DNA from: Pseudobdellovibrionaceae bacterium
GTDB lineage: Bacteria; Bdellovibrionota; Bdellovibrionia; Bdellovibrionales; Bdellovibrionaceae
Direction: 5' to 3'
Length of the DNA: 64,000 nt
Assembly (NCBI GenBank): GCA_013359135.1
Contig: JABWCN010000016.1
Span: 1-64,000 of the forward strand
In this document: positions 1-64,000 of the stretch, piece by piece
Layout: each line of letters starts with the position of its first letter
How positions within the stretch are numbered: the first letter of the stretch is position 1
Made by a program: the position numbers and the translations under genes
The notes under the pieces: model-generated
What the model was told of the DNA's origin: nothing
Databases searched by the model: none
What the model saw: the letters and a program-made list of their open reading frames with translations, nothing else

Positions 1-972
1 ATCACCATTTGGGTCTGCGGCATATTCAAGGGCCGATATAACTACCTCATCAGAGGTGGAACCACTAGCCCCAAAAACTTTCAAAGCATACAAAGAGGCT
101 GCCGGTGCAACTCCATCATAGGAGTTTTCGTAATCACCGATGCCCGCAACAGTCCCAGCTACATGAGTTCCATGACCACCTTCATCCATTGGATTATTAT
201 CTTTTTTAGCAATCCGATTAGCCATATTTTCACTACCAGCATCATACTCTGAGCCTGCAAAATCAACCCCTCCAACAACTTTCAAATTTGGAAAAAACTT
301 ACCCTCTTCATTAGGTTTTACCTGGTTATAGTCATCTACGTTACCACTTCCTCCAAGCATGGCATGAGTGTAATCCACTCCAGTATCAATGATACCCACT
401 TTGATGTTTTGCCCTCGCATATTTTTATCTATTGCGGTTTGAGCCCCAATAAAAAGAATAGAATTTTTCTCTAGAAGATTAGTTTCTTTAGCAGATTCAT
501 GCTGATTTAGCACCATAGGCCTTTCAAAATTTTCTGCTTTTCTAATATCTACAACCTGAGCTAAGCTTTTTAACTGCGGCAAATCCTTTGTTGGTGCCGC
601 AACGACTAAAGCATTTAACACCATTTTATATCTATATAGAATTAAAGCCTCGGGAGACACAGATTTAATGTCCTTAATAGCTTGTTCTTGTTCTTCACGA
701 ATTATTGCGACTAAATTTGCATCTACAATCTTTTTTAATTTATTCTCTTTAAGAGCTGACAATAGTGCCGGCGCCTTCAATTTCACAATAAAAATAGCCT
801 GCTTCATACTGGTGGGTTGAGTGCTATATATCTTCGAAGCTCGTTTTAAATCCTCACCAAAAAGATAATGTTCCTTGGGTGATCTCGTGCATGATGTGGT
901 TAGAAATATTGTCGAAATCAATCCTAACGATAGAACCTTTGATAAAAATTTCGCGTCCAAGCGATGTGACAT
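1..972 (-). CDS. Subtilisin-like S8 peptidase with propeptide, C-terminus cut by window edge
   Basis: Reading leftwards from ATG at 972, the frame stays open to base 1, so the last part of the catalytic domain, including the active Ser, lies outside. A strong GGAGGG ribosome site precedes the ATG. The N-terminus is hydrophobic and runs into LTTSC, a possible but not ideal lipobox, suggesting a lipoprotein. A propeptide-like region of the inhibitor I9 kind (residues about 45-125) precedes the catalytic domain. The Asp motif IIDTGVDYTHAM and the His motif GGHGTHVAGTVAG are both clear. Such enzymes are normally self-processed extracellular or surface proteases. A second, shorter S8 protease is encoded at 2672-3712 on the other strand. 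Confidence 0.9.
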   Translation of the reverse strand, partial: MSHRLDAKFLSKVLSLGLISTIFLTTSCTRSPKEHYLFGEDLKRASKIYSTQPTSMKQAIFIVKLKAPALLSALKENKLKKIVDANLVAIIREEQEQAIKDIKSVSPEALILYRYKMVLNALVVAAPTKDLPQLKSLAQVVDIRKAENFERPMVLNQHESAKETNLLEKNSILFIGAQTAIDKNMRGQNIKVGIIDTGVDYTHAMLGGSGNVDDYNQVKPNEEGKFFPNLKVVGGVDFAGSEYDAGSENMANRIAKKDNNPMDEGGHGTHVAGTVAGIGDYENSYDGVAPAASLYALKVFGASGSTSDEVVISALEYAADPNGD

Positions 973-1083
973 TTTTCCCTCCAATGAAAAAGCGTACCAT
1001 TAAATGGTACTTCAAAAGAGATCTCTGTCACTGGAAAATAATTTCAATGCCTGGCGGAAAAGAAAATAAAATGTTTACTATTT

Positions 1084-1458
1084 TTAATTAATAGAAATAT
1101 GATAGGGCACTTTTGAAGAGGTTGCCTTTATATAAATTTCATCGGGAGAGCACTCTTCCTTGTCATAACTAAAGATAACCATTTGCTCTCTAGAGATATT
1201 ACAAGTCTCAACTTCATCACTTGCAAGTAACTCCGCCCGAAGAATCACCTTATCAGAATCAACAACATCTTCTGCACCACAACTTATTAAATTTACAAAA
1301 AATTCTAATGGCTCACAAGCTTGATAGGCAACACGCAAAGCTATTGTTTTTTGGGATAATTTTAATTCATGAGTTAAAATTCTTGCAGCATTCACTGGAA
1401 AGAATGGGAGCAGGATCACTAAAAAAAAGACACCGACTTGAGTTGAATTTGTTTTCAT
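1084..1458 (-). CDS. Small exported protein of unknown function
   Basis: This 124-residue protein has a clear signal peptide: basic MKTNS, a hydrophobic stretch and a cut site near VNAA. The mature part of about 100 residues has five Cys and is acidic, as expected of a small disulfide-stabilised periplasmic or secreted protein. I recognise no family. It ends 112 bases upstream of the S8 protease start at 972 on the same strand, so the two could be co-transcribed. There is no strong Shine-Dalgarno before the ATG. Confidence 0.6.
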   Translation of the reverse strand: MKTNSTQVGVFFLVILLPFFPVNAARILTHELKLSQKTIALRVAYQACEPLEFFVNLISCGAEDVVDSDKVILRAELLASDEVETCNISREQMVIFSYDKEECSPDEIYIKATSSKVPYHISIN

Positions 1459-1767
1459 AACTTTGGATTATTACAATTAATATATAGAATCAAATGTTTT
1501 GTCTTAGGTATCCATTATTTATAAAGTAGCCCCTCCCTGACCAGGATGATGACATTTATTGTGACTCAGTTTAAGTCTTTTTTACCTATTTGTTTTCCCC
1601 AGATCTCCTACTCTTGTTTTAAAACTAGCACCTGTCATATTTTTATCACCTCATGCTGAACTGACGACAACTGTCTGAAGGTTTTTCTTTTAATCAAACT
1701 TATGGCTTTTGAGCTTTAAAAGTCTTGGTACGGATTTTCCATATAACTCTAAACACTGGGGGCTCAC
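1459..1767. other. Intergenic stretch with no gene seen
   Basis: About 310 bases lie between two divergent genes, so promoters for both are expected here. I see no open frame with coding character, no RNA gene and no strong inverted repeat. Confidence 0.5.
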
Positions 1768-2694
1768 ATGAAAATATACTTAAACCTCATTTTCTTTTCC
1801 TTATTCACTTCACTACAAAACTTCGCAGAAGTGAACGTCCTCTACGGGGAATTCAAACTCAGCCACAGTGATAATCTGAACACCACCAGCGACTTGCTTT
1901 CAAAAGTACTCACTCGCCATTATAGCTCTCGAAGCTTACGCAAGGGACTCTTCGGTTATGGCTGGTGCCAACTCTTAGACTACAAGATAACTACTATTCA
2001 AGAGGAAACTATCGAGCTTAGCACTTGCAAAGAGACAAGAAAAATATCTAGTAAAAATGGGCACTTTCATTTTGATAATTTAGACTTTACCTTTAACTCA
2101 AAAAAACAGATCATTGCCGTAAGCTCTAAAATAGAACTACTAAAACTTAGCTACGACCACCTTCAACGTATAACTCATATCGAGTACCAAAAAACTTTAC
2201 TAAATAAAAAAACTCGGGACAAGAAGGTTCTTTTTGAAATCAAAAATCATCTTCTTGTTAGCGTAAATACACTTGAGCACAATGATAAATTATTTTTAAA
2301 TTACAGCTATTTAAATGGAAAACTGAACCAGGTGATGTCATGTAATAAATCATCGCCATCAAACACTTGCAATAGCGAAACACTTTATAACTACGACTCC
2401 AACGATAATATGATTGAATGGAAAAACCTCACAGGTGACTTTGAAAAAATGACCTACGATGAGGATCTTGACCTAGTAACAAGTTATCAACAGATCAACC
2501 GATGTACCAATTATTATGACTATTCTTTACTAAATAAATCTAAAAAAGTTATTCAATCAAGGATTTGCCCTAATAAAATAAAGCAAAAAATTCTTTATAC
2601 CTATGACTCTATTTTTAAGACTTTGAAAATCAGCATTCAAAATGAACCAAAAAAAATTATTGGAGGCAAAGATGACAACAATTCAACTCTTTAG
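1768..2694 (+). CDS. Short exported RHS/YD-repeat-type protein
   Basis: The protein has 308 residues and a signal peptide (cut near NFAEV). It then shows the start signature of RHS-family proteins (DUF6531-like), RHYSSRSLRKGLFGYGW at about residues 50-67. YD-type repeats follow, such as YNYDSNDNMIEW, MTYDEDLDLVTSY and LYTYDSIFKTL. Full RHS proteins exceed 1000 residues and carry a C-terminal toxin or core cap; this one has only a few repeats and no cap, so it is a minimal form or a remnant. A GGGGG ribosome site precedes the ATG. Its last 23 bases overlap the next gene, whose ribosome site lies inside it, suggesting translational coupling to the S8 protease. Confidence 0.7.
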   Translation: MKIYLNLIFFSLFTSLQNFAEVNVLYGEFKLSHSDNLNTTSDLLSKVLTRHYSSRSLRKGLFGYGWCQLLDYKITTIQEETIELSTCKETRKISSKNGHFHFDNLDFTFNSKKQIIAVSSKIELLKLSYDHLQRITHIEYQKTLLNKKTRDKKVLFEIKNHLLVSVNTLEHNDKLFLNYSYLNGKLNQVMSCNKSSPSNTCNSETLYNYDSNDNMIEWKNLTGDFEKMTYDEDLDLVTSYQQINRCTNYYDYSLLNKSKKVIQSRICPNKIKQKILYTYDSIFKTLKISIQNEPKKIIGGKDDNNSTL

Positions 2695-3712
2695 GAAAGT
2701 TTTTAATAATCTTCACGTTTTAATTTTATTGGACTTTATTTTATACACAAAAATAAGTTACGCACAAAGTGAGATTAATTCTGATAAAATTCTGATCGCA
2801 ATCATCGATACTGGAGTTGATTTGAAAAACCCAGAGCTCACCCCCTTCTTATGGATAAATCCAGGCGAAACAGGAACTGACAAAAATGGCAATGACAAAG
2901 CCTCCAACGGAGTTGATGACGATAATAATGGTTATATCGATGATCTTCATGGCTGGAACTTTGTCGCCAACAATAGTAATATTCAAGACTTTCAAAGCCA
3001 TGGAACTCATGTTTTATCTACTATACTAAATAACCTCAAACACCTAGGACTTGAAAACAAAATTCAATTTCAAATCTTAAAGTACTATCATACAGATAAT
3101 GACACCCATTCATTGATACATGCTTCAAATGAGGCTTTTAGATATGCACTTCAGTTTCAACCCCAACTGATTAATTATTCTGGGGGAGGCTATAGTTTTT
3201 CAAAGACAGAACAACAACTTTTATCACAATTCTCACCCTTAAGAACTTTAATTATTGCGGCCTCTGGCAACGATCACAATAACAACGACATACTCCCTTT
3301 CTATCCTGCAAGTTACCAATTGGACAATGTAATTGCAGTTGCTTCTGTTAGCACATCGTCAAAGAAAAACAAAACAAAGCCATCTTCTTTTTCAAACTTT
3401 GGAAAAAGAACTGTTGCTGTTTTTAGCGAAGGGGAAAATCAATGGGCATTTGGTTTGAATCAAAAAAAAATTCCCCTAAGTGGAACATCACAATCTACAG
3501 CCAATTTAACATCCTTTGCTGCCAGTATTTTAATAGAGGACTCTTCTTTGAATCCCCTTGATATCAAAGATTTTCTTTGTTCTCACTTTGAGCCCCTAAG
3601 CAGTGACATCAAACCCACCTACTGCAACAGGGTCATCACCATCGATTCTTTAAAAAAAATTAAAGGTAAGAGTAATATATTTACAGAAATAGTCTCATCA
3701 CCGAAAATTTAG
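2672..3712 (+). CDS. Exported subtilisin-like S8 serine protease
   Basis: The start at 2672 is chosen over an in-frame ATG at 2642 because GGAGG lies just before it; this gives 346 residues. The N-terminus is a signal peptide cut near SYAQS. The catalytic triad is visible: Asp in AIIDTGVDLKNPEL, His in SHGTHVLSTI and Ser in SGTSQSTANL. The oxyanion Asn is in AASGNDHNN. An acidic NGVDDDNNGYIDD segment after the Asp motif looks like the calcium-binding insert seen in many bacterial S8 enzymes. No long propeptide is visible. It overlaps the RHS-like gene, so the two probably form one transcript. Confidence 0.9.
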   Translation: MTTIQLFRKVFNNLHVLILLDFILYTKISYAQSEINSDKILIAIIDTGVDLKNPELTPFLWINPGETGTDKNGNDKASNGVDDDNNGYIDDLHGWNFVANNSNIQDFQSHGTHVLSTILNNLKHLGLENKIQFQILKYYHTDNDTHSLIHASNEAFRYALQFQPQLINYSGGGYSFSKTEQQLLSQFSPLRTLIIAASGNDHNNNDILPFYPASYQLDNVIAVASVSTSSKKNKTKPSSFSNFGKRTVAVFSEGENQWAFGLNQKKIPLSGTSQSTANLTSFAASILIEDSSLNPLDIKDFLCSHFEPLSSDIKPTYCNRVITIDSLKKIKGKSNIFTEIVSSPKI

Positions 3713-3776
3713 ACTCACAAATCTATGGGAAAAAAACAGAAAACTAAGCCTAAATTTATTTCCCTGCAAAGAATAA

Positions 3777-3810
3777 AAAAGGAGATTTGCTACTCAGCAA
3801 ATCTCCTTTT
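3777..3810. terminator. Bidirectional rho-independent terminator
   Basis: A perfect 11-bp stem, GGAGATTTGCT with AGCAAATCTCC around loop ACTC, is flanked by A-run and T-run. It lies between the converging S8 protease and fadE genes and can serve both. Confidence 0.9.
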
Positions 3811-3845
3811 AAGAAGTCTTCAACTTTTAAGAATAGAGCTATATT

Positions 3846-6314
3846 TTAATTAAAAACATTCACATCCATTAATTTGGGATTATACTCCTTTTTCCCTTTG
3901 TATTCCTCTTCATCAAAATCATCTACTAGAATCACATCATAACGAATTGAATCGGATTCTTTAATTAACTTTAACTCTTCATCTGAAATCACATTTTTAG
4001 CACGAGCTTCTTCTAAGATTTCGAATACTTTCTTCTTAGGTAACACTTTTTCTCTGATAGCTTTTTTAATTTTCTTTTCAGCACTATCAGCCTTCAATGA
4101 AACTCTAAAGGCATTTTCCAAGCGAGCCAATTGTTGTGTCATATCCTTAGGAATATGAATACCGCCAGTTAGTCTTCTTCTGAATTCAGAGTCTTCCATG
4201 ATATCAGCAGAGATATGGTGAGACCAGCCATCGCTTGCTTGACTACCTACAGAGTTAATTCTAGACCAAGCGCCAATCCAACCTTTTATAAACCACCTTA
4301 AGCCAGGAATTTTAAGATTATCAAAAAGACCATCAAAAGACTCCTGAATTTTAGCTAAACAATATTTTAAGTTATAATGAACCACAGATAAATCTTCTTC
4401 TTTTCTACCCTCAGCTTCAAAACGCCTTAAGATACAAGTCATAATGTACATATATGCTAAAATATCTGCGAATCTTCCAGTGATTTTTTCACGTAACTTT
4501 AAAGCTCCACCTAAAGAACCCATAGCTACATCAGCTAAAATAGCAAAACTTGCAGAGATCCACTGCATTCTACGGAAATAAACTCTCATTTCAGAATGAC
4601 AATCAGGTGCTCCTGCCAAATAACCTCGAGTCAATGAAAGCACAACACTTCTGCAAAGATTCCTGACCACATGACCAATATGGCCCCAAAAAGCAGTGTC
4701 AAATCCCATCAAATCACCGGCTTCAAGAGTTTTTACCTCGTTATAAGCAAATGGATGTGCCCTCAAAGCACCCTGACCAAAAACAATCAACGTTCGAGTT
4801 AAAATATTTGCCCCCTCAACCGTAATACCAATAGGTGTGGCAACATAAATTTCACCAATTAAATTTCTTGGGCCTAAAGAAATTCCAGAGCCACCCATAA
4901 TATCCATACCGTCATTAATAACCTGACGCCCCATCTCTGTTGAATAATATTTCTGCATGGCTGTAATCACTGGCGGCTTAATACCTTTATCAAGAGCACC
5001 GACGGTAAACTTTCTCATCGCTTCTAAAGCATAGGTTTTTGCAGTGATACGTGCTAATGGCTCCTCAATGCCTTCAAATTTTCCAATACTTACTCCAAAT
5101 TGTCTTCGTACCACGGAATGAGCAGAAACCACTCGTGCAACTAACTTAGAACCACCCGTTGCTTGTGCAGGCAAGCTGATACCTCGACCAGCTGCCAAGC
5201 ACTCCATCAACATCTTCCAACCTAGTCCACAACCTGATTCACCACCAACAACAGCATCAATTCCAACAACAACATCGTGCCCCTGGGTTGGACAATTATG
5301 AAAAGGAATTGAGAGTGGATCATGACGACGTCCAATCACAACCCCAGGAGTATTCGACGGAATTAAAGCACAAGTAATTCCTAAATCCTCACCCCTACCT
5401 AATAGGTTTTCAGGATCACGTAATTTAAAAGCTAGTCCTATCACCGTTGAAATCGAGGCTAAGGTGATCCAACGCTTATTCCAGTTCAATTTAATTTTTA
5501 ATTTGCCATTTTGATCTTTAAAAAGAATACCACTCGAAGTTATTCCACCAGCATCGGACCCAGCTAAAGGCTCGGTAAGTCCAAAACAAGGCATATCAAG
5601 TCCAGAGGCAAGTCTCGGAAGATAATGGTTTTTTTGTTCTTCTGATCCGTAGTGAATCAACAACTCAGCAGGTCCCAAAGAGTTAGGCACCATAACCGAG
5701 ATCGTTGCCGTTAAAGAACGTGAAGACAATTTCATTATGACTTCAGAGTGACATAGTGCCGAAAATCCTAGACCACCGTACTCTTTAGGAATGATCATCC
5801 CTAAAAACTTTTCTTTTTTAATAAAATCCCAAACTTCTTTAGGCATTTCTTTATCGCGCCACACTTTCCACGGTTGAAGCATTTTACAAAGTTGCTCAAC
5901 AGGACCATCAATAAAAGCTTGTTCTTCTGCAGTTAATTGAGGGTATGGTTCCTTCATAATACTTTCGAAATTTGGTTTTCCAGAAAATAAATCTTTTTCA
6001 ACCCAAACTACGCCAGCATCTAAGGCCGTTCTTTCTGTTTCTGAAATTTTAGGAATAAATTCAAACTTCTTGAATAAAGCTACCACCATGGCAGTTATAG
6101 AGTGAGCTCGCAAAGGCTTCACTATAAAAACCAACAGCACAACGCCAACGAAGACTAAAGACCACAAAGGCAGACCTAGTCCAACCATATAAATGATAAT
6201 TGCAATTGCCCACAAGACCAAAGGGGCGCCCACATACCCCAGCATAAGAGCCGCCACAATTCCCACAAGCACACTCCAGCCGGTTAATGACTGTAAAAAG
6301 CCAAACATTTCCAT
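3846..6314 (-). CDS. fadE: Acyl-CoA dehydrogenase of the long FadE type
   Basis: At 822 residues this matches the long FadE enzymes (about 814 residues in E. coli) and not the usual 380-residue acyl-CoA dehydrogenases. Residues about 10-75 form two or three membrane segments. The acyl-CoA dehydrogenase domain follows, with signatures FGLTEPLAGSDAGG (FAD/substrate region) and MDIMGGSGISLGPRNLIG. A C-terminal helical region (DUF1974-like) completes the family layout. It introduces the first double bond of fatty acyl-CoA in beta-oxidation at the inner membrane. A GGAAGG ribosome site precedes the start; a second ATG lies two codons in. It is monocistronic, with a terminator at each end region. 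FadD at 22.6 kb supplies its substrate. Confidence 0.95.
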   Translation of the reverse strand: MEMFGFLQSLTGWSVLVGIVAALMLGYVGAPLVLWAIAIIIYMVGLGLPLWSLVFVGVVLLVFIVKPLRAHSITAMVVALFKKFEFIPKISETERTALDAGVVWVEKDLFSGKPNFESIMKEPYPQLTAEEQAFIDGPVEQLCKMLQPWKVWRDKEMPKEVWDFIKKEKFLGMIIPKEYGGLGFSALCHSEVIMKLSSRSLTATISVMVPNSLGPAELLIHYGSEEQKNHYLPRLASGLDMPCFGLTEPLAGSDAGGITSSGILFKDQNGKLKIKLNWNKRWITLASISTVIGLAFKLRDPENLLGRGEDLGITCALIPSNTPGVVIGRRHDPLSIPFHNCPTQGHDVVVGIDAVVGGESGCGLGWKMLMECLAAGRGISLPAQATGGSKLVARVVSAHSVVRRQFGVSIGKFEGIEEPLARITAKTYALEAMRKFTVGALDKGIKPPVITAMQKYYSTEMGRQVINDGMDIMGGSGISLGPRNLIGEIYVATPIGITVEGANILTRTLIVFGQGALRAHPFAYNEVKTLEAGDLMGFDTAFWGHIGHVVRNLCRSVVLSLTRGYLAGAPDCHSEMRVYFRRMQWISASFAILADVAMGSLGGALKLREKITGRFADILAYMYIMTCILRRFEAEGRKEEDLSVVHYNLKYCLAKIQESFDGLFDNLKIPGLRWFIKGWIGAWSRINSVGSQASDGWSHHISADIMEDSEFRRRLTGGIHIPKDMTQQLARLENAFRVSLKADSAEKKIKKAIREKVLPKKKVFEILEEARAKNVISDEELKLIKESDSIRYDVILVDDFDEEEYKGKKEYNPKLMDVNVFN

Positions 6315-6408
6315 AAAGAATCCTTCCTTTATTTTGATTACCCTTTTATTAGAACGCTAAATCAAAACTCAGGCAAGTTGGAAATAAAAAGAAAGTTTTA
6401 AGCAAAAA

Positions 6409-6433
6409 AAAAGGAGTTCAAAGAACTCCTTTT
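6409..6433 (-). terminator. Rho-independent terminator of the small lipoprotein gene
   Basis: An 11-bp perfect stem, AAAAGGAGTTC with GAACTCCTTTT around loop AAA, lies 25 bases downstream of the stop of the 84-residue lipoprotein gene (leftward). The T-run reads correctly for the minus strand. Confidence 0.85.
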
Positions 6434-6457
6434 AAAACTCAATCTAAAACTATGCTA

Positions 6458-6712
6458 TTACTTAGTTTCAGGTTGCGCAGGCTGAGCCGCAGCAGGTTGC
6501 TCAGTAGCACCAGCAGCAGGAGCAGCGGTACCAGCAGCAGCACCTTCAGCGCCAGCAGCAGGTTGAGCCATTTGCTCTTGAGAAGGTTGAGCAGCAGGTT
6601 GTTCTGTAGCAGCAGGAGCTTCAGTTTTAGCAGCTTCTGGAGTGTTTTTTGAACAAGTAAAGCCTGTTGTAAAAGATAATGCTATCAATGCAGCAGCAAC
6701 TAATAATTTCAT
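6458..6712 (-). CDS. Small Ala/Pro/Gln-rich lipoprotein
   Basis: The 84-residue product has a signal peptide ending in a lipobox-like GFTC. After the acylated Cys the sequence is almost wholly Ala, Pro, Gln, Glu and Gly, with repeated APAA, EQPAA and AAGA units, so it should be unstructured. Start and stop are supported by an AAGGA ribosome site and a strong terminator, which argues for a real, expressed gene. Short disordered lipoproteins of this kind can act as envelope spacers, but I assign no function. Confidence 0.7.
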   Translation of the reverse strand: MKLLVAAALIALSFTTGFTCSKNTPEAAKTEAPAATEQPAAQPSQEQMAQPAAGAEGAAAGTAAPAAGATEQPAAAQPAQPETK

Positions 6713-6799
6713 ATTTTTCCTTTTTGTTTAAGTTGTTGTCTTGTTGTAACAATATAAACAAAAACCAAAGTGCTTATCAACAATTTTATTAAAGAGATT

Positions 6800-7609
6800 T
6801 TATTTTTGGCATCGAGGACACCAAAAAGTACTTCTGCCAACCTGAACTTTTCGCCGGATTACCTGGGAACAAATGACACATTTTTCACCTTCTCTTCCGT
6901 AGACCAAGTGTTGCTTTTGATATGCTCCTTTTTCTCCACTGACATTCTTAAAAGAATCGATAGTTGATCCGCCTTTTTTAATAGCAGTTTGAAGAATATC
7001 CTTCACTGAACTCAATAATAATTCTAATTTCTTAGAGCTTAATCCTCTGGCTTTTACAAAAGGATTAATCTTAGCTCTAAACAAAGCTTCACAAGCATAA
7101 ATATTACCAACCCCTACAATAACCTTAGCATCCATCAATAATACTTTAATACTTCTTTGACTTGACTTAAGGCTTTGTAAAAAAGCAGCTGTATCAAAAT
7201 CCTTATCCAAAGGCTCAGGTCCTAGTTTCGCCAGCCACTTATTGGTTAAAGTGTTCACTCCAAATTCAAAAACCCCAAATCGACGCGGATCATTATAAAT
7301 CCAGAAATTCCCCTTCTTCCAGCGAATAATAACATGATCATGTTTTTGCGCTTTAATCTTTTTTTCAACCCGCCAGCTTCCTGTCATTCCCAAATGACTT
7401 AATAAAAACCCTCCAGAAAAGTGCAAAAGAATATATTTTGAACGACGCTCTAATTTATTTATACTTAATGGCCAACGAATATCCTTAGGTAAACATAATT
7501 GAGTTCGAAGCTTAGAAGACAGAAATTCGATATTTTCAACTTCATCTCCTGGTTCTAAAGCCTGCTCTAGATTTAGTTTTACTATTTCGACCTCTGGCAG
7601 TTCTGGCAT
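6800..7609 (-). CDS. mutM: Formamidopyrimidine-DNA glycosylase (Fpg/MutM)
   Basis: The 269-residue protein has the family's usual length and begins MPELPEVEIV, carrying the catalytic Pro (after Met removal) and Glu. The basic LERRSKYILLHF segment holds the conserved Lys. It ends with the zinc finger CVIC ... CPRC. It removes 8-oxoguanine and formamidopyrimidines from DNA by base-excision repair in the cytoplasm. An AAGGAT ribosome site is somewhat distant (about 10 bases). The gene stands alone; a decayed integrase lies just upstream. Confidence 0.96.
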   Translation of the reverse strand: MPELPEVEIVKLNLEQALEPGDEVENIEFLSSKLRTQLCLPKDIRWPLSINKLERRSKYILLHFSGGFLLSHLGMTGSWRVEKKIKAQKHDHVIIRWKKGNFWIYNDPRRFGVFEFGVNTLTNKWLAKLGPEPLDKDFDTAAFLQSLKSSQRSIKVLLMDAKVIVGVGNIYACEALFRAKINPFVKARGLSSKKLELLLSSVKDILQTAIKKGGSTIDSFKNVSGEKGAYQKQHLVYGREGEKCVICSQVIRRKVQVGRSTFWCPRCQK

Positions 7610-7660
7610 GTGACACTTATCCTTTTGAAATTAATGATGCTTTTTTTTGGAAAAACCCCA

Positions 7661-7680
7661 TATCACCCGATATCACCCTA
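7661..7680. repeat. Tandem 10-bp repeat (TATCACCCnA x2)
   Basis: Two adjacent copies of TATCACCCnA differ at one base and sit between the mutM start and the 3' end of the integrase pseudogene. One-helical-turn spacing of direct repeats is typical of protein-binding sites, including recombinase or excisionase arm sites. The link to the integrase is inference. Confidence 0.4.
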
Positions 7681-7749
7681 TTTTGTGTTTTTTCACTCAT
7701 TTTAGCCTCCTTTGGCTCTACGAAATTGAACTACATTTTCTCCTAGAAC

Positions 7750-8540
7750 CTATTCAGTCGCTTCAACATTTTCCAAAGTTTCTTGCCTCATATTGACCTC
7801 TTCATCAAAGCCTAGTCGCTGAATATGATCTAAAATTTTTAATGAAGTATCTTTCTGGACCTCTCCATCAATTTTAGAGTAATGCGCAGCTAACTTTAGA
7901 TCTTTATGCCCCGTCATCGCAACTACTAAATCAAGCCCCATTCCACCAACCTTTCGAGCCAGTGTTGCCATTCCATGCCGAAGACAGTGTGTGCCCGATT
8001 ATGGAATACCCGTCCGCACTTGTGCGGCCCTATAGTTTGACTGAATCGTGCAATAATTAAGTGGCTTGCCTTCTATGTGAAACAAAAAGTCACACCCAGG
8101 AAAGCGCAGTTTCATTCGCCGCTCAATAATTTCTTTAGGCGCTGAATGTATAAAAACCCTTCTAGTGTCACGATTTTTAGGAAATGGTTCAAATAACTAA
8201 AAACTTTATTTACATCAGTCCAAACGACAGCTTCTTTAATCAAAATAAATATTTTTAATTTGAATTCCAGCCACCTCACCTATTCGACCTGCACAATAAA
8301 ACTGCGTCATTGCTAAATCTCGATACAATTATGGAAGTGCCGAAAATAATTTAAATGCAGCTTCAACTGTTATTTTTTTATCATCACATTTCGCATAGGC
8401 TCTCTGATATAAGCCATTTGTTTGTGCCTGAGACGAACTGGATTAAAAGCTGATTTCGACTCTTCTTCAAACTGATCTTCAGATCTATACCAGTTAAAAA
8501 TTGTACTGAACAAATTAAGCTCGTTGACATAAATCTGTCT
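7750..8540 (-). pseudogene. Decayed tyrosine recombinase (phage-type integrase)
   Basis: Joining frames on the minus strand rebuilds one integrase. An N-terminal part contains LNLFSTIFNWYRSEDQF; next is VEAAFKLFSALP and the first catalytic Arg region AGRIGEVAGIQ (about 8248-8294). After it come FIHSAPKEIIERRMKLRF, the HxLRH box HCLRHGMATLA (about 7975-7989) and GHKDLKLAAHYSKID with the nucleophilic Tyr. In-frame TAA stops at 7999-8001 and 8329-8331, plus frame changes near 8398, 8239 and 8180, break the gene. All catalytic motifs are still readable, so the decay is recent. It marks a former integrated element next to mutM. Confidence 0.88.
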
Positions 8541-8607
8541 ACTTCATATCAGGGGCTAGGAGGCGACGGCTCTTAATCAAAAATCAATGACCCTTTAAGA
8601 TTCAAAA

Positions 8608-9006
8608 TTATTTATTAGAACATAGTTGAACATTTGAAATTCTTTGTAATTTGCCCTCTGTTACATATGAAACCAATAGGCACTGTTCCTCTTGTTTATT
8701 GCCTAAAATCACTTTAGCTATTGAGTTTTGTGCGTCGATAGACTCAATTCTTAAAGCCACTTCCCAAGATTGTAATAAGTCTTGTGATAAGACTATTGCG
8801 TCGCTATCCGAAGCAGCTACACGCTTCTTCCATTCTTTATTGAACTTTTTGGTAAGGCACTTTTTTCGAATTTTTACTAAATCTGATTCTTCGCCACCTT
8901 TACTCATAGTATTGACATATTCACTATAACAAGATTTTATAGTCTTACTTGTGTCAGCATGTGCATGCAGCAAAAACCCTAAAGATAAAATTGAAAGAAT
9001 ACGCAT
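8608..9006 (-). CDS. Small exported protein of unknown function
   Basis: The 132-residue product has a signal peptide cut near HAHAD. The mature part of about 115 residues has four Cys (SCYSEYVN, RKKCLTKKF, EEQCLLVS, VQLCSNK), fitting two disulfides. The alpha-then-beta layout recalls DUF3828/NTF2-like small periplasmic proteins, but that is only a resemblance. A GGAG ribosome site precedes the ATG. It lies upstream of the integrase pseudogene on the same strand and may be cargo of that former element. Confidence 0.6.
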   Translation of the reverse strand: MRILSILSLGFLLHAHADTSKTIKSCYSEYVNTMSKGGEESDLVKIRKKCLTKKFNKEWKKRVAASDSDAIVLSQDLLQSWEVALRIESIDAQNSIAKVILGNKQEEQCLLVSYVTEGKLQRISNVQLCSNK

Positions 9007-9219
9007 TTTTTTCTCCTTTTTTTGAGGTATTCAATGGTTATAACTGAGTCAAAGTATTTATTCAAATTTTACTAAGTTTGAGACTATGTCTATAAAATCC
9101 TTCGAAGAGGATAGGAATTTTTAAGTCCGAATTGTTCAATCCCAACATTTAGTTTTCAATTTTAGACCCCCAGCTTTTCATTTTTAAAATGGGGACGAAG
9201 TTAAAAAGGACTTTTAAAG

Positions 9220-9567
9220 TTGCACGGTATAGCTCATCTTATTTTAAAATATTATCAGCCACAAATCATTTTACTCAAAGGCTCTCAGAGCCGTCTTCGA
9301 CTCTCTCATAGAGAGGAACAACCTGCCAGAATGGAAATTTTCAAATATCTCTACAGCAAAGGTGGACTCCTCGTTGAAGGTGCTGGGAATGCGACTGACC
9401 TAAAAGAATTTTCTCACTTAGACCCAAATCGCCTACGTTGGGAGGGCAGTGATGGTGATCCTCGACTGAGTCATCCAATTGAAGAGGTAATCATTAGAGA
9501 TGTTGAGTTTTCTTATTCAAAAACTGTGAAACTTTCAGTTTTTCAAAAATACTATCCACCCAATTGA
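9220..9567 (+). CDS. Unknown protein, possibly a gene fragment
   Basis: The frame opens with TTG 9 bases after AAAAGGA; the first in-frame ATG is 37 codons further on. The 115-residue product has no signal peptide or membrane segment. The part from EGAGNATDLKEFSHLDPN to the end reads like the tail of a larger soluble protein. I recognise no family. It overlaps the last 16 bases of the converging membrane-protein gene. It may be a truncated cargo gene of the element that carried the integrase. Confidence 0.4.
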   Translation: MHGIAHLILKYYQPQIILLKGSQSRLRLSHREEQPARMEIFKYLYSKGGLLVEGAGNATDLKEFSHLDPNRLRWEGSDGDPRLSHPIEEVIIRDVEFSYSKTVKLSVFQKYYPPN

Positions 9568-10118
9568 GCTGTATTTGCTAATACATTTTTATGTAAAGAA
9601 CTTATCGTCTCAAAGTAATATTCTGGAATTTTTGTTTTTATGATTGATTTATCATTCATAATAAAAACTAAATTTTTAACTCTAGGGAATAAAAATAAAC
9701 TCTTTGGATGAATCGAAGCTATTTGTCTCAAATCTATTTCTTTACTTCCTATTTTTTTTTCAATGACAGCTTTATCCTCAAATAATTTAATACGTTGAGA
9801 AAAAACTAAATGACAAATTAAACTAATTCCTCCAGTTATTGCCAAAACTAACAATAACTCTATTTTGACTGGCTGAAAAAAACTAACTGTTGCTTCTGAA
9901 AAAAAATAAAAAAATAAGTAAAAACAAAAGATATAAACATTAGGAAGAAAAAAAATGAAAGCAAGTTTAGAATCTATAAAGAGAATCCTAATAGGAATTT
10001 CATTATTAACTGGTTCTTTATCAAAGAAAAAAATTATTCTAACAAAAAGAGCATTAATAATTCCCCCAAAAATGGGTGTAAAAATCACTGCCAAGAAAAA
10101 AGATATTATTTGTTTCAT
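9552..10118 (-). CDS. Small membrane protein of unknown function
   Basis: The 188-residue protein has three or four hydrophobic segments (residues about 5-35, 50-75 and 85-110). A soluble C-terminal part of about 75 residues follows, with the beta-rich pattern IKLFEDKAVIEKKIGSKEID that recalls bacterial PH-like domains; this is only a resemblance. The DNA is very AT-rich and no strong ribosome site precedes the ATG. It is convergent with, and overlaps, the 9220-9567 gene. Confidence 0.5.
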   Translation of the reverse strand: MKQIISFFLAVIFTPIFGGIINALFVRIIFFFDKEPVNNEIPIRILFIDSKLAFIFFLPNVYIFCFYLFFYFFSEATVSFFQPVKIELLLVLAITGGISLICHLVFSQRIKLFEDKAVIEKKIGSKEIDLRQIASIHPKSLFLFPRVKNLVFIMNDKSIIKTKIPEYYFETISSLHKNVLANTAQLGG

Positions 10119-10180
10119 CGTTAACTATTCCTATTTAAATCCTACTGTTTAAGTGGAATTTAAAAAATGTTAATTGTCAC

Positions 10181-10198
10181 TTAGAATTAAAATTCTAA
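10181..10198. repeat. Perfect inverted repeat downstream of the RCC1 gene
   Basis: TTAGAATT and AATTCTAA are separated by two bases and lie 22 bases past the stop of the RCC1-repeat gene. It may be a weak terminator; the T-run on the minus strand is about 20 bases further and poor. Confidence 0.4.
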
Positions 10199-10219
10199 AA
10201 CAGATTTATCCTAGGACTA

Positions 10220-13200
10220 TCAATTTATTAGAAAATTTACTGGTTGATAATGTTTATAACCTGGTACTCGCGTAGCTCCAGTACCCCAACAAAAGTTGTC
10301 TGACTTATTTGTCTGTGTGCTAACAATGGCACAAAAATTAGCAGTGTAACCTATCCCTGATTTCCCATAATAATGACCACTTAGCTTTGTAGCTCCTTTT
10401 TGAATATTGCTCACTATTTGGGGACTAAAGTGATTTACCGTTGTACCATCACCCAAACTTCCGAGGGAATTGATGCCCCAACAATACAACTGACCTGACG
10501 AAGTTCTGGCACAACTGGCATAATCAGTAATAGCAAGTTCTTCAATCTGGACTTCAGATGGAAAATTTATCAAGGTAGGGCTGCCTCGGTTTACACTCGT
10601 CCCATCTCCAAGAGCTCCCTGATTTACCCCCCAACAATAAAGTTTTTTTTGTAAATTCAAAGCACACGAAAAGTTGCTACCATTATTTACGTACAACTTT
10701 AAAACACCCCCTGGGACACTCACTTCAACTGGCGCCAAAGAACTTCCAGTAAAAACTCCATTAGCGAAATGACCATATAAATTACTTCCCCAGCAGTAAA
10801 CCTTGCTATCGCTTGTTAAAATACACGTCGTTATCAAACCTGCTACTATTTTTTGAATTGGTGAACTTGTTAATCCCGTAACCTGAGTTGGTGTCGCAAG
10901 AATCCAAGGTGAACTTGTAGCTAAATTAATTCCTAACTGACTATTAAAATTATATCCCCAACACCAAACCTCATTGTTTTCCTTGAGAGCGCAAGCGTGG
11001 GCACTTCCTAGTGCCAGTTGAATATTATTTGTACCCAAGACTGACACGTATTTAAAAGTACTGGAAGCTGTTGTAGTTCCATCACCAAGCTGTCCATAGG
11101 TATTATCACCTCGACAATATACTTTTTTGTCAGAATCGATATAGCATTGAAAATCTTTTTCTCCCTGATCAAAACTCAAAACATCGCCATTACCTATTAT
11201 TTCTGGTTCTACATTATAAAAATTGTATTTTGTCGTATCGAACAAATTAGTCCCATGACAATAATACTTAGAGTCAGCTGCTTTTAGACAGTGAGTTCCT
11301 CGTGACATTATAATATCTTGAAACCCCAAGGAAAAACGGGAGTTAACAGGCCTATTCTCTGTGAAATTTTTTAAATTTTTACCCATAGAAACACCCTGCC
11401 CACCGACACATTGAGCTCTTCCATCGACAAGCACAACACAAGAACTATTAGAATTATTATTCATACTTACCATGAGTGGTTCATTTGTCAGGACTGTCAT
11501 AGCCTCTGGAAGCAGAATGCGACCAATATGATTCGAAAACAATTCCCCATCAAAGTTATAGCCAAAACAATAAAGCTTTTTACTGCCTGTTGAATTCTCT
11601 ATATAACAACTTCCACTAGCATTCCCTGCAAGCTGTAAAATACTAGTATTTGTTGAAACGTTAATAGGTATAAATGTAAAAGAATTAGCCCCAGGAATAT
11701 TCCCCCAACAGTATAATCCTTGGGTAGAGGAATACCCGCACATATGAGTTTGTCCAGCTACGATATCAGTAAAATTTGGAAATCCAGCCAAAAGAACAGG
11801 ACTTAGTGAAAAACTCAATACTCCAGGATTCTGCCCCAGTTGACCAACATTATTTTTTCCCCAGCAGTAAACACTTCCTGATATTGCTAAGGCACAAGTA
11901 AAGTTCCCACCAATAACCACCTTTTTAATCACAGGTTCAACACCTGGATTATCAAATTCTGCCAGCAAAACAGAAGTCGTTGGAGCATTTGCAAGTCCAT
12001 TACCTAGTTGATAATTAGAATTATCGCCGGCACATCTCACTGAGCCGTTATTATGAACAGCACAAATGGTTGTACTTGTTGGTGACAAAGCAAACTGCTT
12101 CACACTAGTGAAATCCGTCACGTCCAATAAACCATCAGAACTATCCACTAAAAACGGTGGCAAATTTGGATTTTTACATTTCAGTTGTCCTAAACTACTA
12201 ATCCAACAAAAACCATTATTAATGGCATAAAGCTGTGTCATTGAGACACCAGCAAGGGCCGTGACTTCAGTTGCAAAATTTTCTGTTGGGCCACGACAAT
12301 ATAGTTTAGTTGCAGTCTTTGCACAAGTGGTCCTATCTGCAGCTACCTCTAAAAAAACAGGCTGTGTCGCAGAAGTTGCTGTTTCATTAACGTCTGTAGA
12401 AGGTATTTTTACCAATACTTCTGTTGCCACCGAATTCCAAGAAGACGTCACAGAAATCTTAAACTGACGCTCTCCTCCGTACTCATAGGAGTTTCTAATT
12501 TGAATATAAAACTCACCATATAACTGACCTTTACTAATCGTTACACCCTGATCTATTTCAAAGAAATCTAAATCTTTTAAAGCTGTTGACTCGATGGTTT
12601 TCACGGTTAACGAAATATCTTCCGCCAAAGCATTACTGAGTTGCATTCTCATTCTGTAAACACCAGGAAAAAAACTACAACTTCCAGTTGTTGTGCAATT
12701 CACTTCTGAGTTATCACTGGCTACATATTTAAAATCAAAAGCAACACCAGCATAGAAACTTTCCGAGTATGAGCTGGAACTCACATTGCCTGCTTTATCC
12801 GTAGCCCTTAACTCTATCTGATAAGCACTTCCCTGAACTAAGACACTAGTAATAAACTCATAATCAAGCCCTTTATTAGAGGCAACTACCCAAGAAGTCA
12901 CTGCAGACAAATCTATAGCACTCACTATTCTAACTTCATAACTTTCTATTGGAGAATAGTTATCAATAGCTGGCTCAAAAATAAAGTCAGGAGTCCTTGT
13001 TGTTAAAGAAATTCTTGAATTTAAAGGTTTAAAAATTGGCTTCGAAGGAGCTGTCATGTCCAAAACTAGGTCAACGATTTGACATTCGCTAATGAAATGA
13101 TCCTCATCTCTAAAAAGTATTGCAACTTTGTAATTTCCTTCAGGACCATCCAAAGTGATCGTCTTTAAATCTACCTTAGGCTCCCAAGGAATTAGTGCAC

Positions 13201-13432
13201 TTTCAGTACAATTACCGTCTAAACGAATACTCATCTCTGTTGATTTTACCGAACTCAGTTGTAAATTCACTTTTCTAGAAGACGTATATTTACTTTGACC
13301 TGGAGCTAATTCAGCTAAAGCCGATGGCTTATATTGAGACGCTACTTGTATCCGCTCTGTAGGAAGACTACAGGATATCCATATCCACAACGATGATACC
13401 AACGCTAAGAGTAAGCGAATCCCCTTTTTCAT
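10220..13432 (-). CDS. Large RCC1-repeat surface lipoprotein
   Basis: ATG at 13432 is preferred to the TTG just before it, giving 1070 residues. The N-terminus is a signal peptide ending in a lipobox-like WISC. Residues about 45-235 resemble Ig/fibronectin-like modules of bacterial surface proteins (for example RATDKAGNVSSSSYSE); a second beta-rich region reaches about 345. The rest is a string of about 14 RCC1-type units such as CALAISGSVYCWGKNNVGQL and CARTSSGQLYCWGINSLGSL. Nearly every unit has two Cys 8-12 residues apart, so each blade could carry a disulfide. RCC1 folds are beta-propellers; fourteen units would make about two propellers. Surface binding is likely by analogy; the ligand is unknown. 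Confidence 0.85.
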   Translation of the reverse strand: MKKGIRLLLALVSSLWIWISCSLPTERIQVASQYKPSALAELAPGQSKYTSSRKVNLQLSSVKSTEMSIRLDGNCTESALIPWEPKVDLKTITLDGPEGNYKVAILFRDEDHFISECQIVDLVLDMTAPSKPIFKPLNSRISLTTRTPDFIFEPAIDNYSPIESYEVRIVSAIDLSAVTSWVVASNKGLDYEFITSVLVQGSAYQIELRATDKAGNVSSSSYSESFYAGVAFDFKYVASDNSEVNCTTTGSCSFFPGVYRMRMQLSNALAEDISLTVKTIESTALKDLDFFEIDQGVTISKGQLYGEFYIQIRNSYEYGGERQFKISVTSSWNSVATEVLVKIPSTDVNETATSATQPVFLEVAADRTTCAKTATKLYCRGPTENFATEVTALAGVSMTQLYAINNGFCWISSLGQLKCKNPNLPPFLVDSSDGLLDVTDFTSVKQFALSPTSTTICAVHNNGSVRCAGDNSNYQLGNGLANAPTTSVLLAEFDNPGVEPVIKKVVIGGNFTCALAISGSVYCWGKNNVGQLGQNPGVLSFSLSPVLLAGFPNFTDIVAGQTHMCGYSSTQGLYCWGNIPGANSFTFIPINVSTNTSILQLAGNASGSCYIENSTGSKKLYCFGYNFDGELFSNHIGRILLPEAMTVLTNEPLMVSMNNNSNSSCVVLVDGRAQCVGGQGVSMGKNLKNFTENRPVNSRFSLGFQDIIMSRGTHCLKAADSKYYCHGTNLFDTTKYNFYNVEPEIIGNGDVLSFDQGEKDFQCYIDSDKKVYCRGDNTYGQLGDGTTTASSTFKYVSVLGTNNIQLALGSAHACALKENNEVWCWGYNFNSQLGINLATSSPWILATPTQVTGLTSSPIQKIVAGLITTCILTSDSKVYCWGSNLYGHFANGVFTGSSLAPVEVSVPGGVLKLYVNNGSNFSCALNLQKKLYCWGVNQGALGDGTSVNRGSPTLINFPSEVQIEELAITDYASCARTSSGQLYCWGINSLGSLGDGTTVNHFSPQIVSNIQKGATKLSGHYYGKSGIGYTANFCAIVSTQTNKSDNFCWGTGATRVPGYKHYQPVNFLIN

Positions 13433-13614
13433 CAAATACTTATCGACATAAAATACAAAAACTAAAATCTCGATTGAAGAAATAAGGCCTCAATACATAG
13501 ACATATAAAAATCTATTTACGAACTTAGACTTTAGTCTGTAATTTCTTTTGTAAGAATTTAAGCAACTCAATCTAATTGCTATAAATGCAAATACATCTC
13601 ATGATTATCAGTGT

Positions 13615-15399
13615 ATGAAGATTAAAAATAAATTTTCTTTATCCTTTGCTCCTATTTTAATTTTAGCGTTAGTTACCTACACAATGATTGCTTTGGAACT
13701 ATTCCGAAAAGATAAAGTGGCATATATTTTTTCTGCCAACCAAGATGGTTCCCACCTTGCCTCTATGCTCTCAGAGAATATCTATCTTGCTCAAGCACCC
13801 CTACTTGAGGTAATCATCTCTAGCTTTAGTTTTCCCGATGGAAAATTCATGGCAACGGCCAAAAGTCATCTACAACTTACCGACTCCATTAAATTGATTA
13901 TTATATACGGCATAAACAACAATCAATTAGAACTCTTAGATACTGTTGGAGTTAAATCAGAAAGCGACAAAGCTTTTATCAAAGAGATCAGCCGATTCGA
14001 AGACAAATCGGCTCTTGCTTTATTTCAAGAGCAATTACTTATACAAAAAGAATTTGAAGTTAAGAGGTTTAAATATGAAAAATACCTTCTAAGATTAGTT
14101 TTACAAACTAATGCGATTAAAACTCTTCTAGACCAACCAAGAATATACCACTTAGCTTTAGCAAAAAAAGAAGGACAAATTTTACTAAATTCTAAAGCAG
14201 AAACAAACCCTCAGGCTCAATCTTTAATGACTGCTTTTATTAAACAAAATGTCATCGAAAAAGATTTCCCTTTTAGTAAAGAACGTGACTCATTCATTAT
14301 GACCTGGGCACCTATTCGCGGAACCGATTTAGGCTTTGTGACAGCCACAGAAAAGGAAAAAGCGATGAGTGCTCTTGAAGAGATGAAAAGAAAATCTTTG
14401 GGGGTCATGCTTCTGTTAGTCTCGATTTGTCTTTTTATTGTCATTAAAGTGGTTACAGGTTTAACTAAAAATATTGAGTCACTTTCAGCAAGTCTGACTT
14501 CTTTTTCTCAAGGAAACTTAAATGAAAAAAGCCAAATCAGCTCTACCGACGAGGTTGGATCGCTGTCAAAAAATTTCAACCAGATGACTGATAAAATCAA
14601 AGATCTCATAGCTCAATCAGAATCAAAGGCCAGAATGGAGTCAGAGCTGAACACGGCAAGAAGAGTACAAAGTTTATTTTTACCACAAGAAGATCTAGAA
14701 ACTTCTGAACTAAGTATTCGTGGCTATATTGAATCAGCAAGTGAGTGTGGAGGTGATTGGTGGTCTTTTCAAGAATTAGACAAAGGTTGCCGCTTTTTCA
14801 TAGCAGATGTCACAGGACACGGAGTCGCTCCAGCTATCCTTACAGCTGCACTTAATGCTGCTTGCGAAACCTTACGCGAATTTCAACACCTAAACATGTC
14901 TGATTTTGTTAGCTATTTAAACTCAGTAATTTACAAATGCTCCAAAGGAGAATTACTACTTTCTCTTTTTGTCGGAGAAATTTCTGTTATCGAAAATACC
15001 CTAACCTATGTGAATGCCAGCCATTGTTCTCCGATGCTTTTACACACCAACAAAGAACTTGATATTTTAGATGTTGTTAGCGGACCACATCTTGGCAGGA
15101 GCGCCAAGGAAACTTACAAAATGACTTCTGTAGCTTTTTTACCTGGTGAAAAAATATTTGTCTACACCGATGGATTGACCGAGTTCACTAACTCCCAAGG
15201 TCGCGCCTATGGTGAAAAAAAACTCTATAAATTAATTCAAAAAAATACCAACTACCTCTTACAAGAATATATGGATTTAAGAACGATAATACAAACCGAT
15301 TTCGAAGACTATCGCGAAGGATTAGAATTAACCGATGATGTCACGTTTATTGCCATTAATAGAAAAATAAATAGGGACAATTTAAATCCCACAGTATGA
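13615..15399 (+). CDS. Membrane HAMP-PP2C (RsbU/SpoIIE-type) protein phosphatase
   Basis: The 594-residue protein has a membrane segment at residues 8-28, an extracytoplasmic sensor of about 230 residues and a second membrane segment (SLGVMLLLVSICLFIVIKVV). A HAMP linker and a short coiled coil follow, then a C-terminal PP2C phosphatase of the SpoIIE/RsbU type. Metal-binding motifs are visible in ECGGDWW, ADVTGHGVAPAIL and YTDGLTEF. Such enzymes dephosphorylate anti-sigma antagonists in partner-switching pathways; no partner STAS or RsbW gene is next to it. It is the first gene of an operon and overlaps the FecR gene by ATGA (15396-15399). There is no clear Shine-Dalgarno; a TATAAAT-like box lies near 13580. 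Confidence 0.9.
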   Translation: MKIKNKFSLSFAPILILALVTYTMIALELFRKDKVAYIFSANQDGSHLASMLSENIYLAQAPLLEVIISSFSFPDGKFMATAKSHLQLTDSIKLIIIYGINNNQLELLDTVGVKSESDKAFIKEISRFEDKSALALFQEQLLIQKEFEVKRFKYEKYLLRLVLQTNAIKTLLDQPRIYHLALAKKEGQILLNSKAETNPQAQSLMTAFIKQNVIEKDFPFSKERDSFIMTWAPIRGTDLGFVTATEKEKAMSALEEMKRKSLGVMLLLVSICLFIVIKVVTGLTKNIESLSASLTSFSQGNLNEKSQISSTDEVGSLSKNFNQMTDKIKDLIAQSESKARMESELNTARRVQSLFLPQEDLETSELSIRGYIESASECGGDWWSFQELDKGCRFFIADVTGHGVAPAILTAALNAACETLREFQHLNMSDFVSYLNSVIYKCSKGELLLSLFVGEISVIENTLTYVNASHCSPMLLHTNKELDILDVVSGPHLGRSAKETYKMTSVAFLPGEKIFVYTDGLTEFTNSQGRAYGEKKLYKLIQKNTNYLLQEYMDLRTIIQTDFEDYREGLELTDDVTFIAINRKINRDNLNPTV

Positions 15400-17483
15400 A
15401 AAAAATTAGTTTCGATAAATTACCTTTTTTAACTCTGACATTACTAGCACTTGCAGGTTCTAGCTTACTTTTCGACGATCTTTACAAATTTTTAAGAACT
15501 GGACTAAAAAAAGAACAAAACCATCTTACTCCCGACGCCTTAATCATTCAATTTGAAAATGATATTCGCAAAAGAAATCAAAAAGAAATTAGCTGGGAAA
15601 ACATCAAAGAAAACCAGGGTCTTTATAGTGGTGATGAGATTTATGTTGGGGAAAAATCAAAACTCGATTTTATGATTCAAAAAAATCTTCTTCATCTAGA
15701 TGAAATGTCCCTTATTAGGATTGAAAGCAAAGGAAATCCTCTTCAATTTAGCTCTGGAAACCTAACTCTTAATCTTAACAAAAATAGTTTAGAAGTTTTT
15801 AAATTTAACTCTGGAGACGAGGAGATATCTCTCTCTGGAAATGACACCAAAGTAAGCATTACAAAACCTTTGGACTCTAACACCGAAAGCCTTGGATTTT
15901 CTTTTGAAAAAGGCACCACTGAAATTTCTTTCAAAAATACGACAACAAAAATAAAAGGTTTAGAGGGCAACAACCTTATTGTCACTAAAGACAAAAAAGG
16001 GGGGAAACTTAGCTTCAAAACAACTCAAATTCAAATCATCTCTCCCAAAGAAACAGCTCAAAACACTTTTCCTAACAACAGCTCTGTACTTTTTCAATGG
16101 CGATACTCTGATGCTAACAAACAGCAACCTCCGATAACTAGCTTCATGGAGATAGCAACTGATTCTGAGTTCAAGAATATAATTTACCAGTCAATTAAAA
16201 ATACCTTCAAAGCACAATGGCAAACTCTTGAGCTAAATTCCCATCTTTTCTGGCGTGTACAACTAGTTACCAAAGAAGGATTTAAACTAAAAAGTAAACC
16301 ACAAACATTTGCAGTATTTACACCTCAAATTCCCAAAATACTAGCACCTAGCTACTCATTTATTTCTCCAAAAGAATGGAAAATTATTTTTAATATTGAA
16401 AGTCCTTTTATAAGTTCAGGTTCTGTTATTGAGCTCTATGATATTAACCGAAATAAATTATTGAATTTTAACATAAAAAAAGAGCAAAGTTTCACATACA
16501 ACGCACCTCCATTAAACGATATTAGAGTGAAAATTAAAGCCCTTTACCCAAACTACAATCAACCGACTCCAGAATCTGACGTTTTTAATTTCACCACTCC
16601 AGCAACTCCCAAAAAACCAGAGAATCTAAAGTATGAAATTATTCCTTCCAAATCTGTAAGTCAGATCAAACTATCATGGCAAGAGGACCCGAATACTTCC
16701 TTTAACGAACTAAATATTACTAATTTGCCCTCTTACAAAAAAGAAAAACTAAAAGCAGGCAATCATGAGTTTGTTTTTAATTGTGATTTTATCAATTTTA
16801 AAAAAACGAAAATTAAATCTTTTTTTGCAGAATCAGTTTTTGGGCTATCCAGCGATGAAATCTTGATTCCAGCATGCCCAAAACCGATCGAAATCGAAGA
16901 AGCTATTTTTGAACCACCTAGTCTCTCAAGGTTCATTAAAAACGATACGTCTAAAATTCACTTAAAATTTAAAAGTCAGGCAAAAACAAAAGAATATGCT
17001 GTACAAATCATGGATCAAAAAAAAATCATAAATTTAACTATTTCTTCAGATGGATTAATTCCACTTGATAAAAGTTATCAAAACCTTAAATTAAAAATTA
17101 AACCTATCTTAGATAATAAATTTTTCTTCACTCAATGGTCTGAAATCTCTCCAGTAACAATCAACGAACTAACTCCTCTTGATCCTCCTAACCTAGTGAG
17201 CCCAAAAAACAATGAAGTTCAATTTCTTACTTCTGAAAAATTCTCAAAAGTTTTATTTCAATGGCAAACAACAACTGCCTCTCTAGGTTTTGACATTCAA
17301 CTTTCTAGATCAAGTGACTTTAAAAAAATATTATTCAATCAAACTGTAAATTCACCTCAGTTCGATTCGATTGGCAAAATAACTAGTGGTGTTTTTTACT
17401 GGAGAGTTCGTAGCTTTACACGTTATCAAGAATCAGAATGGTCAGCACCTTTCCAAATGAGGATCATCCGTGAAAAAAAATAA
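15396..17483 (+). CDS. Membrane-anchored FecR-domain protein with fibronectin-like modules
   Basis: The start overlaps the phosphatase stop (ATGA), so the two are translationally coupled. Residues about 10-25 form one membrane anchor. A FecR-type beta domain follows (residues about 70-160; SGDEIYVGEKSKLDF). Several fibronectin-like modules come next, recognisable by repeats such as SVLFQWRYSD, HLFWRVQLVTKEG, VLFQWQTTT and VFYWRVRSFTRYQ. In other bacteria FecR domains occur in periplasmic signal-relay proteins. With a membrane phosphatase upstream and an envelope protein downstream, this looks like the middle element of an envelope-sensing system. That role is inferred. Confidence 0.75.
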   Translation: MKKISFDKLPFLTLTLLALAGSSLLFDDLYKFLRTGLKKEQNHLTPDALIIQFENDIRKRNQKEISWENIKENQGLYSGDEIYVGEKSKLDFMIQKNLLHLDEMSLIRIESKGNPLQFSSGNLTLNLNKNSLEVFKFNSGDEEISLSGNDTKVSITKPLDSNTESLGFSFEKGTTEISFKNTTTKIKGLEGNNLIVTKDKKGGKLSFKTTQIQIISPKETAQNTFPNNSSVLFQWRYSDANKQQPPITSFMEIATDSEFKNIIYQSIKNTFKAQWQTLELNSHLFWRVQLVTKEGFKLKSKPQTFAVFTPQIPKILAPSYSFISPKEWKIIFNIESPFISSGSVIELYDINRNKLLNFNIKKEQSFTYNAPPLNDIRVKIKALYPNYNQPTPESDVFNFTTPATPKKPENLKYEIIPSKSVSQIKLSWQEDPNTSFNELNITNLPSYKKEKLKAGNHEFVFNCDFINFKKTKIKSFFAESVFGLSSDEILIPACPKPIEIEEAIFEPPSLSRFIKNDTSKIHLKFKSQAKTKEYAVQIMDQKKIINLTISSDGLIPLDKSYQNLKLKIKPILDNKFFFTQWSEISPVTINELTPLDPPNLVSPKNNEVQFLTSEKFSKVLFQWQTTTASLGFDIQLSRSSDFKKILFNQTVNSPQFDSIGKITSGVFYWRVRSFTRYQESEWSAPFQMRIIREKK

Positions 17484-18702
17484 TTGTTTCTATTTCTTAG
17501 ATATACTAATAATTTTGCTTCTTTTTCAATCTATAGATGCAACACCAACAACCCAAATGGCCAAAATAAAATCTTATTCTTTACAACAAGTAAAAAACGA
17601 CCTTAACCCTTTTACAACTGACTGTTTAAACCTCTTAAGACCTGGCAATCTTTATTTTGATAACGTCGAACTAATCAATCAACCTTCAAATGACCTATTC
17701 ATGTTGCGAGTAAATGGAAAACTAGATTCCTCTTCTCGATTAAAATTTATAAGTAACAAAATATATTATATAGATCTAAATGACTTTGAGAGTGAAAAAA
17801 AGTTTGATTTTTCACAACTAGAAATTCCACGTTCAGAAAAGGGAGATTTTAGTTTTTCCATACCTGTCAATAAAGGAAAAATAAAGATCCCATTAACACT
17901 CATAAGAAGTGTAAGCGAATCTTTCGAACTGATTGTTGAAATTGATCAAGAAGGAAAACTAATTGCAGCTAATTTAAAGCCAGTTCCAAGTCTTAAGCTC
18001 AAATTACAAATGTGCCTAAGAAACAGAATCGAATTTTCCAATCTACTTGGCGTTACAGACTACAGTCAAAATATCACTCAGCCAGAAATCAGTATTAGCT
18101 CGTTTAATACGCAAACGATAAATAGGAAATTATCTTATCATCAAACACTTTCACAGACTCAATATCATTTCTTTAGTTTTTCTTCAAAAAATAGTGAACT
18201 CCTTAAAAATAACTATTATTACAACAGCTATAGTCACTCTTCTTTAACTTTTAATTTTTTAAGAAAAACATTTTCCCCCAAATGGAGTCGTGGGTTTCTG
18301 GGGCTTGCAATTTATCCTTATTGGTTTTATGGATTAGGCATTACTCAACACAGTAAAGCTTCTTTTGTAAAAACAGATACGATTGAAAACACCACAAAAC
18401 AGGCTCTTATTCCTACTTTTGGTATCGAGTTCATAACCCTTGATAAAAGTGGCTGGGCTTTAGAAAACAGGTTTTTGTTGAGTTATCCCTATTATTTTAA
18501 CACTAATGACAAAGGTGGTCCCTCTTTATCTTTTGCTAATAGTATTAATAGAAGCCTAAATCAAAAATTTTATATTGGGTTTAGGCTTGATATAGACTAC
18601 AACCAGTTATCTTATGCCAACAACACTTCCTACATTGATAAATCTGGCAATCTTCGAATTATCGAGATAACCACTGGACTGAATTTTGGTTATTGGCTTT
18701 AG
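17470..18702 (+). CDS. Exported, probably outer-membrane protein of unknown function
   Basis: GTG at 17470 follows a GAGG ribosome site and overlaps the end of the FecR gene by 14 bases. The 410-residue product has a signal peptide cut near SIDATP. From about residue 200 on it shows alternating aromatic strands (FLGLAIYPYWFYGLGI, NRFLLSYPYYFNTNDKGG, FYIGFRLDIDYNQLSY), as in outer-membrane beta-barrels. The mature N-terminal 180 residues look like a soluble domain. It ends the phosphatase/FecR operon, and its 3' end overlaps the converging S41 peptidase gene by 44 bases. Confidence 0.65.
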   Translation: MKKNNCFYFLDILIILLLFQSIDATPTTQMAKIKSYSLQQVKNDLNPFTTDCLNLLRPGNLYFDNVELINQPSNDLFMLRVNGKLDSSSRLKFISNKIYYIDLNDFESEKKFDFSQLEIPRSEKGDFSFSIPVNKGKIKIPLTLIRSVSESFELIVEIDQEGKLIAANLKPVPSLKLKLQMCLRNRIEFSNLLGVTDYSQNITQPEISISSFNTQTINRKLSYHQTLSQTQYHFFSFSSKNSELLKNNYYYNSYSHSSLTFNFLRKTFSPKWSRGFLGLAIYPYWFYGLGITQHSKASFVKTDTIENTTKQALIPTFGIEFITLDKSGWALENRFLLSYPYYFNTNDKGGPSLSFANSINRSLNQKFYIGFRLDIDYNQLSYANNTSYIDKSGNLRIIEITTGLNFGYWL

Positions 18703-20731
18703 ACATATCATCAGAAATTAACTTATACAGCTGTTTTAGAACTCCTTGAAACCCATTAATATAATCATCGGGAGTTACTTTCAAAACGACATCAGCTTCG
18801 ACTCCAACATTTTCTACGAAGGTTCTTACTGGATCATTCTTAGCTTGTCTTAAAGGTCTATACATCAAACTAGTTGTCAAAGACACCTTCCCCATCTCAG
18901 ACAGCTCAAAGGTTTCAACTGTTCCTCCGGCACCAGCCGTCTGTTTAGCTCCAACCCCAACAATCTTGACTCTTCCCTGATCTTGAAGTCCAGCAGGAGT
19001 GGCATCTCCACCAGAAAAATCTTTTTCATTAACTAAAAAATAAATTGGCTTTTCTTTGGGATAAGGCTGATCTTTAAAAAGTGCAGCACTCCCTATGGAT
19101 GCTAATGTGGAAAAAAGAAGATTATCACTATGAATCAAACTAAAATCCGAAATCATCTGCATGGCTTCATTTAGCGAAGCTAATTTAATACCTTCTGAAA
19201 TTGAAAATGGATCACCAGTGTTTGTGGCAGCTAAAATACGTTCATTATTTAATTTTAAATCGGCAAGAACCTGATCGAACTTTTCGCTACCTATAATGAG
19301 TCTAAATACAACCTCATTTTTAACAAAATTTTCAATAGCTTTTGCATTTTCATGATACTTTTGTTGTAAGTTTTTTGTTGGTCTGAATAAAAATTGCATT
19401 TGGTTTTCTGACTTTATCTCTGGAACAAGATTTCTGATCAATGCATCTGAATAACTAACAAAACCTCCAGGATTATTCATTTGATCTATAATTAGTAAAT
19501 CTGTTTTAGCGCCTAACACTGACATAACATATCTTAAACTATATATAATTGTTTGAGGATTACTAGGCGAGTAACTGGGCACTCTTAGAAAACCCACATT
19601 CATTACTTTACCGTTAATCTCTTTTTTAAATATATATGCCTTCAAATGCTTTCTATTAAATGGATCACTGCTATCAATGTCTTTATTTTTTTGAAGCTTT
19701 ATTCTTTCTTCATAGAGTTTAATGGATTCATTTTGGGGAAACTCAATTTCCACCGCGTCTTTGGGAAGCCGGAATAGAGTCTCTGCATCTCCGAGAGCTA
19801 TCTTACGCCCCTCTCCCTTTCCAATAGACTCAGCTATGCGATCTTCTCTAAAAGGTCTTTCACCGTCTTTAGGTTTTTGTCTTTCTGAACCTTTAACCGT
19901 CAATGGCTTATCTTTTTGACCGCCGCTAGAAATTAAACTCATATCTCTACTAAGCATCGGCGTTCCTTTCTCTTTATAAGGAACTAGAATCGTGTATTCT
20001 TTCTGAGTACGTTTATCTCTTAAGGTAAGCCTTAATCCATTAGGATTCATATTCAACAAAGGCAAACCACTAGTTTCAGACATCGAAACAATTCTTTGAA
20101 CAAATAAACTTTTATTAGTATGCTCATTTCCTTCTGCATTGACCGGAGGGAATCGACTGATAAACTCATCTACTGTCACGTTTTCAATTTTAATAACTTG
20201 ATCCAAAAGTTTAGGTTTTCTAATTTTCTCAACAGGGTATTCCGCAGAAATCCAGTTCACGTAATACTTTCCATTAATGTAAGTCATTTGAATAGGAAGC
20301 TCTCTGGCGTAATCTGAATTTAATCTCAAACTTACATGAGGGTCATTTAATCTTGAAAAAAACTCCACCATCAACACTCCAAACTCTCTGTCTTGAAGTG
20401 GGTTTAATTTAGAAATCTTAGCAACAAACTCCTCTTGCAGCTTATCAATTCCGTTAATAAATCCAAGCGCTTGCTTGTACTCTAAAGGACCATAAACAGC
20501 CTTAAGAAGCCTTACGGCTGAACTGAGGGTTTCGATCCTAGATTTCAAAATATGAGGATTTAAAGTCTCTAAAGTCTCTCTGATTTCTTTCAATGGAGTC
20601 ACTTTTTTAGGGATATAAACTTTAGGGTGAGTTACGGTTTGAGATTTAGATCCATACATAAAAAGACAACTATTGTCGGCCATAGTCATTGTTGTCGACA
20701 GTAAGACACTTCCAATCAGAATAAACTTCAT
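18659..20731 (-). CDS. Exported S41-family (C-terminal processing type) peptidase
   Basis: The 690-residue protein starts with a signal peptide cut near TMADN, after an AGAGGGA ribosome site. The S41 fold is suggested by VGFLRVPSYSPSNP, LLIIDQMNNPGGFVSYSDAL and the likely catalytic region VNEKDFSGGDATPAGLQDQG, where Ser of FSGGD is the expected nucleophile. A glycine-rich GVGAKQTAGAGGTVE follows, as in this family. An N-terminal helical domain and a basic insert near residue 270 are extra. It is likely an extracytoplasmic protease. Residues 22-26 (C-x-x-M-Y) match the N-terminal Cys-aromatic motif of the 47.7-52.5 kb exported enzymes. Confidence 0.85.
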   Translation of the reverse strand: MKFILIGSVLLSTTMTMADNSCLFMYGSKSQTVTHPKVYIPKKVTPLKEIRETLETLNPHILKSRIETLSSAVRLLKAVYGPLEYKQALGFINGIDKLQEEFVAKISKLNPLQDREFGVLMVEFFSRLNDPHVSLRLNSDYARELPIQMTYINGKYYVNWISAEYPVEKIRKPKLLDQVIKIENVTVDEFISRFPPVNAEGNEHTNKSLFVQRIVSMSETSGLPLLNMNPNGLRLTLRDKRTQKEYTILVPYKEKGTPMLSRDMSLISSGGQKDKPLTVKGSERQKPKDGERPFREDRIAESIGKGEGRKIALGDAETLFRLPKDAVEIEFPQNESIKLYEERIKLQKNKDIDSSDPFNRKHLKAYIFKKEINGKVMNVGFLRVPSYSPSNPQTIIYSLRYVMSVLGAKTDLLIIDQMNNPGGFVSYSDALIRNLVPEIKSENQMQFLFRPTKNLQQKYHENAKAIENFVKNEVVFRLIIGSEKFDQVLADLKLNNERILAATNTGDPFSISEGIKLASLNEAMQMISDFSLIHSDNLLFSTLASIGSAALFKDQPYPKEKPIYFLVNEKDFSGGDATPAGLQDQGRVKIVGVGAKQTAGAGGTVETFELSEMGKVSLTTSLMYRPLRQAKNDPVRTFVENVGVEADVVLKVTPDDYINGFQGVLKQLYKLISDDMSKANNQNSVQWLSR

Positions 20732-20849
20732 AATTCCCTCTTTTCCTGAATTTCAAACTCTAACATTCAAATTCAACGCCAAAGAGGGAACTTCTTTTAC
20801 ATTTTTACTTTTAAGCTCATTCTTACTAAGTTGTACGAGTGTCTAAGAA

Positions 20850-21506
20850 CTATACTGTCAGACTCTTGACTTCTTCTAGAATAAACTCCGCATGGCCAGC
20901 TAATGAAATTTTTCGATATTCTCTAACAATATTTCCACTTTCATCAATAATAAAGGTACTACGCTCGATGCCCATAAATTTTTTGCCATACATATTTTTT
21001 TCTTTAATAACATCAAAGGCCTCACACAAGACTCCTGATTCATCTGACAATAAGTCGAAGGGGAAGTTATATTTACACTTAAATTTATCATGAGCCTCTA
21101 CAGAATCTTTAGATACTCCATAAATTTCACAATTTAACTTCACAAACTCCCTATGCATCCTTGCAAACTGCTGACCTTCTAAAGTACAACCGGGAGTGTT
21201 GTCTTTAGGATAAAAATAAAGAATTATTTTTTTCCCTTGAAAATTTTTATTTGAAATGATTTCTTTTTGAGAGTTCATCAATTCAAATTTAGGAATTTTC
21301 TTTCCAACCATCTTATCTGCGGTAAGAACTATATTTTTTTTCTTTTCAACAACTGTCTCCACTTTTTTTACCATCGTAGCTGCTGTTTTTCGGGTTGTTT
21401 TTTTTTCACTAACTTCTTTTTTTAAAGGCTGTTTAGAAGTTTTTCTCTTAACTACTTTTTTTGGAACAGCACTAGATGTTTTCTTTGCTGTTTTCTTTTT
21501 AGCCAT
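20850..21506 (-). CDS. bcp: Bcp-type peroxiredoxin with lysine-rich N-terminal tail
   Basis: Residues about 65-218 are a thioredoxin-fold peroxiredoxin of the Bcp/PrxQ type, with the peroxidatic Cys in YPKDNTPGCTLEG and the conserved Arg in IERSTFI. The resolving Cys found five residues later in E. coli Bcp is absent (GQQF follows); other Cys further on might replace it. The first 60 residues are mostly Lys, Thr, Ala and Val (KKTAKKTSS, KKVVKRKTS), like histone H1-type tails, which is unusual for this family and suggests nucleic-acid binding. An AAGGAG ribosome site supports the start. It lies 13 bases after an exported unknown and is probably co-transcribed. Confidence 0.92.
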   Translation of the reverse strand: MAKKKTAKKTSSAVPKKVVKRKTSKQPLKKEVSEKKTTRKTAATMVKKVETVVEKKKNIVLTADKMVGKKIPKFELMNSQKEIISNKNFQGKKIILYFYPKDNTPGCTLEGQQFARMHREFVKLNCEIYGVSKDSVEAHDKFKCKYNFPFDLLSDESGVLCEAFDVIKEKNMYGKKFMGIERSTFIIDESGNIVREYRKISLAGHAEFILEEVKSLTV

Positions 21507-21519
21507 AATGACTCCTTTG

Positions 21520-22548
21520 TTATCTTTTATAAGGTTGATTCGATCTTAACGGTGGCCTACTTTGCTCTGTTGGCTGAGATGGCCTAGTCTCATCAGTCAT
21601 TTCTATAAACTCTGGTTCTGTTTGTCTTAATACTTTTTCACCTTCAGGAGTGAAAATATATTTTTCAGATTCTATCTCCATTTTTTTTTGAACCGGTTCT
21701 TCTCCTACAGAAAGTGGACTGGCATCCATTTTTTCCACACTTGGTGAAGTCTGTAAAGAAGGCGGAGTCGCTTTTAACAAAGGATTTTTCTTAGCATTTA
21801 CTTTAGGATCATATTCATTGGGATCTGGCCTTAGCTTTACTTCTTTGATTTTTATTTTACCTACCTCAGGAACTACAACTGATAGCTTTGAGTAGGGCAA
21901 CATGTTTTCTAATACGACTCCCTCTAAGCTTATAGTTGGCGAACGATTCTTATCGTACTCCATCTTTTTTAACTCAACAATTTGATCTTTTCTTGAAAAT
22001 TTAAAATTTTCACAACTTAATTTAACTAATCTTAAATCAGCATCCACTACGACTAAGCACTCTACTTTAGGAGCAACTAAAGCAGCACTAACTCCAATAA
22101 CATCAGAAAAATTTTGCCCATAAAATTTCACTTTAAGTTCTGTTTGAGAGGAAGCATCCACTTCCGCCAAGATGTCAGGTAAGCGATACTTTTGACAGAA
22201 CTCACTGACTTGAAAATAACTTTTCATATCTTTTGTTTGATAAATATCGCACGAATGTTTGCTCTTGTCTTTGAGTTTGATACCTTGAGCCTGTAATTTT
22301 GCCCTCAGTAACTTACCAAAAAGAGTCTTATTAAATAGGGGCCTACTTTCCGTGATCAACCAGACTATTTCTCTTTGAATTTCGTCAGCCTCTTGTAATA
22401 CAAGAGTCCATTTCTTATCATGGACGAATTTTTCCAGGGGGTTTTTGTAACTTTCCTTTACCAATTCTTTACCAACAGCAAGACTCAGACTAGCATAAAG
22501 CCAAAGAAAAATAAAAAACTTTTTTTTATGGACATTTAATTTTCCCAC
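21520..22548 (-). CDS. Exported protein of unknown function with Pro-rich tail
   Basis: The frame begins with GTG at 22548; no in-frame ATG fits and no strong ribosome site is visible. A signal peptide covers residues about 8-26. The mature part has paired Cys (HSCDIYQ, EFCQKYR, VECLVV, LSCENF). The last 90 residues are rich in Pro, Glu and Gln and look disordered. I recognise no family. It heads a short operon with the peroxiredoxin and is divergent from fadD, with only 44 bases between the starts. Confidence 0.65.
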   Translation of the reverse strand: MGKLNVHKKKFFIFLWLYASLSLAVGKELVKESYKNPLEKFVHDKKWTLVLQEADEIQREIVWLITESRPLFNKTLFGKLLRAKLQAQGIKLKDKSKHSCDIYQTKDMKSYFQVSEFCQKYRLPDILAEVDASSQTELKVKFYGQNFSDVIGVSAALVAPKVECLVVVDADLRLVKLSCENFKFSRKDQIVELKKMEYDKNRSPTISLEGVVLENMLPYSKLSVVVPEVGKIKIKEVKLRPDPNEYDPKVNAKKNPLLKATPPSLQTSPSVEKMDASPLSVGEEPVQKKMEIESEKYIFTPEGEKVLRQTEPEFIEMTDETRPSQPTEQSRPPLRSNQPYKR

Positions 22549-22592
22549 AATAAAATGTTAGCAAAGTAAAATGTAGAAACAAAGGAGTATTT

Positions 22593-24278
22593 GTGGCTGA
22601 AATGAATAATGTATTAGTCTCTCAGTTTGATCCTTGGAGATCTCAGTATCCAGCTCAAGTTCCAAAACATATCAACTTAAGTCTTTATAAAAACATCGGT
22701 GAAGTTTTTGATGAGGCTGTGCTTAAATACTCTCACAAAAAAGCATTTTCCAACTTTGGCACCTCTATCACTTATTCAGAACTTAATAAAAATGTTAATT
22801 ACTTTGCCGCCTTCTTACAACAAGAGCTTAAATTAAAAAAAGGAGACCGCATCATTATTCAGATGCCAAATCTAATCCAATACCCTATTGCTCTTTTTGC
22901 AGCCCTTAAACTAGGGCTTATTGTTGTCAATACCAATCCTCTCTATACGGCTGCTGAAATGAAACATCAGTTTCAAGACTCTGGGGCAAAAGCTATTGTC
23001 ATTCTAAAAAACTACGCTCACCTTTTGGAAAAAATAATAAAGGAAACTCAAATTGAGAGCGTTATTCTAACTGAAATTGGAGATAGACTGAACTTTCCTA
23101 AAAACATTTTTCTTAATTTTGCGGTCAAGCATATCAAAAAGATGATTCCCGATTACCATATTCCACAGGCTTATGAATTTAACCAAGCCCTTGAGATTGG
23201 GGAACTTACAGAAACTCAAAAAATAGAAGTAACACCACAAGATTTAGCCTTTTTACAATACACAGGAGGCACTACTGGAGTTTCCAAAGGTGCTATGCTT
23301 ACCCATGAGAACATGATTGCAAATATGCTACAAATTGCCAACTGGATGCTACCTCTACTTAATGAGGGTAAAGAGATTGCAATGACTCCACTTCCGCTCT
23401 ATCATATTTTTTCTCTCACCGTAAACTGCCTTTCTTTTATGCGCTATGGGGCGGAAAATGTTCTTATCACAAACCCAAAAGATATCCCTGCCTTCATCAA
23501 AGAGTTACGAAAAACCCCTTTTACTATTATGTCTGGAGTGAACACCTTATTTAATGCTCTGATGAATCACCCAGACTTTCATACAATTGACTTCAGCAAA
23601 GCCAAGATCAGCGTCGCTGGAGGCATGGCACTTCAACGTTCTGTTTGTGAGCGTTGGCAAAAACTTACCAAAACCAAACTTGTTGAAGGCTACGGCCTTA
23701 CCGAGTCATCACCTGTGGCCTGTTGCAACCCAATAGATGGCACTGACCGCATAGGAACCATTGGTCTACCTCTTCCTGACACTTGGATTAAACTCGTAGA
23801 TGAAGACGGCAATGAGGTTCCCGAGGGTGGAGAGATTTGCATCAAAGGTCCACAGGTTATGAAGGGCTATTGGCAACGCCCCGATGAAACATCTAAAGTG
23901 TTAGATAAAGAAGGTTGGCTAAGAACTGGTGATATCGGAAGTTTTGACGAAAAACATTTTGTTAAAATCATCGATAGGAAAAAAGATATGATCTTAGTCT
24001 CTGGATTTAATGTTTATCCTAATGAGGTCGAGGATGTTATCGCAAGCCACCCTGGAGTCTTGGAAGTCGCTGCCGTAGGGATCCCAAATGAAGCCTCTGG
24101 AGAGCTTGTTAAAGTATTTATAGTTAAAAAAGATCCTAATTTAACTGAAGATGAAGTGATAAAGTTTGCTAAAGAGTCGCTAACTAACTACAAGGTCCCA
24201 AAATTTGTTGAGTTTAGGCCTGAGTTACCAAAAACGAATATTGGAAAAATTCTACGTAGAGCCTTAAGAAGCTCTTAA
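22593..24278 (+). CDS. fadD: Long-chain fatty acid-CoA ligase
   Basis: At 561 residues it equals the length of E. coli FadD. AMP-binding motifs are in order: YTGGTTGVSKGAMLTHEN (P-loop), VEGYGLTESSPV, and WLRTGDIGSFDEKHFVKIID with the DRKKDMI hinge. The C-terminal Lys region is PKTNIGKILRR. It activates fatty acids to acyl-CoA using ATP, at the inner face of the membrane. The start is GTG with AAAGGAG five bases before it. It probably feeds FadE at 3.8-6.3 kb. Confidence 0.96.
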   Translation: MAEMNNVLVSQFDPWRSQYPAQVPKHINLSLYKNIGEVFDEAVLKYSHKKAFSNFGTSITYSELNKNVNYFAAFLQQELKLKKGDRIIIQMPNLIQYPIALFAALKLGLIVVNTNPLYTAAEMKHQFQDSGAKAIVILKNYAHLLEKIIKETQIESVILTEIGDRLNFPKNIFLNFAVKHIKKMIPDYHIPQAYEFNQALEIGELTETQKIEVTPQDLAFLQYTGGTTGVSKGAMLTHENMIANMLQIANWMLPLLNEGKEIAMTPLPLYHIFSLTVNCLSFMRYGAENVLITNPKDIPAFIKELRKTPFTIMSGVNTLFNALMNHPDFHTIDFSKAKISVAGGMALQRSVCERWQKLTKTKLVEGYGLTESSPVACCNPIDGTDRIGTIGLPLPDTWIKLVDEDGNEVPEGGEICIKGPQVMKGYWQRPDETSKVLDKEGWLRTGDIGSFDEKHFVKIIDRKKDMILVSGFNVYPNEVEDVIASHPGVLEVAAVGIPNEASGELVKVFIVKKDPNLTEDEVIKFAKESLTNYKVPKFVEFRPELPKTNIGKILRRALRSS

Positions 24279-24280
24279 AA

Positions 24281-24310
24281 AAAAAGGGAGCTAAAAACTC
24301 CCTTTTTTTT
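24281..24310. terminator. Bidirectional rho-independent terminator
   Basis: GGGAG and CTCCC flank a 7-base loop and are extended by A5/T5 runs, right after the fadD stop and before the converging HiPIP gene. Both strands have the needed T-run. Confidence 0.88.
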
Positions 24311-24328
24311 TAGTTATATCCTAAAATC

Positions 24329-24781
24329 TTAAGCTTTTTTCGCCCAAGAATTACAAATTCCTTCAGCAGCAACTAAAGCTTTAGGGAAAATGGTACAAGT
24401 ACCAACTTCTACTTCTACGTCTTTACCAGCAATAGAAACTTTTTTCTTACCTACTGTTTTATAAAAGCTACAGTTGTTACAAAATCTTTTTTCCCAAGCG
24501 GTTCCTTTATCAGTCTTTTTGTCAGTTTTTGCATCCTTACCAGCTTCAGCATGATTATGATTGTAGGCCATCGCTAAAGCTAAGTCTTTACCAGGAACAA
24601 CTACAGGCCATTCCAATTCCTTAGCTCCACCGGCTGCTGGCGCTGCTCCCGCAGCAGGAGCTGCTCCACGCTTTTTCTCTTGAGCGAAAGCCGATCTTAC
24701 CAAACCAGGACCAGCTATTAAAGAAACACCAGTGGCGGTTGCAAATAACTTTAAAAAATTTCTTCTTGAATTATTTTCCAT
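24329..24781 (-). CDS. Tat-exported high-potential iron-sulfur protein (HiPIP)
   Basis: The 150-residue precursor has a twin-arginine signal (NSRRNFLKLFA) with a cut near AFAQE. An Ala/Pro/Gly linker follows, and then a HiPIP domain: CNNC, GTCTIF and GICNSW give four Cys for one 4Fe-4S cluster. The interval between the second and third Cys (24 residues) is longer than in classical HiPIPs. HiPIPs are periplasmic one-electron carriers, known in phototrophs and in some respiring bacteria. An AGAGGAAG ribosome site supports the start. No cytochrome genes are adjacent, so its partners are unknown. Confidence 0.9.
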   Translation of the reverse strand: MENNSRRNFLKLFATATGVSLIAGPGLVRSAFAQEKKRGAAPAAGAAPAAGGAKELEWPVVVPGKDLALAMAYNHNHAEAGKDAKTDKKTDKGTAWEKRFCNNCSFYKTVGKKKVSIAGKDVEVEVGTCTIFPKALVAAEGICNSWAKKA

Positions 24782-25015
24782 TTACTTCCTCTTTTCTTGA
24801 TAGTTATTGTTTTACTCAACAGTAACTAAAATCTGAACTATTTTCATTTGGTTTTCAATCACTTTTTACAATTGTTAATTTTAGTCCATGATTTTTTTAG
24901 AAAACGTCCTAGATCATGTTTTGGATCATATTTTTATCACAGACTTATCGCTAGAGTTCTTCACTTTACTTTCAAACAAACATTTGCTTCAATAAGGGCT
25001 CAATCAAGAGGCACT

Positions 25016-25720
25016 ATGACTAAAGGCGAAGATTACTGGAATCAAATATTTTCTTTCAAAAAAGCATCTAACCCACTTTTTAACGAATTCATCAGTGAAA
25101 TGGAGCTTCTCTTTTTAAAAGAACAGCTACCGCGCTTAAGAAAGGGAAAGGCACTTGATCTTGGATTTGGCAACGGTAGAAACTCTCTTTTTCTAGCAAG
25201 GAATCAGTTTCAAGTTATAGCCATTGATAACTCTGAAGTTGCCGTTAATTCTTTAAAAAACAAAGCCCAATCCTTGTCTATGTCTATAGAGACCCAAAAG
25301 GCAGATATAGAGTTACACATCTTGGGGTTACTGCAATACGACACCATCATCATGACTTATTATAAGCCACCTGTATCTAGAGTCTTCGATGAGATTATTC
25401 GCAGCTTAAAACATGGGGGCACCCTGCTAATTGAATCTTTTTTAAATGATGAAATTAACGAAATCCTTGGCCCCGAAGAGAATTATAAAAATATTTTCTT
25501 TAAGCCCAACGAAGTCCTTAAAAATTTAGGTTCTTTGCGTTTACTGTACTACAATGAAGGACTTATTGATGGCAAACAAAGGGTTCAATGTCTAGCTCAG
25601 AAGCCTTTAGATAAAGATATTGAGAAGTATAATCTTTTCAATATGTCTCAATCTAAAGAATCTCCAAAAAATGCTCAAATGAATTTAGCTGAAGCCCTTT
25701 TTAAGAAAAAAGAGAATTGA
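25016..25720 (+). CDS. Class I SAM-dependent methyltransferase (TehB-like)
   Basis: The frame is open from 24848, but ATG at 25016 is chosen because it has an AGAGG site and the preceding 56 residues lack family character. The 234-residue product has motif I in ALDLGFGNGRNSLFLA, an acidic ribose-binding Asp in VIAIDNSEVA and motif IV-like YDTIIMTYYKPP. The layout resembles small TehB/thiopurine-type methyltransferases; the substrate is unknown. It overlaps the next gene (stop and start share base 25720) and probably shares a transcript with the 25720 and 26081 genes. Confidence 0.8.
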   Translation: MTKGEDYWNQIFSFKKASNPLFNEFISEMELLFLKEQLPRLRKGKALDLGFGNGRNSLFLARNQFQVIAIDNSEVAVNSLKNKAQSLSMSIETQKADIELHILGLLQYDTIIMTYYKPPVSRVFDEIIRSLKHGGTLLIESFLNDEINEILGPEENYKNIFFKPNEVLKNLGSLRLLYYNEGLIDGKQRVQCLAQKPLDKDIEKYNLFNMSQSKESPKNAQMNLAEALFKKKEN

Positions 25721-26070
25721 TGAAGTTTCCGATCCTCAATCACATGCTTATCAACCAACAAGCTTTATCTGTTAAACCTAATCAGAATTTTGCAGCTTAC
25801 ATAAAACAAGCCCTGAATAAAAAACAAATGTATAACGAAGCCATTCAACTCCATGCTAGCAATGTTTACTTATTTAATATTCCAGCTGATGGTGAAATTA
25901 CGAAACTAACATCGCTACATAAAAAATTTATTTTTTCTGAAGAAGTTAGCCTCTACATAGAACAATTTCAAATTCAGTTAGATTTTGATGAAGTTGCCTT
26001 TGACGACCTCTTTGAGTTAACTTGGCATGGTGTCGTTTACCATACTCAGGTAGCTAATAATCAAACGTAA
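25720..26070 (+). CDS. Small cytoplasmic protein of unknown function
   Basis: ATG at 25720 overlaps the TGA of the methyltransferase gene, indicating coupling. The 116-residue product has no signal peptide or membrane segment. Its C-terminal half is acidic with hydrophobic strands (YIEQFQIQLDFDEVAFDDLFE). I recognise no family. Its position suggests a partner or substrate of the methyltransferase, but this is inference. Confidence 0.6.
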   Translation: MKFPILNHMLINQQALSVKPNQNFAAYIKQALNKKQMYNEAIQLHASNVYLFNIPADGEITKLTSLHKKFIFSEEVSLYIEQFQIQLDFDEVAFDDLFELTWHGVVYHTQVANNQT

Positions 26071-26080
26071 AGGATTACCA

Positions 26081-27250
26081 ATGAAAAAAATGAAAAGTCT
26101 CTTCTTACTTAACATCCTCACTTTAGCTATACCACTCAAAACACCCGCCATTAACTCACAATCTTATTTTAAAAACAATTTTACTGAAGCCAAGGCTGAT
26201 TTCAAAGGCCGTTGCGAAGCTATTACCAAAAGCAATCACAAAGCCATTTGCGGCAGCGAAAAAGAGACTGACTTTCTTTTTATCCCTCAAGAAAACTCAA
26301 AAAAATTAGTCATCATACAGTCGGGAACTCATGGCATTGAAGGTCATGCAGGAAGTGGCATCCAGAGTTTTCTTATCGACTACATTCAGTTACAAAAAGT
26401 ATCTAAAACTAGTTTTCTATTTATTCATGGCGTTAATCCCCATGGGTTTAAAAACAATCGCAGAGTCAACCAAAACAATGTGGACCTAAATAGGAACTTC
26501 GCAGAAGACAAATCTCTTTTTTCATCCCAAAATCAGAGCTATGAAAAAATCAATTTCTTTTTAAACCCAACCGACAAACAAAAACAAAATTTTCTAACAA
26601 CTCTGTCTTTTTATTACAACTCAGTAGTTCTGGTATTAAAACACTCTAAAGACACCCTTAAAAGAGCCATTTTAAAAGGTCAGTACCATCAACCAAAAGG
26701 AATCTACTTCGGTGGAAATGACTACCAACCAGAGTTTTTTGTTATTAACTCTATTTGGGACAAATTTATTCCTGATTTTAACGAAGTTCTTCTTGTTGAT
26801 CTACATACAGGGTATGGAGAAAGAAGTAAATTACACCTACTAGCTAATTCATCTAGAGACAAAAACAGCGAAGAGCTGAAAAAGATTTTTCCCAAACAGA
26901 ACATAGATTTCGGAGAGGATAAAGAATTCTATCAAGTTTCCGGCGATATCACGAGTTATTTTTACCATAAGTTCAATTCAGAAAAAATTAAAGTCTATGC
27001 TTTAGCTTTTGAATTTGGCACAATGGATTCACAAAAACTTCTTGGCTCCATAGATTCTCTTTACCGTATGGTTAGCGAAAATAGCGGTGTTCAAAATGGT
27101 TATAAAACTCCAGAAGACCAAACAAAAACAGAGACACTTCTGTTGGATATGTTTTATCCCAAAGACTTTAGCTGGAGAGACCAAGTCATCTTGCAAACAA
27201 AAGAAAAAGCTGATGAAATATTAACTTACTTTGAAAGTAAAACTTTTTAA
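26081..27250 (+). CDS. Exported M14-like zinc peptidase (DUF2817 type)
   Basis: The 389-residue precursor has a signal peptide (cut near TPAINS) and an AAAGGA ribosome site. The zinc-binding HxxE is in SGTHGIEGHAGSG; the third ligand His fits VDLHTGYGE, and the catalytic Glu probably lies in FEFGTMD. NPHGFKNNRRVNQNNVDLNR is typical of M14-type carboxypeptidases of the DUF2817 group. It should cleave peptides in the periplasm or outside the cell. It follows the methyltransferase operon by ten bases. Confidence 0.85.
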   Translation: MKKMKSLFLLNILTLAIPLKTPAINSQSYFKNNFTEAKADFKGRCEAITKSNHKAICGSEKETDFLFIPQENSKKLVIIQSGTHGIEGHAGSGIQSFLIDYIQLQKVSKTSFLFIHGVNPHGFKNNRRVNQNNVDLNRNFAEDKSLFSSQNQSYEKINFFLNPTDKQKQNFLTTLSFYYNSVVLVLKHSKDTLKRAILKGQYHQPKGIYFGGNDYQPEFFVINSIWDKFIPDFNEVLLVDLHTGYGERSKLHLLANSSRDKNSEELKKIFPKQNIDFGEDKEFYQVSGDITSYFYHKFNSEKIKVYALAFEFGTMDSQKLLGSIDSLYRMVSENSGVQNGYKTPEDQTKTETLLLDMFYPKDFSWRDQVILQTKEKADEILTYFESKTF

Positions 27251-27313
27251 ATAATTTAATTTTCTAATAATTTATCTATTAGATATTAACATTTATTAAT
27301 TTGTATCCACTTT

Positions 27314-28309
27314 CTATCGCATCCATTCGCAAGGTTTTAACGTGGCCTGCTTAGGACAATCCTTGTTAATTCCAAAATTAGTTCCCTGAGCCCACTCGCC
27401 ATTTAAATTACAAAAAAACCGATAACATCCCTGATCTTTAGCATCTTGACGCCAATAGCATTCTCCATAACTTGCCTTAGGATTTTTACAAATCACTGCT
27501 GAAGATGGGTGAGACTTTACAACTAACTTAGCACTCTTACCATCCTCTGCCCTTGCTAGAGCTTCAGAACTCACAGAGGGCTGCCTTTTCCAATCCTCAG
27601 TCTTAAGCGATAACCCGGCATCCGACTTTCCTTGAGTTAAGTTAAATCTTGGAACTTTACGATCATTCAAAAGAAAGTCATACTCCATTTCCCCATCATT
27701 CCACTGAGCTTCAAATTGCAAATAGTTTCCAGAAAGAACCTTATGGACTCTATCATCATCAACTATCTGAACCATTTGATCCCCTCCGAAGGATTGTATC
27801 TTAAAAATCTTTTTTTTCTCATCAAAATCAAGCCTCAGCTCTCCCGGAAGAAGAAAAAAATCAAACAGGTTGTCTACCTTAAAGTTTATTTTCCCTACTT
27901 TTTGGAAAACAAAAAACGATCCCCTCATAAGGACTATTCGGTAACGCCAATCAGCCTGTGAGGTAGATACTTGTTGAACCAGCTGCAACTCGGAAAAAGG
28001 TTCTAGTTTTATTTTAACTCCTGACACAAAGTAAATAAAAACAGGTTCTAATTCTGATTTTATCAAAAACTCACCATCAGCAAACGTATGATTTTTACCA
28101 GCAATCAGCTCTTTCTTATTCAAAAAAAAGCTCTTTTTCTTGGACTTGTTTTTTATCTCAACTGGTGAAAACACCACAACATCAGAATTTTTTTTATAAT
28201 TGTTTTTTGATTCCTGAATCTGGCCATTTGAAAGCAGATCTTTTGCAAATAGACTGCTCAAAAACAGCAGCATAATACTAGCAGAAAGTCTTTTAATAAG
28301 TAGTTCCAT
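27314..28309 (-). CDS. Exported FecR-domain protein with Cys-rich tail
   Basis: The 331-residue precursor has an N-terminal signal peptide (LSASIMLLFLSSLFAKD) and a GGGGAT ribosome site. Residues about 75-190 show a FecR-like strand pattern (GVKIKLEPFSELQLVQ, VLMRGSFFVFQKVG). The last 60 residues contain six Cys (ICKNPKASYGECYW, GCYRFFCN, DCPK, PCEW), probably a disulfide-held module. It lies 13 bases downstream of the glycosyltransferase gene. It is the second FecR-type protein in the window and is not closely similar to the one at 15.4-17.5 kb. Confidence 0.65.
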   Translation of the reverse strand: MELLIKRLSASIMLLFLSSLFAKDLLSNGQIQESKNNYKKNSDVVVFSPVEIKNKSKKKSFFLNKKELIAGKNHTFADGEFLIKSELEPVFIYFVSGVKIKLEPFSELQLVQQVSTSQADWRYRIVLMRGSFFVFQKVGKINFKVDNLFDFFLLPGELRLDFDEKKKIFKIQSFGGDQMVQIVDDDRVHKVLSGNYLQFEAQWNDGEMEYDFLLNDRKVPRFNLTQGKSDAGLSLKTEDWKRQPSVSSEALARAEDGKSAKLVVKSHPSSAVICKNPKASYGECYWRQDAKDQGCYRFFCNLNGEWAQGTNFGINKDCPKQATLKPCEWMR

Positions 28310-28322
28310 CAGTAAAAATCCC

Positions 28323-29081
28323 CTATCGATTTTTTTCTAGCTCCCAAAGCTTTGCCCATTTTAAAAAAACAGAATACCCAGCACTCACTGCGATAATAAA
28401 TCCAGGCAATCCATCCATAAAACCTCTCTTATAAACATAACACTCAATAAATTTAACCAAAGGCTTGGTAACTAGATGAAAATAAGAAAAACTTTTACCA
28501 TTTTCGAGCATCTGAATAGCCTGCAAGCTGGAATACTTATCGTTTGTAACAACTTGATCAGAAATCTTTGAAAACACATAATGAGCCATAGGCTCATTAA
28601 ACTTTTCTGTTGAAGGACTTATTACCTTTTCATGAATTGGTACAGGCGCCCAATGACTTTTTTTTCTATGAAATAACCTTAGTTGATAATCAGGATACCA
28701 TCCTCCATGACGAATCCAACGATTGAGATAAAATGAAATTCTAGGAATATAATAACCTTTGTTTTCATCCAAAGAAGTCCAGCGTCGACATATCTCTTCC
28801 CGTAACTCTGGGGTAATCTCTTCATCCGCATCAAGACTTAATATCCAGTCATTATTCGCAAGAGACACAGCCTTAGCCTTTTGCTCCCCAAACCCCAGCC
28901 AAGATTGCTCTAGGAAACGAGCTCCCAACGATAAACAAATATCTTTAGTTTTATCTTTAGAAAAACTATCCAAAACAATGATATCATTAACAAAATCGGC
29001 CGACTTAAGGCATCTTTCGATATTCTTCTCTTCGTTTAAAGTAATCACAACCAAACTTAATGGTAATTTCTCTTTTGACAT
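28323..29081 (-). CDS. Family 2 glycosyltransferase (LPS-core WaaE-like)
   Basis: The 252-residue protein begins with LSLVVITLNEEKNIERCL and has the metal-binding ILSLDADEEITPELREEI, typical of GT-A family 2 enzymes. The GGWYPDYQLRLFHRKKSHW region is shared with WaaE/KdtX-type transferases that add glucose to the LPS core. The acceptor is not known here. A hydrophobic C-terminal part may associate with the membrane. It probably forms a two-gene operon with the FecR-domain gene downstream. No strong ribosome site is visible. Confidence 0.85.
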   Translation of the reverse strand: MSKEKLPLSLVVITLNEEKNIERCLKSADFVNDIIVLDSFSKDKTKDICLSLGARFLEQSWLGFGEQKAKAVSLANNDWILSLDADEEITPELREEICRRWTSLDENKGYYIPRISFYLNRWIRHGGWYPDYQLRLFHRKKSHWAPVPIHEKVISPSTEKFNEPMAHYVFSKISDQVVTNDKYSSLQAIQMLENGKSFSYFHLVTKPLVKFIECYVYKRGFMDGLPGFIIAVSAGYSVFLKWAKLWELEKNR

Positions 29082-29176
29082 ATTCTTAAACTCTCAACAG
29101 TTCATTCACTTGTCAAACAGACAACTTTCAATCTAAAATTTAAATTAAACTCATTCACCTCCGTAGGATACCAATT

Positions 29177-29812
29177 ATGAACCTAAAAAAAACTTTCACT
29201 TTTATTTTTAGCATTACCCTTTTTACAAAACCAGTTTTGGCTAACTATCTTAGCATTGGCGAATCTGGGGAAATAATTCCTAAAGATAATTACCGCTTAG
29301 GAGCGAGTCTACAATCCCTCACTGCAGGAAAATCAGGCCTCAACGTCGGGGGGTATATGGACATGGGAATAAATTCAGATTCTTCAGCAAGACTTCTCTT
29401 TGCCGTAGGCTCTGTCGACTTTCAACTTGGAGGCTCCTACAAATATATTCCATTTCCTGATTATGAAAATCAACCAGCTATCGGCGTAAGAACCGCAGCC
29501 TGGGTAGCACGCGTTTCCGACACCAGTATAACCACATTTCAAATCGCTCCTTTGATCAGCAAAAAAGTACAAGTTCCCAAAGGAGAGCTAACTCCTTACA
29601 TTGCAGTTCCTATTAATATGACTTTTACTAAAGACACGAACACCACAGGAACACAATTTGTAGTAGGCACTGAGTACTCCCATCCAGAACTTGAGAATGT
29701 TCAATTTGCTGGTGAGATTCTTTTAAACTTAAACAAATCAGAATCTGGACTGTGCCTATTTGCTAGCATTCCCCTTGACCCAAAAAAAGGATTAAAAAGA
29801 AGAAACCCCTAA
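29177..29812 (+). CDS. Exported, probably outer-membrane barrel protein
   Basis: The 211-residue precursor has a signal peptide cut near PVLAN. The mature part has alternating strands rich in Gly and aromatics (LNVGGYMDMGIN, FAVGSVDFQLGGSYKYIPF, PYIAVPINMTFTK, QFAGEILLNLN), fitting a small eight-strand barrel. I recognise no named family. It is monocistronic and divergent from the glycosyltransferase gene. Confidence 0.65.
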   Translation: MNLKKTFTFIFSITLFTKPVLANYLSIGESGEIIPKDNYRLGASLQSLTAGKSGLNVGGYMDMGINSDSSARLLFAVGSVDFQLGGSYKYIPFPDYENQPAIGVRTAAWVARVSDTSITTFQIAPLISKKVQVPKGELTPYIAVPINMTFTKDTNTTGTQFVVGTEYSHPELENVQFAGEILLNLNKSESGLCLFASIPLDPKKGLKRRNP

Positions 29813-29845
29813 TTTTTTGATTGCGATTTAGTCTAAAATAAAAAA

Positions 29846-29865
29846 TATTAGGGTGTGTCCTAATA
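29846..29865. promoter_or_regulatory. Inverted repeat in the mreB leader region
   Basis: TATTAGG and CCTAATA, 6 bases apart, lie 25 bases before the mreB start. It may be an operator or a leader hairpin; the role is unknown. Confidence 0.35.
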
Positions 29866-29889
29866 AAGCAGGGCCTTCAAAGGAGTGAT

Positions 29890-30927
29890 ATGTTTTCTTG
29901 GTTTAAGGATGATAAAAATGCAGCTGATGTCTACGTCGATTTAGGCACCGCTAACACAGTTATTAGCGTTCGAGGCAAAGGTGTCGTCCTAAATGAGCCT
30001 AGTATCGTAGCCCACCTAGCATCCACTCAGCAAAAGAAAAAAATTGTTGCTATCGGCCTTGCCGCGAAAGAAATTTCTGAAAAACAAACTGGAAATATCC
30101 TTATTCAAAAACCTATCAAAGATGGAGTGATCGCCGATTTCCACTCTGCAGAACAAATGCTAAAGTACTTTCTTCATCAACCGCAAGTGAAGTCTCAATT
30201 TTCATCACCGCGAGTAGTGGTTTCTTTACCCTTTGGCGTGACAGAGGTAGAAAAAAAAGCTGTTGTAGACGCTTGCAAAAAAGCTGGAAGTAAAAAAGTT
30301 TATCTGATTGATGAACCTATGGCTGCTGCGATAGGTGCTGGTCTTGAAATAAAATCAGCACTTGGAAGTATGATTGTGGATATTGGCGGTGGAACAACTG
30401 AAGTCGCAGTGATTGCTCTTGCTGATATTGTATACTGCGAAGCCGTTCGCGTGGGTGGCCATAAAATCGATGAAGACATTATTCAATACTTCAAACGTTA
30501 CCGTAAAATAATTCTCACTGATTCCCAAGCTGAATTTCTAAAAATCTCCATTGGCACTGCTGTCCCTAAAAAAGACATCCAAACAGCCACCATCGCAGGA
30601 AGAGATCTAGATACTGGACTAACTAAAACTATTGATGTAACCTCTGAAGAAGTTGGAATGGCAATGAATGACTGCCTTCAACAAATCATCAATGCTATAC
30701 ACAAAGCTCTAGAAAATACACCACCAGAACTTGTCTCTGATATCATCGACAAGGGAGTTTGGCTCGCTGGCGGAGGAGCCCTGATTAGAGACTTCAACCT
30801 ACGCATTCAAAATGAAGTCAGACTTCCAGTCAGAGTTGCTGACTCACCTCTTGTAGCCATCGCTAAAGGCGGCGAAATGGTTTTAGAAGACCCAACCCTT
30901 TTAGAGAAAATCCAACTAGAAGTTTAA
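29890..30927 (+). CDS. mreB: MreB rod-shape actin homologue
   Basis: The 345-residue protein has the family's length and actin-fold motifs: phosphate-1 DLGTANTVISVRGKG, phosphate-2 DIGGGTTEVAVIAL and adenosine WLAGGGALIRDFN. It polymerises at the inner membrane and guides cell-wall elongation. An AAAGGAG site precedes ATG. mreC and mreD do not follow; an M48 lipoprotein does. Bdellovibrio is known to have two MreB proteins, and this one could be such an extra copy or a main copy outside its usual operon. Confidence 0.93.
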   Translation: MFSWFKDDKNAADVYVDLGTANTVISVRGKGVVLNEPSIVAHLASTQQKKKIVAIGLAAKEISEKQTGNILIQKPIKDGVIADFHSAEQMLKYFLHQPQVKSQFSSPRVVVSLPFGVTEVEKKAVVDACKKAGSKKVYLIDEPMAAAIGAGLEIKSALGSMIVDIGGGTTEVAVIALADIVYCEAVRVGGHKIDEDIIQYFKRYRKIILTDSQAEFLKISIGTAVPKKDIQTATIAGRDLDTGLTKTIDVTSEEVGMAMNDCLQQIINAIHKALENTPPELVSDIIDKGVWLAGGGALIRDFNLRIQNEVRLPVRVADSPLVAIAKGGEMVLEDPTLLEKIQLEV

Positions 30928-30961
30928 CCATTTTTTTAGAGTCAAATTGGAGTTCGCCACT

Positions 30962-31771
30962 ATGAAACCTATCGCAAAATTGCTTTTAAGCCTCTCTCTC
31001 TTTCTTTTCTCCTCGAGCTGTATCACAAACTCTGGCGATCCTGGAATTTCCGAAGCCGAGATTAATCAAGAGGCCGAAAAAGCCTACGCCGATATCAAAG
31101 CTAAATCTAAGCTTTCCAACAACACTGAATGGAACGCTATGGTTCAACGAGTTGCCAAGAGAATCGCTAAAGCATCGGGGGAAAACTTTAACTGGGAAGC
31201 TGTTTTAATAGAGAGTCCTGAACCAAACGCTTGGTGTATGCCTGGAGGAAAAATGGCTGTTTACACAGGGATTATGCCTATTCTAAAAACAGAAGCAGCT
31301 TTAGCTGCAGTTCTAGGTCATGAGGTTGCCCATGCTACTTTAAGACATGGACTCAAGGGTTACGCCAGAGCCAAACAAGAAAGTTATACCGGCTTATTAA
31401 TTTTAGGAGCTGCTGTTGTAGGTGGCGAGCTTTTATGTAAGGATCAGCGCTGCAAACAATGGGCTTCCTTGGGAGGAGCTGCAGCTGGCTTTGCTCTTAC
31501 TTTTTTAAATCGTAAATTTTCTAGAGCTGACGAATCTGCGGCTGACAAAGATGGACAAATTTTTATGGCTAGAGCAGGCTATGATCCCTCAGAGTCTATT
31601 AAACTTTGGGAGCGAATGGGTGCTAATGGAGGCCAAAAACCTCCAGAATTTTTGTCAACTCATCCAAGCGATGAAACAAGAAGAAACCATCTGACTGAAT
31701 GGATGCCACAGGCTCAACAAGAATATCAAAAAAGCACAACAAAATATGGCCTTGGTGCTACCATCAAATGA
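30962..31771 (+). CDS. M48-family metalloprotease lipoprotein
   Basis: ATG at 30962 is chosen over an upstream in-frame TTG (30947) because the signal peptide starts there and GGAG precedes it. The 269-residue precursor has a lipobox SSSC. The zinc motif HEVAHATLRHG and the third ligand region FSRADESAADKDG are typical of M48 enzymes of the LoiP/YcaL/BepA group, which degrade misfolded outer-membrane proteins. It follows mreB by 34 bases and is probably co-transcribed with it. Confidence 0.92.
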   Translation: MKPIAKLLLSLSLFLFSSSCITNSGDPGISEAEINQEAEKAYADIKAKSKLSNNTEWNAMVQRVAKRIAKASGENFNWEAVLIESPEPNAWCMPGGKMAVYTGIMPILKTEAALAAVLGHEVAHATLRHGLKGYARAKQESYTGLLILGAAVVGGELLCKDQRCKQWASLGGAAAGFALTFLNRKFSRADESAADKDGQIFMARAGYDPSESIKLWERMGANGGQKPPEFLSTHPSDETRRNHLTEWMPQAQQEYQKSTTKYGLGATIK

Positions 31772-31786
31772 AGTCTAACTTAGACT
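31772..31786. terminator. Inverted repeat between converging genes
   Basis: AGTCTAA and TTAGACT flank one central base between the M48 and class IV aminotransferase stops. It may act as a weak terminator, but there is no good T-run. Confidence 0.35.
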
Positions 31787-31798
31787 ATGTATTTAGTA

Positions 31799-32692
31799 TT
31801 ATTGATCTGATCTTATTAAGTGCAAATAGTTATCATAATCCTTAGGGCGACAAAAAATCGTATCCTCTAATTTTTGCACCCACAAGATATCCAGAGTCGT
31901 CCCAATCACAAAAAGGCTATCGGCCTCAAGGACTTGCTGCTGAGTGATTTTTTTTTGCATCACAGTGACTTTCTTATGCTCAGTGACTAGCTCAAGAAAC
32001 CGACTCAGAGTAGTTCCTTTCAAAATACCTTCCCAGGGCGGCAAGTAAAGGACATGATCTTTTTGAATAAAAATATTCTCTGTGTAACTCTCTGTAAGAT
32101 TTTTTTCTTCATCAAGACCGACAATGAAATCTAACCCTCTTTCCTCACATTCTTTTTTCATCAATACATTTGTCAAATAATTTAAGGTCTTTGTGCGGGC
32201 TAAAAAAGGTATCTTCGCTGGCACTTGACTCCACCCTACCGTTACGCCTTCCGTAAACCATTTCTCGGGAAGATCTTTAAGCTTTGTCGCCACTATATAA
32301 ACCTGAGTTCCCAGCGTATCCTTAGGACTGACTCCAAAACTCCCAGGACCACGGGTCAAGTAAACCCTAAAAATTCCTTTAATTTGCTGCTCTTGTGGCA
32401 ACATAGCTAACATTTTAAATATAATTTTTTTTAAATCCTCTTTTTGAAAAAGACATTTCAAACCAATATTTTGTGCGCTTTGAAATAGACGTTGTAGATG
32501 CTCCTCTAAAAGCCACACTCGCCCCTGACTCCATTTAATAGCTTCAAAAACCCCATCACCTCGATGAAAACCGTGATCATCAATGGGAATCAACATCCAG
32601 CGAGGATCAGTCGTATACGAGTCAAAATAACTTGAGTAAAAACAAAGAAACTGATCTTGATAAGGAAACAAAGGCAAATTTTTTATATCCAT
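31799..32692 (-). CDS. Class IV PLP aminotransferase (BCAT / aminodeoxychorismate lyase type)
   Basis: The 297-residue protein has the fold-type IV signature: HGFHRGDGVFEAIKW near the N-terminus, the PLP Lys in ARTKTLNYLTN, and LTESYTENIF with the phosphate-side Glu/Asn. The family includes branched-chain and D-amino acid aminotransferases and PabC; sequence alone does not separate them here. It acts in the cytoplasm. It is monocistronic and has no clear ribosome site. Confidence 0.88.
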   Translation of the reverse strand: MDIKNLPLFPYQDQFLCFYSSYFDSYTTDPRWMLIPIDDHGFHRGDGVFEAIKWSQGRVWLLEEHLQRLFQSAQNIGLKCLFQKEDLKKIIFKMLAMLPQEQQIKGIFRVYLTRGPGSFGVSPKDTLGTQVYIVATKLKDLPEKWFTEGVTVGWSQVPAKIPFLARTKTLNYLTNVLMKKECEERGLDFIVGLDEEKNLTESYTENIFIQKDHVLYLPPWEGILKGTTLSRFLELVTEHKKVTVMQKKITQQQVLEADSLFVIGTTLDILWVQKLEDTIFCRPKDYDNYLHLIRSDQ

Positions 32693-32819
32693 GCAACAAG
32701 GATATAAAAAATAGATTAAAACTCAAGTTGTTAATTTTTTTTACTTAGTTTCTATATTCAGTTTTATATTTGACCAAAAGAATTTCAACTAGCATGATTT
32801 ATTTATCATAAGGAGTGTT

Positions 32820-33743
32820 ATGAATTCAAAATGGATTTTACCAATAGTTATTCTGTCTTTAACTTTATCTCATTGCTCATCAAAATCTAAGAAAAAAGAA
32901 GAAGTTAAATCGATTTCTACACCTGTTTCTACATCAATTCCTGAAAATATCAAACCCCCTGAACTTCAAAATGAAAAAACACAACAATCCTCACCATCTA
33001 AAGAGTTGGATGATTTAAAGGTAACGTTAAAAAAAGCAGAAGCTACAGTCATCAACACCAATAAAGTTGTCGAACCCGTCGTTATTAAAAACACTCCCAC
33101 AACTTCATCAGCTCATCAGTCTCACCACGCCTCCTCAGACAAATCAGACTCTGTTCCGGCAGAAAAAGCACTTGGTTGGCTTAAAAATGGTAACACGCGT
33201 TTCATGAAAGGTTATTTCCGCAAAGATGGAGCTAGCAAAAAAGACATTGAAAGACTTTCTTCAGGACAAAAACCTCACTCGATTATTTTATCTTGTAGTG
33301 ATTCTAGGGTTCCCCCAGAAGTTCTTTTCGACCAGAAACTGGGAGAAATTTTTGTAGTAAGAACTGCTGGACAATCCCTCGACTCAGCTAGCCTGGCAAG
33401 TATTGAATATGCCGTTGAACACCTTGGCAGTCAGCTTTTAGTTGTTATGGGACACTCTTCCTGTGGGGCTGTTAAGGCAGCCTTTGGAGCCGCTCCAGGA
33501 ACTGACATTGGAAGTCCGCATCTGAATGCTTTAGTTGCTGATATTCAACCGCGTATTGCCTCTAAAATGAAAGCGAAACCTTCTGAATCCTATGTTGCTG
33601 AAGGCTGGGACAACACGATGGGAGCAGTTACAGAACTAATGGAAAAATCTAAAATAGTGCGCGAGGCAGTTAAAAACAATCATTTAAGAATTGAATCAGC
33701 ACTTTATCATTTAAACAGTGGTGCCGTAGAATGGTCACATTAA
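32820..33743 (+). CDS. Exported beta-class carbonic anhydrase lipoprotein
   Basis: The first 20 residues form a signal peptide ending in a lipobox-like LSHC. A Ser/Lys/Pro-rich linker of about 90 residues follows, and then a beta-carbonic anhydrase. Zinc ligands are visible: CSDSRVPPE (Cys, Asp-Arg pair) and GHSSCGAVKAA (His, Cys). It interconverts carbon dioxide and bicarbonate. Beta-class enzymes are usually cytoplasmic, so a lipid-anchored form with a long spacer points to the periplasm or cell surface. An AAGGAG ribosome site supports the start. Confidence 0.93.
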   Translation: MNSKWILPIVILSLTLSHCSSKSKKKEEVKSISTPVSTSIPENIKPPELQNEKTQQSSPSKELDDLKVTLKKAEATVINTNKVVEPVVIKNTPTTSSAHQSHHASSDKSDSVPAEKALGWLKNGNTRFMKGYFRKDGASKKDIERLSSGQKPHSIILSCSDSRVPPEVLFDQKLGEIFVVRTAGQSLDSASLASIEYAVEHLGSQLLVVMGHSSCGAVKAAFGAAPGTDIGSPHLNALVADIQPRIASKMKAKPSESYVAEGWDNTMGAVTELMEKSKIVREAVKNNHLRIESALYHLNSGAVEWSH

Positions 33744-33785
33744 AAACATTCTATTTCTTGATCTCTTTTTAAAATGAATGAATAA

Positions 33786-34559
33786 ATGAATAAAAAAATT
33801 GAGAAAGCCTATAATTTATTTCGTGAGATGGAAAAAAAATTTCCATCTCAAAAACTTCTTAATCAAGACTTAGATTTACTTAAATCTCTGCTTATTTCAC
33901 TAAAAGAAGAGAAAGATGTGGATCTACAAAGACTCTACCATATTCATCTGCATTTACATCTTGATATGAGCCAAAAAGAGTTTTCATACTGGCTAATACC
34001 TCTAGAACGATATCTAAAAAAAGATCTTAAAGATGATGACTTTTTAATTTTCAATAAAGATCATGAGGAAAGAAAAGAATACAAAAAAACCTTACCCGTA
34101 GTTGTGATTTTAGACCATGTAAGAAGCAGCTTTAATGTTGGTTCTATTTTCCGTTCTTGTGAAGCTTTTCATATCGAAAAAATTTATCTCGTTGGCTACA
34201 CACCAGACCCAACTAACTCGAAAACAAAGAAAACAACGCTTGGCGCTGATGAATTTATTCCTTGGGAAACTGTCCCCAAGATATCTCCCTTAATTGAAAA
34301 GCTTCAACAAGAGCATTTTCATGTCATCGCCGCTGAAACCACTTCCCATGCCACACCTCTTCATCATCCTTTTAATCATAAAAAGGTAGCTTTTGTTTTT
34401 GGGAATGAACGTTTTGGTCTAGATCCTGAAGTTATTAAACTTTGTCAAGAAACGAGAATCCTACCACTAGCAGGGTATAAAAACTCACTCAACATTGCCA
34501 ATTGTGTTTCTATTTTTATTTATGAATACGCTCGCCAATTTGCTGAACTTAAGCTATAG
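33786..34559 (+). CDS. SpoU/TrmH-family RNA 2'-O-methyltransferase
   Basis: The C-terminal 160 residues are a SPOUT knot domain with ILDHVRSSFNVGSIFRSCEA, VFGNERFGLDPEVI and LPLAGYKNSLNIANCVSIFI, the three classical SpoU motifs. The first 95 residues form a charged, helical extension. It methylates ribose in tRNA or rRNA; the target is unknown. It lies 8 bases before trmO and is probably co-transcribed with it. Confidence 0.9.
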   Translation: MNKKIEKAYNLFREMEKKFPSQKLLNQDLDLLKSLLISLKEEKDVDLQRLYHIHLHLHLDMSQKEFSYWLIPLERYLKKDLKDDDFLIFNKDHEERKEYKKTLPVVVILDHVRSSFNVGSIFRSCEAFHIEKIYLVGYTPDPTNSKTKKTTLGADEFIPWETVPKISPLIEKLQQEHFHVIAAETTSHATPLHHPFNHKKVAFVFGNERFGLDPEVIKLCQETRILPLAGYKNSLNIANCVSIFIYEYARQFAELKL

Positions 34560-34567
34560 AGAGCAAC

Positions 34568-35398
34568 ATGCCTGAATGTCTTCAATTTAAGCCTATTGGC
34601 TTTTTCAAAACCAGAAAAAAAGTCAAAACCTATGATCTACCAAGACAACCTTTAGTCATGGGTGCGCCTTCTCTTTCGGAACTTGATTACAAAAAATGTG
34701 ATTATATCGAACTCGAAAAAGATTACTTATTTGAACAAGCCCTTGAAAAACTAGATGGATTCAGCCGTATTTGGGTTATTTTCTTATTTCATGAGAATAA
34801 CCATTGGAATCCTAAGATACGGCCACCACGTGGGGAAAAAAATAAAATTGGTGTTTTTGCCTCACGTTCTCCCTATCGCCCCAACCCCATCGGCATGAGT
34901 TGTGTTGAGTTGATAAAAATTAAAGGACTTCGTCTTTATTTAGCAGATTCTGATATTCTTAATAACACCCCTATCTTGGATATTAAACCCTACATTCCCT
35001 TCTGTGATTCTTTTACAGACTCTAAAATTGGCTGGCTTGAAAACATTGAAACAACCAAGTACAATATTAGCTTTTCACAAGAATCATTAGATCAAATTTC
35101 ATTTTTAAAAAATACTTTCCAAGTAGAATTGGAATTTTTTATTACCTCACAACTGAGCTATGAACCGCTAAACAAAGATAAAAAAAGACTTTGGATCCAC
35201 GAAGAACATGCCTTCCTAGGATACAAAACTTGGCTAGTAAAATTTAGAGTCAATGAAACAAGTAAAGAAATTTTTATTTTAAAAATTAACTCAGGTTACT
35301 CATCTAAAGACTTAGCTCCTGGTACTATAGATAAGTACCAAGATAAAATATCACATCGAATTTTTATCGAAAAATTCGGGCATGATAATATGAAATGA
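34568..35398 (+). CDS. trmO: tRNA m6t6A37 methyltransferase TrmO
   Basis: The 276-residue protein starts with FKPIGFFKTRKKVKTYDLPR and has the family signature GVFASRSPYRPNPIGMS, followed by LDIKPYIPFCDS. These mark TrmO (YaeB/TsaA, UPF0066), which N6-methylates t6A at position 37 of certain tRNAs using SAM. The C-terminal part, with YSSKDLAPGTIDKYQ, matches the second TrmO domain. GAGAG precedes ATG. MtaB, encoded at 60-61.5 kb, modifies the same t6A nucleoside. Confidence 0.92.
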   Translation: MPECLQFKPIGFFKTRKKVKTYDLPRQPLVMGAPSLSELDYKKCDYIELEKDYLFEQALEKLDGFSRIWVIFLFHENNHWNPKIRPPRGEKNKIGVFASRSPYRPNPIGMSCVELIKIKGLRLYLADSDILNNTPILDIKPYIPFCDSFTDSKIGWLENIETTKYNISFSQESLDQISFLKNTFQVELEFFITSQLSYEPLNKDKKRLWIHEEHAFLGYKTWLVKFRVNETSKEIFILKINSGYSSKDLAPGTIDKYQDKISHRIFIEKFGHDNMK

Positions 35399-35499
35399 AT
35401 TCTTCCTAAAAGTGAAAGTTTCATCACATTAATTTCGCCCCAAGTCGCAATCAAAAGAATAATTACACTAGAATTATTTATATTCTATTATTAACTATT

Positions 35500-37140
35500 A
35501 TGAAAAATCTAAACCGTGTTTTGTATGTTAGCTTATTTATAACATTTTTTTTGATAGTTTACTTAAAAGTTCAAAGCTCCCATCTTGATAGTTGGATTAC
35601 CCTTGTCATCTTTGCAGGTCTCTTACTCAACAGTTTTTTTACAATACTTATTTTATTTCTTGTTTCTAGGATTCAAAAAAACATCAAAGATTCCATTGCA
35701 GATATCAGAGAGGCCGCCTCTAAAGTGGCTAAAGCGAGTTTATTACTTTCCCACCAAAGTCAGAAACAAAAACAATCCTCTGAATCTATATCTGTCCTTT
35801 TTCATGAGAGCCTTAAAGCTTTGAACGAGATAAATCAACTTTCTGCAAAAAATAAAAGTGAAACTTTTGAGGCAAATACGGAAATTATTGAAGGTAAAAA
35901 TTCAGCACTTGAAAGCCGCACAACTCTTGAAAAAGTTCAAAATGAAATTCAAAACCTTGTCAATGACTCAGAGAAAATTCAGGAGATCACAAGTTTCATT
36001 GATGATATTTCATTTAAAACTAATCTACTATCCCTGAACGCTGCCGTTGAAGCGGCAAGAGCCGGCGAACATGGAAAAGGCTTTGCCGTTGTTGCTGACG
36101 CTGTCAGAGATCTAGCACAACAATCCTCTTCTTCCACAAAAAAAATTAGGGATATCATAGACAACGTTGTCGATAAATCAAAAAAAAGCGCCAACCATTT
36201 AGAAGAAAGTCACTTGCAAATTCAAAATATGATCAGTCATATTGATCTCTCTGTAAAGAGAAGTGGCTTAATTTTAGACTCCTCAGAAAGTCAACTATTA
36301 CAGCTCAACACAGCCAACGATTCTCTACATAATATTGAAAGCGAGTCACTAAATAACGAAAATTTAGCAAAAAAAACTTCAGACATTTCAAAACAGCTTT
36401 CACAGCAAGCAAGTGTTTTTGAAGAAAAAATTTTGAATCTTTCAGAACTTACAGGAATTGAGTTTGAGACACTAAAGCACCTCAATTACCTGCAAAAAGC
36501 AAGAATTTTAGCCGCTGATTGTGCAAAAATAATTTCTACGGAAATTCAAAAAAATGAATTCACTCTCTCCGAATTATTAGAGTTTAATTATATAGAGATC
36601 AAAGATTTTAACATCAAATCTTTGGGTTATTTATTTGACGTTTCCAAGGTTCCTCTATCTGGCTTCTCTCCAAAAAAATATTTCACCAACTATGACTCTA
36701 AAATTGATCTAAAGTTACAGCCCCTTTTTGATAATTTCCTAAAAGATAACTCTGAGTTTCTATTTGCCTTGCCTGTAGATCTAAATGCCTATGCCCCCAT
36801 ACACAACGCAAAATTCTGTAAGGCATGGACAAATGATCCACAAAAAGATTTAATTGGAAATCGAGTCAAAAGATTTTTTAATGACAACATGACTTTCTTA
36901 AAAAACACGCGTGTGGGACTTTTATCAGACGACTCAAAGATACCTTCATTTATTGATAGTCGTTCCCAATTGCGAGAGCTTAATTGTCAACTTCACCAAA
37001 ATCGTATGTCTGAGAAAAAATATCTGATTCAAACTTACCTCAGAGATACAGGAGAGATTGCAACCAATCTCAGTGTCCCTATTTTTGTTTTTGGCGAGCG
37101 CTATGGTACCGTAGTCGTCTGCTGGGTAGAAAATCATTAA
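35500..37140 (+). CDS. Methyl-accepting chemotaxis protein with C-terminal sensor domain
   Basis: Two membrane segments (residues about 8-23 and 35-57) are joined by only about ten residues, so there is no periplasmic ligand domain. The signalling hairpin tip, [20 protein letters not shown], lies at about residues 175-195 in a long coiled coil. The last 200 residues form a C-terminal domain with [24 protein letters not shown] and [18 protein letters not shown], as in MCPs that carry a C-terminal cytoplasmic sensor. It should signal through CheA/CheW; no che genes are nearby. No strong ribosome site is seen. Confidence 0.9.
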
Positions 37141-37161
37141 GTTCTTAACAAAAAGGACACT

Positions 37162-38487
37162 CTAAGCTGCTGTTGTTTGACTTGTCAGCTCTGCCTCAGC
37201 TTCTTTAGCTGAGCTTCTGCCCAGGTGATAGATCATCCTAAGCAAAGGGAATGCAGTTAAAAACCGAACAACACCGCCAAATAAAAATAAGTTGATGTAA
37301 CTATCATAGGAAAGAGTTAGCCATCTTAAACTCTGTGCTCCAATAAATGTTCCAATGATCGCAGCTAGGGACATAAAAAAATTATACATTGAAACAAAAG
37401 GAATCTTTTCCCGTAAGGAAACTTTTTTAAAAAGTATCAACTGAATTCCCACCTCAAAACAAGCCCAAGCCATTCCGCTAAAAAATTGTAACATCATAAT
37501 ATAGATCAGCCCATTAGAGACTCCCCACATCAGAGGCCCAGGTGAAATTAACAATACTCCCCAGAAAAAAACTCCATAAGGAGTAATTTTTTGACTTCTC
37601 TGCTCTAGGTACCAAGAGCAAAAAAACTTTCCAATCAATAAAGCCACCAAAGCTCCCATGTAATGAGAGTACTCCATCTTTAACTGTGCTAACATAAAAG
37701 GATTAACAAATGGTGCTGAAATAAAAACACTGGCATAAAATGGAAAAAGAGAAAATAAAAAGCTTCTCTCTTTAGAAGACTTTCGAATAAAATTCAACGT
37801 TTCTTTAAGAGAAAAATTTTGCTCTTTTAATACGCCACTCCATTCTGCTTTATAGGTCTTTCGACTCAATACAACACCAGAAAGCAAGCGACACAAGAAC
37901 GCAACAAAAAAAAGTCCACCAAAAACGCTAGAAAATGGCAAAAATTCAACCTTGTAGTTAAGCGCTAACCCTCCAGCTACAAGTCCTATGATAAGTCCTA
38001 CTTGAGAAATTTTAGCACGCACAGAAAAGTATTTGTTTTTCTCTGCTTCTGGAATCAGTTGACTCATCCAATAGGTCCAAAATGGATTCACTGAAAATCC
38101 ACTAGCCCAATACAAAGTGAAAATTAAAAAAAGAAAAACAATATCTGGTTTGTTTAAAGAGGAAAAAAACACCAACGGTAAAAAGGCACAAGCCTGCACT
38201 AAAACAGAACTTACCACCCACCATTTAGGATTACCAAGTTTCTGTACTAATTTCGGAGTAAACAGCTGCAAAAAAGCTCCTGTCACTAATGGCAAACTTG
38301 TTAGTATTCCAGCTGTTATTTGCCCAGAACCGAGGCTAATAGCATAGGCAGGCAAAAATGTTTCACCAGCTCCAACCATTAGTGAATAAAAAAATGCATC
38401 CATAAGGCTTAAGCGCATAGATCTATCTATTTGCTTTTCAAAATTAAAACTTAAATGAGACTTTGTGAATTCACCAATATTCTTCAT
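37162..38487 (-). CDS. MFS transporter
   Basis: The 441-residue protein has about twelve hydrophobic segments and an MFS-like loop after segment 2 (PKLVQKLGNPKWWV). An N-terminal cytoplasmic stretch of about 25 residues and a charged C-terminus fit the topology. The substrate is not predictable. It converges with the MCP gene. Confidence 0.85.
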   Translation of the reverse strand: MKNIGEFTKSHLSFNFEKQIDRSMRLSLMDAFFYSLMVGAGETFLPAYAISLGSGQITAGILTSLPLVTGAFLQLFTPKLVQKLGNPKWWVVSSVLVQACAFLPLVFFSSLNKPDIVFLFLIFTLYWASGFSVNPFWTYWMSQLIPEAEKNKYFSVRAKISQVGLIIGLVAGGLALNYKVEFLPFSSVFGGLFFVAFLCRLLSGVVLSRKTYKAEWSGVLKEQNFSLKETLNFIRKSSKERSFLFSLFPFYASVFISAPFVNPFMLAQLKMEYSHYMGALVALLIGKFFCSWYLEQRSQKITPYGVFFWGVLLISPGPLMWGVSNGLIYIMMLQFFSGMAWACFEVGIQLILFKKVSLREKIPFVSMYNFFMSLAAIIGTFIGAQSLRWLTLSYDSYINLFLFGGVVRFLTAFPLLRMIYHLGRSSAKEAEAELTSQTTAA

Positions 38488-38842
38488 TGCTTTTTTTCTA
38501 TAGAATAAATCTATTACAAACTTAAACCCTACCTTCAGTCCTATCGGACTTTATATTAAATATAATAAAGAAACCGGGATCATTTTCATTTATTTTTTTT
38601 AAGATGTATTTCACTTCATTCGCCTTTAATTACACACTGCTCTAAGGTCGAGGAATAGTCTATTTGTAATTGTCACCTATGAAAATCTAAACAAACAGAC
38701 TGACTTAAGTTGAAGTCTGTTTGTTGATAAATTTGACGTTTCAAATTTATTGCTTACTTATAATTGCAATGAAGTCTAAATATCTGGCCCAGCTCTTGCT
38801 GAATTCTATCGGTGTTACTAAAAATAATTTAAGGAGTTAAAT
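38488..38842. promoter_or_regulatory. Intergenic region with two hairpins and a candidate promoter
   Basis: No gene is seen in 355 bases. A perfect 12-bp stem (AACAAACAGACT / AGTCTGTTTGTT, 38690-38725, loop 12) is followed one base later by a perfect 10-bp stem (ATAAATTTGA / TCAAATTTAT, 38727-38750, loop CGTT). The second overlaps TTGACG (38733-38738), a possible -35 element; TATAAT follows at 38759-38764, but the 20-base spacer is long. The pair may be operators or a leader structure for the gene at 38843. Confidence 0.45.
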
Positions 38843-39895
38843 ATGAAAAACAAGCTGAGTGTTCTTTTATTGATAACCTTTTCATTTCAATTTGCAGTTA
38901 AAGCGGAAGAAGAGCCTAATTTTCAAAAAAAATGGGGCCTCGACCACACTGATTTTAAAGAGGAAAGAGCAGCGGCAGAAAAACGCAGAAAAGCCGACGA
39001 AGAACTTAAAATACAAAAATATGAATTTCGCCTCCGAGTTCTTCAAGCCCAGGAAGCAACCACAAATGAAATCCTGTCGACATTTCAAAAGGATTATACT
39101 TTTAACTATTTTCCTATGAATGGTTATCTCAAAACGAGAGAAGGCTCTATCAACTATCATACCTCTGTACTAGCTGATACCCAGAGAGAGCTTGTTAACT
39201 TAAGACCCCCATATACAAGTTCCTCTTCAGGTTTTGTTAAAAAACTTACATATCCGCCTGAAGTTACTTATGATGGAATTCGCTATTTGTATAATCCTCT
39301 TGATTCAGTTTATTTTAGAGAGGTGAATAGCCAAGTTATGATTTTTGCAAGTTACCATACAGCTACTGCCAAAAACCATAGAGATAGAGAGAGTCAAGTC
39401 TATAAAATTGCAAATTTAAAAGACAGTATTAATGAAGATCCAAATATTTTTGAACACATTAACACTCTTCTAAATGAAGAAAAAAAACTACTTCCTTATA
39501 AAAAAATGGGCTTTTTATTAGAAGAATTTCTTCTTGATGAAGCAAAAGAAATGTTAATTTCAAGAAATCTGAAAACGATTAGCTTAAAAGACATTCTAAC
39601 AAATCCAAGGTTTTATTCCCTAAGAGAGACAGCCTTGAACAGTTTAGAGCAAACCATGGAAAACTTCAGAAGACAGGGCTATATATTAACAGATCTTGTA
39701 AATCCTAGTGAAATTTCCTACTCATCTTCTTATGATAAGTGGGTTATAAGTAAATTTAAATTTCACAAGGAAAATTTATTTTCAAATTGGTCGGAAGTTG
39801 AAAAAGCCACTCCAGAAAAATATCAAGAAAGATTTTCAAGAGCAAAATTCAACAGCCCCTTTCTGTCATGTCTGTCTAAATATAGAAGGTTATAA
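38843..39895 (+). CDS. Exported protein of unknown function, 3' end possibly frameshifted
   Basis: The 350-residue precursor has a signal peptide (cut near VKAEE) and a good AAGGAG site. The mature protein is highly charged; residues about 30-75 are Lys/Glu-rich and probably coiled coil. No family is recognised. Past the stop, the +1 frame stays open to 40013 with similar amino-acid use (ILFLNKTQGKKVNIADYLL), so the ancestral protein may have been about 40 residues longer and lost its end by a frameshift near 39860-39890. The next exported unknown starts 48 bases after that extended end. Confidence 0.65.
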   Translation: MKNKLSVLLLITFSFQFAVKAEEEPNFQKKWGLDHTDFKEERAAAEKRRKADEELKIQKYEFRLRVLQAQEATTNEILSTFQKDYTFNYFPMNGYLKTREGSINYHTSVLADTQRELVNLRPPYTSSSSGFVKKLTYPPEVTYDGIRYLYNPLDSVYFREVNSQVMIFASYHTATAKNHRDRESQVYKIANLKDSINEDPNIFEHINTLLNEEKKLLPYKKMGFLLEEFLLDEAKEMLISRNLKTISLKDILTNPRFYSLRETALNSLEQTMENFRRQGYILTDLVNPSEISYSSSYDKWVISKFKFHKENLFSNWSEVEKATPEKYQERFSRAKFNSPFLSCLSKYRRL

Positions 39896-40060
39896 AATTT
39901 TATTTTTAAATAAAACTCAAGGAAAGAAGGTCAATATAGCAGATTACCTTCTTTCTAATAACCCCAAAAGTGAGTATAGCCTTAAAAGCAAATTAAATCG
40001 ATTAAGATGCTAGTTGGCATATATATTGAAAGAATTAATTTAACCAATGGGCTATACTCT

Positions 40061-41251
40061 ATGAAGTTAATTATTCTCTATTTACAGCTTTTTATGCTGG
40101 CAATCTTTAGCCAAGCTAAACCTACTTCGGTAACTCCAGAACTTCTAATACAGGGGAATAATCCCATTTATGATCTTCATCCATATGATTTGGCTCTTTA
40201 TTATAATGGCAGCAACTACAGCAAGGATATTTTTGAAAATTACTCTAAAGATTACTTACTTAGTGAAATCCAACGAGATTCCAAAGAAAACAACAAATCA
40301 AAGACCGAAATCTTAATTCCTTTTGGACCAACTTTAGACTTTACTGATTTAGAGACAGAACTTAAGACTTCTAAATTCTACGCGTTTAATCTGTTTAAAA
40401 AATATCAACGCGAAATGCGCACCGACATAAAAAACTCTCTTGAGGCTAACATTCAAAATCTATCTGAAGCTGAATTAAAACTTTTTCTTTCTAAAAAGCA
40501 TGAGTACCTTAAAAACACTGGAAAGCGGCTTGAAAGTGTCTTTCTTTATTTAAAAATCAAGCCAAACTATAGACTCATTAATCACTTTCTTCGTTCTGTC
40601 AACAATACGATATATCTCAGTTCAAATGCATTTCTTCATTCTAACACCGTTGGAGTGCCCATTTATTTGACTCTAGGTTTCGGAATGGCTTTTGGACGCC
40701 TATTTTATGATTTAATTATTGCCAATACTCCCCTGAAGAATAAAATAAATCCTAACTTTGGATTCTATTTCTTATCAGCCTTTGGGATAGCTGTTTCTAC
40801 CACAACTATTGGAAAAAGAAAACTTCGCAGTCTAGACTTATTTGTTGATTTTGAAAGTTTTAAAAAAGCACTAACTCCAGTACTAGAGGGCTTTGGAGGT
40901 TTAGGCTTTGGAGTCCACTTTGAATCAAGAAACATTGTGGAAAGTGAGAAGGGTTTAGCAAAAATTCAAGCTCATAATTCCTACGATCAGGCTAACTATA
41001 TTCCCCTGGTTGGTATGGTTAAAGCTGGGAAAAACGACTTTAGTATCAACCATGGAGCCGTGGTGACTTGGCCCATTTATTCATTATTCCATGATAATCA
41101 TTTCTCAAGAAAGTACTTTCATATAACTTTTTATGACTCTGAAAATAAAAAAGATTCAGGTTTTAAAAATATATATCGTTCTCTTGTTTCTCTTTTTAAA
41201 AAGACTATTTTCGAGGAAAAATTTAAATCTCAGTGCCTATCAAATTATTAA
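40061..41251 (+). CDS. Exported protein of unknown function
   Basis: ATG at 40061 is chosen because the signal peptide (MKLIILYLQLFMLAIFSQAK) starts there; an upstream ATG at 40007 would add 18 residues before it. The 396-residue precursor has a charged first half and, from about residue 185, hydrophobic strands and Gly-rich stretches (YLTLGFGMAFGRLFYD, FGGLGFGVHFE), suggesting membrane association or a barrel-like part. It follows the 38843 gene and ends at a strong terminator. I recognise no family. Confidence 0.6.
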   Translation: MKLIILYLQLFMLAIFSQAKPTSVTPELLIQGNNPIYDLHPYDLALYYNGSNYSKDIFENYSKDYLLSEIQRDSKENNKSKTEILIPFGPTLDFTDLETELKTSKFYAFNLFKKYQREMRTDIKNSLEANIQNLSEAELKLFLSKKHEYLKNTGKRLESVFLYLKIKPNYRLINHFLRSVNNTIYLSSNAFLHSNTVGVPIYLTLGFGMAFGRLFYDLIIANTPLKNKINPNFGFYFLSAFGIAVSTTTIGKRKLRSLDLFVDFESFKKALTPVLEGFGGLGFGVHFESRNIVESEKGLAKIQAHNSYDQANYIPLVGMVKAGKNDFSINHGAVVTWPIYSLFHDNHFSRKYFHITFYDSENKKDSGFKNIYRSLVSLFKKTIFEEKFKSQCLSNY

Positions 41252-41285
41252 AACATGTCTAAATCACTTTGAGTTTTTATTAAAA

Positions 41286-41320
41286 AAAAAACGCTGATGC
41301 TACTAACATCAGCGTTTTTT
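41286..41320. terminator. Bidirectional rho-independent terminator
   Basis: ACGCTGATG and CATCAGCGT form a perfect 9-bp stem with loop CTACTAA, extended by A and T runs. It lies between the 40061 gene and the converging pyrophosphatase gene. Confidence 0.92.
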
Positions 41321-41337
41321 GTATTTTAAAGTAAAAT

Positions 41338-43416
41338 CTAACCACCAATAGTAGCGATCAATTGAGCAATCAAAAGAGAAACAACACTCATAACTTTAAT
41401 TAATATGGCAACACCAGGTCCAGAAGTGTCTTTGAATGGATCTCCAACAGTATCCCCAACCACTGCTGCTTTATGCAGGTCGGAACCTTTAGGGTGTCCA
41501 GGCATTCCACCTTTTTCAATGAATTTTTTAGCATTATCCCAAGCACCACCAGCATTAGCCATAAATAAAGCCATGGTTGCACCTACTGCCAAAGCTCCAG
41601 CTAATGTTCCGGCTAAAGCCTGAGGACCCAAAATATATCCAACTAGTACTGGGGCAAGGACCGCAATCATTCCAGGAAGAATCATTTGTTTCAACGCAGC
41701 TAAAGTTGCAATATCAACAATTTTAGCGGGTTGTGGCTCTGCCTTACCTTGCAATAACCCAGGAATTTCTTTAAATTGTCTTCTAATTTCTTCAACGATA
41801 TCTCCTGCAGCTTTACCAACTGCTGTCATCGTCGTTGCTCCAACAAGAAATGGCAAAATAGAACCTATTAGGATACCAATTAAAACTCCAGAAGAGGTTA
41901 AATCCAAAGACATCTTTGCAAGACCAGCTTCAATACGATAGTGGTTCACTTCCATATTAAAAGCACTAAATAAAGCCACAACTGTTAGAATGGCAGAACC
42001 GATAGCAAATCCCTTACCGATAGCGGCCGTTGTATTTCCAACAGCATCTAACTCATCAGTGATAGCTCTTACTTCTTTACCAAGACCGCTCATTTCAGAA
42101 ATACCACCTGCATTATCAGCAATAGGCCCATAGGCATCTACAGTCATTACAACAGCTGTTCCAGCTAACATACCCACAGCCGCCATTGCGATTCCATAAA
42201 GTCCCAAATACCGATCAGCAATACCTGCTGCAACAACAACGATCAAAGTAGGAACGGCTACTGATTCCATCCCCACAGCAAGACCACGAATGACATTAGT
42301 CGCAGGACCAGTAATTGAAGCCTGAGCAATTTTTTTAATTGGCCCCATAGAAGTATAATAGTCAGTAACTAAACCAATAAGTGCACCACCGATAGAACCA
42401 GCTGCTAAAGCGATAGTAACACCTTGAGAAACACCCCAAATAGGCATCAAGATAGCACTCACCAAAGTCAACAGAATAGGAGGAACAATCAAGGCAAATC
42501 TTAAGATCGCAGCAGGAGCGAACATTGCACGAATAGCACGAGTTAAAAAGATCACCAAAATAGAAATCAATAATCCAATTGATGAAAGAACCAAAGGAAG
42601 AACAATGGCAGCATTTCTCAAAACGGAATCATCACCACCTGGTATCAACTGTGTTAACGAAGATGTAGGTATTGTAAAAGCGATTGCCATGGCCGAAACA
42701 ATTGCAGCTACCATGGATTCATAAATATCTGCTCCCATACCAGCTACGTCACCTACGTTATCACCAACATTATCCGCAATCACACCAGGGTTTCTTGGAT
42801 CATCCTCAGGAATTCCTTCAATCACTTTTCCAGCAATGTCTGCACCAACATCTGCGGCCTTAGTATAAATACCTCCACCGATACGCGCAAAAAGAGCAAT
42901 AGACGAAGCACCCACAGCAAAGGCATGTAAAACTGTTCCAACAATTTTTTGATCTTTATAAACAAGGTACAAAACACCAAGTCCTATAAGTCCCAAACCA
43001 GCAACAGAAAGCCCCATAACCGCACCACCATCAAGCGCCACTAATAAAGCTGCGGGCTTTGAGCCAGTAGTCGCTGCCTGAGTAGTTCTGACGTTAGCAT
43101 ACGTAGCCGCTTTCATTCCAAAAAATCCCGCAAGTAAACTCAAAAAAGCACCTAACAAAAAGAAAATAGCTGCTTCAACACCCAAGGTAGAAAATAAAGC
43201 AATTCCCACTATAACAGAGTAAATACCAAGAACTTTATACTCTCGAACAAGAAACGCCATGGCGCCTTCTCTTACGTACGTAGAGATTCTATTCATGGTT
43301 TCATTTCCTGTTGGATTTGCCTTCATTTTAAAGTAAAGAAACAAAGCCACTATTAGTCCCACCAAACCTGAAATGGCAGGGAGCTGCAACAACGAAGCGT
43401 CAGATAAACTCATCAT
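41338..43416 (-). CDS. hppA: Membrane-bound ion-translocating pyrophosphatase
   Basis: The 692-residue protein has about 16 membrane segments and the pyrophosphate-binding signatures [20 protein letters not shown] and [34 protein letters not shown] at the C-terminus completes the active site. The family hydrolyses pyrophosphate and pumps H+ and/or Na+ across the membrane. The stretch [10 protein letters not shown] has Ala where potassium-independent enzymes have Lys, so potassium dependence is predicted. Ion choice cannot be settled by eye. GGTGGA precedes two consecutive ATG codons. Confidence 0.95.
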
Positions 43417-43547
43417 CTTTTTCCACCTTTATTTTCAATATCGTTATTTTTAATTATTTTGTTTTAAAAATTTTGTATCATTAAAAAGCCTGAATAATAA
43501 ATTTTTGTCAACCAATTCCTACGGCAAGCAAAGAACAGAATATATCT

Positions 43548-44285
43548 TTATAAATACTCCAACTCAAAAACCATTGGGAAATGATCAGAGCCATTAACAT
43601 TGTCCAAAATTTCAGCTTTTACCACCTTGAAACCCCTAAAAAATAAATGATCTAGTTTTAGAACTCTAGAATCATTTTCAAAATGATGATGAGTGATATT
43701 GTATTTTTCTAATAACTGCAAAAGCTGATGCCAACGAGTCAAACTCCAGGTGTTAAAATCCCCTGCAAAAATGATCGGACCATGATGATGGGTGATCCTA
43801 TCTACCAAATCTTCCATAAATAGTTTAAATCGAGAGGTCGTTGTAAAATTAACGACATGAGTGTTGACCAGCAAAGTGTTTTTTAACTTAAGATCAGCTA
43901 TCAAGCTCACCTTGGGAGTCCAAAATAACAACTCTTTCTCTGATCCTCGAACTAAAGTGTACTCTTTGACAGCTAACTTACTCCCTAGAGCAACCCCTGT
44001 TTCTATATGATTATGACGGTACTTAAAGCTTTTACCAAAAGCCCAAGAAACGCCATCTAACAAGGAAAAAAATTGATTCATTGAGGCTTCTGAAGTCATC
44101 TCTTGCAAAAAAAAGAGATCACAATCAGTAAAGTTTTCTAAAAAATCTTTTTTGAAAGAAGGTTTCTTAAATTTATAAACATTCCAAACAAGAATTTTGA
44201 TCTTGTTTGGAACCTCTGTAGTCTTTGGAGACTGACCGAAAAACTCTAACTCAGAACTAGGATGAGGAACCTTAAAAAAAACCAA
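43548..44285 (-). CDS. Endonuclease/exonuclease/phosphatase (EEP) family protein
   Basis: The 245-residue protein has the EEP motifs in order: KILVWNVYK, LFFLQEM with the metal-binding Glu, VNTHVVNF, FAGDFNTW, and LDHLFFRG with GSDHFPMV at the end. Family members cut DNA, RNA, sphingomyelin or inositol phosphates; the substrate is unknown, though it is closest in layout to YafD-like proteins. The start is TTG at 44285, just after the stop of the endonuclease I gene, and no signal peptide is seen. It may be translationally coupled to that gene. Confidence 0.85.
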   Translation of the reverse strand: MVFFKVPHPSSELEFFGQSPKTTEVPNKIKILVWNVYKFKKPSFKKDFLENFTDCDLFFLQEMTSEASMNQFFSLLDGVSWAFGKSFKYRHNHIETGVALGSKLAVKEYTLVRGSEKELLFWTPKVSLIADLKLKNTLLVNTHVVNFTTTSRFKLFMEDLVDRITHHHGPIIFAGDFNTWSLTRWHQLLQLLEKYNITHHHFENDSRVLKLDHLFFRGFKVVKAEILDNVNGSDHFPMVFELEYL

Positions 44286-44287
44286 CT

Positions 44288-45187
44288 TTAGAAATCACTA
44301 ATCAACTCGGCAAGCTCTGGATAATCAATGAATGGATTACGGTTGCCTTGAATTTTATAAATTTCTTCATTACGAGTAATCTCTTCTTGATCTACAGGAT
44401 ATTGCGCATTCCACTTTTTCAAGTAGGCTTCTTCCTCGGGGTCAATGGGTAGATCATATCTAACTGAAAAGTAAAAAATAGCCCTTGCTACACGGCCTTT
44501 GTGAACCTGTGGAGGCTCGAAAACATCTCTACCAGAACTAGAACTCTTACCATACTTAGATTGTTGGCATTTCAAAGGAACTGTATTTGTAGAAACATCA
44601 CCAAAATTTTTATTACCTCTGATTGCATTCAACTGAGAGTCAGTAGGGTACAAATGATGTAAATCTGATTTTTGAAAGTCTTTATTAAATTTACCGCTAA
44701 AACGCGACTGCGGCCAAGTATGCTCAACATTAATCACAGTGTTATCAGGGATAGTTTGAGGGGCTGGACCTTTTTTGCCTCGAAACTCCTCTTTGCCGTA
44801 ATATTTATTACAGTAGGCCTCTTTAATAACAAATTGATTATCTTGTTTTACTAAGTACAAATACCCCATTAAAAAAATTCTAGCGCGATCATATCCAAGG
44901 CTGATTTGTGTATAACAAGACGGAGTTCTGCTATCGCATCTTTCCGTAAGATCATCTAACTGACCTGGTTTTTGAATATGGTAACTTCTTAATATGCTTT
45001 TTAAAACATACTTCAGATTTTCATCTTTAGAATTAATCCTAAGTGCCGCATATAAGTTCTGCGAATAATAGGGAATAACCTGAGTGGATGGAGTTCGGAA
45101 TGGGTTTCTCGCCTGGAAGGCAAAAACCTGGGTACTTGCTAGTAAAATAATAACAAGTGAATTGCTAATAAGTTGGATCAATTTCAT
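44288..45187 (-). CDS. Exported endonuclease I (EndA/NucM type)
   Basis: The start at 45187 is chosen because GGGAGCG precedes it and the signal peptide (cut near VFAFQA) begins there; the frame is open 93 bases further. The 299-residue precursor has the endonuclease I motif VEHTWPQSRF with KSDLHHLYPTDSQLNAIRGN, which binds magnesium in a beta-beta-alpha fold. Such enzymes degrade DNA in the periplasm or outside the cell. An EEP gene follows at once. Confidence 0.93.
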   Translation of the reverse strand: MKLIQLISNSLVIILLASTQVFAFQARNPFRTPSTQVIPYYSQNLYAALRINSKDENLKYVLKSILRSYHIQKPGQLDDLTERCDSRTPSCYTQISLGYDRARIFLMGYLYLVKQDNQFVIKEAYCNKYYGKEEFRGKKGPAPQTIPDNTVINVEHTWPQSRFSGKFNKDFQKSDLHHLYPTDSQLNAIRGNKNFGDVSTNTVPLKCQQSKYGKSSSSGRDVFEPPQVHKGRVARAIFYFSVRYDLPIDPEEEAYLKKWNAQYPVDQEEITRNEEIYKIQGNRNPFIDYPELAELISDF

Positions 45188-45383
45188 CTTCGCTCCCGTA
45201 GTAAAGCATTTAGGTGCCTCGTAGAAACGCCAAACCTTGAAAAAATTAATCGATGAAACAACTTCTAAGCCTAACACCAAGAAATTTTATCTATTATTGG
45301 CATATACTGGTTAATGTTTAACAAAAAGTAATTATAGCTTGTAAAAAATTCAACAAAATTCATTTCAAGATTTGATTTTGAAA

Positions 45384-46370
45384 TCAAGCGTTACGAGTTT
45401 TTTTAAACCAGTTCAAGGTTGACTCGCAGATTTTATAGAGATCTTCATTTTGTGGCTTCCAGCTTAACTCAGCTTTAATTTTACTTACATCTGCCACAAC
45501 AGCTGCTGGATCTCCTGCCCTGCGAGGTCTTATGGTATAGGGAACTGCCTTTCCTGTAATCCTTGAAAAAGCATCTATCACTTCTTTTACAGAATATCCT
45601 TTACCATAACCACAGTTATAAACTTCATTAACCAAACCCTGGCTATCATAAAGCTTCTCAGCTGCTACCACATGAGCTGCCGCCAGGTCCTCCACATGAA
45701 TATAATCCCTGACTCCAAAACCATCAGGCGTAGGAAAGTCGGCACCAAAAACCTCCAGCTGCTCTTTATATCCAAGCACTACATCGCATAGGTTTTTAAT
45801 TAAATTAAACGAACCTAATGATCTTTGACCTAAAGAAAGATCATTAGAAGCTCCTGAAACATTGAAGTAACGTAAACTGATAAAGTTCATTTTATTGGTT
45901 TTACTCTGAGAAAAAAGAGCTCTCTCTGAAAAAAACTTAGATTCCCCATATGGGTTTATTGGCTTTAAATCGTCATCCTCTGAGACTAGTTTTTTTTGCG
46001 TATCTCCATAAACAGCTGCTGTCGAAGAAAAAATAAATTTAGAAACGCCACTACGCTCACAGCACTGAAGCAAGTTTAAGGTTCCTAAAAAATTATTATC
46101 ATAGTAGTCTAGAGGATTGATAATGGATTCTGGTACATTTAACTTCGCAGCAAAGTGCAATACAAGATCTACTTTATTATCTCTCATCACTCTCGCAGGA
46201 AGCTCCCTATCTCTGACATCACCTAAAACAAATTTACAGTTCTGATGTAAAGCCTCTTTGTATCCAGTGGAAAAATTGTCATATACAATAACTTTATGTC
46301 CCTTTTCAATAAGTTGATGGCTAACAACAGAACCTATATAACCTGCTCCGCCAGTTACAAGAATATTCAT
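45384..46370 (-). CDS. galE: UDP-glucose 4-epimerase
   Basis: ATG at 46370 is chosen over one 7 codons upstream because GGAGAG lies 5 bases before it. The 328-residue protein has the NAD-binding ILVTGGAGYIGS, the catalytic YGESKFFSE (Tyr-x-x-x-Lys) and FSSTAAVYG. It interconverts UDP-glucose and UDP-galactose for surface polysaccharides. An inverted repeat (ATTTCAA / TTGAAAT, 45362-45384) overlaps its stop and may be a weak terminator. Confidence 0.95.
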   Translation of the reverse strand: MNILVTGGAGYIGSVVSHQLIEKGHKVIVYDNFSTGYKEALHQNCKFVLGDVRDRELPARVMRDNKVDLVLHFAAKLNVPESIINPLDYYDNNFLGTLNLLQCCERSGVSKFIFSSTAAVYGDTQKKLVSEDDDLKPINPYGESKFFSERALFSQSKTNKMNFISLRYFNVSGASNDLSLGQRSLGSFNLIKNLCDVVLGYKEQLEVFGADFPTPDGFGVRDYIHVEDLAAAHVVAAEKLYDSQGLVNEVYNCGYGKGYSVKEVIDAFSRITGKAVPYTIRPRRAGDPAAVVADVSKIKAELSWKPQNEDLYKICESTLNWFKKTRNA

Positions 46371-46430
46371 TTTACTCTCCATGAGGTTCAATTAATAATT
46401 TTCTGGCTTTAGAGTCAATTTTAAAGTGAG

Positions 46431-47063
46431 CTAAATGCGACAAGCACTCAAGTCTTTGAGCTCTTTTTTTTCTACTACTTGCTGTCGATTGGATTTTAAT
46501 ACACCCTCACTGGCCCCCTGCCTAAAGTGAATCATAAAATACTCTGAGAAATATTCCATTTTCATTAACACTTTTTTACTGCCTTCACATTCAGCTTTCA
46601 AGCTTTTCAATCCACAAGCAAGTGCTGACCCCTGACAGGTAATCTCCTCTTCCTTTTGCTGAACTTTCACCAAAGTTCTAACTCTTTCCCCATTTAACTC
46701 TGTTTTTTGTCCGGAAGCCTCACTAGTAGAAAAAAACTTAAGAACCTGATCATCCTTATCAACAACCACTCCCTTATGTTTAATTTTAAATTCTATTTTA
46801 TAGTCTTTATTAGTAATAAATAATTTATCAAAACCCTCTATCTCAAGAAAATCGATAATCACTTTGAGATTCTTTTCATACTTTAAGGTTAAAGCCTGCG
46901 ATGAAAATAAGATTTGTTCTTTTTGATTGGTTCCTTTTTGCGTTCCATTAAACACGAAGGTATCCTGAGTGTAAAAATAACCTAAATCAGAAAAATGATC
47001 TGACCCGGCAAAACTGAATAAAGGGATTATTGTCAGACAAAACAGTAAAAATTTCATTCCCAT
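46431..47063 (-). CDS. Exported protein of unknown function
   Basis: The 210-residue precursor has a signal peptide (cut near SFAGS) and a GAGGT ribosome site. The mature part is beta-rich, with three Cys in TCQGSALACGLKSLKAEC and one near the end (SACRI). No family is recognised. It lies 60 bases before galE on the same strand and may share its transcript. Confidence 0.65.
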   Translation of the reverse strand: MGMKFLLFCLTIIPLFSFAGSDHFSDLGYFYTQDTFVFNGTQKGTNQKEQILFSSQALTLKYEKNLKVIIDFLEIEGFDKLFITNKDYKIEFKIKHKGVVVDKDDQVLKFFSTSEASGQKTELNGERVRTLVKVQQKEEEITCQGSALACGLKSLKAECEGSKKVLMKMEYFSEYFMIHFRQGASEGVLKSNRQQVVEKKELKDLSACRI

Positions 47064-47180
47064 GATTTCAACCTCGTTTTAAACTCTATTGAGTCGCTTT
47101 TTAGCTTCTAAAAGTTTCCATCAAATGAATTTCAATTTTCCTGCCATTTTTTTAAATGGTAATATCGACGGCCTAAATTT

Positions 47181-47384
47181 CTACTTACTAGTTGAGTTTC
47201 TCCCCTTACCTCTTAACTTCCAAACCCATGGTGACGATGGATTACTGTATTCATCTTTAAATAACAAATTCAGGGAGTTTCCGGCCATAGCAAATCTATC
47301 AAATGAAAACGTAATTTTAATAAAAGTTCTTGGTTGAAAGGGCTCTGTTGCTGTACCAACTTCATGAACAGTATAACTACCCAT
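47181..47384 (-). CDS. Doubtful small open frame, perhaps a gene remnant
   Basis: From ATG at 47384, 67 codons are open with less Lys than neighbours and no ribosome site or signal peptide. The opposite strand is also open over much of it. It may be a degraded gene or chance. Confidence 0.2.
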   Translation of the reverse strand: MGSYTVHEVGTATEPFQPRTFIKITFSFDRFAMAGNSLNLLFKDEYSNPSSPWVWKLRGKGRNSTSK

Positions 47385-47709
47385 CAAATCAAGTATAAAA
47401 AAATAGGAAGGAGTTAGGACTCAAAGTAACATTCTGCTTTGACGACTGTCATAATAAATTACAGTAGATTCTCACCCACTTTATATTATGTAATTAACAT
47501 GACATAAGGGATGATAACTTCCTATCCACTTATTTAACTAAAATCATAAAATCACGGAAAAATTAAAGAATATTTTAAAATTTTCATAGGGTTAACTTCA
47601 ATAGAGTGCACTCTATTATTGATAGTTAATATATAGATCTAGGCATGTTTAATGCACAAGTCCTAAGGAGAGTAAGGCAACAAACAATATAAAAATAAGA
47701 TACTTAAAT
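47385..47709. other. Intergenic region upstream of the exported-enzyme cluster
   Basis: No gene is seen here. It holds the 18-bp palindrome at 47600-47617 and an AAGGAG-like stretch at about 47664-47670 that has no start codon at the right distance. Confidence 0.5.
47600..47617. promoter_or_regulatory. 18-bp perfect palindrome, candidate operator
   Basis: AATAGAGTGCACTCTATT reads the same on both strands with no spacer. It lies 92 bases before the first gene of the exported-enzyme cluster. TATATA at 47630-47635 could be a -10 box, which would place the -35 inside the palindrome. Binding by a dimeric regulator is inference. Confidence 0.5.
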
Positions 47710-48810
47710 ATGAAGTCAAATATGAATATAAAAAAAAGAATATTTTCTAACTTATTGTTGGGGTTGTTTTTAGCAATAAGCACCCCACATATTGGTAATT
47801 CCTCCTCTTTAAAGGGCTGTGGCCTGTTCTATAGTTCCTTCCCAAATTTTTTCTTTTCCTTAAATCCAAATATACCGATCTCAAGAACACTAGCGGCTAT
47901 GATCGATAGAAGTGAAACAAATCCTCTCTATAACCCAGTTCTTTTTCAAGAAATTCTAAACTCCAAACTTCCGGGTTTTGATAGCGGATTCAATAGAGAA
48001 CAGCATATTCCTAAGGAACTTAAGCAATTAGCATTCGGTCCCCACCAAGCCATGCAAAAAAAATCTTGGATAAAGTTTATTAATAGCATCTCAGATCATG
48101 TATTTTCTGAGGCTTATTGGCCAAGCATTCTTAAAAAATCATTAAAAGATGTACATACAATGGGCATGCATAGCTTAGTTATATGGGAATCTCCACAACT
48201 GATGGTTCGACTTTTTGTTGTACCACCGGCTGATCATCCTTCTGCAACGAAAACAGAATTTATTCGCGATGGAGAGCCTTTACGTTACGATCCTCACTTG
48301 GACACAATGGACTCACGATTTTTATATCATCGACATCGCTTTCACTTAGCATCTCTTACTTTGGCTGGACAAGTTAATAATATAAGACTTCAAGTAACAC
48401 CTGATTCTCAAGGCAATTATTCAAGTTATCAATTTACTTCTGCATTGTTAAATTCTAAAGGAGTTCCCGGGTTAAAGAAATTATCCCAAAAGGTGAATAT
48501 GCTAGCTAGTGAAGCAGAAGTTGTATTACCCCAAAACTTTTACTTTATGCACGCTTGGGAGATCCACAGAGTAGCGTTTATTCCGGAAGGACATAACCGC
48601 TCAGGATGGTTTGCGGCATTGTTACTTGAGGGACCTGACCTAAATAAAGATTTAGCTCCTCAACCTACTGTTTTTGATCACTCATCAAACGATATGGCGT
48701 ATACAAATGGAGTACCAAATGCTGAAAAATTATATAAACCATTTGAAGAAAATGAGCTTCGAAATTTATTAAATGATCTATTTACTCACCTGAAAGAAAA
48801 TGAGTTATGA
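47710..48810 (+). CDS. Exported cupin-type protein
   Basis: The 366-residue precursor has a basic start (an alternative ATG is at 47722) and a signal peptide to about residue 30. After it comes C37-G-L-F-Y-S. A double-stranded beta-helix (cupin) domain is indicated by YHRHRFHLASLTLAG (H207, H209) and a second motif WEIHRVAF (H286) followed by WFAALLLEGP. This is the pattern of cysteine-dioxygenase-like metal cupins (HxH ... HR ... GP). The first 190 residues are unassigned. It overlaps the next gene by ATGA, and both share this cupin. The likely role is a metal-dependent oxygenase or isomerase outside the cytoplasm; that is inferred. Confidence 0.6.
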   Translation: MKSNMNIKKRIFSNLLLGLFLAISTPHIGNSSSLKGCGLFYSSFPNFFFSLNPNIPISRTLAAMIDRSETNPLYNPVLFQEILNSKLPGFDSGFNREQHIPKELKQLAFGPHQAMQKKSWIKFINSISDHVFSEAYWPSILKKSLKDVHTMGMHSLVIWESPQLMVRLFVVPPADHPSATKTEFIRDGEPLRYDPHLDTMDSRFLYHRHRFHLASLTLAGQVNNIRLQVTPDSQGNYSSYQFTSALLNSKGVPGLKKLSQKVNMLASEAEVVLPQNFYFMHAWEIHRVAFIPEGHNRSGWFAALLLEGPDLNKDLAPQPTVFDHSSNDMAYTNGVPNAEKLYKPFEENELRNLLNDLFTHLKENEL

Positions 48811-50840
48811 AAAAAATTTCAAAAACACTTATTTTTACGATCGTTTTATGCAACGTTTACACTTATGCTAACCAAATCTGCATAACATTTTACTCCAACA
48901 GAGGAAATTCACGAGGCCATGACGTTGCTACTAAAGTAAGACAAGTAGAATCTTATGCAAATTGGATGGATGCAAGTCTTAACGAGAAAGCCTCTCTATT
49001 TATTAACCATCTTAAAAATAAGATCAAACCCGGCTTGCGCCTAGTAGATTTAGGTGCCGGTACAGGAAATTTAGGCAGATACTTTGCGGTTAATTTTCCC
49101 GATATTACAGTAACCTCAGTAGAACTATCTCCCGACCTTATTAAAATTGGAAAGGCTCAACAAGGCAATCAAAAAATACCAAACTACTTGATGGAACACG
49201 GAGATATCACTGGGTCTTATTTGGAAAACAAAAAGGAAAAGTCAGATATTATCCTAATGAATTCCGTTTTGCATGAAGTATCTTCTTTTTATCATATTAA
49301 TCCCGAAATACCAGAAAATGCTACAGCACAGAGACTTGGTGAAATACGCAGGCTATTAAAGCGAATTAATCAAAATTTGAATCCATCTGGCAGTTTGATA
49401 TTTCGTGATTTTGTGAGACCTACTAATGCAGACCGAAAAGTAATTCTTAAACATTTGAAATCCGATCAAAAAGAAGGTTTTAAATTTTCTGATTTTGCAA
49501 ATCAATTTGGTTTCTTCAAAGTTCCAATAAAAATTTTAACAGAGCCTAATCAAGACCCCGCATACATTTATTACGAAACGTCACTGCATTCCGTATTTGA
49601 ATATATTTTTCGTAAAGATCATGGATTTGACTGGAAGGCCGAACTTAATGAAAACTATGGTTTTTGGGACGAGAAAGAAATGCGAACCTTACTAAGCGAA
49701 GAAGGCTTTCGCGTGACTACTATTGAAAATCAAGACCCTTCCTGGTTTATTAATAACTTTGTAAAAAACAAAATTGAGGTACTCGAGGCTGATAAAACAA
49801 CAGTTATTGCTCCACATGAGTACGTAAGAAAAGTAATAGTTAACGCAGAGAAAAGCGCTATTTCAGAAGTACGTGATGTAATCAATGAGCATATCCGACG
49901 TCAAGGAGATCTAAAAGAATCATCCTATACTTTTTTCCAGAACGTAATTAGCTCGCAAAATGCTATTCGCATCATTAAAGAAATTTTATCATCTGATGAT
50001 CTCCTGACTGCCGTAGCCAAACGAGCTATAAGACACCCCCTAGGATTTACGAAATTTATTTTAGATAACAACTGGAGTGATAGATTCAAAGGAGTTCCAG
50101 AATGGGATCTGCGCTTACACGTTTGGGACAGTTCACCAGGTATGTCTGATTTTTTAAGTGTAGAAAATGTTTTAGAAAGCTTACACGCACACCGCTGGAA
50201 TTTTATTTCAACAGTGTTAACTGGTTCTATTGAAAATCACAAATTCTTATTTAGACAACCAACTGAAAATGAAATGAAACTTTATGAAAGAATTATAGCA
50301 AAAGTTCCACATGCCAATCAAAAAACACTTGAAGAAGCTTGTGGAATTGAAGAACTACTTCAAATTAGAGGATCTTCGCTCATTCCAGAAACTGTTGATA
50401 TGACTACTTTAATACAACGTAGAAAACAACTACTAGAAACTCTAAATATTTCAGAAAGTGAACTTAAGTTTCTATCAAGTATTTTTGAAAAATATGAAAA
50501 TTGGTTAGATACCACCAATAATTCTCCCAAGGAAAGCTATCGTCTGGCTGGATATCTAATTGCTGATGCTGAGTTGTCAGATGGAACAAATAATGTTACT
50601 ATACATAAATCAAATTCAACATATTTCCATGGTAGATCAAGCGCTCATCGTTTAGCCGTTGACCCAAGAGTTCACACTGCTACATTTCTTCTTGTAGGTC
50701 CTTCAAAACAAGAACCTGGTGTATTAAGAAGACCTTTTGCTTCCCATGGCAACCAAGAGATTCAAAGAAGCTTCATGACAGTGGATCAAGCACGTGAAAC
50801 TCTTAAAAAACTGTTAATAAGTCTATCTCCGAACGACTGA
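48807..50840 (+). CDS. Exported SAM methyltransferase fused to a cupin domain
   Basis: The start overlaps the cupin gene (ATGA). The 677-residue precursor has a signal peptide to about residue 21 (TYAN), then C25-I-T-F-Y-S. Residues about 55-210 are a class I methyltransferase: motif I LVDLGAGTGNLG (79-90), VTSVELSPD and SDIILMNSVLHEVSS. Residues 210-430 are unassigned and mostly helical. Residues about 432-635 form a cupin like the previous gene's, with LHAHRWNFISTVLTG (H460, H462) and SAHRLAVD (H614) then TATFLLVGP. SAM is a cytoplasmic cofactor, so an exported methyltransferase is odd; it may act in a host or prey cell, or the N-terminus may be a membrane anchor. Confidence 0.7.
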   Translation: MKKISKTLIFTIVLCNVYTYANQICITFYSNRGNSRGHDVATKVRQVESYANWMDASLNEKASLFINHLKNKIKPGLRLVDLGAGTGNLGRYFAVNFPDITVTSVELSPDLIKIGKAQQGNQKIPNYLMEHGDITGSYLENKKEKSDIILMNSVLHEVSSFYHINPEIPENATAQRLGEIRRLLKRINQNLNPSGSLIFRDFVRPTNADRKVILKHLKSDQKEGFKFSDFANQFGFFKVPIKILTEPNQDPAYIYYETSLHSVFEYIFRKDHGFDWKAELNENYGFWDEKEMRTLLSEEGFRVTTIENQDPSWFINNFVKNKIEVLEADKTTVIAPHEYVRKVIVNAEKSAISEVRDVINEHIRRQGDLKESSYTFFQNVISSQNAIRIIKEILSSDDLLTAVAKRAIRHPLGFTKFILDNNWSDRFKGVPEWDLRLHVWDSSPGMSDFLSVENVLESLHAHRWNFISTVLTGSIENHKFLFRQPTENEMKLYERIIAKVPHANQKTLEEACGIEELLQIRGSSLIPETVDMTTLIQRRKQLLETLNISESELKFLSSIFEKYENWLDTTNNSPKESYRLAGYLIADAELSDGTNNVTIHKSNSTYFHGRSSAHRLAVDPRVHTATFLLVGPSKQEPGVLRRPFASHGNQEIQRSFMTVDQARETLKKLLISLSPND

Positions 50841-51019
50841 TTAAGTTTTAAGTTCAATTTTAGTTCATTAAAAATTCGTTTTTAAACTCAAATCAATGAA
50901 ACCTAGATTAGATATTTTTTTACACTATTACTTTTTTCAAAAATTGATACCGTTCTATATGTTGTGGGATTTTAACAGTTGTCTTTTACCCAGTGAGGGA
51001 AATCAAAAAAAGTTGTTCT

Positions 51020-51075
51020 GTCAAACATTTTGACGGTGACCGTCAGCGACTCATGTCGAGACTGTTTAGACAGTC
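51020..51075. repeat. Run of four adjacent inverted repeats
   Basis: In order: GTCAAA-cat-TTTGAC (51020-51034), TGACGGT-g-ACCGTCA (51031-51045), CGAC-tcat-GTCG (51047-51058) and GACTGT-ttag-ACAGTC (51060-51075). A further ACTGTC follows at 51080-51085. The first two overlap and compete. It could be a regulatory RNA leader, a multi-site operator or a mobile-element end. Confidence 0.5.
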
Positions 51076-51105
51076 ATTTACTGTCTACTCAAATTTAAAT
51101 TGATT

Positions 51106-51210
51106 CTATTCTGGAATGAATACTGCTTTGTTTTTTCCTGTAACGTCTGATTCTGTTGGGTGAGGTAAAATTACTCTCTCAATGTTTGGAACGGCATCGA
51201 GAACTCTATT
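51106..51210 (-). pseudogene. Antisense remnant of a lost gene's 3' end
   Basis: On the minus strand 34 codons read NRVLDAVPNIERVILPHPTE and on to AVFIPE before a TAG, with coding-like composition. The frame runs back only into the start of the aminotransferase gene, where it meets a stop. It looks like the tail of a gene cut away when the aminotransferase was inserted. No family was recognised. Confidence 0.4.
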
Positions 51211-51213
51211 AGC

Positions 51214-52497
51214 ATGAATACAAAAAAGAAACTTTTTCTATTTTTAATTTTTATCATAGTAAGTCCGGCAATGTACGGGGCTGAATCTTGCTCAAAGTAC
51301 TATCTCTCGATAGAAAGAGATTTTATCCGTGATTGGGGTGTTCAACTTTTAAAAAGCAATGATAAGACTTTCAATGATCTAGATTATAAAAGAAGACTTT
51401 TAGAGATGAGACCAGGAAGTGTCCCTTATGCTGGATGGATTCCTGGCATTAACTTTGAGTTTATGAAAATATTCCGAGAGTTTCAGAAATATATTGCAAA
51501 TACCGATTTTGCTTACATGCCTTCAGTTCTACGATTTACAAATACAGGAACAGATGCTAACAATGCTATTTATGAACTTGCGGAATATGCTTTTTTCAAA
51601 AGAACAGGAAAACAAGCTAAACGGCCAAATTTAATGTATTTCGGTGACCCCTACGGAGGAACATATGGACGAGTTGCAGAAATTGGAGTTCGCTATGAAA
51701 CTAACCTCAAAATAAAAAAACAATTTCAAGTTCCAACTCCCTATACAGACTCTTTAGAAAATCATTCGAAAGATGAAACTAAAAGACTTGAAAAAATTGA
51801 AAATAAGGCTCTTGAATTTATTCGAAAACAATCTGCAAAAACATCTTTAGAAATTGGAGGGATTTTTCTTGAACCAATAACGACCACCAAAGGGCTCCGT
51901 TTTTTTAGGAAAGAATTTCTTATTAAACTACGCGAGTTAGCTGATGAGTTGAATTTACCTATTATTGCTGATGAAATTTTCACTGGAGGTGGTCGTACCG
52001 GCACATTTTGGGGTTTTCAAAATTATGGAGATTTCAGACCCGACCTAGTCACTTTTGGAAAAGGGATTGGCGTTTCTGGGATTATTGAGTATACGAGAAG
52101 CGTAGTTATAAATGATAGAATTGTTTCGCGATGGAATTGGCCATCATTCGAGAACACAACTGGTGAGAGTAAAAAATACCCTGAGGCAGTTTTTGATAAC
52201 ACTTCCAGAGTCAATCCATTGCAGTTACTTCAATCACTTCAAATTTTAAAACGTATTGTTAATGATGATTTACCACTCAACGCCAAAGAGGTGGGCGCTT
52301 ATGCTTTAGAAAGGATGAAATATAAGTTAAAGTCACTTGGCATTAATGATCAAATTAAAGGTGTTGGATTACTATTTGATGTTGGTGATAAAACAGACGC
52401 TCTAGTTGGTAAAAATGGAGTGAGTCATTACAATGGACGATGGTCACCACCATTAACAATGACAAAAGAAGAATTTAATGTTCTTTTGGATAAATAA
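51214..52497 (+). CDS. Exported class III PLP aminotransferase
   Basis: The 427-residue precursor has a hydrophobic signal segment to about residue 23 (YGAES), then C26-S-K-Y-Y. The rest is a fold-type I class III aminotransferase like glutamate-1-semialdehyde aminomutase: FTNTGTDANNAIY, FLEPITTTKG, the PLP Asp in IIADEIFTGGGRTGTF (D253) and the Schiff-base Lys in VTFGKGIG (K283). The end, GRWSPPLTMTKEEF, fits the family, so it is complete. These enzymes are cytoplasmic, so a signal peptide is exceptional. No ribosome site is clear before ATG. It is 373 bases after the methyltransferase-cupin gene. Confidence 0.85.
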   Translation: MNTKKKLFLFLIFIIVSPAMYGAESCSKYYLSIERDFIRDWGVQLLKSNDKTFNDLDYKRRLLEMRPGSVPYAGWIPGINFEFMKIFREFQKYIANTDFAYMPSVLRFTNTGTDANNAIYELAEYAFFKRTGKQAKRPNLMYFGDPYGGTYGRVAEIGVRYETNLKIKKQFQVPTPYTDSLENHSKDETKRLEKIENKALEFIRKQSAKTSLEIGGIFLEPITTTKGLRFFRKEFLIKLRELADELNLPIIADEIFTGGGRTGTFWGFQNYGDFRPDLVTFGKGIGVSGIIEYTRSVVINDRIVSRWNWPSFENTTGESKKYPEAVFDNTSRVNPLQLLQSLQILKRIVNDDLPLNAKEVGAYALERMKYKLKSLGINDQIKGVGLLFDVGDKTDALVGKNGVSHYNGRWSPPLTMTKEEFNVLLDK

Positions 52498-52557
52498 AAA
52501 GCTCTTATTGATATATTGAATGGTTTGGATTTCAATTATTTGACAACTTCCGAGTTA

Positions 52558-54360
52558 TTATAAACCGATATTAATTTCAACTCTTTGGTTTTGTGGATCT
52601 ACCCTAGCTCCTACGACTCTAAATGGAAGATCTGTTTGTGAAATTTTTTGATTTGCCGTTAAAAATTTAGCATTAAAATTATCATCCACAATTCCATGCA
52701 CATTGAAAGCTTTAAGGAACCAACCGACAATTCCGTTATTTTTAACCTGAGTTTTAGCCCCTTTTAAGGCAAAGCAATAGCCCTTTTGACACTTTTCTAG
52801 AGCCAATTCAAAGTCAGTTTCAAAGTTTCCAACGCTCACATTATGCGGTAATTTCATCATTAATTTATTATTTTGAAAATAAAGTCTAGGCTTTGCATTA
52901 ACAACAAGCTCCTTTCCACCCTTACAAGTTTCAAGATCATCACTTCCCGTACACACTTTTAATAAACCTTTTAAACGCAATTTTTCAAAATAAGACTCAA
53001 TTGCCGATAATGAGAAATCTATACTTATATCTGTCTCAGATGATAAAAAAGGATTAGTTTTTTCTTCACTAAAATACGGGCACTCTTTATGACCTAGACT
53101 GACTTGAACTCCGCTTGCCATTCTTTGACTTTTATTAAGTTTAGCCAGAAGTTCTTCAAACGACACAGCTCCAGAAATATCACCTGAGTTCAAATCAACC
53201 GCTGGGATTTGCTTTAAGCCTTTCTCAATAGCTTTTGGTAATCGTTTGATACCTCGATTAGTAGCATCAGCTATCGGTTGTAATGCTTCACTCACAACAG
53301 GAGAAAGAAAACTCAAGAACTCTTTTTCTTTAGACAGACGATTTGCTAAAAAAGCAGTTAGCTTGGTAGTTAAAAAAGCTCCTCTATTTAAAAAACCATT
53401 ATTCTGAGCCATTTGATCTAGAACTGAATTTATTTTTTTTTGTACTATAGGATGAAAAAACAAATCACTGTTCAGTAACTTAATCACTTTATCATTACTT
53501 GAAAGCTCTTTTTTTCTTAGCTCAAGAAGAGCTACTGACTGTTTTTCAAGACTGCACTTTTCTGGAACGTTCAATGCTGTAGTTATACGAATGAATACTC
53601 CTTTTAGTTGCTCCTTAAAAAAATCTTTTTCACACTGTGGTTGCAACTCCTGTATATGTTCGAAGGCCGTCATAATTTCATTTTTAAAATGCTTAAAAAA
53701 ATCATTTCCAGCTTCAATGTTAACACTGATTCTACCTGGCCTTAAACTCGCTTTACCAGAAGTTTCCTGAATTTTTGCAAAACTTCCTATTCCTCCATTA
53801 GGATTAATATTGGCTTTAAATTTAAATTCGGAAGGAGTGTCGCCATTCACCGTCTCAATCACTAATGGTAAATTTTTAATAAGACTGTTCTTCTGTCCAT
53901 GCAATTTGACTTCAGCAAGCCCTGTTAACTTTAATCTATTAACTACAACTGTAATTTGAATGTCTTCCTGAGAAACACAGTTATCTGTTGATTTAATTTC
54001 AAACTCTATATCCACAAGCTTAGTATTAGCTAAAATCACATCCCCTTTAGTTTTAGGACTTAACACAATATCCTCTGCCAAATTTGGACTAGCTACAGAG
54101 CTCTCTGAGAAAAAGGGCAACGGGATATCCTTAAACTCATTAATTCCTAAATCACCTTCTTCAAGTATCGCCTCTGTTAATTCTACTTTTAAGTTATTGA
54201 TAGCCAGTTGGGTGATTTTACAGATAGCCTTCGGACTTAAATCTACTTTGAGTTCAGCTTCACAGCTCTTTTGACAATTTAAACACAATTGTCCTTCTGG
54301 TGAGCTCTGAGCAAAAGAGAACTGTGAGATAAGAATCGTAATAAAAAAAGAGATAAGCAT
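52558..54360 (-). CDS. Large exported protein of unknown function
   Basis: The 600-residue precursor has a signal peptide (cut near SFAQS) and an AGGAG ribosome site. Near the mature N-terminus there is CLNCQKSC. The first 200 residues and last 170 are beta-rich (VVVNRLKLTGLAEVKLHG, SVGNFETDFELALEKC), with a helical middle. The layout recalls elongated lipid-binding proteins, but I have no firm family. It converges with the aminotransferase gene. Confidence 0.65.
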   Translation of the reverse strand: MLISFFITILISQFSFAQSSPEGQLCLNCQKSCEAELKVDLSPKAICKITQLAINNLKVELTEAILEEGDLGINEFKDIPLPFFSESSVASPNLAEDIVLSPKTKGDVILANTKLVDIEFEIKSTDNCVSQEDIQITVVVNRLKLTGLAEVKLHGQKNSLIKNLPLVIETVNGDTPSEFKFKANINPNGGIGSFAKIQETSGKASLRPGRISVNIEAGNDFFKHFKNEIMTAFEHIQELQPQCEKDFFKEQLKGVFIRITTALNVPEKCSLEKQSVALLELRKKELSSNDKVIKLLNSDLFFHPIVQKKINSVLDQMAQNNGFLNRGAFLTTKLTAFLANRLSKEKEFLSFLSPVVSEALQPIADATNRGIKRLPKAIEKGLKQIPAVDLNSGDISGAVSFEELLAKLNKSQRMASGVQVSLGHKECPYFSEEKTNPFLSSETDISIDFSLSAIESYFEKLRLKGLLKVCTGSDDLETCKGGKELVVNAKPRLYFQNNKLMMKLPHNVSVGNFETDFELALEKCQKGYCFALKGAKTQVKNNGIVGWFLKAFNVHGIVDDNFNAKFLTANQKISQTDLPFRVVGARVDPQNQRVEINIGL

Positions 54361-54450
54361 TTATTCTCCTAAAACATTCTTATCTCTATCGACACATTAA
54401 TGATTAATTTAATATAGCATCAAATCTCTATCTCAAAATGAGATATCTGA

Positions 54451-54963
54451 TTATAAATCTCCTACACTGTATTCCCAGTATGCATTACCACGTTCAGGAA
54501 ATTCAACCCCATCATAATTCTGACTTGTACGATCCTCTCTAATCTCTTGCTCATAACTTTCAATAAGTTGAGCACCAATAGAACCATTTACCCTAGGGCT
54601 ATAAGATTTTCTTGATTTATGCGAACAAACAAATCTGGATTTGTCTTTACCTATGGCACATTGACCATAAGTTGCAAGAGATTGCCACTGAGAAAAGGAA
54701 AACTTTTTATTAACATTAGTCCTTGTAAAAACAGCGACACCTATTTCATAAACTTCAGTACCCCAACGAGTCACCATTTTCACCGTCGCCGTCTTTTGAT
54801 CTTTTGACACTAAGGCTTTGGAACTCTGATAAACCACAGGATGAGAGAAGTTGGGATAACTTCCCATTTTTTGCCCAACGTAATTAGGAATTTGAAGTTG
54901 ATCCGCTTTCACGATAGAAGCTAAGATTGAAAAAAGGGAGAGTACAAAAAAGAACGTCTTCAT
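54451..54963 (-). CDS. Exported protein of unknown function
   Basis: The 170-residue precursor has a signal peptide (cut near VKADQ) and an AAGAGGT ribosome site. Two Cys (YGQCAIG, RFVCSHK) could pair. No family is recognised. It lies 90 bases upstream of the 600-residue exported protein on the same strand. Confidence 0.6.
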   Translation of the reverse strand: MKTFFFVLSLFSILASIVKADQLQIPNYVGQKMGSYPNFSHPVVYQSSKALVSKDQKTATVKMVTRWGTEVYEIGVAVFTRTNVNKKFSFSQWQSLATYGQCAIGKDKSRFVCSHKSRKSYSPRVNGSIGAQLIESYEQEIREDRTSQNYDGVEFPERGNAYWEYSVGDL

Positions 54964-55268
54964 AATTACCTCTTAAATTTACAATTTGTATAAAAAACTG
55001 CACCGAAAGCAGACAGGACTAAGAATCCAATACTGTTCTCACTCAATTTATTAAAGAGGACTATACGTTAAGACACTTCTTTTTTCATCTGTAGAAATTT
55101 AGACATCAAAGCATTAAATGTCACAGGCCGTAAAAATCTTTTATTTCTAATTAGTTACCATTTTGTACTATTTAAAAAAAAATTAGTCTTAATAAAGATT
55201 TTTTAACTAAGGGGACTTAAGAAGAAGAAAGTTTCTACCAAATGAGCCCCCATAAAATAGATTTATAT
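54964..55268. other. Intergenic stretch with no gene seen
   Basis: About 305 very AT-rich bases show no coding frame or RNA gene. A promoter for the 54963 gene is expected at its left end. The hairpin at 55254-55275 begins at its right edge. Confidence 0.45.
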
Positions 55269-55275
55269 CTATTTT
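55254..55275 (-). terminator. Hairpin overlapping the stop of the small Cys protein gene
   Basis: AAAATAGAT and ATCTATTTT form a 9-bp stem with a 4-base loop across the stop codon. The T-run on the minus strand is only four bases, so termination is uncertain. Confidence 0.35.
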
Positions 55276-55535
55276 TTCAACTCTTTTCGATGGGCTTTAA
55301 AACCTCTTAAAGCTTCCTTGCAGGAATCAGAGAATTTAAAATCTTTTTTGTTTTTCTTTTTATAATCATGAAGACACTTAATAAAGCCCTGACCGACTTC
55401 CATATCTTTGCAACCCGCAGTCATAGCTTCACTGGCACACTGTGATTTAACCGCTTCTTTTTCCCCCTCTGCGACAGCAGAAAAGCTGTAGAAAGCTAAA
55501 ATAGCTACGGTAAATAAAGCTCTTGCTAATTTCAT
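55269..55535 (-). CDS. Small exported Cys-containing protein
   Basis: The 88-residue precursor has a signal peptide (cut near AVAEG) and a strong AGGAGG ribosome site. The mature 65 residues have four Cys (SQCASEAMTAGCKD, FIKCLHDY, DSCKEAL) and a Lys-rich end, resembling small cysteine-rich repeat proteins of the periplasm. Function is unknown. It is 69 bases downstream of the porin gene, so the two may share a transcript. Confidence 0.7.
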   Translation of the reverse strand: MKLARALFTVAILAFYSFSAVAEGEKEAVKSQCASEAMTAGCKDMEVGQGFIKCLHDYKKKNKKDFKFSDSCKEALRGFKAHRKELKK

Positions 55536-55604
55536 ATTTCCTCCTAAAAAATTTTATTACCTATGGAGCGACCTCAAAGATCACTCCAATTCTTTTAAAT
55601 TCAT

Positions 55605-56696
55605 TTACTTTAAAAAATCAGCTGTTATTTTAGTGCCAACAATAAAGTGTTGTTCAAATAATGAATCACCAGCTGCTGGTTTGGTGGTCAACTGAGTTAC
55701 CATCATGTGATATCTAAAGTTCTCTTGGTGAATTGGTTTGTACTCTAAGCCTAATGTAACTCCATCATACTTTGTCGTTGTTGAAACACCAGCAGTCTCT
55801 GCTTTATATTGAGAAATTTCATACTTAAACTTTGGTTGAATTCCATCAAAATCATAACCAAAATCAGCAACAATCGAATTCCAATTATCTTTATTGTCTT
55901 TAACTGTTTGATTTTTTTGTTCAAAAATCAAATAATCAATCGATAAATAATAGGGTTTAGGTTCATACTTAATACCTATCGAAGTCACTCCAGTCATTTT
56001 TTTTGCATCATCAGTTAATGACTGTTTCTCATCATTTAAGTAACTCAATAACAAAGTCATTTCCTTATTTTCCAAAAACTGAGCTTTGTAGGTGAGTCCG
56101 TAGGTAAGTTTAGACTGTTCGGTTGTGTTTGTTTCTGACTGATTTAAAACCAACAAAGACATATCGTGCTGACCTAAATTATAAGAAAGCTTCCCTCCAC
56201 TTACATAAATAAAGCTAGGAAGAATTTTACCATAAACCTGTGACTGTAAATAAATATCACTTGCAGGCGTATTCCCTTCAAAGCCTCCAATTTCTGATCC
56301 AAATTTACCTAATGTCATGGTTAACTCTGGTAAAAGTTTATGAGCAAGATAAGCATAATCAACATGGTTCGTAAAACCATCAGTTTTATTATTTGAGGTC
56401 ATATTTGAAGATGTTCCATAGTCTTTATCGAACCTCCATCGTAAACGATAGCTCAGATCCTCATTCACTTTACCTTTAAAGTCTACACGCCCAGTCTTCA
56501 TTTTTAAATTGGTTGCACTCACGTTACTTGCAGAAGCCGCTTTAGCTGCTGTATTGTATGATGACGAGTCCGACTCGTATCTAAAGTCAAAGTTGATGTT
56601 TCCTGCTCGAACCACAAAGGATGTGAGTAGTAAGGAAGGAATTAACCATGTTGTTGCTGCTTTCTTAAAAACCGTTTTATTGATTTGTTTTTTCAT
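55605..56696 (-). CDS. Outer-membrane porin (OprO/OprP-like)
   Basis: The 363-residue precursor has a signal peptide (cut near VVRAG) and an AGAGGGG ribosome site. The mature part shows porin strands: GRVDFKGKVNEDLSYRLRW, LTMTLGKFGSEIGGFEG, LGLEYKPIHQENFRYH. The order matches phosphate-selective-type porins, where the early GKF loop is conserved; the real substrate is unknown. Confidence 0.85.
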   Translation of the reverse strand: MKKQINKTVFKKAATTWLIPSLLLTSFVVRAGNINFDFRYESDSSSYNTAAKAASASNVSATNLKMKTGRVDFKGKVNEDLSYRLRWRFDKDYGTSSNMTSNNKTDGFTNHVDYAYLAHKLLPELTMTLGKFGSEIGGFEGNTPASDIYLQSQVYGKILPSFIYVSGGKLSYNLGQHDMSLLVLNQSETNTTEQSKLTYGLTYKAQFLENKEMTLLLSYLNDEKQSLTDDAKKMTGVTSIGIKYEPKPYYLSIDYLIFEQKNQTVKDNKDNWNSIVADFGYDFDGIQPKFKYEISQYKAETAGVSTTTKYDGVTLGLEYKPIHQENFRYHMMVTQLTTKPAAGDSLFEQHFIVGTKITADFLK

Positions 56697-56763
56697 TTTT
56701 CCCCTCTAAAATTTTATAAATCAAATTCTAAGGGGGCTAAGATATATCTTGCAACTAAATTAT

Positions 56764-57144
56764 TTATATAGCTTTAGCTGGAACTCTACTCATTACTTGT
56801 TTGACGGTATTTTCTAAAAGTTCTTTTTCCCACGGTTTATTCATAAAGAACTCTACCCCATAAGGGCGAAGTTGATTGGCAACCATAACATCAGCATGAC
56901 CAGTGAGAACCATGACTGGAAAAACCCAGCCATGTTTTTTAATTTTTCGCAGCATCTCAAAACCATTCATTTTTGGCATCGCAAGATCTGTGATCATGAA
57001 ATCAATCTTATTTTTTGAAAGTACTTCGATGGCCTCTTCACCATTTCCAGCAAATAAAAACTCACGACCGGGAGCCTCCAACTGCATAGATATCAGATCT
57101 CTGATATCTGGTTCGTCTTCAACTACCAAGATTATGTAGGACAT
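56764..57144 (-). CDS. Single-domain response regulator (CheY-like)
   Basis: The 126 residues are one receiver domain: acidic pair E9-D10, phosphoacceptor D53 in MITDLAMPKMNG, T81 in MVLTGHAD and K103 in FMNKPWEK. There is no output domain, so it acts by binding a partner. No histidine kinase is adjacent. GAGGT precedes the ATG. Confidence 0.92.
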   Translation of the reverse strand: MSYIILVVEDEPDIRDLISMQLEAPGREFLFAGNGEEAIEVLSKNKIDFMITDLAMPKMNGFEMLRKIKKHGWVFPVMVLTGHADVMVANQLRPYGVEFFMNKPWEKELLENTVKQVMSRVPAKAI

Positions 57145-57211
57145 AATTTAACCTCAATAATCCATCATCGGCTAAGATTAAAAAACCTTTATGAGCTTTC
57201 TACAAAAAATC

Positions 57212-58555
57212 CTATTCTCCATGCTGTCTAGATTTCATACAAAATATTCTTATTGGAATACCATCCAACTTAAAATGTTCCTTAATTTGATTTATCAAGA
57301 AACGTCGATAACTTGGCGTAACTCCATCTGGAAAGTTTGCAAATGCGATAAAAGACGGTGGCTTTTGTAAGGTCTGAGTAAGATAAAAGAACTTCACATT
57401 GCTGCTTCCGTAAACTGGAGCAGGAGCTTTCCTAATGGTTGTAAAAAAGAAATCATTTAATTCACTAGTGGTGACTCTAAAATCTAGTTTTGACTTCACA
57501 AGCTCAATCTCGTTTAGAAGATCCTCTAAACCACTTCGGTTCTGTGCTGACGTGAATACAACCCTAACGTCGGTGAAAAAGTGAAATTCTCTCTGGATTT
57601 TAGCTAAAAACTTTTCCTTATAATCACTTCCCTGTTTTTTTGCTAAATCCGCTTTGTTAGCTACTACAATGACTCCTCTATGATCGTCTAAAATTGAGTT
57701 TAAAATTTTAGCATCTTGCTCAGTTGGTCCCTCAACAGCATCTATCACTAAAAGGACAATTTGGGATTTCCTAATAGCCTCATGCGATTTAAAGGCACTG
57801 ATGATTTCTACATCTTCCTCACGTTTAGAGGGCCTACGAAGACCAGCAGTGTCAACCAAGGTGAATAACTTATCTTTGTACTCAAACTGTGATTCTACAG
57901 CGTCAACGGTAGTCCCAGCAACTGGGCTTACAAGCATTCTTTGTAAACCCAGAATAGCATTACAAAGTGAACTCTTTCCTACATTGGGCTTTCCTACTAT
58001 AGAAAAAGTAATTCCCTTTTCTTTAACTAATCCTTTTTCAGGAATTCTTTCAGTAATCCACTCTAGGATATCAGAAATCCCTTTACGTTGCTCAAAAGCA
58101 CAACTAACTAGATCGACACCAAACTCATAAAAATCAGCTTTGGCTATCTCATCCTCCATCACTTTATCAACTTTATTAATTACGATCAAAAAATCTTTTC
58201 CAGACTTTTTAACAAGTCTCAATATATCTCGATCCTCAGGAACTAAACCTGTTCTTCCGTCCATCACCGCAATAATTAAATCTGTGGTGTCTAAAAACTC
58301 TGTGACCTGTTCTTTGATGAGTTTTGAAAATAAATCCTGCGATTCTGTAACTCCACCGGTATCAATCAGATCAAAAGTTTTTCCCCAAATCTCTACAGGT
58401 TCAATTACAATATCACGAGTCACTCCAGGTTGATTTTTGACAACAGACTTGCGTGTCTCAGTGATAATATTAAACAATGTCGACTTACCAACATTGGGTC
58501 TTCCAACAATAGCCACTTTTGGAATATCATTTATTTTTAGTTCGATTTTTTTCAT
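57212..58555 (-). CDS. der: Ribosome-assembly GTPase Der (EngA)
   Basis: The 447-residue protein has two GTPase domains, with P-loops GRPNVGKSTLF and GKPNVGKSSLC, and a KH-like C-terminus. Der assists late 50S subunit assembly. It is the last gene of the 57-64 kb operon and overlaps era by 29 bases; GGGAT lies before its start, inside era. Confidence 0.97.
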   Translation of the reverse strand: MKKIELKINDIPKVAIVGRPNVGKSTLFNIITETRKSVVKNQPGVTRDIVIEPVEIWGKTFDLIDTGGVTESQDLFSKLIKEQVTEFLDTTDLIIAVMDGRTGLVPEDRDILRLVKKSGKDFLIVINKVDKVMEDEIAKADFYEFGVDLVSCAFEQRKGISDILEWITERIPEKGLVKEKGITFSIVGKPNVGKSSLCNAILGLQRMLVSPVAGTTVDAVESQFEYKDKLFTLVDTAGLRRPSKREEDVEIISAFKSHEAIRKSQIVLLVIDAVEGPTEQDAKILNSILDDHRGVIVVANKADLAKKQGSDYKEKFLAKIQREFHFFTDVRVVFTSAQNRSGLEDLLNEIELVKSKLDFRVTTSELNDFFFTTIRKAPAPVYGSSNVKFFYLTQTLQKPPSFIAFANFPDGVTPSYRRFLINQIKEHFKLDGIPIRIFCMKSRQHGE

Positions 58556-59462
58556 GGAAATATCCCAATTCTTTCATAATATGAAGGTTTTTGTACCAGT
58601 TTTCACGACAAGTGACTTTTATATCTAGGAAGATTTTTTCTCCCATTATTTTTTCAATACCTTTTCTTGCTTCAGAACCTATTTTTTTTAAATTCTCGCC
58701 ACCTTTTCCAATCACCATTCCTTTATGGTTTTCCTTAGCAACTAATATTTCTAATGAAACATGAGGTACTTTCTTGGAATGCTCATCAAACAAAATAGAT
58801 CTAACTGCCATATTATAAGGAATTTCTTGGTGGCAAAACTCAAAGCATTTTTCCCTTACTATTTCACAAGCAAGTTGCCTTAATGTTTCTGTAGTAAAGA
58901 TATCATCCTCATACAAAGGTCTTTCCGTTACGGGCAGTAAACTTATAGCATGATCTAAAATATCTTGTCGCGCTTCTTGATACTCAGTTTCTTTCATCGA
59001 AAGAGTAAAGTGTTTAGCACCCAAGTTATTCAACATTTCTTTTAAAATTAACACCCGATGAGCTTTATCACGTAAATCAGCTTTAGTAATGACAGCAAAC
59101 CAAGGCTTTTTACTCTTAACAATCAAATTTAGAATCTCTTCCAGAGTCTCTTTTTTTTCCGTATCAACACTCAAAACAGCAACAAGCACATCACTTTCTC
59201 TGATGACTTCTAATGCTTCATACTCTAAAAATGCATTCAAACCTTCCTTTGCATGAATTAATCCAGGAGAATCAACAAAAATGATCTGTCCCTGAACCAA
59301 CCCTTCTTGCTGGGTGTGTATACCATGAATTCTTCGTCTAGTCGTCTGAGGTTTAGGCGTCACTATGGATACTTTTTCTTGAACTAAAAAATTCATTAAT
59401 GTAGATTTGCCTGCATTCGGTTCTCCTATCAATCCTACGAATCCAGCTCTAAAATTACTCAT
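58527..59462 (-). CDS. era: GTPase Era
   Basis: The 311-residue protein has a GTPase domain (GEPNAGKSTLMN, VDSPGL, TKADL) and a C-terminal KH domain with VIGKGGENLKKIG. Era binds 16S rRNA near its 3' end during 30S assembly. AAAGGAG precedes ATG, and the start overlaps the rnc stop by ATGA. Confidence 0.97.
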   Translation of the reverse strand: MSNFRAGFVGLIGEPNAGKSTLMNFLVQEKVSIVTPKPQTTRRRIHGIHTQQEGLVQGQIIFVDSPGLIHAKEGLNAFLEYEALEVIRESDVLVAVLSVDTEKKETLEEILNLIVKSKKPWFAVITKADLRDKAHRVLILKEMLNNLGAKHFTLSMKETEYQEARQDILDHAISLLPVTERPLYEDDIFTTETLRQLACEIVREKCFEFCHQEIPYNMAVRSILFDEHSKKVPHVSLEILVAKENHKGMVIGKGGENLKKIGSEARKGIEKIMGEKIFLDIKVTCRENWYKNLHIMKELGYFHEKNRTKNK

Positions 59463-60166
59463 TCAGTCTCCTTTAAGGCTTTTTCTGCGGCCATCTGCTC
59501 TGCTTCTTTCTTTGTTTTTCCCTTGCCTATTCCTAAAACTTTATCACCAACAACTACCTGAGAAAAAAACTCTTTCTCGTGAGCAGGGCCAGCCTCTGAA
59601 ATCAAATGATAGATAGGAGGTACTTTGTATTTTTTTTGAATCACTTCTTGTAATCTTGTTTTATAATCTTTAGCAAAATGTATTTTTTCATCAAGACTTG
59701 CTATTTCTTCTTTAAACTGAATGCTGATCATTTTTTTTACTTCACTATATCCTGCATCTATAAAAATAGCTCCACAGAGGGCCTCAAAAACAGAAGCTTG
59801 TAAACGAGGTTTTTTATCTCCTCCTGTTTGCAACTCCCCTTTACCAAGCATAAGATAACGCTCTAACTCAAGCTGACGAGCTATTTTAGCCAATACTTCT
59901 TCGTTAACAAGTGAGGCTCTCTTCTTTGAAAGTACTCCTTCGTCATCATCGGGAAACTCTACAAACAGAATCTCACTCAAAGCTAAGTCCAAAACAGCAT
60001 CCCCAAGAAACTCTAGTTTTTCATTATGCTTAGTATAGTTTTTATTTTTTTTGGCATCTTTAACTTCTGAAGCAAAACTTTTATGAATTAAAGCCAAAGT
60101 CAAAAGTTCTTGCTTTTTAAAGTTATAACCTATTTTTTTTTCTAAATCCAAAAAATCTTTGATCAT
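59459..60166 (-). CDS. rnc: Ribonuclease III
   Basis: The 235-residue protein has the catalytic signature HNEKLEFLGDAVLDLALSE and the second metal-site region FEALCGAIFIDAG, followed by a double-stranded RNA-binding domain (GIGKGKTKKEAEQMAAEKAL). It processes rRNA and other duplex RNA. It overlaps both neighbours by four bases. Confidence 0.97.
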   Translation of the reverse strand: MIKDFLDLEKKIGYNFKKQELLTLALIHKSFASEVKDAKKNKNYTKHNEKLEFLGDAVLDLALSEILFVEFPDDDEGVLSKKRASLVNEEVLAKIARQLELERYLMLGKGELQTGGDKKPRLQASVFEALCGAIFIDAGYSEVKKMISIQFKEEIASLDEKIHFAKDYKTRLQEVIQKKYKVPPIYHLISEAGPAHEKEFFSQVVVGDKVLGIGKGKTKKEAEQMAAEKALKETE

Positions 60167-61506
60167 AGTAACTCACCAACCAAGAGTACATCTTGCTGAG
60201 CTTTTCGGACTTCAAGACCTTTAATTTTGACTGTAATTTCTTGCCCTACCCAAGAGTCCATAAACTCTTTAGCTTCAGGCACTTTCACAGTCCAATAATC
60301 AGCACTTAATCCTTGCTGATTTTTCATGACTAGAATTTTTTTTTCTTGATTAACTTGCCTCTGTGCAGCCGCTAATAATCTATTAAAACTCAATTCTCTT
60401 AAAATTTCTGCTCTTTTTTTACGAACTGCCATGGGCACTGCTTCTGCAATTAAGGCAGCCTTGGTACCATGCCTTTCAGAGTAGGGAAAAACATGAATCC
60501 TTTCCCATGGTGTTTTTTCTAATGCGGAAAGTGTATCTTGAAAACTCTCTTCTGTTTCAGTGGGAAAACCAACAATAACATCCATACCAACAAAAGAATG
60601 GGGTAATTCTTTTTTTATCTGCTCCAAAGACTCAACCACTTCTTTTTGCGAATAATTTCTCTTCATATCTTTCAAAACTTGCGAGTTCGCACTCTGAATA
60701 CTCATATGAAAGTGTGGACACAATCGGGAATTTTTAAACAGAGAAAGCATTCTTGCTGTCACTTCTACAGGCTCAAGACTAGAAAGTCGAATACGAGGAA
60801 TTTGTGTCTCTGACAATAAACTCTCTAATAGATCTTCGAGTCTACGACCTGATATCGGATCCTCGTAATCACCAATATGAACACCTGTAAGTACCACTTC
60901 ATTCACACCAGCGCCATGTAGTTCTTTAATCTTAGCAACCAAACTTTTTGCTGATAGAGATCTAGACGTCCCTCTGGCATAGGGAATAATACAGTAGGAG
61001 CAAAAGCTGTTACAACCATCTTGAATTTTTAAAAAAGCTCTTGTGTGCTCTTTTTCCTGTCCTCCACCAAGTCCGAGATCCTCTTTCTTAAAAATATTAC
61101 CTTTAATGACTTTATGAGGTAACTCTTTTTTGAAAAACTGATTTAAAATTTCTACCAGTTCATGTTTGTGAGAATTCGCCACCACTAAATCGACCGCTGG
61201 AATATTTTCAAAGTGCTTGGTATCAACTTGAGCCGCACAGCCTGTTACAACGATTGTCGATATAGGATCTTTTGCCTTTAACTTTCGAATCAGTTTCACT
61301 GCTTGCAAAGTCGCTTCCTGCGTGACAGCACAGGTGTTTAAAATATGAACTGGATAAACTTTTCCTGTCATAGCTGCATCTTTAGCAACAGCAGTCGAAC
61401 TTAAATTGTGAGTTTCAGGATTGATCTTTTTTTGCATCAACCCCGTATCATAGGTATTCACCTTACATCCAAAAGTATGGTACTGAAAATTTAAATTTGA
61501 ATCCAT
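60163..61506 (-). CDS. mtaB: tRNA t6A37 methylthiotransferase MtaB
   Basis: The 447-residue protein has the N-terminal cluster Cys in TFGCKVN, LNTCAVTQ and VTGCAAQ, the radical-SAM motif CNSFCSYCIIPYARG and a C-terminal TRAM-like domain. This order is that of MtaB (YqeV), which makes ms2t6A at tRNA position 37. It needs two 4Fe-4S clusters and sulfur, in line with the cysteine desulfurase in the operon. It overlaps mnmA by 16 bases. Confidence 0.93.
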   Translation of the reverse strand: MDSNLNFQYHTFGCKVNTYDTGLMQKKINPETHNLSSTAVAKDAAMTGKVYPVHILNTCAVTQEATLQAVKLIRKLKAKDPISTIVVTGCAAQVDTKHFENIPAVDLVVANSHKHELVEILNQFFKKELPHKVIKGNIFKKEDLGLGGGQEKEHTRAFLKIQDGCNSFCSYCIIPYARGTSRSLSAKSLVAKIKELHGAGVNEVVLTGVHIGDYEDPISGRRLEDLLESLLSETQIPRIRLSSLEPVEVTARMLSLFKNSRLCPHFHMSIQSANSQVLKDMKRNYSQKEVVESLEQIKKELPHSFVGMDVIVGFPTETEESFQDTLSALEKTPWERIHVFPYSERHGTKAALIAEAVPMAVRKKRAEILRELSFNRLLAAAQRQVNQEKKILVMKNQQGLSADYWTVKVPEAKEFMDSWVGQEITVKIKGLEVRKAQQDVLLVGELL

Positions 61507-62591
61507 CCGCCACCTATTAGTTTTTTATCATCATAAATCACTGCGGCCTGTCCTGGAGTGATCGCCCTTTGTTTTTCTTTAAAATGAATTTTATATTCAG
61601 AGGCTCCCAATTTTATAATTTTTGCTAGAGCTCCTTTATGTTGATATCTAATTTTTACAGAATACTCTTTACTCTCGTCTAAGTTTGATAACAAATGAGT
61701 ATTGATGATTTTCACTTCTTCCCCATACAAGTATTCCTCATCACCAACCCATACCGTATTATCAGAAGCATCTACTTTGATAACAAATAACTTTTCGTGG
61801 TGATTTAATCCTATCCCTTTACTTTGGCCATAAGTGTAGTGATGTATCCCTTGATGCTCACCCATAATTGTTCCCACAGGAAAACGTTTAATGAGACCTT
61901 TTTTCTGCGCTAAAATATTTTTTTCTACATGTTGTTCAATAAAATTATCATAACCCTGATTTCCAACAAAACAAATGCCTTGAGAATCTTTTTTCTTAGC
62001 CACTGTTAACTGCCATTTAGCTGCAAGCTCTCTGACTTGAGGTTTCTTGTAGGAGCCTACAGGAAACAACAGGTGAGGAACGATTTCTGGATTGATAGTA
62101 AAAAGAAAATAAGTTTGATCTTTCCAATCATCTTCAGAAGTTTGAATATAACTTTTTCCTTCGCTTTCAACAACCTGAGCATAGTGTCCAGTAGCAAGAA
62201 AAGAACAATCCAACTCCTTCATTTTCTGAATCAAATGATCAAATTTTAAATAAGTATTGCAGTTCACACAAGGTAATGGCGTTTGCCCCTCTAAATAACC
62301 TGCTAAAAAAGGATCAATTACTTTTTCTTTAAACTTGGACTCACAGTTAATAACATAGAATGGAATATCCAACTTATCAGCAACAGCCCTGGCATCATCA
62401 ACATCTAAACTTGAACAACAAGTTCCATTTCCTTCTTCAATGTCACAGCTAGAGTAATCCCACACTTGCATTGTGGCACCTATTACCTCATATCCTTGTT
62501 CCTTCAATAAGGCTGCTGCCACAGAGCTATCAACACCACCACTCATGGCAACTAGCACGCGTTTGTTTTTAATTAAAATATTTTTGTCCAT
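61491..62591 (-). CDS. mnmA: tRNA-specific 2-thiouridylase MnmA
   Basis: The 366-residue protein has the PP-loop VAMSGGVDSSVAA and two catalytic Cys, C108 in PCVNCNTYLKF and C207 in GICFVGNQGYDNF, near the E. coli positions 102 and 199. It thiolates U34 of Lys, Glu and Gln tRNAs. Extra Cys lie in YSSCDIEEGNGTCCSS. It overlaps the desulfurase gene by 23 bases. Confidence 0.97.
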   Translation of the reverse strand: MDKNILIKNKRVLVAMSGGVDSSVAAALLKEQGYEVIGATMQVWDYSSCDIEEGNGTCCSSLDVDDARAVADKLDIPFYVINCESKFKEKVIDPFLAGYLEGQTPLPCVNCNTYLKFDHLIQKMKELDCSFLATGHYAQVVESEGKSYIQTSEDDWKDQTYFLFTINPEIVPHLLFPVGSYKKPQVRELAAKWQLTVAKKKDSQGICFVGNQGYDNFIEQHVEKNILAQKKGLIKRFPVGTIMGEHQGIHHYTYGQSKGIGLNHHEKLFVIKVDASDNTVWVGDEEYLYGEEVKIINTHLLSNLDESKEYSVKIRYQHKGALAKIIKLGASEYKIHFKEKQRAITPGQAAVIYDDKKLIGGGWIQI

Positions 62592-63768
62592 GCTTGATTT
62601 CTCTTAATCTTTTTACAATTTTTTCTAACGTCTCTACAAATAAATCTAACTGTTGTTTTTCTGTACCCCAACCAAGAGAAACTCTTAAGCTTGATTGCGC
62701 TTGATCCCTAGTAAAGCCCATACTCAAAAGCACAGGACTTGGCTCTGGGTTTCCAGAGCTACAAGCAGCTCCTGTCGAAACAGGGAATCCTTCTAAATCC
62801 AAATTCATAAGTAAGGTTTCTCCGTCAACTCCATCAATCATCATATGAGAAGTATTAGCTAATCTCGGAGCTTTTGCTCCAGTAATTCTGACATCACTAA
62901 TTCGTTGCAAAACTTGTTTTTCGAAGTCGTCACGAAGTAGCTGCATGGTTAAAATTTTATTTTTTTCTTTCGCCATCAACTCTAACATGTATCCCATACT
63001 AGCTATCCCAAAGGTATTTTCCGTTCCACTTCTACGATACCGTTCTTGAGCACCACCATGAATCAACTGAGTGTATGGCAAATTTTTTTTAATATACAAA
63101 AATCCAATACCTTTGAGAGCATAAAATTTATGACCTGAAAAAGTAGCATAGTCTACATTCATGGAAGTAAAATCAAACTCAGCTTTACCCATAAGCTGAG
63201 TCCCATCACAATGAAATAAAGCTCCTTTTTGATGAGCTAACTGACAAAGCTTTGCAATGGGAAAAACATTCCCTGTTTCATTATTAGCTCCCATAACACT
63301 AACTAAAAGTACTTTTTCACTTAAATGTTGCTCATAAAAGTCTAGACTCAGCTCTCCGTCTTGATTCACTGGAATCCAGTGAACCTTTAAACCTTTATTC
63401 TCTAGCCACTGGTAAGTTTTAAGAACACTAGGATGTTCAACTGTAGAGCACATGAACTCACACTTTTCAGTTCGGTGTTGCATGGGTTCCAGCAAAATTT
63501 TCTCAGCTAAACCTTTAATCACCGTGTTATTTCCCTCACTTGCCCCTGAATTAAAAACAATTTCCAAAGGAGACACCTGTAAATACTCAGCTATTTGTTT
63601 TCTTGCTTCTCTGAGAATATTCTTAGGGGCTCGCCCAGTTTGATGAATAGAACTAGGATTTCCCCATGATTTCATCCACTTAGGAACTTCTTCATAAAGA
63701 GTTTCCCATATAGGAGTAGTGGCATTATGGTCAAGATAGGCTTTTACATTCATAGAAGGGAGAGTCAT
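62569..63768 (-). CDS. Cysteine desulfurase (IscS/NifS type)
   Basis: The 399-residue PLP enzyme has the Schiff-base K214 in SGHKFYALKGIGF and the sulfur-carrying C336 in STGAACSSGNPEPSP. It releases sulfur from Cys as a persulfide. The operon position before mnmA and mtaB indicates sulfur supply for tRNA thiolation; no iscU or iscR is nearby. It is the first gene of the operon. Confidence 0.95.
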   Translation of the reverse strand: MTLPSMNVKAYLDHNATTPIWETLYEEVPKWMKSWGNPSSIHQTGRAPKNILREARKQIAEYLQVSPLEIVFNSGASEGNNTVIKGLAEKILLEPMQHRTEKCEFMCSTVEHPSVLKTYQWLENKGLKVHWIPVNQDGELSLDFYEQHLSEKVLLVSVMGANNETGNVFPIAKLCQLAHQKGALFHCDGTQLMGKAEFDFTSMNVDYATFSGHKFYALKGIGFLYIKKNLPYTQLIHGGAQERYRRSGTENTFGIASMGYMLELMAKEKNKILTMQLLRDDFEKQVLQRISDVRITGAKAPRLANTSHMMIDGVDGETLLMNLDLEGFPVSTGAACSSGNPEPSPVLLSMGFTRDQAQSSLRVSLGWGTEKQQLDLFVETLEKIVKRLREIKHGQKYFN

Positions 63769-63922
63769 ACCACAGCTTTAAGGTCTTGGAAAGGTTTTGA
63801 CCATCCTCCATTGACTTTGAACATATTTTTTACAGGACCTTGGTCATTTCTTTTTAACTTCACCGTGATTACTCCAAAGGTAACTTATGTTTTTCAAATA
63901 AATTCCGAGATAAGAAAAAGAT

Positions 63923-64000
63923 ATGCGTAATCAAAAATGGTTTTTAGAATTTGCTAAGCTACTAAGTCACTTTGAGGAAGACTACAAGAAAAGTCAAAGT
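63923..64000 (+). CDS. Partial open frame at the right edge
   Basis: From ATG at 63923, 26 codons (MRNQKWFLEFAKLLSHFEED and on) are open to the end of the window, divergent from the cysteine desulfurase. The ribosome site is weak and the product is unknown. Confidence 0.4.
   Translation, partial: MRNQKWFLEFAKLLSHFEEDYKKSQS

What the first reader, a model, noticed from the sequence alone, without database searches (positions are those of the whole stretch)
47710..52497. Cluster of exported SAM, cupin and PLP enzymes
Three neighbouring genes encode a cupin, a methyltransferase-cupin fusion and a class III aminotransferase. These reaction types often occur together in small-molecule biosynthesis. 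All three begin with signal peptides, although SAM and PLP are cytoplasmic cofactors. An exported set of such enzymes could act in a prey or host cell, or in the periplasm with imported cofactors. I know of no described system with this make-up.
Basis: partly seen in the sequence, partly recalled or inferred. Interest (0 to 1): 0.78.

Follow-up and report, generated by a model that had tools for sequence, protein, structure and literature searches.

The report
Exported enzymes sharing an N-terminal cysteine tag
Three neighbouring genes in a Bdellovibrio relative encode proteins with export signals, two of them a methyltransferase and an aminotransferase, and all three begin, just after the signal, with the same five-residue cysteine tag that marks many unrelated exported proteins of this genome, which suggests a sorting label not previously described.

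Summary
The three ORFs are real and begin with Sec-type signal peptides (SPs). B is a SAM methyltransferase plus an unassigned C-terminal region; C is a class-III aminotransferase with PLP lysine and aspartate intact. The cupin labels for A and B are not supported. The SPs are genuine for B and C, because distant orthologues keep them; A has no orthologue. They are not a conserved pathway: homologues of B and C occur elsewhere, on separate contigs. What A, B and C share is an N-terminal tag near the likely cleavage site: a cysteine, often the only one, with Tyr at +4 (C-x-x-x-Y). In 1.06 Mb of this genome 21 putatively exported proteins carry it, with no similarity among them; they include a MoxR AAA+ ATPase, its vWA partner and peptidases. 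Y at +4 of such cysteines is enriched even without the window (16/109 vs 38/821, p=2e-4). Orthologues in other genera keep the Cys but use Phe (C-x-x-L-F) or Leu, and partner subunits within a genome switch together. Best reading: an undescribed post-signal-peptide sorting tag, read by lineage-specific machinery, on secreted proteins that include ATP- and SAM-dependent ones. Delivery into prey or host is plausible but unproven.

The parts
47710..48810 (+). Gene A: SP + tag + 325 aa of unknown family (cupin-like by eye only)
   Evidence: ORF; no profile or PDB match; no relative in 369 genomes of the phylum except gene B's own C-terminus in the model
47818..47832 (+). Tag of A, CGLFY; its Cys is the only one in the protein
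   Evidence: sequence
48807..50840 (+). Gene B: SP + tag + SAM methyltransferase + C-terminal region of unknown family
   Evidence: SP-bearing methyltransferase homologues in G067 and G367
48879..48893 (+). Tag of B, CITFY
   Evidence: sequence
48984..49511 (+). SAM methyltransferase domain of B; motif I VDLGAGTGNL kept in homologues as VDVGTGTG[NR]L
51214..52497 (+). Gene C: SP + tag + class-III aminotransferase
51289..51303 (+). Tag of C, CSKYY; C26 is an invariant column in nine family members
52060..52062 (+). Codon of K283, the expected PLP lysine (FGKG), invariant in nine family members together with D253
18659..20731 (-). Another tagged exported gene in the window: S41 peptidase, 690 aa
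20654..20668 (-). Tag of the S41 peptidase, CLFMY; the only Cys in the protein

Best explanation
A, B and C belong to a class of exported proteins defined by a Sec signal peptide followed, within about eight residues of the likely cleavage site, by a short tag: a cysteine, often the only one in the mature protein, then hydrophobic residues around +3/+4. The +4 residue is Tyr in this genus, Phe in several related genera, and Leu or Val in others. Shown by computation: the tag, its position, its use on proteins that share no similarity, the scarcity of other Cys in them, its conservation in orthologues and its lineage-specific +4 residue. Inferred: after SPase I cleavage the cysteine and the residue at i+4, one face of a short helix, are recognised by a dedicated and co-evolving component, which sorts the proteins to the surface or out of the cell. 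Because tagged members include an AAA+ MoxR ATPase and a SAM methyltransferase with intact cofactor motifs, I think the likeliest final site is one that supplies ATP and SAM, i.e. the cytosol of a prey or host cell, where B and C would modify small molecules or proteins. That last step is inference only.
For: Tag position and count: 21 SP-bearing proteins with C-x-x-x-Y in 27% of the genome; Y at +4 in 21/105 N-terminal non-lipobox Cys vs 42/921 elsewhere, p 2e-7. Hold-out without the window: 16/109 vs 38/821, p 2e-4, and best of 140 residue/offset tests. No lipobox in 21 of 21; other Cys 0.15% vs 0.94%. No similarity among the tagged proteins of this genome. Orthologues: MoxR 82% identical in G031 with RCEDFY changed to RCEDLF, and the vWA partner likewise; methyltransferase, aminotransferase, alpha/beta hydrolase and an ART-like protein all change from Tyr to Phe in G067; C26 invariant in nine aminotransferase homologues. 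Enzyme sites intact in B and C; MoxR Walker A/B-like motifs GEPGGAKT and ADEAEK present. Sec-dependent secretion to medium and bdelloplast is established in B. bacteriovorus (PMC12622784).
Against: SP calls are heuristic. The enrichment is not significant, or only weakly so, in each other genome sampled (G067 p 0.006 for C-x-x-[LIVM]-F; G001, G010, G138 none). Not every relative keeps the tag: a MoxR homologue in G069 (CSSSA), an S41 homologue in G015 and the aminotransferase relative L081 lack it. Several tagged proteins are ordinary hydrolases or peptidases that need no cytosolic cofactor. PLP enzymes can be active in a periplasm (PMC6034422). No reader of the tag and no delivery step were identified.
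Confidence: 0.55

Rival explanations
1. The tag is an anchoring or retention device: the cysteine is acylated or disulfide-linked to an envelope partner, so the proteins stay in the periplasm or on the cell's own surface, and B and C act there on leaked or imported cofactor.
For: A lone exported Cys is unusual, since untagged exported proteins here mostly have 0, 2 or 4 Cys; C-family members in four other genomes are apparent lipoproteins, i.e. membrane-anchored; a PLP racemase is active in the P. putida periplasm (PMC6034422); many tagged proteins are hydrolases.
Against: No lipobox at the tag Cys in 21 of 21; ATP and SAM are not known to be supplied in the periplasm (general knowledge), yet MoxR and B keep their motifs.
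Confidence: 0.28
2. A, B and C form an exported small-molecule pathway, with the tag incidental.
For: Adjacency, A/B overlap of 4 nt, same direction.
Against: Homologues of B and C are unlinked in G067 and occur alone elsewhere; no A elsewhere; the cupin identity is unconfirmed; the tag is shared with unrelated proteins.
Confidence: 0.06
3. The tag is a chance pattern or a composition effect of mature N-termini, and the three proteins merely happen to have signal peptides.
For: The motif is short, was first seen in A, B and C themselves, and SP calls are heuristic; single other genomes give weak or no significance.
Against: Hold-out enrichment without the window, p 2e-4; conservation in orthologues across genera with a parallel change in partner proteins; scarcity of other Cys.
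Confidence: 0.08

Closest known systems
L-lysine epsilon-aminotransferase / acetylornithine aminotransferase (class-III, PF00202)
   Same: Gene C aligns over the second half with PLP lysine, aspartate and the R-x-x-P-P-L segment
   Different: C and its family have a signal peptide or lipoprotein start and lack the usual N-terminal segment; far below every NCBIfam equivalog cut-off
MoxR-vWA-beta-propeller ternary conflict systems (PMC7159879; Pfam bpMoxR)
   Same: A tagged MoxR/vWA pair in this genome, and a third tagged gene in G019, match this make-up
   Different: Here the components carry signal peptides and the Cys tag; the 2020 paper does not mention secretion or Bdellovibrio
Bacterial lipoprotein signal (lipobox)
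   Same: A functional-looking cysteine close to the signal peptide
   Different: Cys lies some residues after an SPase-I-like site; none of 21 fits [LVI][ASTVI][GAS]C
C-terminal sorting tags such as LPXTG, PEP-CTERM or the T9SS domain (from general knowledge)
   Same: A short module shared by unrelated exported proteins
   Different: This one is N-terminal, directly after the signal peptide, and its reader is unknown
Periplasmic PLP racemases (Alr of P. putida, PMC6034422)
   Same: A PLP enzyme exported with a signal peptide and active outside the cytosol
   Different: Racemase, not the class-III aminotransferase family; no Cys tag described there

Membership tests
Class-III aminotransferase (C) | Family profile match | tested here: met
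   PF00202 106 bits, cut-off 30.5
Class-III aminotransferase (C) | PLP lysine and pyridine-binding aspartate | tested here: met
   K283 and D253 invariant in nine members
Class-III aminotransferase (C) | Aminotransferase activity | not testable with these tools
   needs purified protein
Class-I SAM methyltransferase (B, N-terminal half) | Family profile match and motif I | tested here: met
   Methyltransf_23 43.7 bits, cut-off 27; VDLGAGTGNL kept in homologues
Cupin (A and C-terminus of B) | Profile match to a cupin family | tested here: not met
   none at E up to 1 in Pfam or NCBIfam
Cupin (A and C-terminus of B) | Double-stranded beta-helix fold | tested here: inconclusive
   AlphaFold2 pLDDT 32-33
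Bacterial lipoproteins | Lipobox ending at the tag cysteine | tested here: not met
   0 of 21
Small-molecule biosynthesis cluster | Conserved linkage of the enzymes | tested here: not met
   B and C homologues unlinked in G067 or alone; A absent elsewhere
Effectors delivered into prey or host | Found or active in the target cell | not testable with these tools
   needs localisation experiments

The most novel reading that the evidence does not exclude
A dedicated export or delivery pathway in Bdellovibrionota recognises a mature N-terminal tag (Cys plus a lineage-specific aromatic or aliphatic residue at +4) and carries a large set of otherwise unrelated proteins, by extrapolation some 75 in this genome, including ATP-, SAM- and PLP-dependent enzymes, into the cytosol of a prey or host cell.
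Probability: 0.3. Interest if true: 0.92.

Novelty: new variant of a known kind. Interest (0 to 1): 0.76.

Why it matters
If the tag is a sorting signal, it gives a simple sequence rule for picking out a secreted set of proteins in a poorly known lineage of predators and their relatives, and it makes a concrete question testable: what reads an N-terminal cysteine tag after the signal peptide. It would help explain why these bacteria export proteins of families that need ATP, SAM or PLP. The parallel change of the +4 residue in partner proteins points to a co-evolving reader that can be sought by comparing genomes.

Tried and rejected
Cupin assignment by Pfam, NCBIfam, PDB phmmer, a phylum-wide profile and two AlphaFold2 runs: nothing usable. 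Homology of A with the C-terminus of B: not significant. Biosynthetic-cluster reading: no conserved linkage. Lipoprotein reading of the tag Cys: no lipobox. The weak G038 hit to A (E 4e-4) lies in an unrelated ORF and was treated as chance. L005 and L009 are relatives without this N-terminus and were set aside. Promoter/terminator scan at chance level. A first, wider form of the motif (C-x-x-hydrophobic-hydrophobic) was less specific than C-x-x-x-Y. Literature searches for a cysteine sorting motif in Bdellovibrio or other predators found none, but most subscription journals are missing from the library. The ADP-ribosyltransferase-like reading of L049 rests on motifs seen by eye (YRAL, LSVS, ExE) shared with G067; no profile or PDB hit.

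Full report
Observation. Three + strand ORFs exist where stated: A 47710-48810, B 48807-50840 and C 51214-52497. A and B overlap by 4 nt; C starts 374 nt later. Each begins with a Sec-type signal peptide by a hydrophobicity rule. The N-terminal half of B is a SAM methyltransferase. C is a class-III aminotransferase, closest among solved proteins to L-lysine epsilon-aminotransferase, acetylornithine aminotransferase and related racemases, with D253 and K283 invariant in nine family members. A and the C-terminal region of B have no profile match; their mutual similarity is at chance level, and AlphaFold2 without relatives gave no usable model. The cupin label stays open.

Are the signal peptides real? 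For B and C, as far as sequence can tell, yes. B-type methyltransferases with signal peptides occur in G067 (L004) and G367 (L218). C-type proteins with a signal peptide or a lipoprotein-like start occur in G067 and G021, in G150, G132, G138, G136, G234 and G151, and in a Myxococcales MAG (L081). The named loci place the family in Bdellovibrionales, Bacteriovorax, Halobacteriovorax and Bacteriovoracales.

A pathway? The three do not travel together. In G067 the homologues of B and C are on different contigs; elsewhere they occur alone; five genomes of the same genus have none of the three.

The shared tag. Near the likely cleavage site A has CGLFY, B CITFY and C CSKYY, and an S41 peptidase of the same window has CLFMY. 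In 1.06 Mb of the genome (27%), 21 signal-peptide proteins without further membrane segments carry C-x-x-x-Y in this place. None has a lipobox there; 11 of the 21 have no other Cys after the tag; together they hold 0.15% further Cys against 0.94% in untagged exported proteins. Tyr at +4 follows such N-terminal Cys in 21 of 105 cases against 42 of 921 for Cys elsewhere (p 2e-7). One of the 21, a 132-aa protein with four Cys at 8608-9006, is probably a chance match. Because the motif was first seen in A, B and C, I repeated the test with the whole window left out: 16/109 vs 38/821, p 2e-4; among 140 residue/offset combinations Y at +4 ranks first (9e-5, the next is 0.015). The tagged proteins of this genome are not similar to each other at E 0.01. 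They include a MoxR AAA+ ATPase and its transglutaminase/vWA-type partner, S41 and S9 peptidases, an alpha/beta hydrolase, a weak match to C1 peptidases, an ADP-ribosyltransferase-like protein (by motif only) and several of unknown type.

Conservation and lineage rule. MoxR homologues in G031 (82% identical), G022, G019, G003 and G068 keep signal peptide and Cys, and so do neighbouring genes on the same loci in G031, G022, G019 and G003. The +4 residue is Tyr in the window's genus (G000, G003, and one protein in G001), Phe in G031, G022, G019, G021, G025 and G067, and Leu or Val in G068, G027, G234, G242 and G367. In G031 both MoxR and its partner read RCEDLF where the window's genome reads RCEDFY in both. 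Between G000 and G067 the methyltransferase, the aminotransferase, an alpha/beta hydrolase and the ADP-ribosyltransferase-like protein all change from Tyr to Phe. Counts in the two samples are 14 C-x-x-hydrophobic-Y and 0 C-x-x-[LIVM]-F in G000, against 0 and 5 in G067. My hand-made tally over homologous families gives Tyr in 8 of 8 same-genus members and 0 of 17 others; the members are related, so that p value is only indicative. A 400 kb sample of G010 has no such tag. Exceptions exist: the MoxR homologue of G069, the S41 homologue of G015 and the aminotransferase relative L081 show no such tag.

Mechanism. Shown by computation: the tag, its place, the scarcity of other Cys, its modular use and its lineage-specific +4 residue. 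Inferred: the Cys and the side chain at i+4 form one face of a short helix that is read, after SPase I cleavage, by a dedicated component. Which compartment follows is not shown. The MoxR nucleotide-binding motifs and the SAM and PLP sites of B and C suggest use where ATP, SAM and PLP are present, for instance another cell's cytosol. Against this, a PLP racemase is active in a periplasm (PMC6034422) and many tagged proteins are hydrolases. Sec-dependent secretion by B. bacteriovorus into medium and bdelloplast is established (PMC12622784).

Known systems. MoxR-vWA-propeller ternary conflict systems were described in 2020 (PMC7159879); a text search of that paper found no mention of secretion or of Bdellovibrio. 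I found no paper on a cysteine sorting motif in Bdellovibrionota, within a library that lacks most subscription journals.

Limits. Signal peptides were called by a simple rule; the count comes from part of one genome and smaller samples of others; significance in each other genome alone is weak or absent; no reader of the tag was found.

Noticed in passing
L034 (G000:C12) 2937-6640: The tagged MoxR ORF ends at 747 aa, whereas homologues in G031 and G022 run past 1200 aa; a transposase-like ORF follows at 5264-6640, so an insertion element probably interrupts the gene.
   Followed up: partly
L243 4539-5168 (G019): A third tagged gene (CEQVF) with propeller-like repeats next to tagged MoxR and vWA-type genes: a whole MoxR-vWA-propeller set that appears to be exported.
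   Followed up: partly
L049 1963-3504 and L258 (G067): Tagged proteins sharing YRAL, LSVS and ExE segments reminiscent of ADP-ribosyltransferases; no profile or PDB match.
   Followed up: partly
window 51102-51213, minus strand: Reads ...ANRVLDAVPNIERVILPHPTESDVTGKNKAVFIPE and a stop, perhaps the remnant of a decayed gene just upstream of C.
   Followed up: no
window 43548-45280, minus strand: Two neighbouring nuclease genes (EEP family; Endonuclease I with a signal peptide); an Endonuclease I gene also lies next to the C homologue in L012.
   Followed up: no
L013, L014, L015, L017: C-family proteins of other Bdellovibrionota look like lipoproteins with an extra Cys motif further on and N-terminal extensions of several hundred residues.
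   Followed up: partly
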